This document shows, in pieces, positions 1 through 36,767 of a DNA stretch of 36,767 bases. The stretch's first letter is position 1. The number at the start of each line of letters is the position of its first letter. A model generated the notes under the pieces. It was not told the DNA's origin. It saw only the letters and a list, made by a program, of their open reading frames with translations, and made no database searches. This DNA is from Chitinophagaceae bacterium (GTDB lineage: Bacteria > Bacteroidota > Bacteroidia > Chitinophagales > Chitinophagaceae): positions 1-36,767 of the forward strand of contig JAICPX010000003.1 of assembly GCA_025929635.1 (NCBI GenBank), in the 5' to 3' direction. Position numbers and translations under genes: made by a program.

Positions 1-2
1 AT

Positions 3-131
3 CTGGAATTAGCGGTTGACTTTTTCAACAAGGCAATTGAACTGGACAACAAGTTTGCTCTCGCTTACGCGGATGCTGCAATTGCATATTACTATCTGGA
101 TATTTTTAAAGCTGTCGATCTTTTCTATTAA
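3..131 (+). pseudogene. Fragment of TPR-repeat protein (LELAVDFFNKAIELDNKFALAYADAAIAYYYLDIF...), truncated
   Basis: Frame 3 translation gives a TPR-like helix pair, then a stop at 129-131 shortly after the recognisable repeat; 5' part lies outside window. Confidence 0.5.
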
Positions 132-359
132 TTCTTCGGTTTCTTTTTGACAATGCTCACAATCCGGACTAAACAAAATGAGGAATAGCGGCTTGTTCTT
201 TTTAAGATCTTTATCTGTAAAAATTGTAGTGCTATCGGTCAATAATAATTTCAGAGGTGGCACCGTGGGAAATCTTTTATAAGGCGGATCTGGTTGTGCT
301 TGCGCCAGTGTGGTTAACGCAACAGAACATAAAAGAAAGGATAGGAATCCGGTTTTCAT
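9..359 (-). CDS. Secreted thioredoxin-fold protein (CxxC in SPDCEHC), apparently truncated at the C-terminus
   Basis: ORF with signal peptide and LFSPDCEHCQKE motif; last ~25 residues are antisense to the TPR fragment and do not look like a thioredoxin fold. Confidence 0.6.
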   Translation of the reverse strand: MKTGFLSFLLCSVALTTLAQAQPDPPYKRFPTVPPLKLLLTDSTTIFTDKDLKKNKPLFLILFSPDCEHCQKETEELIEKIDSFKNIQIVICNCSIRVSESKLVVQFNCLVEKVNR

Positions 360-427
360 TATTCAAAGAAACATTATTTCCTTCAACGTATACACAAGCC
401 AGGCTGCAGATAACTTTCCCTTCACAC

Positions 428-458
428 TTTGTCATAAGACGGTGTAACCTTATCTTTG
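428..458 (+). promoter_or_regulatory. Bacteroidota-type promoter of efp (TTTG-N19-TATCTTTG)
   Basis: TTTG at 428-431, TATCTTTG at 451-458, 19-nt spacer, 34 nt before efp ATG. Confidence 0.65.
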
Positions 459-492
459 CGGCCTCAAATTTATTTACAGCAAAGCTTAAAAA

Positions 493-1056
493 ATGGCAAC
501 AACAGCAGATATCAGCCGCGGCATGATCATAAATCTGGACGGCAGTCTTTACAGTGTAGTTGAATTTGGTGAAAATAAAACTGCACGTGCGGCGGCCAAG
601 GTCTGGGCAAAACTGAAAGGTGTTGACAACAACCGAAGCATCGAAAAAACATGGAATTCAGGTGACACCATTTACCCGGTCCGTGTAGAGAAACGGACTT
701 ACCAGTTCTTATATAAAGACGATACCGGTTACAATTTCATGGATAGTGAATCTTTTGAACAAATTGCCCTACAGGAGGAAACCATTGATGCTCCACAGTA
801 TTTAAAGGAGGGACAGGAAGTCGGTATTTTGATCAATACCGAGAATGACCAGGTACTTGGTGCCGAACTTCCCGATAAGATCACATTACAGATCACGTAT
901 TGTGAACCGGGAGTGCGTGGGGATACTGCAACAAGAACTTTAAAGCCGGCAACATTAGAAACCGGCGCTACTGTCGGTGTTCCTCTTTTTGTAAATGAAG
1001 GTGAGCTCATTCGTGTAAATACAAAGACGGGTGAATACGTTGAAAGAGTAAAATAG
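493..1056 (+). CDS. efp: Translation elongation factor P
   Basis: 187 aa, full-length EF-P similarity (EPGVRGDTATRTLKPATLETGA, VPLFVNEGELIRVNTKTGEYVERVK). Confidence 0.95.
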   Translation: MATTADISRGMIINLDGSLYSVVEFGENKTARAAAKVWAKLKGVDNNRSIEKTWNSGDTIYPVRVEKRTYQFLYKDDTGYNFMDSESFEQIALQEETIDAPQYLKEGQEVGILINTENDQVLGAELPDKITLQITYCEPGVRGDTATRTLKPATLETGATVGVPLFVNEGELIRVNTKTGEYVERVK

Positions 1057-1079
1057 TATTTTAGAAATTCATGAAATTT

Positions 1080-1110
1080 GCCTGAAATCGGCCTGATTTC
1101 GGGCATTTTT
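1080..1110 (+). terminator. Rho-independent terminator of efp
   Basis: gcctgaaatc-ggcct-gatttcgggc stem followed by atttttat. Confidence 0.7.
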
Positions 1111-1254
1111 ATGTGATTTTGCCCCGATTTTGGCCAAAACTTAGTAAAAACCTGGGTTTTCCGGTTTTGATTTCCCTATCTTAGCCAACCCTTAACTTCA
1201 CCACCGAAGCTCAGCGATCCAATCTTCGGGTAAAACTAACTTAAATTGAAAAAC

Positions 1255-1752
1255 ATGGACTTCAAGCAGATTCAGGAGTTGATCAAAATGGTCAACAAAT
1301 CAAATATTGGTGAGCTGACTGTTGAAATGAAGGATTTCAGGGTTACAATAAAGCAGAAGGAAGATAAGATTCAGCAAATCGTCAGTTCCCCCGTCCATTC
1401 GACACCGGCCATGTCTCACATGCACCACGTTCCCGCACATACATCTGCACCGCCGGCTACAATACCTGCGACCATAGACACAAAGAAAGAAACTCCTGTT
1501 ACCCTGAGTAATACCATTACCATTAAGAGCCCGATGATCGGTACATTTTATCGTAAGGCTGGCCCCGACAAACCAAATTTTGTGGAAGTAGGAGATGAGA
1601 TCATTCCAGGCAAGGTGATCTGTATTATCGAAGCCATGAAGCTCTTTAACGAAATAGAAAGTGAAGTAAAAGGAAGAATTGTAAAGGTCCTGGTAGAGGA
1701 TGCATCACCCGTGGAGTATGATCAGCCGTTGTTCCTGGTGGAGCCAGCATAA
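1255..1752 (+). CDS. accB: Acetyl-CoA carboxylase biotin carboxyl carrier protein
   Basis: C-terminal biotinyl domain with EAMK(L) motif; N-terminal MDFKQIQELIKMVNKSNIGEL; ORF can extend to TTG at 1246. Confidence 0.95.
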   Translation: MDFKQIQELIKMVNKSNIGELTVEMKDFRVTIKQKEDKIQQIVSSPVHSTPAMSHMHHVPAHTSAPPATIPATIDTKKETPVTLSNTITIKSPMIGTFYRKAGPDKPNFVEVGDEIIPGKVICIIEAMKLFNEIESEVKGRIVKVLVEDASPVEYDQPLFLVEPA

Positions 1753-1770
1753 TTCAAAACTCTTTTGAAT
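1752..1770. repeat. Perfect short hairpin attcaaaa-ctc-ttttgaat in the accB-accC gap
   Basis: Directly visible inverted repeat between the two CDSs. Confidence 0.6.
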
Positions 1771-1799
1771 TATTAATTATTCATTATTAATTACTAATT

Positions 1800-3137
1800 G
1801 TGTTCAAGAAAGTACTAATTGCAAATAGAGGAGAGATTGCCCTTCGTGTTATCAGAACTTGCCGGGAAATGGGTATTAAAACAGTTGCTGTCTATTCCAC
1901 TGCGGATCGCGATAGTTTACATGTAAGATTTGCCGATGAAGCGGTTTGTATTGGTAAACCACAAAGCAGTGATTCATATCTCAATATTCCTCACCTGATG
2001 TCTGCGGCTGAAATAACCAATGCAGATGCGATACACCCCGGCTATGGTTTTTTAGCAGAGAATGCAAAGTTTGCTCAAATATGTGCTGATCACCAGATTA
2101 AATTTATTGGACCGACCCCTGATATGATCAATGCAATGGGAGATAAGATCACCGCAAAAGAAACCATGATCAAAGCAGGTGTCCCTGTTGTTCCCGGTGG
2201 CGAAGGTTTATTGGAAAGTCTAGAAGAAGCAAAAGGTTTGGCTAAGAGCATGAGTTACCCAGTGATATTAAAAGCAACTGCCGGGGGTGGTGGAAAAGGT
2301 ATGCGTATCGTTTGGGAAGAAGGCGAAATGGAAAGAGCGTACAACACGGCCAGGGCAGAAGCGGGTGCGGCTTTTAAGAACGATGGCATCTACATGGAAA
2401 AATTTGTAGAGGAACCAAGACATATCGAGATACAGGTTGCGGGTGATCAGTATGGAAATGTTTGTCACCTTAGTGAAAGAGATTGTTCAATCCAGCGTCG
2501 TCATCAGAAACTGGTTGAGGAATCACCTTCTCCATTTATGACCGATGAGCTGCGCCAGAAAATGGGCGATGCAGCAAAGAAGGCAGCAGGAGCTATCAGT
2601 TATGAAAGTGTCGGGACGATCGAATTCCTTGTTGATAAGCATCGCAATTTTTATTTCATGGAAATGAACACCCGTATCCAGGTTGAGCATTGCGTTACCG
2701 AAGAGGTCATCAATTTTGACCTGATCAAAGAACAATTAAAGATAGCAATGGGTGAAAGGATAAGTGGTAAAGATTATATTCCACAGGGACATGCGATCGA
2801 GTGTCGCATCAATGCAGAGGATCCTTATAATGATTTTCGTCCTTCCCCGGGAAAAATAACTGTCCTGCACACCCCTGGTGGACACGGCGTTCGTGTTGAC
2901 AGTCATGTGTACGCAGGTTATGTCATTCCGCCGTTTTATGATTCAATGATCGGTAAACTAATCACAATTGCCCGTACACGTAACGAAGCGATCGATACTA
3001 TGTACCGGGCATTAAGCGAATATGTAATAGAAGGAGTAAAAACAACGATCCCATTTCACTTACAGCTAATGCAGGACGAACGTTTCCGAAGCGGCGATTT
3101 TAATACAAAGTTTTTGGAAGGGTTTCATCTCAGATGA
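1800..3137 (+). CDS. accC: Acetyl-CoA carboxylase biotin carboxylase subunit
   Basis: 445 aa, [46 protein letters not shown] start. Confidence 0.97.
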
Positions 3138-3220
3138 CTTACGAGGCCGACTTACTGAATGAATTTTCAACCATAGGAATGTATGGCCGAAGCAATCCCC
3201 TCAATTCTTTTGATTTAGAT
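3135..3220. repeat. Copy 1 of ~85-bp direct repeat (acgaggccg...tgaattttcaacc...ggccgaagcaatcccctcaa)
   Basis: Aligns with 3401-3490 with few mismatches. Confidence 0.8.
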
Positions 3221-3271
3221 ACGGGCAATGATGACGGGCAATGATGACGGGCAATGATGACGGGCAATAAT
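3221..3271. repeat. 13-bp tandem repeat acgggcaatgatg x ~3.9
   Basis: Directly visible tandem copies, last one degenerate. Confidence 0.95.
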
Positions 3272-3400
3272 TTTTTTATAATTTTCATAATCACAAGCTC
3301 CAAACTGTACTTTTAAGCCCTTTTCAAATACAGCTCTTAGTTCCCCTGTTTTCTGCGCACGAATTAACCTGTCTCCAACTATTGAATGGAGGCGCATACT

Positions 3401-3490
3401 CGTCATTACGAGGCCGTCTTACTATATGAATTTTCAACCGCAGGAATATAAGGCCGAAGCAATCCCCTCAAATAGGTTTTGATTTATATA
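3401..3490. repeat. Copy 2 of ~85-bp direct repeat
   Basis: cgtcattacgaggccgtcttactatatgaattttcaaccgcaggaatataaggccgaagcaatcccctcaa. Confidence 0.8.
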
Positions 3491-3520
3491 CCAGCTTCAG
3501 TAATGCTTATCGGCTTCCCT

Positions 3521-3535
3521 CTCGCCTCAGGCGAG
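3521..3535. repeat. Perfect palindrome ctcgcct-c-aggcgag
   Basis: Directly visible. Confidence 0.7.
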
Positions 3536-3557
3536 ATCACTTCATCGTTCCGTAATC

Positions 3558-4040
3558 CTATTCGGCGTTTAGCACTTTATGAATACACCTGGTATATCGA
3601 TCATAAATTATATTGTTTGAAACGTGATTAAGTAAAAGTGATACCAGGGGACCGAGAATCAGGGAGACTAACGCCAGGTATAAATTACTTTCCGCTATAA
3701 AAACCCCAAGGACGCCGCCTGTAAATGTCATAAAGAAAACGAGAAATAGTCCAAGACTTGTCGAGGGTTTAGTTTCAATAATTGTTGTTCCTTGCTGTCC
3801 TTTTTTTATAGATCCTCGCAATAAAGCACTGAATCGAATAACGTTTCTCCGGCCAAAAGAAACGGGACTGATGATAAAAAAAGTATTAGTCAAAAAGTAG
3901 CCCCTGATATCACGTATTCCCCAAAATGAAATTTTCTTTTGAAATATAGATGCAAGCTTATCTTGAATGATGTCTATCGATTTATTATACACGTAAATTC
4001 TGGCGGGGGGATTGAAAAATTCGATTAAAAGCTTTTTCAT
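3558..4040 (-). CDS. Hypothetical membrane protein
   Basis: 160 aa with two hydrophobic segments near the C-terminus. Confidence 0.6.
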   Translation of the reverse strand: MKKLLIEFFNPPARIYVYNKSIDIIQDKLASIFQKKISFWGIRDIRGYFLTNTFFIISPVSFGRRNVIRFSALLRGSIKKGQQGTTIIETKPSTSLGLFLVFFMTFTGGVLGVFIAESNLYLALVSLILGPLVSLLLNHVSNNIIYDRYTRCIHKVLNAE

Positions 4041-4124
4041 TTTCTCTTTAGGTTCAATAAATGGTTTGATGGACAGGGTTAATGCATAAAATGAACTGAT
4101 CTTATTTGTTTTCGTGCCTACGAG

Positions 4125-4499
4125 TCACGAACCCATCTTAAAATGCGGGTTATAGATCAAACCAATGATATTTCCCCAGGGATCTTTCACTCTCGCTACA
4201 ATAATATCACCTCCCACTTCATTAGGTTTTTCATATTCAATTGCTCCTGACTCAATGAATCTGTCGTATTCTTTATGTATGTCCTCTACACCCCAGTACG
4301 CAACAACGCTTTCTTTTTTATCTGTAACAGGTACCTCTTCGGGTTGAAGCCCAAGTTCAAATCCTCCGATCTGAAAACCAACATAAAAAGGCTGATCAAA
4401 ATATGGCAGTGTTTCAAATACGGTTGCATACCATTTTTTCGCAGCATTAATGCTGCTGACTCTATAGATCGCGGTTCTTAGACCAGCTATTTTGCTCAT
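4125..4499 (-). CDS. VOC/glyoxalase family protein
   Basis: 124 aa; YRVSSINAAKKWY...FQIGGFELGL...VKDPWGNIIGLIYNP pattern. Confidence 0.85.
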   Translation of the reverse strand: MSKIAGLRTAIYRVSSINAAKKWYATVFETLPYFDQPFYVGFQIGGFELGLQPEEVPVTDKKESVVAYWGVEDIHKEYDRFIESGAIEYEKPNEVGGDIIVARVKDPWGNIIGLIYNPHFKMGS

Positions 4500-4608
4500 G
4501 GTTTTGGATTTGATTAGCTGTCTTAAAAATACAATAATATGATCTTAGCAAGTTTCGGGTTGTCAATGCTCATCAGCTCCCGGAATTTTACAGCATAAAT
4601 TTAATACA

Positions 4609-5097
4609 ATGAGCAAATTCAAAATTGTTCCTTTGAGCAAAGAATATGCAGCAAAGCTGCGTAGTGAAAGAAAAGATGACTTCGGTAACGAGATAATTGA
4701 ACAAATGGCGACAGCAAAAGGGCCCTGCAGGGTATCTTTAAAGCCGTTTAAAGTGGGAGAGGATGTAAGACTCTTATTATCTCACAGTCCATTTGAAGAA
4801 CAGAATATATTTAATCAACCTGGCCCGATATTCATCAGTAAGGAAGAAGTTGAACCATACAGTGATATTCATCGGTTTCCTGCTGAACTAAAAAATAACA
4901 AGGAAAGTTTTCCGCTGTCACTGATCGGTTATTGCAAAAAGCAGAACATGATCTTTACCCGGTTGGTTGGGGATGAGGATGTGGACCTTTTAATTGAAAG
5001 AATATTTAATGAGCATCCTAAAGTCGAGTACCTGCATGTTAGAAATTCAGAAGCCTGTTGTTACATCTGTAAAGTTGAAAGATTCAATGAAGTGTAA
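4609..5097 (+). CDS. DUF1203-like protein
   Basis: 162 aa; CRVSLKPFKVGEDVRLLLSHSPF...GPIFI. Confidence 0.75.
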   Translation: MSKFKIVPLSKEYAAKLRSERKDDFGNEIIEQMATAKGPCRVSLKPFKVGEDVRLLLSHSPFEEQNIFNQPGPIFISKEEVEPYSDIHRFPAELKNNKESFPLSLIGYCKKQNMIFTRLVGDEDVDLLIERIFNEHPKVEYLHVRNSEACCYICKVERFNEV

Positions 5098-5109
5098 ACA
5101 ATACGGACA

Positions 5110-5523
5110 TTACCCGGTCATTCTTTTCTTATATGTTGCCAACGCGCTTTCGATTAGTTGTTTAAGCGCAGCCGATCGTAGCTGATCTTTTGATCTTATT
5201 TCAACATAACGTGAGTATTTTCCTGTTCCTTTCAATAAGTTATTGGGATCAGGCAGGTCAACTCCTTTATAAAAACCGAGTTTTACTCCTTTTTTAGATG
5301 GTATGATGGTACAGATCATTTCTGCATATGTCTGACCATAGCAATAGGCGATCATTTTTGCGGGCATATCAATTTGCTCAGTAATCCCCGGAAGATTCTC
5401 CATAAGTACCTTACGTAGTTGTAGTGCATTCGAAACAACCTCTTCACTATAACCTGAAAGAAACCCGTCAATTTTTTTATTTGCTACCATGAATTGATTT
5501 ACAGCTGCCTGTTTGAGTTGCAA
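5110..5523 (-). CDS. DUF1801-like protein
   Basis: 137 aa; IDGFLSGYSEEVVSNALQLRKVLMENLPGITEQIDMPAKMIAY. Confidence 0.7.
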   Translation of the reverse strand: MQLKQAAVNQFMVANKKIDGFLSGYSEEVVSNALQLRKVLMENLPGITEQIDMPAKMIAYCYGQTYAEMICTIIPSKKGVKLGFYKGVDLPDPNNLLKGTGKYSRYVEIRSKDQLRSAALKQLIESALATYKKRMTG

Positions 5524-5864
5524 TACGAATGGACTTTTTCAATATAACCTCTTCCATCGAATCTATAGACATCACAAGAGTAAACGATGTTTACAGTTTT
5601 TGATCCGCGGATGAATTCTGCGCGGCCATAAATAGCTACCTTATCGCCATCTTCTAAAATCCCGAATGTTTCAAATTTTGTAGTGATCGACTTAAAATAG
5701 TCCCCGACTTTTCGTGTGAATTCCATAACGGGTTTTTTCCCCGAAATAACTTTTTTCTCTTCATAAATATTCCATACAATATCTTCTGATAAGTAGTTTT
5801 CAACTTCATCAAACTTTCCTGCTGAAAAAAGTAGTGCGATTTCTTTTGGTTCTTTGTTATTCAT
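5499..5864 (-). CDS. SnoaL/NTF2-like nuclear transport factor 2 fold protein
   Basis: 121 aa; SAGKFDEVENYLSEDIVWNIYEEKKVISGKKPVMEF. Confidence 0.7.
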   Translation of the reverse strand: MNNKEPKEIALLFSAGKFDEVENYLSEDIVWNIYEEKKVISGKKPVMEFTRKVGDYFKSITTKFETFGILEDGDKVAIYGRAEFIRGSKTVNIVYSCDVYRFDGRGYIEKVHSYCNSNRQL

Positions 5865-5879
5865 GCTAATTGATTTCTA

Positions 5880-6713
5880 TTAATTTTTCCTTTCCATTTT
5901 TGATAAATCAAGGCTAATACCGATCGAGGCATTAAGATTTCTTGCTACAAGATTCGTTGAATTTCCAAATGGATCGCTGCAAAATGTAAAGCCGCCATCA
6001 AGATAAACCCATTCCAGGTTTTTGAAAGTAACCTGAAGATTCCATGCAGGTTCGATAAAGAGCAAAGTTTTCCCGGGAAGTATATTGAGATCAAGGTATT
6101 CTAATTCATCTGCAGTATAAGAAGTTACCGGATTCGCATAATGCACCCATGAAAGTTTACCTACTAAAGCAGTCCTGAAGTATTTCCCCGCGTAAAAATT
6201 TATTGCTGATTGAAGATACCATTTGGTCAGCTCAGTTTTATAGTATCGGGAGTAAGTAACATTGTTATCGAATCCATTGTCTGTAAAAGCTAGCTTCCCA
6301 AAACCGCCGCCGGCAAATACACTGTACAGAATTGTTTTCTTTTCTGTTATTGGAAAAAGGTATCCAACTCCAAAACTTAGAAGATTGCGGTCATACCTGA
6401 TTGCGGAGCTGTCAAACAGCCCCTGGGTTACCATGTTGGTTACGTCTTTTTCATCCCTTTTAAAATAATCAGCGGTCGCGGCCCAATGGTCACTGAGCGC
6501 ATAACCTGCCTGTATGTCCAGGCCGTCATTGTATTCACTGGTTAATTGATTAGCGTCGCCTCCGGTTGAATAGTAACCGGCAAGCTTCGACTCTCCTTTT
6601 TCTCTGAAATACGGATTGTTTGGCGGCGCAGGTGAATAAACATATCTCGGAGTACGGCAGGAAACGATAATAAAACAGGCAAAAATTAGAAGAATAAGGT
6701 TGTTATTTATCAT
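5880..6713 (-). CDS. Lipoprotein / outer-membrane beta-barrel-like hypothetical protein
   Basis: Lipobox-like IIVSC, alternating aromatic barrel-like strands; ORF extends to 6746 but MINNN start is more likely. Confidence 0.6.
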   Translation of the reverse strand: MINNNLILLIFACFIIVSCRTPRYVYSPAPPNNPYFREKGESKLAGYYSTGGDANQLTSEYNDGLDIQAGYALSDHWAATADYFKRDEKDVTNMVTQGLFDSSAIRYDRNLLSFGVGYLFPITEKKTILYSVFAGGGFGKLAFTDNGFDNNVTYSRYYKTELTKWYLQSAINFYAGKYFRTALVGKLSWVHYANPVTSYTADELEYLDLNILPGKTLLFIEPAWNLQVTFKNLEWVYLDGGFTFCSDPFGNSTNLVARNLNASIGISLDLSKMERKN

Positions 6714-6754
6714 ATTAAAGGCGCGATCAGGTAATAAAGTTACCATGTTGTATT

Positions 6755-6785
6755 AATAAAAAATCCCCCGAACCGATCGGAGGAT
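6755..6785 (-). terminator. Rho-independent terminator of glutamine synthetase III gene
   Basis: On minus strand: atcctccga-tcgg-ttcgggggat followed by T-run. Confidence 0.65.
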
Positions 6786-6827
6786 CCTGACTATTTACTA
6801 TCGACTATTGACTTTGAACTATTCAGT

Positions 6828-9017
6828 CTATCTTAAAAACAACAATTCCCTGTACTTCGGTAAATACCATTCACGATCATCAACCAGCAATTCAAGTTTA
6901 TCAACATGATAACGTACCTGGTCAAAGAATGCGTCTTTTACCTGGCTTTGATACGCAAGCGCTTTTTTTCTTGTATCCGTGATGTTATTGCAAACTTTCC
7001 TGGCTTCGATCATTTTCTCAACAAGATCACTTGTAGAGCTGATATGCTCCGATATTTTTTCCAGGATCTGTTTTTGATTGGCGAATGCTGATTCATTTAA
7101 CCCGGATTCTTTTAATCCCTTGATATTATTTGCCAATAAATTCTGGTACCGGATCGCTGCGGGTAAGATATGACTTGTTGCCAGCTCACCCATGATGCGA
7201 CTTTCGATCTGTACTTTCTTAATATACTTTTCCAGTTCGATCTCATGTCTTGCCTCCAGTTCCTGGTGGGTATAGACATTGTTATTCTCGAAGAGCTTTT
7301 TTGCCTTATCTGTTACCATTGCATCCAGCGCAAGTGGAGTGGTTTTTACATTGGCCAAACCTCGTTTCTCTGCTTCTTTTTCCCATTCCTCGCTATAGTT
7401 GTTTCCTTCGAATTGAATTTTTTCAGCCGCTACAATATATTCCCGGATCACATGCATGATGGCGATCTCTTTCTTTTCACCTTTCTCGACCAGGCCATCG
7501 ACTTCTGATTTGAATTTTCTCAGGGTTGCTGCCATGATTGTATTCAGCACAGTCATTGCATTAGCACAATTGGCAGAGGAGCCCACCGCACGGAATTCGA
7601 ATTTATTTCCCGTAAAGGCGAATGGAGAGGTCCGGTTACGATCAGTATTGTCCAGTAAGAGTTCAGGAATGCTTTTATGAATATCGATCTTGAGCATGCT
7701 TTCATCTGTCTCATCCATTTTTGCAGTGACTCTTTCCTTAAAATCTCTCAGCACTTTTGTCAAATATTCACCAACAAAAACAGAAATAATAGCTGGTGGG
7801 GCTTCATTTGCACCAAGACGATGATCATTTGGTGCTGATGCAATAGACGCTCTTAAAATATCTGCATAATCATGAACCGCCTTGATCGTGTTTACAAAGA
7901 ATGTAAGGAACATCAGGTTTGTTTTTGGCGTTTTACCCGGAGCCAAAAGATTTACACCTGTATCTGTTGCCATACTCCAGTTGTTGTGTTTACCGCTACC
8001 ATTGATCCCGGCAAATGGTTTTTCATGAAGCAGTACTCTCAACTTATGACGACGGGCAACACGATCCATAACATCCATTAAAAGGGAGTTGTGATCAACA
8101 CCCACACTAACTTCCTCGAAGATCGGGGCACATTCAAATTGTGCAGGCGCAACTTCATTATGTCTTGTACGAAGTGGAATCCCGAGTTTATATCCTTCAT
8201 TTTCAAAGTCACGCATAAATGCATATATCCTTTCAGGAATTGACCCGAAATAGTGATCTTCCAATTGCTGGCCTTTTGCGGAACTATGACCATAAACCGT
8301 TCTTCCACACATTACCAGGTCAGGTCTTGCATTATACAAACCTTCATCGATAACAAAATATTCTTGTTCCCATCCTAATGTCGCGGTCACACGGGTTACA
8401 TTCCTGTCAAAATAGTTGCAAACATCAACAGCTGCTTTGTTCAGTGCTTCAAGAGCTTTTAATAGCGGGGCTTTGTAGTCAAGTGATTCGCCGGTATAAG
8501 AAACAAATATTGTTGGAATGCAAAGCGTTTTTCCATGACCTATTTCCATAATAAATGCCGGCGACGAAGGATCCCAGGCCGTATAGCCCCTGGCCTCAAA
8601 AGTTGCGCGCAAACCACCACTTGGAAATGATGAAGCATCAGGCTCCTGTTGTATCAAGGCATCTCCTTCGAATTGTTCTATTGGCGTGCCATCACTTTTA
8701 ATCGTAAAGAATGAATCATGCTTTTCTGCGGTTGTCCCGGTCAATGGTTGAAACCAGTGAGTAAAGTGGGTAACACCTTTTGCTTCGGCCCATGAACGGA
8801 TACCGCTTGCAATTTGATTCGCCATTGCACGGTCAATTTTCTGGCCTGCTTTTATAGAACCAATAAGGCTTTTATATGCTTCATCGCTCAGAAATTCACG
8901 GGCTGTTTTTACATTAAAGACATTTTCGCCAAAAATGGCAGTGATGCGACTTGCATTATCAACGCTTACATCCTGCGTAGCAGACAGATTGTTGATGGCA
9001 TTAAATCGTAATGACAT
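6828..9017 (-). CDS. glnN: Glutamine synthetase type III
   Basis: 729 aa; RATFEARGYTAWDPSSPAFI, NDHRLGANEAPPAIISVF, GS III length and motifs. Confidence 0.95.
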   Translation of the reverse strand: MSLRFNAINNLSATQDVSVDNASRITAIFGENVFNVKTAREFLSDEAYKSLIGSIKAGQKIDRAMANQIASGIRSWAEAKGVTHFTHWFQPLTGTTAEKHDSFFTIKSDGTPIEQFEGDALIQQEPDASSFPSGGLRATFEARGYTAWDPSSPAFIMEIGHGKTLCIPTIFVSYTGESLDYKAPLLKALEALNKAAVDVCNYFDRNVTRVTATLGWEQEYFVIDEGLYNARPDLVMCGRTVYGHSSAKGQQLEDHYFGSIPERIYAFMRDFENEGYKLGIPLRTRHNEVAPAQFECAPIFEEVSVGVDHNSLLMDVMDRVARRHKLRVLLHEKPFAGINGSGKHNNWSMATDTGVNLLAPGKTPKTNLMFLTFFVNTIKAVHDYADILRASIASAPNDHRLGANEAPPAIISVFVGEYLTKVLRDFKERVTAKMDETDESMLKIDIHKSIPELLLDNTDRNRTSPFAFTGNKFEFRAVGSSANCANAMTVLNTIMAATLRKFKSEVDGLVEKGEKKEIAIMHVIREYIVAAEKIQFEGNNYSEEWEKEAEKRGLANVKTTPLALDAMVTDKAKKLFENNNVYTHQELEARHEIELEKYIKKVQIESRIMGELATSHILPAAIRYQNLLANNIKGLKESGLNESAFANQKQILEKISEHISSTSDLVEKMIEARKVCNNITDTRKKALAYQSQVKDAFFDQVRYHVDKLELLVDDREWYLPKYRELLFLR

Positions 9018-9058
9018 GATTATTTGTTTATGCTTTTTTAAATGGGTGTCAAATATAA

Positions 9059-9086
9059 AAGGTAAGCTGTGTACAAAAGCTTACCT
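9059..9086 (-). terminator. Terminator between the two glutamine synthetase genes
   Basis: Perfect 10-bp stem aaggtaagct/agcttacctt with 9-nt loop followed on minus strand by ttat. Confidence 0.6.
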
Positions 9087-9124
9087 TAAAATTTGGTGTA
9101 TAAAATTTTGTAACGACGAATAAC

Positions 9125-10168
9125 TTATGCTACCTTCTTTTCAGCCTGTACCATGCTTGCCTCGGCGATTTTGACAGTCTTAATGATCCTGGCAGCTACT
9201 TTATAAGGATCGGCTGCACTATTTGGCCGGCGATCTTCCAGCCAACCTTTCCAACCTCTTTCCACAGTACCGATCGGGATCCGGATAGAAGCACCACGAT
9301 CAGAGACACCGTATTTAAAGTCTGTAATTGCCGCAGTTTCGTGTTTGCCGGTCAGGCGAAGATGATTGTCTGGTCCATATACTTCAATATGTTCGGTTAC
9401 AAATGGTCTGAAACCTTCACAGATCTGCTCATAAACATCTTTGCTGCCACATGTTCTCAGCAATGAATTTGAGAAGTTGGCGTGCATGCCACTGCCATTC
9501 CAATCCAGGTTACCAAGAGGTTTGCAATGCCAGTTGATGGAGATTCCATATTTCTCACCAATTCTTTCCAGGAGGTAACGTGCAATCCAAACCTGGTCAC
9601 CGGCTGCTTTGGCGCCTTTAGCAAATATCTGGAATTCCCATTGACCAGTTGCTACTTCAGCGTTGATACCTTCTACATTCAAGCCTGCTTCAAGACAGGC
9701 ATCAAGATGTTCTTCAACCATTGCACGACCATAAGCATTTGTCGCACCTACCGAGCAATAGTACGGACCTTGCGGACCCGGGAAGCCGCCTTCCGGAAAA
9801 CCAATAGGTTTGTTTGTTTCAGGATTCCACAAGAAATATTCCTGCTCAAAACCAAACCAGAAATCATTATCATCATCCTCAATGGTAGCCCTTCCGTTCG
9901 ATTCATGCGCAGTGCCATCCGGGCTTAATACTTCACACATTACGAGGAAAGCATTTTTTCTTTGAGGGTCTTTCACGATGAATACGGGTTTCAGCAAACA
10001 ATCAGAAGAGCCACCCGGCGCTTGTTCGGTTGATGAACCGTCAAAAGCCCAAACCGGGCAATCTTCCAATTTTCCACTGAAATTTCTTTCAATTTTTGTT
10101 TTGCTTCTCAGGCTTTGAATCGGCTTGTAACCATCCAGCCAGATGTATTCAAGTTTTGAAGGGACCAT
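9125..10168 (-). CDS. Glutamine synthetase, type II (eukaryote-like) family
   Basis: 347 aa; KLEYIWLDGY, PVWAFDGSSTEQAPGGSSDCLLKPV, WFGFEQEYFLW, NWNGSGMHANFS-like motif. Confidence 0.93.
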   Translation of the reverse strand: MVPSKLEYIWLDGYKPIQSLRSKTKIERNFSGKLEDCPVWAFDGSSTEQAPGGSSDCLLKPVFIVKDPQRKNAFLVMCEVLSPDGTAHESNGRATIEDDDNDFWFGFEQEYFLWNPETNKPIGFPEGGFPGPQGPYYCSVGATNAYGRAMVEEHLDACLEAGLNVEGINAEVATGQWEFQIFAKGAKAAGDQVWIARYLLERIGEKYGISINWHCKPLGNLDWNGSGMHANFSNSLLRTCGSKDVYEQICEGFRPFVTEHIEVYGPDNHLRLTGKHETAAITDFKYGVSDRGASIRIPIGTVERGWKGWLEDRRPNSAADPYKVAARIIKTVKIAEASMVQAEKKVA

Positions 10169-10319
10169 AACAAATGCTTTTAAATTTTAAAATGTAGTTC
10201 AATTGCAAAAAAAAGGATATTCAAGAAATTATCCAATCTTTTTTGGAGTCCCGAAGTATTTTGAATGAAAATGTGGAAAATTTTGACCGAAAATCTGGAT
10301 AAAACTCAAATTTAGATGG

Positions 10320-11618
10320 CTAAGACCTAAAATTCGAAACATTATGATTATTTCTAATGTTATTGAACAGGATAGAGTATATCCTTTCCCAATCGATCAG
10401 GCTGATCACCGGAACCAGGAGTAATGGAAGGATAATACTCCGATAACGTACTATCGCACCAAGAAAATTGACCGTAAACCCGATCAGTAATAACAATGAA
10501 AAAGAAAAGAATATACAGAACCAGATAAAGGAAGTGGATTTTGTCCCGTTCGTTCGCCAGAAAAGAAACAACAGGAAGAGTAACAAAAGAAATGCAGTTT
10601 CCGAAGCGGCAGCCATAGAAAGAATATGTTTAACGTCACCCGGATGGGGTCGGAGTGTAGTTGAGCTCAACGCCCTTGGTGTATTGATCACAAAACTTCC
10701 TACAGTGGGTTTTAATTCAGGAAAATCGAAACCTGAATTTCCCTGCAACTTTTTAAAAGCTTTTTGTTTATCAACAACTGCCTGCGGGAAGTTGAAAGCC
10801 GGTGAAAGATATCGGAGAGTAAAAAATAACAAACCACTGATAAAATAAACTGAGAGGAATATTACCGGTACCCGCTTTGGAAATTTATAAGAGAGTATCC
10901 ATGCCAGCAAGGCAGGAATCAGGATTACCAGTAAAAAATTCCGGAACGATAGAATAATGATAAAGGCGATCAGTAATGGAAAGACCCTGTAAAACCTGAA
11001 TCGGTTTTCTTTCAAAGAAAAATATACATGGTAAATGACAAAGCTGATAGCCATCACGACTAACCCATCCTTGTGTATCCCGCTGGTCCAATACATAAAC
11101 GAGGGAATCAGAAAGGTTGCCAGCAAGACCTGGACTTTTTTACCAGGAAATACTTCGCTGAAAACACGATACAGGGCAACCGGGCCAGTAAGTGTGATAA
11201 ACGAATAAAAGATCACGTTCACATAATAATTGCCAAAACTCAATACATTTATCAGCGATAGGAACTTGATAAACATATTACTCTTCAGGTCATTCCACCA
11301 TGAATTCTCCGAAGCGAAAAAGTTACCGAATTTATTTTCATAACCGCTGTGAAAAAGATTTAAGAAATATTCAGATGGATTCTGAAAAAGAAGGTCGTAT
11401 TCAACCAGGCTCACTTCATGATATGCCCATGTATCATACATATATGCAAACTGTCCGTAATAATTTCCCACCCAGCCATAAAAAATGCCGGCTAATACTT
11501 TTAATAGAAAAAGGATGATCAGTTGTGCATTACTTAGTCCTGATTTTCTGAAAAAACCGGGAACTGTGACCAGCCAGGCAAATAAGCAAAGGTATCCCGC
11601 GAATAAAAGGTAATACAA
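10320..11618 (-). CDS. Polytopic membrane protein (hypothetical, polysaccharide polymerase-like)
   Basis: 432 aa with many hydrophobic segments. Confidence 0.65.
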   Translation of the reverse strand: MYYLLFAGYLCLFAWLVTVPGFFRKSGLSNAQLIILFLLKVLAGIFYGWVGNYYGQFAYMYDTWAYHEVSLVEYDLLFQNPSEYFLNLFHSGYENKFGNFFASENSWWNDLKSNMFIKFLSLINVLSFGNYYVNVIFYSFITLTGPVALYRVFSEVFPGKKVQVLLATFLIPSFMYWTSGIHKDGLVVMAISFVIYHVYFSLKENRFRFYRVFPLLIAFIIILSFRNFLLVILIPALLAWILSYKFPKRVPVIFLSVYFISGLLFFTLRYLSPAFNFPQAVVDKQKAFKKLQGNSGFDFPELKPTVGSFVINTPRALSSTTLRPHPGDVKHILSMAAASETAFLLLLFLLFLFWRTNGTKSTSFIWFCIFFSFSLLLLIGFTVNFLGAIVRYRSIILPLLLVPVISLIDWERIYSILFNNIRNNHNVSNFRS

Positions 11619-11649
11619 TCAGTCAGGTTTATCTGCGCAAAATAGTTAT

Positions 11650-11753
11650 AAAATCTGAAGTCGGAGGTATGAAGTATGAGGTCGGAAGTCGGAAGAATAT
11701 GAAACCAAAAGTTAATAAACATCATATTTCCGACTTCAGACTTCTGACCTCAT
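11650..11753. repeat. Imperfect inverted repeat built from gaagtcgga/aggtcggaagtc words, upstream of purL
   Basis: Left arm tgaggtcggaagtcggaagaatatga versus right arm tcatatttccgacttcagacttctgacctca. Confidence 0.85.
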
Positions 11754-11758
11754 TTCAT

Positions 11759-11766
11759 TAGCTTTG
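11759..11766 (+). promoter_or_regulatory. Candidate -7 element TAGCTTTG of purL
   Basis: Matches TAnnTTTG 17 nt before ATG; no clear -33 box. Confidence 0.45.
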
Positions 11767-11783
11767 CGCTTTCTTTAAAAATT

Positions 11784-14015
11784 ATGGAAGTAACCGTTAA
11801 TACGGCGGAACAGCTTCGCCTTTCAGCTGAAGAATTTGAACTCATCAGACAAAAACTTGGACGTACGCCAAACTTCAATGAACTCTGTGCTTTTAGTGGC
11901 ATGTGGAGTGAGCATTGCAGCTATAAAAATTCAATCAAGTGGCTAAAAAAGCTTCCCCGGGAAGGTGGACGAATGTTGGTAAAGGCGGGTGAAGAAAATG
12001 CGGGACTCATGGATATCGGTGACGGATTGGGTATAGTCTTTAAAATTGAATCGCATAATCATCCATCTGCAATTGAACCATTTCAGGGGGCAGCCACCGG
12101 GGTGGGCGGTATTCACCGGGATATTTTCACAATGGGTGCAAGACCAATTGCTGCATTGAACTCATTGCGCTTTGGAAATTTAGAAGAAGATAAGACGCAG
12201 CATTTGCTTTCCGGGGTTGTGCATGGTATTGGTCATTATGGAAATTGTTTTGGTGTGCCAACCGTGGGCGGTGAAATTTATTTTGACGAATGTTATCATA
12301 CCAATCCACTGGTAAATGCAATGAGCGTCGGCATCGTAAAAGCCGGTGAAACGGTCTCAGCAACGGCAAAAGGAAAAGGAAATCCCGTTATGTTCGTGGG
12401 AAGTGCAACAGGTAAAGATGGAATCGGAGGTGCTTCATTTGCCTCAGCAGATATAACGGAAGAAAGTGCACAGGATCTGCCAGCAGTACAGGTTGGTGAT
12501 CCGTTCCAGGAAAAGAAATTATTGGAAGCATGTTTGGAAGTGATTCAAACCGGCGCCATTGTAGGAATGCAGGATATGGGTGCAGCCGGAATAATTTGTT
12601 CAACTTCCGAAATGAGTGCAAAAGGTGAAGTTGGAATGAGGATCGATCTTGATAAAGTGCCGACGCGTCAAAAGAACATGAAGGCCTGGGAATTGCTATT
12701 GAGTGAAAGCCAGGAAAGAATGTTGTTGGTTGCACAAAAAGGAAAAGAACAAGCCATCATTAAGATCTTTGAGAAATGGGACCTGCCTTGCTCCGTTATT
12801 GGGGAAGTAACGGATGATGGCATTCTTAATTTTTACATGAACAATGAATTGGAGGCTTCCATCCCCGCGCATGAACTTGTATTAGGCGGCGGAGCTCCAC
12901 AGTATGAAAGAGAATATCGGGAACCGCGATATTTTGAAGAAATCAGAAAGTTCAATGTCGGGTCAATAGCTGTTCCGGCAGATTTGAAGGAGGTGGCAGA
13001 AAAATTGATCAGGCTTCCGACTATCGCATCAAAGCGATGGATCTTCAATCAATATGACAGCATGGTGGGAACCGTGAACGCAACGACGAATGCACCCTCA
13101 GATGCTCCGGTGGTTTGGGTAAAAGGCTCAAAAAAAGGCATTGCAGTTACTACAGATTGCAATAGCCGTTATGTATTCGCCGATCCGTATAAAGGAGCGA
13201 TGATCGCAGTGAGTGAAGCAGCAAGGAATATTGTCTGCAGTGGCGGTCAGCCATTGGGTGTTACCAACTGTTTGAATTTCGGAAATCCTTATGATCCTGA
13301 AGTGTATTATCAGTTTGTTCAGGTAATAAAAGGAATGGGTGATGCCTGCAGAAAATTTGATACGCCTGTTACCGGTGGCAACGTAAGTTTTTATAATCAA
13401 AACCCCGATGGACCGGTTTATCCAACCCCAACGATTGGTATGGTTGGTTTATTGGAAGACATACATGATAAAATGACCCTGGACTTTAAAGAAGAAGGTG
13501 ACGTGATTTATTTGTTAGGGAAATCAAACAACGATATTAACTCGTCTCAATACCTTTCCAAAATACGAAACGTGGAATTTTCTCCTGCTCCTTATTTCGA
13601 ATTGGATGACGAATATTCATTGCAACAAAAGATCGCTGAGCTTATCAAAAAGAAATTAATTCAATCTGCGCATGATATAAGTGAAGGGGGGTTATTTATA
13701 ACGTTATGTGAGAGCGGCTTTAATCGTGAAATTGGCTTTACGGTTGAAACCAAAGATAATATTCGTGAAGATGCTTATTTATTTGGTGAAGGACAGAGCA
13801 GGGTAGTAGTAAGCGTAAAAGCTGACCTGATCGAAAAATTTGAAAACGCACTCGGGGATTTTCCTCATGAAAGAATCGGTTTGGTTACCAGTGGGGAGAT
13901 GTTAGTCAATGGTGATTTCTGGGGAACGATCGATTGGTGGAAAGAAGAGTATGATTCTGCGATTGAGAATTATCTGTCAAAAGAAGAAGCCGGTTCAGCA
14001 TTAAGTTCAATTTAA
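11784..14015 (+). CDS. purL: Phosphoribosylformylglycinamidine synthase subunit PurL
   Basis: 743 aa; GMWSEHCSYKNS, FKIESHNHPSAIEPFQGAATGVGGIHRDIFTMGARPIA. Confidence 0.97.
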   Translation: MEVTVNTAEQLRLSAEEFELIRQKLGRTPNFNELCAFSGMWSEHCSYKNSIKWLKKLPREGGRMLVKAGEENAGLMDIGDGLGIVFKIESHNHPSAIEPFQGAATGVGGIHRDIFTMGARPIAALNSLRFGNLEEDKTQHLLSGVVHGIGHYGNCFGVPTVGGEIYFDECYHTNPLVNAMSVGIVKAGETVSATAKGKGNPVMFVGSATGKDGIGGASFASADITEESAQDLPAVQVGDPFQEKKLLEACLEVIQTGAIVGMQDMGAAGIICSTSEMSAKGEVGMRIDLDKVPTRQKNMKAWELLLSESQERMLLVAQKGKEQAIIKIFEKWDLPCSVIGEVTDDGILNFYMNNELEASIPAHELVLGGGAPQYEREYREPRYFEEIRKFNVGSIAVPADLKEVAEKLIRLPTIASKRWIFNQYDSMVGTVNATTNAPSDAPVVWVKGSKKGIAVTTDCNSRYVFADPYKGAMIAVSEAARNIVCSGGQPLGVTNCLNFGNPYDPEVYYQFVQVIKGMGDACRKFDTPVTGGNVSFYNQNPDGPVYPTPTIGMVGLLEDIHDKMTLDFKEEGDVIYLLGKSNNDINSSQYLSKIRNVEFSPAPYFELDDEYSLQQKIAELIKKKLIQSAHDISEGGLFITLCESGFNREIGFTVETKDNIREDAYLFGEGQSRVVVSVKADLIEKFENALGDFPHERIGLVTSGEMLVNGDFWGTIDWWKEEYDSAIENYLSKEEAGSALSSI

Positions 14016-14099
14016 TCAAACGGTACATGAAGCTGAGATTAAAGTTAAGGTCAAGACAAGAACGACCTGCTGAACCTCAGTATTAACCTATACATAAGA

Positions 14100-15116
14100 A
14101 TGGATCGTAACTCAGTCATATTGGTTACAGGTGCCGCTGGCTTTATCGGAAGCTGTATGGTAGGTTATTTGAACAGGAAGGGTTTTCATAACATTATCAT
14201 TGTCGACAAATTTGAAGAGGAGGACAAGAAGCACAATTACGAAGACAAAAAAATAATTGCAAGGGTTGAACGGGATGAATTATTTGAATGGCTGAAAGGC
14301 CATCCAATGAAGATCGATTTTGTTTTTCATTTGGGCGCAAGAACAGACACAACCGAGTTTGATTATTCAGTATTGGAAAAATTAAATGTCAACTATTCCA
14401 AAAATATCTGGAACTATTGTTGCGGGAAAAATATCCCGTTGGTGTATGCATCATCGGCAGCTACATATGGTGCTGGTGAGTTGGGTTATAAGGATGATCA
14501 TGAACTTCCCTTTAAATTAGATCCACTGAATCCTTATGGTAAATCCAAAAATGAATTCGATAAATGGGCGTTAGAGAGAAGTCGGAATACTGATAGCCAT
14601 CGGGACGGAAGTCAGAAATCCGAGCCGCCAAATTGGTATGGGTTGAAATTCTTCAATGTTTATGGTCCAAATGAGTATCATAAAGGAAGAATGGCGAGTG
14701 TGATCTTTCATTCATTTAATCAGGTTAAATCGACTGGTAAAGTAAAATTGTTCAGGTCGCATAAACCGGCATATAATGATGGCGAACAGCTTCGTGATTT
14801 TGTCTATGTAAAAGATGTTGTTGATATCTGCTTTTGGTTAATGGATAACAGGCCCGCTTCCGGTTTATACAATTTAGGAACAGGTAAGGCAAGAACATTT
14901 AAAGACCTGGTTGCTGCGATCTTCAGAAGTCTTGGAAAAGAACCTGTAATTGAATACATCGATACCCCGCTTGATATTCGTGATAAATACCAATATTTTA
15001 CTGAGGCTGATATGAATAAGATCCGGAATGCGGGATACCGCGAAGATTTTTATTCACTGGAAGAAGGTGTAGAGACTTATGTAAAGAATTTTCTTCTTAA
15101 TCATAAATATTACTAA
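14100..15116 (+). CDS. hldD: ADP-L-glycero-D-manno-heptose 6-epimerase-like NAD-dependent epimerase
   Basis: 338 aa; VTGAAGFIGS, HLGARTDTTE, LKFFNVYGPNEYHKGRMASV. Confidence 0.92.
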   Translation: MDRNSVILVTGAAGFIGSCMVGYLNRKGFHNIIIVDKFEEEDKKHNYEDKKIIARVERDELFEWLKGHPMKIDFVFHLGARTDTTEFDYSVLEKLNVNYSKNIWNYCCGKNIPLVYASSAATYGAGELGYKDDHELPFKLDPLNPYGKSKNEFDKWALERSRNTDSHRDGSQKSEPPNWYGLKFFNVYGPNEYHKGRMASVIFHSFNQVKSTGKVKLFRSHKPAYNDGEQLRDFVYVKDVVDICFWLMDNRPASGLYNLGTGKARTFKDLVAAIFRSLGKEPVIEYIDTPLDIRDKYQYFTEADMNKIRNAGYREDFYSLEEGVETYVKNFLLNHKYY

Positions 15117-15209
15117 GACCTCAGAACTGCCTAAAAGCGAACTTTCGGATATTCATCTTAAATCAAATTTTTATACCCATCGAATATTCCGGATATTTGT
15201 GAAGTTGTT

Positions 15210-15245
15210 TGCCACAGCAATAAGATTGGCTGTGGCATTTTTATT
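15210..15245 (+). terminator. Rho-independent terminator of hldD
   Basis: tgccacagc ... gctgtggca perfect 9-bp stem followed by ttttta. Confidence 0.8.
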
Positions 15246-15257
15246 AAATGAATTTAT

Positions 15258-16055
15258 ATGTCAAAAAGAATTGCGATCATTGGTGGAGGAAACCTGGGAG
15301 CTGCCATTGCAGAAGGCTTAATTCAAAGTGAGTTTAGTCGCCCTGTTGAAATTTCTATCACAAGAAGAAACCCGGCGATATTGAGTCGGTTTGCAGAGCA
15401 AGGGTCATTGGTGCATAGTGATAATAAGAAAGCAGTAAAGGCTGCCGAGATAATCATTCTTGCAGTAAAGCCATACAATTTTGACGACATTATCAATGAA
15501 ATAAAAACTTCCCTTGATCCAAAGAAACATGTTATTGTCTCCGTGATCACCGGTGTATGGATAGAGCAAATACAAAAGGCCATTGGAAAACCTGTGCCCG
15601 TGATCCGTGCGATGCCAAATACCGCTATTGCCATCCAGCAAAGCATGACATGTCTTGCACACGCCGGGGCGTCGGCAGCACAAATAAGTTTCATCAGGCA
15701 ATTATTCGATCAATTGGGAAGAACGGTAATGATCGACGAAAAATTGATGGATGCTGCTACGGTACTTGGGGCATGTGGTACTGCTTATGCGATGCGTTAC
15801 ATCCGTGCAAATATCCAGGGCGGAATTGAAATTGGATTTGATGCCGCCACCGCTACATTGATCGCGGCCCAAACCGTCAAAGGCGCTGCACAGTTACTTC
15901 TTGAAAAAGGAAATCATCCTGAAACAGAGATCGACAAAGTAACCACTCCAAAAGGTTGCACAATTGCCGGACTAAACGAAATGGAACACCAGGGTTTTAG
16001 TTCTTCTCTTATCCGGGGTGTTGTTGCCAGTTATAATAAGATCGCAAAGGATTAA
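15258..16055 (+). CDS. proC: Pyrroline-5-carboxylate reductase
   Basis: 265 aa; IAIIGGGNLGAAIAEGL, AVKPYNFDDII, VIRAMPNTAI. Confidence 0.95.
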   Translation: MSKRIAIIGGGNLGAAIAEGLIQSEFSRPVEISITRRNPAILSRFAEQGSLVHSDNKKAVKAAEIIILAVKPYNFDDIINEIKTSLDPKKHVIVSVITGVWIEQIQKAIGKPVPVIRAMPNTAIAIQQSMTCLAHAGASAAQISFIRQLFDQLGRTVMIDEKLMDAATVLGACGTAYAMRYIRANIQGGIEIGFDAATATLIAAQTVKGAAQLLLEKGNHPETEIDKVTTPKGCTIAGLNEMEHQGFSSSLIRGVVASYNKIAKD

Positions 16056-16068
16056 GTTCAATTCACAA

Positions 16069-16167
16069 TCGGCAGTCATCAGTCTGCAATCATCAGTCTG
16101 CAGGTTTACAACTAACAATTTCTAAACGTTTACGTTACATTGTGTAGACTGCGGACTGGCGACTGCC
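16069..16167. repeat. Imperfect inverted repeat of cagtctgcag/ggcagtc words
   Basis: ggcagtcatcagtctgcaatcatcagtctgcag (16071-16103) versus gtagactgcggactggcgactgcc (16144-16167). Confidence 0.8.
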
Positions 16168-16360
16168 ACGGTTTTCCACAATAAAAGCCAAGGCAACCTA
16201 TTGGTTAAAAAAAACGATGACTTAATTACTTCCGCCCGGAAGAATTTTTTTAATGCCCTCCCTTCGGGTCAGACAATTACATATTTGTTTCAAGCAATCA
16301 TTTGCCTGTTAAGCAGCTTCCACCAGGGGCTATTGTTTAACTGATTAAACTGTAATCATT

Positions 16361-17776
16361 ATGAAAAAAAACAGACAGGCTCTGCCAGGCCGAAGAATTT
16401 TATTTTTTGCTGTAACCATTTTCATCACCAGCTGTTTATCTTTCCTTGGATGTAAAAAAGATGTGATTCCCTCTGCAGAAGAAGAGATAGCCACTGTGGC
16501 GGCGATGGCTAAAATGAAAAATGTGGATCTGGATCTGGTTGCTGACGGATTTGTTTCACCGATCGGAATGGTACCGATACCTGATAACACGGGTCGTTTG
16601 GTCGTCATTGACCAAATCGGGAAGCTATGGATACTTGATGCCAACGGTAATAAACTAGCCACTCCATTTATTGACCTTACAAGCCGGATGCAACCGTTGA
16701 ATCCTGGTTTTGATGAAAGGGGTTTGCTGGGTGTTGCTTTTCATCCGGAATACGCAAGTAATGGAAGGCTTTTTATTTATTACAATGCTCCGCCAAGAGC
16801 AGGAGGGCCAACGCCAACAACGACATGGAATAACCTGGCAAGGTTCTCTGAATTCAGCGTCTCTTCCAATCCGAATGTTGTTGACATGAGTTCTGAACGG
16901 ACATTTCTTGAAATAGATGATCCGCAGGGGAATCATAACGGAGGTTCCTTAATCTTTGGCGGGGATGGGTACCTGTACATATCAATCGGCGATGGCGGTG
17001 CAGCTAACGATTTGGCACCGGGTCATGTGGAAGATTGGTATGCTGCCAATGGAGGTGGAAACGGGCAGGATGTTGAGCAGAATTTATGGGGAAGCATCTT
17101 GCGTCTTGACATGGATGGAGCAATGCCTTACGGTGTTCCTGCCGATAATCCTTTTGTAGGAAAGACAGGCTTTGATGAGATCTATGCATACGGTTTCAGA
17201 AATCCATACAGGATGTCATTTGATATGGGTGGTTCAAAAAGGTTATTTGTAGGTGATGCCGGACAGGTTTTATGGGAGGAAGTAAGCGTGGTAGAAAAGG
17301 GCGGTAACTATGGCTGGAACGTAAAGGAAGGGACGCATTGTTTCGATGCTGAAGCTCCTTCAACAATACCCGCCGATTGCCCGACTGTAGATAACTTTGG
17401 TAATCGCCTTATTGACCCCGTTATTGAAATGATGAATGCCGCCAACCCTGCGCCCGGAAGCGTCAAATCTCTTACTGTTATTGGTGGCCATGTATATCGT
17501 GGAAAAGATCTGCATGGCTTGAAAGGCGACTATCTATTTGGGAGTTTCTCAAGATCATTTGCTGGACCGCAAGGCGAGATCTTTGTGGCGAAACCCTCAG
17601 GACCTGGTCTCTGGCCTTTCGAAAAACTATCACTGGTAAGTTTTCCTGATCATCTGGGAGCATTCGTAAAAGGTTTTGGACAAGATCTGAATGGAGAAAT
17701 ATATGTAACTACATCTACTGTCCTGGGACCATCGGGAACAACTGGTAAAGTGTATAAAATAGTTCCGGCACCGTAA
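16361..17776 (+). CDS. PQQ-dependent sugar dehydrogenase-like lipoprotein (glucose/sorbosone dehydrogenase fold)
   Basis: 471 aa; ERGLLGVAFHPEYASNGRLFIYYN, NHNGGSLIFGGDGYLYISIGDGG, YGFRNPYRMSFD. Confidence 0.92.
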   Translation: MKKNRQALPGRRILFFAVTIFITSCLSFLGCKKDVIPSAEEEIATVAAMAKMKNVDLDLVADGFVSPIGMVPIPDNTGRLVVIDQIGKLWILDANGNKLATPFIDLTSRMQPLNPGFDERGLLGVAFHPEYASNGRLFIYYNAPPRAGGPTPTTTWNNLARFSEFSVSSNPNVVDMSSERTFLEIDDPQGNHNGGSLIFGGDGYLYISIGDGGAANDLAPGHVEDWYAANGGGNGQDVEQNLWGSILRLDMDGAMPYGVPADNPFVGKTGFDEIYAYGFRNPYRMSFDMGGSKRLFVGDAGQVLWEEVSVVEKGGNYGWNVKEGTHCFDAEAPSTIPADCPTVDNFGNRLIDPVIEMMNAANPAPGSVKSLTVIGGHVYRGKDLHGLKGDYLFGSFSRSFAGPQGEIFVAKPSGPGLWPFEKLSLVSFPDHLGAFVKGFGQDLNGEIYVTTSTVLGPSGTTGKVYKIVPAP

Positions 17777-17790
17777 TATAATTGTCATAA

Positions 17791-17823
17791 AAAAGAAGCA
17801 GTTAAAAGACTGCTTCTTTTTTA
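17791..17823 (+). terminator. Rho-independent terminator
   Basis: aaaagaagcagt-taaaag-actgcttctttt followed by ttat. Confidence 0.8.
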
Positions 17824-17926
17824 TGTTTACCAACTTCTGACTCACAATTAAGATATTGTGCCAGTCTGCGCAGCGTATCATTGAAACGTAAGATCTTGCA
17901 GTAATTCTTCCACTCAAATCTCTTTA

Positions 17927-18133
17927 TTATACCATCATTGTCGGTATTGCCGTTTTCTTCTGACGCGGTTTGGCCACTCTTTTTTTAACTGCCTTCGATT
18001 GTTTGGATTTCACAGCTTTTGCTGTTGTTGTTTTTGTTTTCTTTTTTTTCTTAAAAAGTTTTCTAATAAATAGAAAGATGCCCGCCCCAGCTACTGTTAG
18101 CCCTGATTTTATTAAAGATCCTGCTAGTGTCAT
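17927..18133 (-). CDS. Small protein: hydrophobic segment plus Lys-rich basic tail
   Basis: 68 aa from ATG at 18133: MTLAGSLIKSGLTVAGAGIFLFIRKLFKKKKKTKTTTAKAVKSKQSKAVKKRVAKPRQKKTAIPTMMV. Confidence 0.6.
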   Translation of the reverse strand: MTLAGSLIKSGLTVAGAGIFLFIRKLFKKKKKTKTTTAKAVKSKQSKAVKKRVAKPRQKKTAIPTMMV

Positions 18134-18207
18134 AGTATGTATTTTTTTGATATAAAACAATTAATATACCAGTAATACATCGTTGGCGAAACGTTCTTAT
18201 TAAATAT

Positions 18208-19500
18208 TTAAAATCCAGAAGCTTGCTGTTTATACACAAGACCATCTTTCATCACAAAAACTATTTTTGCAAAAACCTGTGAGTCTTTTAAAGGATCTCC
18301 ATCAACGGCTACTATGTCGGCAAGTTTACCCACTTCAATACTGCCTATTTGATCTTTCAGCCCTAAGAGTTCAGCAGCGCTTAAAGTGGCTGCTTTTATT
18401 GCTTCCATTGCCGGCATACCGGAATCGATCATATAAACAAATTCTCTCCAGTTTTGTCCATGTTTAAAAACTCCCGCATCTGTTCCGAATGCAATTTTTA
18501 CTCCTGCCTTGTATGCTTTTGCAAAAGTGAATTTTATTTGTGCGCCGATCACTCTTGCTTTTGCAGCAACTATTTCGGGATAGTAGCCAGCTTTCTTTGC
18601 CGAATCGGCAACAGATTCACCGGCTGTGATCGTGGGCACATACCATGTTCCGTATTTCTTAAAGAGTTCAATTGTTTCATCATCCATCAATGTACCATGT
18701 TCAATTGAATTTACCCCTGCACGAATCGCTCTTTTCATTCCTTCAGCCCCGTGTGCATGAGCCGCTACAGTAAACCCATAATCTTGTGCAGTCTCAACGA
18801 TCGCTTTTATTTCGGCTTCTGTGAATTGCGGATTCTGCCCGCTCTTAGCCATGCTCAACACGCCACCGGTAGCCGTTATTTTTATAAGATCAGAACCATC
18901 TTTGTAGCGCTGTCTTACCGCCTTCTTTCCATCTTCTTCGCTATTTACCACACCCACGTCAGGTCCGGGATCTCCCATCAGGTCTTTTCGATAGCCATTT
19001 GTTGGATCAGCGTGACCACCGGTTGTACCAATTGATTTACCTGATGTAAGAATTCTTGGACCCTTTACCTGTCCTTTGTTGATCGCATTGCGCAAAGAAA
19101 TATTTACACCGCTACCACCAAGATCTCTTACCGTGGTGAAACCAGCCATCAATGTTTTTTCTGCAAGCGGAACCGAGTTAAAAGCCAGGTCAGATGGATT
19201 CAATGTGAAGCGATCTAAATATGCAGTCGGGCTGGTTTCACCTTCCAGGTGAACATGACAGTCAATCCAGCCGGGCGTGACCGTTTTGGTTTTAAGATCG
19301 ATCGTTTTATCATTTGTGCCAGCCTTGCTAAAACCATTTTCAATTGCAATAATTTTATTTTTCTCCACTACGATGGTCATGTTCTTCTTTGGTTCGTTTG
19401 AAACGCCATCTATTAAAGTACCGCACCAGATATGTGTTTTTTGTGAAAATAGATTGAATCCAATCAGGCTAAGGAGCAAAACAAAAAATGACTTTCTCAT
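18208..19500 (-). CDS. Secreted metal-dependent amidohydrolase (imidazolonepropionase/prolidase-like)
   Basis: 430 aa; signal peptide, TPGWIDCHVHLEG, GFTTVRDLGG, AAHAHG, SIEHGTLMDD, FGTDAG. Confidence 0.92.
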   Translation of the reverse strand: MRKSFFVLLLSLIGFNLFSQKTHIWCGTLIDGVSNEPKKNMTIVVEKNKIIAIENGFSKAGTNDKTIDLKTKTVTPGWIDCHVHLEGETSPTAYLDRFTLNPSDLAFNSVPLAEKTLMAGFTTVRDLGGSGVNISLRNAINKGQVKGPRILTSGKSIGTTGGHADPTNGYRKDLMGDPGPDVGVVNSEEDGKKAVRQRYKDGSDLIKITATGGVLSMAKSGQNPQFTEAEIKAIVETAQDYGFTVAAHAHGAEGMKRAIRAGVNSIEHGTLMDDETIELFKKYGTWYVPTITAGESVADSAKKAGYYPEIVAAKARVIGAQIKFTFAKAYKAGVKIAFGTDAGVFKHGQNWREFVYMIDSGMPAMEAIKAATLSAAELLGLKDQIGSIEVGKLADIVAVDGDPLKDSQVFAKIVFVMKDGLVYKQQASGF

Positions 19501-20160
19501 ATTTATTAATTGATGAAGTAATAAATATAAGAAAAGAAAGGTTGAATCCGGATAGATTGATTGCTTTTAAGCACCGGGCAATTCTGAAAGTAAAGACCTT
19601 TCGCACAGGAATTTTTTGACAATAGTTAAATTCCAGTCTATTTATATATTCGAATCCATTTTCTGCAAAGAAGGCAATCATTTCTTCATTATTCAACATT
19701 GTTAGATCACAAAAGCCATGTAATTTGCCCCGGGGCCTCTTTGATAATGCTTCATCAACGTAAAGGTTCCCACCGGTTTTTAATTTCTTTTTAACGTCTG
19801 CAGGCATTTCAGTCTGATAAGTAAACTCATGAAAGCTGTTAATAATAATGAGTTTGTCAAATGTGTTTTCAGGAAGTGATGTTGATCTCACATCCCCAGG
19901 TACAAGTTCATAGATGCACGACATCGGTTTACCCCGGAGTTTTGCGCAATAATTCCAGGCAAAATCTGTATGCGCTCAATTACATTTTGTTGTATCAACG
20001 TCTTCCAAATAAAAACTGATGCCAGCTGTCGCTGCGGCACAAGCAGGTTCCCAATCGCCACAACGGGCACCAACACCCGCCACGGATTGCACCGCTTTTA
20101 ATTGGTAAAAATCCAGTTCAAGCTGTTTGATCCTGAATAAATGAGCCAGGAAAGATCCGC
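19469..20160 (-). pseudogene. Class I SAM-dependent methyltransferase remnant, interrupted by an in-frame TGA
   Basis: Frame of ORF 19469..19924 continues upstream through TGA at 19976-19978 as LFRIKQLELDFYQLKAVQSVAGVGARCGDWEPACAAATAGISFYLEDVDTTKCN*AHTDFAWNYCAKLRGKPMSCIYELVPGD. Confidence 0.7.
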
Positions 20161-20417
20161 ACTCCCTTTAAAAAGTTTGCATTTTTTGGGCAGTGCCTGT
20201 GTAAAAAAGAAAATGAAAGCTGCGATGAAAGCGGGTTTGCTTGATATGAAATAATAGTTTTGGTTTTTTTCCACAATCCTGAGGTTTGGGTTTTTCAATA
20301 ACGGAAAATCCGCTTAGTTTTGCATGACCTCCCGGATATATTTCCTTCCGCTTGGTCAAAATGTAGTGGCTGACTGATCTCACAGAAAATTTATTGTTTA
20401 ATAGAATTGGCGCAGTA

Positions 20418-20434
20418 TCCCGACTGAGTCGGGA
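20418..20434. repeat. Perfect palindrome tcccgact-g-agtcggga in pyrG leader
   Basis: Directly visible, 39 nt before pyrG ATG. Confidence 0.75.
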
Positions 20435-20469
20435 TCTGGCAAATAATATTTTTTAAAAAAGGAACTTAA

Positions 20470-22122
<1,653 letters not shown>

Positions 22123-22125
22123 TCG

Positions 22126-22178
22126 GTCAGCAGTCTGCAGCCGACAGTCCCCAGGCCGGCAACCGGCAGTCCGCAGCT
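22126..22178. repeat. Left arm of long inverted repeat flanking a small ORF
   Basis: Contains gccggcaaccggcagtcc (22155-22172), exact reverse complement of 22445-22462. Confidence 0.85.
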
Positions 22179-22193
22179 GTCATTTAACGCAGC

Positions 22194-22421
22194 GTGCACA
22201 CACATTGCCGAAGCGTTCAGAAAAAGAAAATATCCGCGCATTTTCCAAGTAAGCTATCAGACTCCGACGCCGGAAACACCAGGACAGATGTATGGTTGGA
22301 TCTTTCATTTTCCTGCAGGTATAATTGTGACTTCGAATACCTGGAATTAACAAATGATCAGCAGGATGAAGTTGGGCGATTGATTTGGAATATCATTAAG
22401 AACCCAGAAAAATACCTGTAA
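22194..22421 (+). CDS. Small hypothetical ORF (75 aa, GTG start) enclosed by inverted repeat
   Basis: Open frame only; no family recognised. Confidence 0.25.
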   Translation: MHTHCRSVQKKKISAHFPSKLSDSDAGNTRTDVWLDLSFSCRYNCDFEYLELTNDQQDEVGRLIWNIIKNPEKYL

Positions 22422-22430
22422 ACAGATTCG

Positions 22431-22483
22431 CGCTTCCCGACTCGGGACTGCCGGTTGCCGGCTGACTGCCGACTGCAGATTGA
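22431..22483. repeat. Right arm of the inverted repeat
   Basis: Contains ggactgccggttgccggc (22445-22462). Confidence 0.85.
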
Positions 22484-22489
22484 AACACC

Positions 22490-22497
22490 TATCTTTG
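22490..22497 (+). promoter_or_regulatory. Candidate -7 element TATCTTTG of yidC
   Basis: TAnnTTTG match 22 nt before ATG; no clear -33 box. Confidence 0.45.
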
Positions 22498-22519
22498 CCC
22501 ACTCCAAATTTTTGAGTAC

Positions 22520-24370
22520 ATGAAGTTTGATCGCAACACCGTCATAGGGTTCGTATTATTAGCACTGCTGTTTTTCGGCCTTTTTTATTTTAATAGCCAG
22601 GAGCAGCAAAGATTGGCGAAGAACAATGAGATTGAAAGGAAAAATAAGGCGATGCAGGCGGATTCAATTGCAAAAGCTAACCAATCAAAACCAAAGATTG
22701 ACACCACAAATCGTCCTGAGCAAGTCCAGGCCCCTATTGCAGCCGGACAATTCCAAAAAGCAAAAACCGGTACTGAAAAAATTGATACACTTGAAAACGA
22801 TCTTGTAAAAATTGGATTTACCAACAAAGGCGGACAGATAAAATGGGTTGAACTTAAGAAATTCAAAAACCAGGATCAGCAACTGGTAAAGCTGGCATCA
22901 AGTCCTTTTGATAAGATCGACTATAAAATAAAAGGCGATTCAGGACAAGGAACCAGCAACATCACGGATTTTTATTTTACTACAGCGAACATAAGCAAAG
23001 CCGATTCGGCTCAAAGGATCAGTTTCACCCTGGGTGATAGCCTGGGCCGGGCAATTACTCATGAATTCATCTTAAAAAAAGATGAATACATGATCGATTT
23101 CAATATCAGGGCGGCCAGAGCAAATAGTTTTTTTGACAATGAAACACTAAACCTGCAATGGCAATACAGGGCGATGAAGCAGGAACAGGACATGTCATAT
23201 GAAAGAACGAATTCTCAAATGGGGTATGTGATGGATGATGAGTTTGATTACTTCACTATTGGTCGTCGTAATGAAGTCAGGTTCGATAAACCCGTTGAAT
23301 GGGTGGCGATGCGTCAACGTTTTTTCAATGGAATATTAGTAGCAAAGGATAATTTTTCCGGTGGAATAATAAATTGGACATCCCCGAATGATTCAATTAC
23401 TGTAGTGCAATCAACAGCGGGTTTGCAACATGCGATAAAAGGTGAAGATGTCACCATTCCTTTATCGGTATATTATGGCCCAAGTGATTTTCGCATTTTG
23501 AAAACCTATGATAAACAAATGGGAAAGCTGGTGAATCTTGGCCAGGGTATCTATGCTTTCGTCAGGCCGATTAACAAATTTATCGTTTTGCCTGTATTCG
23601 ATTTTTTCAGCAATCTTGTTGGTAGTTATGGCATTGCCATCCTGTTGCTCACCTTTGTGATCAGGTTATTGATCTCTCCGCTTACTTATACGAGTTATCT
23701 GAGTGGTGCTAAGATGAAGGTGCTTCGGCCGGAGATCGAAAAGTTAAGAGCGAAATTTGGAACTGATCAGCAGGCAATGAGCATGGAACAGATGAAACTT
23801 TTCAGGGAGGCGGGGGTAAATCCATTAGGTGGTTGTATCCCGGCATTGCTACAGATCCCGATCTTCTTTGCATTGTATAGTTTCTTTAATTCCTACGTTG
23901 ATTTACGGGGAGAGAACTTCTTGTGGGCTAAGGACCTGTCTGCGTATGATGCAATTGTTACGTTTGGAGATATACCTATAATAAGCTCAATCTATGGTAA
24001 TCATGTTAGTTTGTTTACAATCACTGCATGTCTCACCAGCTTTCTTATTTCAATTTACAGTATGAGCATGACACCGGATCAAAGTAACCCGGTATTAAAA
24101 TACATGCCGTATATCTTCCCGATATTCCTGTTGTTTATTTTTAACAGCTTGCCCGCTGCCCTCACCTGGTACTATACAGTATCCAATCTCGTTACCCTGG
24201 TTCTTCAGTTTGTGATATTGAATTATATCATCGACCATGATAAGATCCTGGCAAAAATGGAAGAAAACAGGAAAAAGCCAAAAGCAAAATCAAAATGGCA
24301 GGAGCGCTTTGAGCAAATGCAGGAGCAGCAAAAAAAACTCAAAGAAATGCAAGCCAAAGGCAAGCGTTGA
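22520..24370 (+). CDS. yidC: Membrane protein insertase YidC
   Basis: 616 aa; N-terminal TM, periplasmic domain, YGIAILLLTFVIRLLISPLTY, NPLGGCIPALLQIPIFFALY. Confidence 0.96.
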   Translation: MKFDRNTVIGFVLLALLFFGLFYFNSQEQQRLAKNNEIERKNKAMQADSIAKANQSKPKIDTTNRPEQVQAPIAAGQFQKAKTGTEKIDTLENDLVKIGFTNKGGQIKWVELKKFKNQDQQLVKLASSPFDKIDYKIKGDSGQGTSNITDFYFTTANISKADSAQRISFTLGDSLGRAITHEFILKKDEYMIDFNIRAARANSFFDNETLNLQWQYRAMKQEQDMSYERTNSQMGYVMDDEFDYFTIGRRNEVRFDKPVEWVAMRQRFFNGILVAKDNFSGGIINWTSPNDSITVVQSTAGLQHAIKGEDVTIPLSVYYGPSDFRILKTYDKQMGKLVNLGQGIYAFVRPINKFIVLPVFDFFSNLVGSYGIAILLLTFVIRLLISPLTYTSYLSGAKMKVLRPEIEKLRAKFGTDQQAMSMEQMKLFREAGVNPLGGCIPALLQIPIFFALYSFFNSYVDLRGENFLWAKDLSAYDAIVTFGDIPIISSIYGNHVSLFTITACLTSFLISIYSMSMTPDQSNPVLKYMPYIFPIFLLFIFNSLPAALTWYYTVSNLVTLVLQFVILNYIIDHDKILAKMEENRKKPKAKSKWQERFEQMQEQQKKLKEMQAKGKR

Positions 24371-24461
24371 TTTGTTAAATCAATTTATTTGTTAACAAGC
24401 CTTTACAAACCGGTACAACTATTTGGTTAACTTGGCACGTCTTTTTAGTACTTTTAAACCA

Positions 24462-25127
24462 ATGAAAAAGATCAAATCGTTTGTTGCTATAGCAGGCCTT
24501 TTATGGGTAGTTAATGGACATGCCCAGAAAAGGATCACTGAAGGGACTATTTCCTATGATATTGTTGTGCAGACAGGTAATGATAATCCATCTATTGCCG
24601 ATATGTTCAACGGTGCTACCAGTATTGTTTATTTAAAAGGGTATCAAACAAGATTTGAACGGGTGAGTTCATTGGGAGTGGAGTCAACTATTGTTGATGG
24701 AAAAACCGGGAACATTACGGTATTGAAAGAATATGGCGAGCAGAAATATATGATCACGATGACGCCTCAGAACTGGAAAGAGGCGAACAGGAAGTATGAA
24801 GGAATTGTTTTTAAGTATGAAGAGGAGTATAAAACAATTGCTGATTACAAATGCCAAAAGGCAATTGGCACCATGAAAGACGGGACTTCCATCACTGTTT
24901 ATTTTACAAAGGACCTGGTTGCCAATAACAGGGAATTTGAATATGCGTATAAATCTCTGCCCGGCCTTGCAATGGAATTTGAAACCACGATCGGGAATTT
25001 GAAAGTAACCTATACGGTTTCAAAGATCAATTTTGGTATCGTCCCTGCAACAAAATTTGAACTTCCCAAATCAGGATTCAGAGTGATGACCTATGAAGAG
25101 AGTAATGCGGCGGCAAAAAATCAATGA
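24462..25127 (+). CDS. GLPGLI-family-like secreted protein
   Basis: Signal peptide, TEGTISYDIVVQ...YKSLPGLAMEFE pattern. Confidence 0.7.
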   Translation: MKKIKSFVAIAGLLWVVNGHAQKRITEGTISYDIVVQTGNDNPSIADMFNGATSIVYLKGYQTRFERVSSLGVESTIVDGKTGNITVLKEYGEQKYMITMTPQNWKEANRKYEGIVFKYEEEYKTIADYKCQKAIGTMKDGTSITVYFTKDLVANNREFEYAYKSLPGLAMEFETTIGNLKVTYTVSKINFGIVPATKFELPKSGFRVMTYEESNAAAKNQ

Positions 25128-25130
25128 TGA

Positions 25131-25484
25131 TTAATTCTTATTCAGTTGAGGTACGCCAACAGTCAGCTTAATTTTTTGTGGAATAATTGTCTTGACGGGT
25201 AATATGTAAGTCATATTACCTTTTTGATAAGTCACAAGTGAGTTGCGCGTAAAAGAATTAAGATCTTTTTTCTGACTGATAATTTGGCTACCGCGATATT
25301 GATAACCCGATTTTAAAGTAAACTTGCCCGGAGTAATAGTGGGTCTGGAATTCAATAAGGAACTTTTCTTTTTTGATTTGCCATCACCCAGTGTAGCAAA
25401 TGCGGCAACTGACAAGCCAACTAAAAACAATGTTGTCAGCTTTCTCGTCAGCATTTTTTTGAGTATAGTCTTGTAGGTCTTCAT
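25131..25484 (-). CDS. Small secreted hypothetical protein
   Basis: 117 aa ORF with N-terminal signal-like segment. Confidence 0.5.
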   Translation of the reverse strand: MKTYKTILKKMLTRKLTTLFLVGLSVAAFATLGDGKSKKKSSLLNSRPTITPGKFTLKSGYQYRGSQIISQKKDLNSFTRNSLVTYQKGNMTYILPVKTIIPQKIKLTVGVPQLNKN

Positions 25485-25630
25485 CCTTCAGCAAATTTAA
25501 AAACAAAAATATTCATAAAACAAACCGTCTATCCACAATTTTTACATTTGTTTAACGCAGAAAACAGGAAAAAGTTATTAAAAGTTGCCGGTTTTTTCAA
25601 AAATCCATAACTTGACTAAACTTCCGAACC

Positions 25631-27052
25631 ATGAAAGAAAATCCACTCCGGAAAAACGACAGTGAATTGCAGGAAATCCTCAAGCGGTACGACAATCTCA
25701 AAAAAGGTCGGGGTCAGTCTTATATTGACGAGGAGTCTTTCGAAAAAATCATAGATTATTTTGATGAAAAGGAGGATATCGGAAGCGCCCTGGAGGCAGC
25801 CGAAAAAGGGGCTGAGCAATACCCTTTTTCTTCAGCCATGGTCATTAGGAGGGCGGATCTCCTGATTGCCACCCATAAATATCGCGAAGCGCTGGATCTC
25901 CTGGATCATGCAGCCCTGCTAGATAGCGGTGACATCAATGTTTACATTTTAAAAACAGACGCATACCTGGCGCTTGATAAGCAGGAAAAGGCGGTTGAAA
26001 TTCTTGAGCAGGCACTGGCGCTGTTTACCGGTGAAGAAAGAATTTCGCTGTTGTTTGAGCTTGCCGATGTGTATGACGATTACCAGGAGTTTGAAAAAGT
26101 ATTTGATTGCTTAAAATTGATACTTGAGGACGATCCAAATAATGAAGAAGCCCTTTATAAGATTTGTTTTTGGACAGACTTTACGGGGAGAAATGAGGAA
26201 AGTATTAAACTTCATCAAAAGATCATCGATGACTTCCCGTATAATGATCTCGCATGGTTTAATCTCGGGGCTGCTTACCAGGGAATAAAATTGTACGAAA
26301 AGGCGCTTGATGCGTATCATTATGCTGTTGCAATAAACGAAAAATTCGACTATGCTTATCGGAATATGGGGGATGCCTACATCCGGTTAAAAAAGTATAA
26401 AGAAGCGATCGAGGTTTTACAAAAGGTACTTGAGCTTACCAAACCAGAAGCACTCATTTACGAAGCGCTTGGCTATTGCTATGATAAGCTTCATAATAAC
26501 GGGCAAGCAAGATTTTATTACCGAAAGGCTTCACATATTTCTCCCGACGATAGCAAGCTTTATTATAAAATAGCGTGTACCTACTTTAACGAAGGCGAGT
26601 GGGAAAGTGCAGCAAAACAGCTTGAAACGGCTTTGAGAATCCACCGGCACCAGGCTGAGTATAATTTACTCATGGGTGAATGCAAAATACAGCAAGGATT
26701 TTATAAAGATGCTATTCATTATTTTTCTGCAGTAGTTAGTCAAAGCCCGAGGAATAAAAGAGGATGGGAGGCGCTGGTAAGATGTCTTTATTTTGGCAAA
26801 TATTATGACGAAGCAAGAGAGCAAGTTGTTGCTGCGATCAAAATATTTAATGCACAACCGATATTTGTTTACTATTTAAGCGCTATACTTTTTGCTCTTG
26901 GAAAAACAAAAGAAGGCATTCTGCAATTAGAGAATGCAATGTCGAAATCACCAAAGCTGGTAAAAAGGTTTGTTGAACTAAATCCAGCTATTCTCCAAAA
27001 TCATCATGTGGTGGATGTGATCTCCAAATTCAAGAGAAAGCGCTCAATTTAA
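25631..27052 (+). CDS. Tetratricopeptide repeat protein
   Basis: 473 aa with multiple TPR units (NLGAAYQGIKLYEKALDAYHYAVAINEKFDYAYRNMGDAYIRLKKYKEAI). Confidence 0.92.
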   Translation: MKENPLRKNDSELQEILKRYDNLKKGRGQSYIDEESFEKIIDYFDEKEDIGSALEAAEKGAEQYPFSSAMVIRRADLLIATHKYREALDLLDHAALLDSGDINVYILKTDAYLALDKQEKAVEILEQALALFTGEERISLLFELADVYDDYQEFEKVFDCLKLILEDDPNNEEALYKICFWTDFTGRNEESIKLHQKIIDDFPYNDLAWFNLGAAYQGIKLYEKALDAYHYAVAINEKFDYAYRNMGDAYIRLKKYKEAIEVLQKVLELTKPEALIYEALGYCYDKLHNNGQARFYYRKASHISPDDSKLYYKIACTYFNEGEWESAAKQLETALRIHRHQAEYNLLMGECKIQQGFYKDAIHYFSAVVSQSPRNKRGWEALVRCLYFGKYYDEAREQVVAAIKIFNAQPIFVYYLSAILFALGKTKEGILQLENAMSKSPKLVKRFVELNPAILQNHHVVDVISKFKRKRSI

Positions 27053-27172
27053 CACGATTTATCTTTTGTATCTGGTAACCTTGCGCTGACACACTCTGGG
27101 CATTCTTTCCTATTTTTGCCGCCATTGCAACAGAGCTGGCCAACGCAGAATTGCTAGTCAATATAATCAACT

Positions 27173-27943
27173 ATGAATTTCAACTTAAATAACATTCCTG
27201 ACCGCAATCAGAAGCCACGGACGTTCGGATTGACAATGGTCATGGATAAAGGACTTAGTATAAATGAAGCAAAGAATTTTTTAAGTGTCTCTCATCCTCA
27301 TGTTGATATAGTGAAGCTTGGTTTCGGTACATCCTTCGTGACACCGAATCTTAAAGAGAAGATCGAGGTATACCAATCCTATGACATACCTGTGTATTTT
27401 GGCGGCACCTTGTTTGAAGCATTCCTGATAAGAAATCAGTTTGAGGATTATATAGCCGTTTGCAAAAAGTACGGGATCAGTTATATGGAGGTTAGTGATG
27501 GCTCGATCACGATTCCTCATTCGGAGAAGTGCGGCTATATAGAAAAACTAACTCAATATGGAACTGTGTTAAGCGAAGTGGGTAGTAAAGACGCGGAGCA
27601 TATCATCCCGCCGTATAAATGGATCGAATTAATGCGTGCTGAATTAAATGCAGGAGCCTCATATGTTATTGCGGAAGCAAGAGAGGCTGGTAATGTTGGT
27701 ATTTACCGGGGTAGCGGAGAGGTGAGAGAAGGATTGGTGCAGGAAATATTGACGCAAATACCCGCTGAAAAGATCATTTGGGAAGCACCGCAAAAAGCAC
27801 AGCAACTGTATTTTATTGAACTGATCGGTTGTAATGTAAACCTTGGAAATATAGCGCCAACGGAAATGTTGCCTCTCGAAGCAATGCGGGTTGGACTTCG
27901 TGGTGACACTTTTCATTTATTCCTGAATAAAGAAGAAGCCTGA
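27173..27943 (+). CDS. comA: Phosphosulfolactate synthase (ComA) family
   Basis: 256 aa; GLTMVMDKGLSINEAKNFL, VDIVKLGFGTSFV, GGTLFEAF, SDGSITIP, NVNLGNIAPTEMLPLEAMRVGLRGDT. Confidence 0.88.
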   Translation: MNFNLNNIPDRNQKPRTFGLTMVMDKGLSINEAKNFLSVSHPHVDIVKLGFGTSFVTPNLKEKIEVYQSYDIPVYFGGTLFEAFLIRNQFEDYIAVCKKYGISYMEVSDGSITIPHSEKCGYIEKLTQYGTVLSEVGSKDAEHIIPPYKWIELMRAELNAGASYVIAEAREAGNVGIYRGSGEVREGLVQEILTQIPAEKIIWEAPQKAQQLYFIELIGCNVNLGNIAPTEMLPLEAMRVGLRGDTFHLFLNKEEA

Positions 27944-28695
27944 TGCGATTGTTTGGTTTGATCGGATATCCTTTATCACATTCTTTTTCAAAAAAATATT
28001 TCACAGAAAAATTTGAAAAAGAAGGGTGGCGTGATTGTGTTTACGAGAATTTCCCGATCGCGTCCATTGATGAACTGAAAAAGATACTTGCGCAGCCTGG
28101 CCTGGAAGGATTGAATGTGACAATTCCTTATAAAGAAAAGGTCATTTCTTTTCTTCACCAGCCTTCACCTGTAGTAAAAAAAATAAAGGCTTGTAATTGC
28201 ATCAAAATCCAGAATGGAAAACTTTACGGATACAATACTGACATTGCCGGGTTTGAAAAATCATTAAAAAAGAATTGGAACCCATTTCTTCAATCGCATG
28301 CGCTTATCCTGGGGACCGGCGGATCGGCAAAGGCGGTGAAATATGTATTTGATAAATTCGATATCAAATACAAATATGTGTCCCGTAAGCCATCCGCTGA
28401 CAGTTTTTCTTATGAGCAACTGACCAAAGCAATCATTGCAAAATACAAACTGATAGTGAATACCACGCCTTTAGGAATGTTCCCAAACATTGTAGAAGCT
28501 CCACCGATCCCTTACGAGTTCCTTACGTCCGAACATTTTCTGTTTGATCTTATTTACAATCCCGCCAAAACACTTTTCTTGAAAAAAGGAGAGGAATATG
28601 GAGCATTTATCCAGAACGGGTATGATATGCTTGTGGAACAGGCAGAAGTGAACTGGGAAATATGGAATAAGGACGAAGCGCCTACAGACCTTTGA
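27943..28695 (+). CDS. aroE: Shikimate dehydrogenase
   Basis: 250 aa; LFGLIGYPLSHSFSKKYF, GLNVTIPYKEKV, LGTGGSAKAV; TGATG overlap with comA. Confidence 0.94.
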   Translation: MRLFGLIGYPLSHSFSKKYFTEKFEKEGWRDCVYENFPIASIDELKKILAQPGLEGLNVTIPYKEKVISFLHQPSPVVKKIKACNCIKIQNGKLYGYNTDIAGFEKSLKKNWNPFLQSHALILGTGGSAKAVKYVFDKFDIKYKYVSRKPSADSFSYEQLTKAIIAKYKLIVNTTPLGMFPNIVEAPPIPYEFLTSEHFLFDLIYNPAKTLFLKKGEEYGAFIQNGYDMLVEQAEVNWEIWNKDEAPTDL

Positions 28696-29119
28696 TCTTA
28701 TTCTTTGCCTCTTCCGGTATTGTTGCCAGCTTTTTTTGATCGTAGTCATAACAAACCATCCAGGTTTTGGCTAATGCAACGGGTACCATCTCACCGGTTG
28801 AAGATTTTTTTTCAAGTTTGTAGAAAAGGTCAAATGCAACTTTTGTTATTTCTCCAATTGCAATAGAAGAAATGATCTCATCCCCATAGTACGTTTGATT
28901 TTTGTACTCTATTGCCACATCACTCATAATAGTTCCAACGCCACCAAAATTCAATTCATCATAACCGCAATGTTTAAAGAATTGGGCTCTTGTTTCATGT
29001 ACAATAGAGAGAATGGTGTCATTCCCGACATGTCCGCCAAAATTAATATCCGTGATTCTTACAGGAATTCTGGTAGTAAAGCAAAACTTAGCTGGCAACT
29101 CAATTTTTATTCGTGCCAT
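28682..29119 (-). CDS. Acyl-CoA thioesterase (hot-dog fold)
   Basis: MARIKIELPAKFCFTTRIPVRITDINFGGHVGNDTILSIVHETRAQF; ORF extends to 29134. Confidence 0.85.
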   Translation of the reverse strand: MARIKIELPAKFCFTTRIPVRITDINFGGHVGNDTILSIVHETRAQFFKHCGYDELNFGGVGTIMSDVAIEYKNQTYYGDEIISSIAIGEITKVAFDLFYKLEKKSSTGEMVPVALAKTWMVCYDYDQKKLATIPEEAKNKIKGL

Positions 29120-29148
29120 TTTACTTCTTTGCAATAAATGTAATGAAA

Positions 29149-30033
29149 CTATTTGTTCTGGACCGTTTTTAGCAATTCTACAAAACTCGTAAACGCGTCA
29201 CCCGCTGAAACCGGCGCAGAAACAACTTTCATTCTCCATTCATTCAGCGTTTCTTTCCAGTATGTGCCTTCGCCAAATAACACTTCGTAATAATCCTCAG
29301 ATATAGGTTTATCCTGGAGATGGGGCGCCAATGAAGCTAATTGAGCAGGGATCTTTACCAGCCGCCCGTTAGCATTTACCATGGTGAAGTAGTTCTGATC
29401 CGATGTAACCAATGAAAGATCATCGATCGGTTCCTGAAATTTTTTTCTTAATGGCTCATTTAAAGAAGCATATTGAGCCATTGCGGGTTGGGCAACCAGA
29501 CTATTTCTATCCCGTGAAATGTGATCCTTTTTTGTTCTTATCGTTCGAGGATTATCAATGACTGATGTGTTAGCTCTTTCTTCAGGTGCGGGATTGCTGG
29601 CGATCTCTGAATCGGAGGTATCAGTTGGACTGTCAATAAAATCCGGATTTTCTTTTTTGCTGGTAGCGTTTGTATCAGTTGAAGGTTTTTGCTGAGTTTT
29701 TTCAACGCCGGCAAGCCCAATTGAATTGTTATTATAATTCCTGAATAAAATCCAACCTGTAGCGATTAAGCCAATAAATACCGCAGCCACCGCCAATCTT
29801 TTTAAATTAATAACCCTGCCACTTTTTGTAGCCTGGTTTTTTTCAAAAAAATTTATGGTTGAATCTATTTTTTCCCAAACACCTGCAGGTGGATTTAATT
29901 CGGTGCTCAGCATTTTTTTGGCAAGGAGGTTATCTTCATTGATCTCATCAATGTGTACAGAAAGCTTTTGCCATACCGCCGGGGGCGGTGTCACTTCCAT
30001 TTCATACAGTCTTTTTTGTATTTCGGAGTTCAT
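29149..30033 (-). CDS. Anti-sigma-factor-like transmembrane protein
   Basis: 294 aa, single TM, 4-nt overlap with preceding sigma factor gene. Confidence 0.6.
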   Translation of the reverse strand: MNSEIQKRLYEMEVTPPPAVWQKLSVHIDEINEDNLLAKKMLSTELNPPAGVWEKIDSTINFFEKNQATKSGRVINLKRLAVAAVFIGLIATGWILFRNYNNNSIGLAGVEKTQQKPSTDTNATSKKENPDFIDSPTDTSDSEIASNPAPEERANTSVIDNPRTIRTKKDHISRDRNSLVAQPAMAQYASLNEPLRKKFQEPIDDLSLVTSDQNYFTMVNANGRLVKIPAQLASLAPHLQDKPISEDYYEVLFGEGTYWKETLNEWRMKVVSAPVSAGDAFTSFVELLKTVQNK

Positions 30034-30608
30034 TCTACCTTCTGTTTTCTGTCTTTCTCATCCAGGAAATTGATCACCATATCCTGCAATATCATTCTTG
30101 CTCTCGCCAGTTGCGATTTACTTGTGCCCTCGCTAATGCCTAAAATATCGCCGATCTCTCTGTGTGTATAGCCTTCTACCACATATAGATTAAACACTGT
30201 CCGGTATCCTGGCGACAATTGCCGGATCAGGTTCAAAATATCCTTTTCACCCAACCTGTCAAGAGCCGTTTTCTCTTTATAAGGGATGGTGTTTTCTTCC
30301 GTTTCAGCCAGGGGTTTCAGGTAAGTTCTCCGGCGCAAGTGTTCAATTGCAGTATTTACAAAGATCCTCCTGATCCAGCCTTCAAATGAGCCCTCACCGC
30401 GAAACCGGCTAAGGTTTTTATAAATTTTTACAAATCCATCCTGCAATATGTCCTGCGCATCCTCACCATTTCCTGCATACCGGAGACAAACTGCATACAT
30501 TTTCGAACTGAACCTGTTGTAAAGTTCTTCCTGCATTCGCCTCTCCCCATTTATACACCCCTGGATTAAGTCGCTTTCGCTGATATTATGGTTGCTTGAT
30601 GTGCTCAA
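30030..30608 (-). CDS. ECF-type sigma-70 family RNA polymerase sigma factor
   Basis: 192 aa; YAGNGEDAQDILQDGFVKIYKNL, GYTHREIGDILGISEGTSKSQLARAR; TTG start. Confidence 0.93.
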   Translation of the reverse strand: MSTSSNHNISESDLIQGCINGERRMQEELYNRFSSKMYAVCLRYAGNGEDAQDILQDGFVKIYKNLSRFRGEGSFEGWIRRIFVNTAIEHLRRRTYLKPLAETEENTIPYKEKTALDRLGEKDILNLIRQLSPGYRTVFNLYVVEGYTHREIGDILGISEGTSKSQLARARMILQDMVINFLDEKDRKQKVE

Positions 30609-31213
30609 ATTCCGGAGTTTGACTTCATAGTTTGCAAATATGCGACCAATTTGGCAGCCGCTTTTGTTCTATGGTTAAATTGGTTCTTTTCGTCAATGGA
30701 CATTTCGGCAAAAGTGCGATCGCTGTTCTCGGGAATAAAGATCGGGTCATAACCGAACCCTTCAAGCCCTCTTGGGGTATTGACGATCTTACCATTACAA
30801 ATTCCTTCAAACCGGGTTTCTTTCCCATCAATTATCAGCGAGATTACCGCTCTGAATCTTGCCTTCTTATTGGTGTATGACGACAGGTTGGCTAAAACTT
30901 TTTCAATATTTTCCTTAAAAGATCTGTTTTCACCGGCATAACGTGCACTTTTAACGCCGGGTTCGCCATTTAAGGCTTCGATCTCCAGTCCCGTGTCTTC
31001 ACTAAAACAGTCTCTACCGGTAAGTTTGTAGACTGTCTGCGACTTTTCCAAAGCATTTTCTTCAAGTGTATTATGCGGTTCAGGAATTTCGATATCAAGT
31101 CCTGCCTCACTCAATGAAACTATTTCTACCCGGTCGTCAGCCGATTCATTTTTAAAAAAAGATTTTAGCTCTTCGATCTTGTGCTGATTATTACTGGCAA
31201 AAATCAATTTCAT
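30605..31213 (-). CDS. rdgB: XTP/dITP diphosphatase (non-canonical purine NTP pyrophosphatase)
   Basis: MKLIFASNNQHKIEELK, SEDTGLEIEALNGEPGVKSARYAGE, GFGYDPIFIPE. Confidence 0.95.
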   Translation of the reverse strand: MKLIFASNNQHKIEELKSFFKNESADDRVEIVSLSEAGLDIEIPEPHNTLEENALEKSQTVYKLTGRDCFSEDTGLEIEALNGEPGVKSARYAGENRSFKENIEKVLANLSSYTNKKARFRAVISLIIDGKETRFEGICNGKIVNTPRGLEGFGYDPIFIPENSDRTFAEMSIDEKNQFNHRTKAAAKLVAYLQTMKSNSGI

Positions 31214-31743
31214 ATGTTGTAGATCTTTTTGAGGCAAGCCCATAATTTTCCCTTCAGGTCTTTATCTGGTTCAATTGTTTCCAGTGAAGGGCAGGATACA
31301 AATACTGCATCTTTATAACCCTGTACCTGGAATTCAGGAAAATTCATTGGCATTCCAAATTCTGCAGGCCTTATACCAAATAATAGAACCGATTTTGGGT
31401 TGAAGTAATTCAATATCTCATTGAATTGAGCTGATGGATGATCCTGGCAATTTAAAATCGCTACATCACTAATATGGAGACTGCAGGCCCCCAGTAGTTT
31501 TGTAAGAAATGATAGCTGTTTTTCGGGCAGATGAACAGCATCAGCATATCGAACTGCCACAAGCGTTTTCTTTTTATTTTCCCCAAGGTATATCCACCCG
31601 CCAGCTACCTGTTCACCCGTAACGGGTAAGGAAGACTGCTTTCGATTAGGCAGATCTTGTTTTTTTTCGTCAATGTCAACCAAAGAGTTCTTAAACAACA
31701 GAGCTATATCAGTGGTTTCAAACTTTATAGAATTAAGACCCAT
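31210..31743 (-). CDS. Hypothetical protein, possibly DNA polymerase III psi (HolD)-like
   Basis: 177 aa; C-terminal VFVSCPSLETIEPDKDLKGKLWACLKKIYN pattern; 4-nt ATGA overlap with rdgB. Confidence 0.5.
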   Translation of the reverse strand: MGLNSIKFETTDIALLFKNSLVDIDEKKQDLPNRKQSSLPVTGEQVAGGWIYLGENKKKTLVAVRYADAVHLPEKQLSFLTKLLGACSLHISDVAILNCQDHPSAQFNEILNYFNPKSVLLFGIRPAEFGMPMNFPEFQVQGYKDAVFVSCPSLETIEPDKDLKGKLWACLKKIYNI

Positions 31744-31812
31744 GTATTAAGTGTATAATCTTACAATTAAGTGTTAGTTTTTTTGTTTCTTTGTGTTCAA
31801 ATGTAAACATTT

Positions 31813-32877
31813 ATGATTGCAAGAATGGACATAAGAATAACAAAAGCAGAAAGAAGCAAATTGCAGGATATAAACTTTGAAAATCTTCCGTTTGGAAAGT
31901 ATTTTACCGATCACATGCTCGAAGCGGATTTCGAAAATGGGGAATGGAAAAATGTCGAAATAAAACCTTATCAACCGTTATTGCTGTATCCTTCAGTAGT
32001 AGCATTACATTATGGCCAGGCGATCTTTGAGGGCATCAAAGCGTATAAGAATCAAAATGGCGAAGCTTTTATTTTCAGGCCGCAGGAAAACTTTAAACGG
32101 TTTAACATATCTGCAGAAAGAATGCAGATGCCAACTATTCCGGAAGAGATTTTCATGGGAGGCATGAAGCAATTAGTTGCTTTGGATAAAAGCTGGATCC
32201 CTCAAAGACATGAATACTCCCTTTATATACGCCCCTTAATGTTTGCATCTGATGAAGTGATAGGAGTGAAGCCGTCAGAAAATTACAAGTTTGTGATCAT
32301 GCTTAGTCCAACGGGTCCGTACTATCATGCACCTATGCGTATCTATGTTGAAGAAAAATATGTAAGGGCTGTTGAAGGAGGCGTGGGTTATGCCAAAACA
32401 GCGGGTAACTATGCGGCAGCAATGTATGCCACCGCGCAGGCAAAAAAACAAGGATATGACCAGGTGTTGTGGACCGATGCATTTGAGCATAAGTATGTGC
32501 ATGAATGCGGTACGATGAATGTCTTTTTTATCATTGGTGATAACGCGTTGACGCCTGATCTTGAAAGCGGGACAATTCTGGATGGGGTAACCAGGGCAAG
32601 CGTGATCACATTATTGAAAGATATGGGGTACAAGGTCGAAGAAAGACCCGTGAGTATTGATGAGATCATCGATGCTTACAAATCCGGGGCACGGTTAGAG
32701 ATCTTTGGTGCTGGTACTGCCGCGACGATTTCGTCAATTAAAGAACTCAAGTATAAAGACTTTGTGATGCATTTTGATGTGGAGAAATGGAAAGCTGCTC
32801 CAGCAATTAAAACCGCCATAACCGGGATCAGAGAAGGACTCCGTGAGGACAAATACAATTGGATGTGGAAAATCTAA
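31813..32877 (+). CDS. ilvE: Branched-chain amino acid aminotransferase
   Basis: 354 aa; HYGQAIFEGIKAYKN, GNYAAAMYATAQAKKQGYDQVLWTD, GTMNVFFI. Confidence 0.95.
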   Translation: MIARMDIRITKAERSKLQDINFENLPFGKYFTDHMLEADFENGEWKNVEIKPYQPLLLYPSVVALHYGQAIFEGIKAYKNQNGEAFIFRPQENFKRFNISAERMQMPTIPEEIFMGGMKQLVALDKSWIPQRHEYSLYIRPLMFASDEVIGVKPSENYKFVIMLSPTGPYYHAPMRIYVEEKYVRAVEGGVGYAKTAGNYAAAMYATAQAKKQGYDQVLWTDAFEHKYVHECGTMNVFFIIGDNALTPDLESGTILDGVTRASVITLLKDMGYKVEERPVSIDEIIDAYKSGARLEIFGAGTAATISSIKELKYKDFVMHFDVEKWKAAPAIKTAITGIREGLREDKYNWMWKI

Positions 32878-32884
32878 AAGGTTA

Positions 32885-32991
32885 AATCCCAAATAACAAA
32901 TGCCAAATTCCGGCGGCAGCAAACCCGTTGTAATTGATGCCTTTTAGCGTGGGTAAAAAGTTTGGAATTTGAAGTTTGATATTTGGTATTT
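32885..32991. repeat. Imperfect inverted repeat, 28-bp arms (aaatcccaaataacaaatgccaaattcc / ggaatttgaagtttgatatttggtattt)
   Basis: Arms at 32885-32912 and 32964-32991. Confidence 0.85.
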
Positions 32992-33013
32992 ACGCAGTTG
33001 CCCTTTACCTTTG
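32982..33013 (+). promoter_or_regulatory. Promoter of rpsL-rpsG (TTTG-N20-TACCTTTG)
   Basis: TTTG 32982-32985, TACCTTTG 33006-33013. Confidence 0.65.
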
Positions 33014-33060
33014 CCCCCCTTTCGGGAAATAAACCCCGGGGTCAATTTAAAAGGTCAGGA

Positions 33061-33444
33061 ATGCCTACAATTCAACAGTTAGTCCGCAAAGGAAGAGAGA
33101 TCATTAAAGCAAAAAGCAAATCAAGAGCATTGGATAGTTGTCCTCAGCGGCGTGGCGTTTGCACGAGGGTGTATACTACTACTCCAAAAAAACCTAATTC
33201 AGCGCTAAGAAAGGTTGCAAAAGTTCGTTTGACAAATAAGGTAGAGGTTATCGCTTATATCCCTGGTGAAGGCCACAACCTGCAGGAACACTCGATAGTA
33301 TTGATCCGTGGTGGTCGTGTAAAAGATCTTCCGGGTGTCCGTTATCATATTGTTCGTGGTTCGCTTGATACCGCAGGCGTAAAGGACCGTAAGAAAAGCA
33401 GGTCTAAATACGGAACCAAAAGAGAAAAAGCAACAAAAAAATAA
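33061..33444 (+). CDS. rpsL: 30S ribosomal protein S12
   Basis: [13 protein letters not shown]...[26 protein letters not shown] track start at 32983 is upstream of the true start. Confidence 0.97.
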
Positions 33445-33513
33445 ACACGGAACTCGTGGATTAATAATCAGCATTTCACAGCTATAGCATCTGCGATAAA
33501 AAAATAATTAACA

Positions 33514-33981
33514 ATGCGTAAAGCACAAGCAAAAAAATTACCCTTAGCACCCGATCCAAAGTTCAATGACAAACTGGTTACCCGTTTTGTCAACAATATC
33601 ATGTGGAGCGGTAAAAAGAGTACTTCTTTTAATACTTTTTATAACGCACTTGAAAAAGTAGGCAAGCAAACCGGTGAAGAAGGATACGATGTCTGGAAAA
33701 AGGCATTGGCAAATGTGACCCCATCTGTTGAGGTGCGTAGCCGGCGTATTGGTGGTGCTACTTTCCAGATCCCTACCGAAGTTCGGCCCGATCGGAAAAT
33801 CTCATTGAGCATGAAATGGTTGATCCGTTATAGCCGTGAAAGAAACGGACGCAGCATGGCTGATAAACTCGCAGGTGAGATCGTAGCAGCTGCCAAGGGG
33901 GAAGGATCTGCGTTTAAAAAGAAAGAAGATACCCATCGTATGGCGGAAGCTAACAAGGCATTTGCCCACTTTAAAGTATAA
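33514..33981 (+). CDS. rpsG: 30S ribosomal protein S7
   Basis: 155 aa; MRKAQAKK...[22 protein letters not shown]. Confidence 0.97.
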
Positions 33982-34006
33982 GCGTGAGAAAATTGACTGA
34001 TACATC

Positions 34007-34033
34007 AAGCCATCCAAAGGATGGCTTTGGTTT
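34007..34033 (+). terminator. Terminator after rpsG
   Basis: aagccatcc-aaa-ggatggctt followed by tggttttt. Confidence 0.7.
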
Positions 34034-34107
34034 TTATATGAGTTTAAAAGCGCAATTAACTAACTGATTTTTAGGAAAACTATCTGGAAAACTTCGTCCT
34101 TGCCTTG

Positions 34108-34138
34108 CTTGAATGCTGGGTTTTTATTCCTACTTTTG
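34108..34138 (+). promoter_or_regulatory. Promoter of fusA (CTTG-N19-TACTTTTG)
   Basis: TTG at 34109-34111 and TACTTTTG at 34131-34138. Confidence 0.6.
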
Positions 34139-34167
34139 CGCCTCCAAATTATAAAGGGAAAAATTAC

Positions 34168-36312
34168 ATGGCAGACTTAAAATTTCAAAGAAACTTTGGT
34201 ATTGCGGCTCACATCGATGCCGGCAAAACCACAACGACTGAACGTATCCTTCGCTATACAGGTATGATACACAAAATTGGTGAGGTGCATGACGGTGCCG
34301 CCACCACTGACTGGATGGAGCAGGAAAAAGAAAGAGGTATTACTATTACTTCTGCAGCGGTTAGCTGCCAGTGGAATTTTCCTACCACAAAAGGAAAGGC
34401 AGATGCCAATACAAAAAAATATTATTTCAATATCATCGATACGCCCGGTCACGTCGACTTTACGGTTGAAGTAGAACGCTCTATGAGGGTTCTTGATGGG
34501 TTGATCGCTCTATTCTCAGCGGTTGATGGCGTAGAGCCACAGTCTGAAACTGTCTGGCGCCAGGCAAACCGGTACAATGTACCAAGGATTGGGTTTGTTA
34601 ACAAAATGGACCGTGCGGGGGCCGATTTTTTAAACGTGGTTAAGCAGGTTCGTGAAATGCTTGGGTCAAAGGCGGTTCCCCTGCAACTCCCGATCGGTGC
34701 CGAAGATGATTTCAAAGGTGTTGTTGATTTGATCAAAATGAAAGGTGTTATCTGGCATATGGAAACAGAAGGAATGACATTCGATGAGATCGAAATTCCT
34801 GCTGACCTGGTTGATGAAGCAAAAGAATGGAGAGCACAACTGGTAGAAGCAGTTGCTGAATATGATGATAAATTATTGGAAAAATTCTTTGACAATCCAG
34901 ACTCCATCAGTGAAGATGAAATACATGAAGCGGTTCGCAAGGCGACCATCGATATGACCATTGTTCCTATGCTTTGTGGTTCTTCATTCAAGAACAAAGG
35001 TGTCCAGACTGCATTGGATGCAGTTTGTCGTTACCTGCCTTCACCGGTTGATGTTGAAGCCATCAAAGGAACTGATCCAAATACCGGCAAAGAGTTGATC
35101 CGTAAACCAGATGCAAAAGAACCATTCGCGGCTCTTGCATTTAAGATCATGACTGATCCTTTTGTTGGTCGTTTGGCATTCTTCCGTTGTTATTCCGGTC
35201 ATCTTGATGCAGGTTCTTATGTGTTGAATGTAAGAAGCGGTAAGAAAGAACGCATCAGCCGTATCATGAAGATGTTTGCTAACAAACAAAATCCAATTGA
35301 TTTTATTGAAGCGGGTGATATTGGTGCAGCAGTTGGTTTCAAAGAAATAAAAACAGGCGATACACTCTGTGATGAAGATCACCCGATCGTTCTTGAGAAT
35401 ATGTTTATTCCCGAACCGGTAATTTCTTTGGCTGTTGAGCCAAAGACGCAAGCCGACGTTGACAAAATGGGAATGGCGATTGCAAAGTTGATCGAAGAGG
35501 ATCCGACACTTCGTGTAAAAACTGATGAAGAAACTGGTCAAACAGTTCTTTCAGGAATGGGTGAATTGCACCTGGAGATCATTGTTGACAGGATGAAGAG
35601 AGAATTTAAAGTGGAAGTGAACCAGGGGGCGCCGCAGGTGGCGTATAAAGAAGCGTTCCAGGCTACTGTTGAACACCGGGAGACATTAAAGAAACAAACT
35701 GGTGGTCGAGGTAAGTTCGCTGATATTATTTTTGAATTCGGTCCTGTTGATGCAGAATGGAAAACAGAAAACCCTGATAAGAATTTCCAGTTTGTAAATG
35801 ATATTTTCGGAGGATCCATTCCCCGTGAATACGTCCCGGCGATTCAAAAAGGATTTGAGCAAGCGATGACAAATGGTGTCCTTGCAAATTATCCCGTTGA
35901 TAATATGAAGGTGCGTGTATTCGATGGAAGCTTCCATGCTGTTGACTCTGATTCAATGTCATTTGAATTGTGTGCCAAAGCTGGTTTCCGTGAAGCGGCA
36001 AGAAAAGCAAAACCAGTGTTACTTGAACCTATCATGAGAGTCGAAGTGGTAACACCCGATCAATACATGGGTGACGTAACGGGGGATTTGAACAGAAGAA
36101 GGGGAATGTTGGAAGGAATGGATAGTCGTGCGGGTGCACAGGTTATTAAAGCAAAGGTTCCATTAAGCGAAATGTTTGGTTACGTAACACAACTTCGTTC
36201 GTTGAGTTCTGGCCGTGCATCATCAACTATGGAATTCAGCCATTACTCACCTGCGCCGTCGGGCATTGCGGAAGAGGTGATAGCTAAAGTGAAAGGTAAA
36301 GTGAATGCATGA
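34168..36312 (+). CDS. fusA: Elongation factor G
   Basis: [35 protein letters not shown] track start at 34105 is upstream of the true start. Confidence 0.97.
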
Positions 36313-36335
36313 TTCAGGTCTTAATGATAAATCTA

Positions 36336-36362
36336 AACCCGATTTATCGTCGGGTTTTTTTG
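36336..36362 (+). terminator. Rho-independent terminator of fusA
   Basis: aacccga-tttatcg-tcgggtt followed by tttttg. Confidence 0.8.
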
Positions 36363-36431
36363 TTTCTCGTAAAATTACCTGTATCGAACTTTCCCGATAA
36401 CATTAAAATCATATTAATGTAAGTAGATCTG

Positions 36432-36461
36432 TTGCACCTTGTTTTGCGATCATTACCTTTG
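36432..36461 (+). promoter_or_regulatory. Promoter (TTG-N19-TACCTTTG) of DUF4382 gene
   Basis: TTG 36432-36434, TACCTTTG 36454-36461. Confidence 0.6.
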
Positions 36462-36478
36462 CATTATCGATACCAAAG

Positions 36479-36502
36479 AAAGACCCGCCAGGGTCTTTTG
36501 TT
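36479..36502 (+). terminator. Terminator-like hairpin in the leader just after the promoter
   Basis: aaagaccc-gcca-gggtcttt followed by tgtt. Confidence 0.55.
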
Positions 36503-36550
36503 ATTTTGGCACTAATATTGATTTTATCGGCGTACCGTTAAATGATTAAT

Positions 36551-36767
36551 ATGAGAACAAGACTTTTGATTTCTGCGTTGATGGTGGCCATAGCGGGCAT
36601 TTCTATTTTTATTTCATGTAAAAAGGATAGTACCGCCGATGGCACGGCAAGATTACAGGTTTTTTTAACCGATGACCCTGGTGATTACGAAGCCGTTTAT
36701 ATCGATGTAAAGGATGTGCAGATAAATGTGGATGGCGATGATGTGAACGGATGGCAAAGTCTGCAGG
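36551..36767 (+). CDS. DUF4382-like lipoprotein (partial, runs off window)
   Basis: MRTRLLISALMVAIAGISIFISCKKDSTADGTARLQVFLTDDPGDYEAVYIDVKDVQINVDGDD. Confidence 0.8.
   Translation, partial: MRTRLLISALMVAIAGISIFISCKKDSTADGTARLQVFLTDDPGDYEAVYIDVKDVQINVDGDDVNGWQSLQ

Follow-up and report, generated by a model that had tools for sequence, protein, structure and literature searches.

The efp locus of the window

The window, as we call the whole stretch of DNA that was analyzed (36,767 nucleotides), carries near its beginning the gene efp, which encodes elongation factor P (EF-P), a protein of 187 aa (positions 493..1056, + strand). It is followed by accB, encoding the biotin carboxyl carrier protein (1252..1752, +), and accC, encoding biotin carboxylase (1800..3137, +), both of which are ancestral neighbours of efp across Bacteroidota. 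The protein read from the open reading frame 493-1056 (+) has the N-terminus MATTADISRGMIINLDGSLYSVVEFGENKTARAAAKVWAKLKGVD. It matched the TIGR00038 equivalog over its full length with 207 bits (cut-off, 185.8), and the Pfam domains EFP_N, EFP, and Elong-fact-P_C were each found above cut-off. The nearest named loci belong to Chitinophagaceae MAGs, Terrimonas, Niastella, Puia, and Pinibacter.

This efp is the sole copy found in its genome, which gave one PF08207 match only and no second canonical efp; the search for another copy, suggested as a check on the original prediction, thus left a single efp, as far as a completeness of about 92% allows. We also considered the possibility that the protein was EfpL/YeiP. 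This identity was rejected, the scores being 98.9 bits versus a cut-off of 264 for TIGR02178 and 116 versus a cut-off of 216 for NF003392.

Upstream of efp, the first ~85-110 bases of the window have the appearance of a chimera. A TPR-like fragment is encoded there on the + strand, and from about residue 92 (window position ~85) a TlpA-like ORF on the - strand (9-359) no longer resembles its homologues in the family. The chimera (window 1-110) probably reflects an artefact of assembly at the end of the contig.

An arginine at the tip of the EF-P loop

In the usual account, EF-P is activated by modification of its loop tip, either a lysine carrying a beta-lysyl or aminopentanol group or an arginine carrying rhamnose. 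The loop of the window protein reads ENKTARAAAKVWAKLK and carries Arg32 (codon CGT, 586..588, +). In an ungapped alignment to EF-Ps of solved structure, this residue stands opposite Arg32 of Thermus EF-P, the lysine of PGKG EF-Ps and Lys34 of the E. coli type. The preceding residue (-1) is Ala31 (583..585, +), which equals the G31A change made in Pseudomonas putida EF-P. Residues K29-K36 (KTARAAAK; 577..600, +) make up the rebuilt beta3-beta4 loop, and the strand residues Lys36-Val37-Trp38 (598..606, +), which changed along with the tip, stand where Lys-type relatives have Phe-Val-Arg.

An AlphaFold model of the protein, for which the input alignment consisted mostly of family members and the mean pLDDT was moderate (71.8), predicted two strands (residues 18-29 and 35-43) joined by a loop (30-34), with Arg32 at the centre of this hairpin. 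Its closest fold match was Thermus EF-P (1UEB). The model supports the placement of Arg32 at the loop tip without refining it. The proposal that an arginine replaces the functional tip lysine was therefore confirmed by the ungapped alignment together with the predicted hairpin, and the loss of the loop proline and glycines was equally borne out, since Thr, Ala, and Ala stand where the Lys-type has Pro30, Gly31, and Gly33. The resemblance that had been drawn to the Pseudomonas Arg-type loop (NKSGRNSA) held only in part: the two loops align without gaps, but the likeness concerns few residues and the flanking strand is unlike.

Conservation of the loop in Chitinophagaceae

Identity to the window EF-P was 67-83% in family members and at most 57% outside the family in an order-wide search. 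The alignment of EF-Ps across Chitinophagaceae, a further check that had been called for, revealed the Arg tip family-wide: it was present in every EF-P read (34 genomes from 26 genera, and 80 named loci). In the order-wide scan, KTAR was found in 134 of the 135 family genomes, no efp being detected in the remaining one. The pattern coding for KTARAAAK matched in 132 of the 135, these being whole-genome matches that were not each placed individually in efp; the exceptions were KTARSAAK, KTARAGAK and genome G312, which had no efp match. The reversed pattern, used as a control, gave 1 match in 399 genomes. Matches to KTARAAAK outside the family (2 of 264 genomes, G087 and G687) lay away from efp and were dismissed as chance.

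The window protein and every family row aligned have KTAR, that is, an Arg tip without Pro at -2, as well as Ala31, and the family EF-Ps follow the consensus E/Q-N-K-T-A-R-[AS]-[AG]-A-K-[VI]-W or depart from it by a single residue. When the loop codons were compared at 114 loci, all six Arg codons were in use at R32, as were all four Ala and all four Thr codons. Because these loci had been chosen by the KTARAAAK pattern, the invariance of the residues there is by construction, and it is the unselected family rows that provide independent evidence for it. The exact loop is invariant over ~50 genera of the family. As its protein sequence is constant across the family while the codons vary at silent sites, the Arg tip loop is not an error or a chance occurrence. 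With silent sites saturated and residues fixed, the sequences further indicate strong purifying selection on the KTARAAAK loop.

Two genomes listed as 100% complete, G312 (Chitinophagaceae) and G088 (family f20), gave zero efp matches, possibly through a true loss of efp or through an assembly gap.

Loops of other Bacteroidota

Beyond the family, the sampled Bacteroidota have Pro at -2 and either Lys or Asn at the tip, the exceptions being three small side lineages of Chitinophagales. Pro at -2 was present in 77 of 77 Lys-type (PGKG) rows and in 18 of 18 Asn-type rows (TPGNLR, NPGNWR and similar). One of the exceptional lineages, genus g99, is probably Haliscomenobacter, and family f19 is probably Saprospiraceae. 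The loop of g99 (KPARGAA; 3 genomes: L234, L235, L240) has an Arg tip and retains Pro at -2, a combination reported to be rare (2.33%; PMC6544042). Genus g312 has another Arg type, FQVGRGSGKVW (12 genomes: L232, L233, L236-L239, L241-L244, L246, L247), apparently the outcome of a separate switch. Finally, genus g68 has Gln at the tip, in the loop KMQQRRP (1 genome, G061, family f22; L064 / L245). A joined efp-plus-EarP query, which recovered both genes in the Ilyobacter control, gave no EarP match in the 16 genomes of these three lineages.

Origin of the loop

The descent of the gene was followed in a tree of 44 rows from which the loop columns 25-39 had been masked. The Chitinophagaceae EF-Ps formed one clade (100/99) inside the PGKG Chitinophagales; the starred branch that nests them there had a support of 96/91, and they were sister to families f3/f17 at 90/85. 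In a tree of 104 rows, the family joined the PGKG group of Bacteroidia with a support of 100. Genus g312 and a PGKG EF-P came out as sisters (97/83), and another PGKG row grouped with those of g99 (99/85). Parsimony counted seven tip-residue changes on the 44-row tree.

At 79 named loci, the genes conserved beside efp were accB, accC, a TlpA-like gene and malate dehydrogenase, the latter named from its sequence and not via a profile search. The order efp-accB-accC is common to most other Bacteroidota families examined. Based on the loop-masked tree and this conserved order, we favour, without regarding it as proven, an in-place switch from a PGKG ancestor, with vertical descent and independent origins of the Arg tips; two further, independent-looking Arg switches appear to have occurred in the sister lineages g312 and g99. 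That the rest of the protein is Bacteroidota-like, as initially stated, was thus right according to tree and gene order, with one alternative grouping not rejected by the AU test.

This grouping relates to the possibility that efp came by horizontal transfer from an Arg-type donor in another phylum. The AU test rejected neither a union of the family with the Arg types of proteobacteria and fusobacteria (p 0.40) nor one with Thermus (0.09), any more than it rejected unions with g312 (0.23) or g99 (0.08), and the stem branch of the family is long (0.33-0.39). Yet the family is nested among Chitinophagales when the loop is masked, with f3/f17 as sister, and falls with Bacteroidia in the larger tree; the EF-Ps most similar to it in other families are of the PGKG type, with up to 57% identity, versus 43% for the Ilyobacter Arg type; and the gene order is ancestral. 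We therefore regard a horizontal origin as very improbable and retain the in-place switch.

Search for modification enzymes

The original prediction had raised the possibility of an EarP-like modification in this lineage. EarP (PF10093, DUF2331) was found in none of 150 family genomes, including that of the window (133 were of high quality), and in none of 297 phylum genomes. As positive controls we used two plasmid records in which an annotated EarP adjoins efp; these were found at 532 and 330 bits, the latter match being to a distant Ilyobacter EarP. In the control genome of Thermus composti, EF-P was present and PF10093 gave no match.

The loop was also considered from the side of the enzyme. 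A Gly at -1 is required for efficient rhamnosylation: with P. putida EF-P G31A the rate in vitro was <1% of wild type, though overproduced EarP compensated for the change in vivo (PMC6544042). The family EF-Ps share with the EarP type the Arg tip and the absence of Pro at -2, but they have Ala31 throughout instead of Gly, and earP is missing from the 150 genomes. An Arg tip in a genome without EarP is what characterizes the Thermus-like, EarP-free Arg type, and the window EF-P shows this combination. With EarP absent from the family under working controls, and Ala at -1, the idea of an EarP-like modification had to be abandoned.

A divergent or missed EarP could in theory still rhamnosylate the arginine. 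The Arg tip without Pro at -2 would suit such an enzyme, and the search for dTDP-rhamnose genes was positive, RmlD, the dTDP-rhamnose reductase, being above cut-off in 30 of 41 family genomes, among them that of the window. However, a profile that detects the distant Ilyobacter enzyme found nothing in either the family or the phylum, and Ala31 is adverse to rhamnosylation. This explanation is extremely improbable in our judgement, and dTDP-rhamnose is probably made for other uses.

The epmA search was negative as well. EpmA (TIGR00462) was above cut-off in none of 41 family genomes, the best sub-threshold matches lying in frames of LysRS length, and in both of two control genomes. An EpmA-dependent, Lys-type EF-P was ruled out by this result and by the Arg tip. 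No candidate modifier gene was conserved beside efp at the 79 named loci; this survey covered the genes beside efp, and a distant modifier gene would escape it. With the EarP option gone, the other reading initially offered, that of an unmodified or otherwise modified Arg EF-P, stands as the best explanation.

Discussion

We consider it rather likely that the window encodes the ordinary and only EF-P of a Chitinophagaceae bacterium, that its PGKG loop was switched in place to an Arg loop and that Arg32 is bare, these three points being taken jointly. At the root of Chitinophagaceae, the Lys-type PGKG loop would have been replaced in place by KTARAAAKVW, with Arg at the tip. Arg32 would enter the ribosome beside the P-site tRNA and contact the CCA end (C75) without an added group, and this bare contact would relieve proline stalling. 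Together with the concomitant change of K36/W38 in the strand, losing Pro30 and Gly31 would have reset the loop geometry for Arg.

By analogy, Arg32 probably acts unmodified, in view of Ala31 throughout the family and of two precedents. Arg32 of Thermus EF-P contacts C75 of the P-site tRNA and has been taken as an adaptation to lacking modification (PMC2821294), and Arg33 of EfpL was unmodified by mass spectrometry, the factor being active (PMC11611912). The family-wide loop and the absence of EarP, of EpmA and of a modifier beside efp also speak for a bare Arg32. Against it, E. coli K34R has 20% activity (PMC6544042), the unmodified EF-P of Neisseria meningitidis has minimal function in its own host and an inhibitory effect in E. 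coli (PMC4739656), and dTDP-rhamnose is probably available, as indicated by RmlD. Of relevance here, the family and g312 alike have Lys36 and Trp38 in place of Phe and Arg, and Lys36 is present in Thermus too; position 36 is Val or Ile in the two EarP-dependent EF-Ps read. We offer as a hypothesis only, the pattern occurring in few lineages, that this correlated change may help an unmodified Arg to work.

The main alternative is that Arg32 is modified by an undescribed enzyme unrelated to EarP and encoded away from efp. Most well-studied EF-Ps are modified, unmodified Arg forms were weak in the hosts tested (PMC6544042; PMC4739656), and the invariance of the loop over ~50 genera is what one would expect if an enzyme read it. 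Ribosome contacts alone can account for this invariance, however; no candidate gene is conserved beside efp, and a second lineage changed K36/W38 together with the tip, which suggests compensation within the protein. We hold such an enzyme to be unlikely, though far from negligible. Should Chitinophagaceae modify Arg32 by an undescribed chemistry that is independent of EarP and recognizes the invariant KTARAAAKVW hairpin, which we likewise doubt, this would be a fourth bacterial route of EF-P modification.

Four known systems stand close to the window EF-P. Thermus thermophilus EF-P (PDB 1UEB, 4V6A), an Arg type without known EarP and the best structural match, shares with it the position of the tip Arg, the absence of Pro at -2 and a Lys at +4 (LGRGGAKVVAKF). 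The Thermus protein differs in that its Arg is flanked by Gly (LGRGG), that of the window EF-P by Ala (TARAA), and it is not sister to the Chitinophagaceae EF-Ps in the tree. EarP-dependent EF-Ps (Pseudomonas, Neisseria, Ilyobacter) share the Arg tip, the absence of Pro at -2 and, in some cases, NK before the loop, but have Gly at -1 and come from organisms in which earP adjoins efp. EfpL/YeiP has an Arg tip too; unlike the window EF-P, it is a paralogue, its loop is longer and a Pro lies upstream. The Lys-type PGKG EF-Ps of other Bacteroidota have the same domains, the same efp-accB-accC locus and ~50% identity, whereas their Pro30, Gly31, Lys32, Gly33, Phe36, and Arg38 are Thr, Ala, Arg, Ala, Lys, and Trp in the family.

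Arg-type EF-Ps without EarP are known in kind from Thermus and Deinococcus, and among genomes that lack YjeA/YjeK, 24% of the EF-Ps have Arg, EarP users included (PMC2821294). We found nothing relevant on Chitinophaga or Bacteroidetes EF-P or on the KTARAAAK loop in the open-access papers searched, though supplementary lists of the large EF-P surveys may include such sequences. What is new is a family-wide, EarP-free Arg EF-P with a rebuilt KTARAAAK loop in Chitinophagaceae. A whole family with close relatives that keep Lys, and two further, apparently independent Arg switches in the same order, constitutes a natural experiment on how the loop can change its chemistry with no recruitment of EarP. 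According to a proposal by Volkwein et al., the Arg tip arose before EarP was brought in (PMC6544042), a state that the Chitinophagaceae, g312 and g99 lineages would exemplify.

Elsewhere in the same class, family f23 (L184-L189) has two or three EF-Ps per genome, Asn-type (TPGNLR) and Lys-type (TPGKGG) copies coexisting, in tandem in genome G394.
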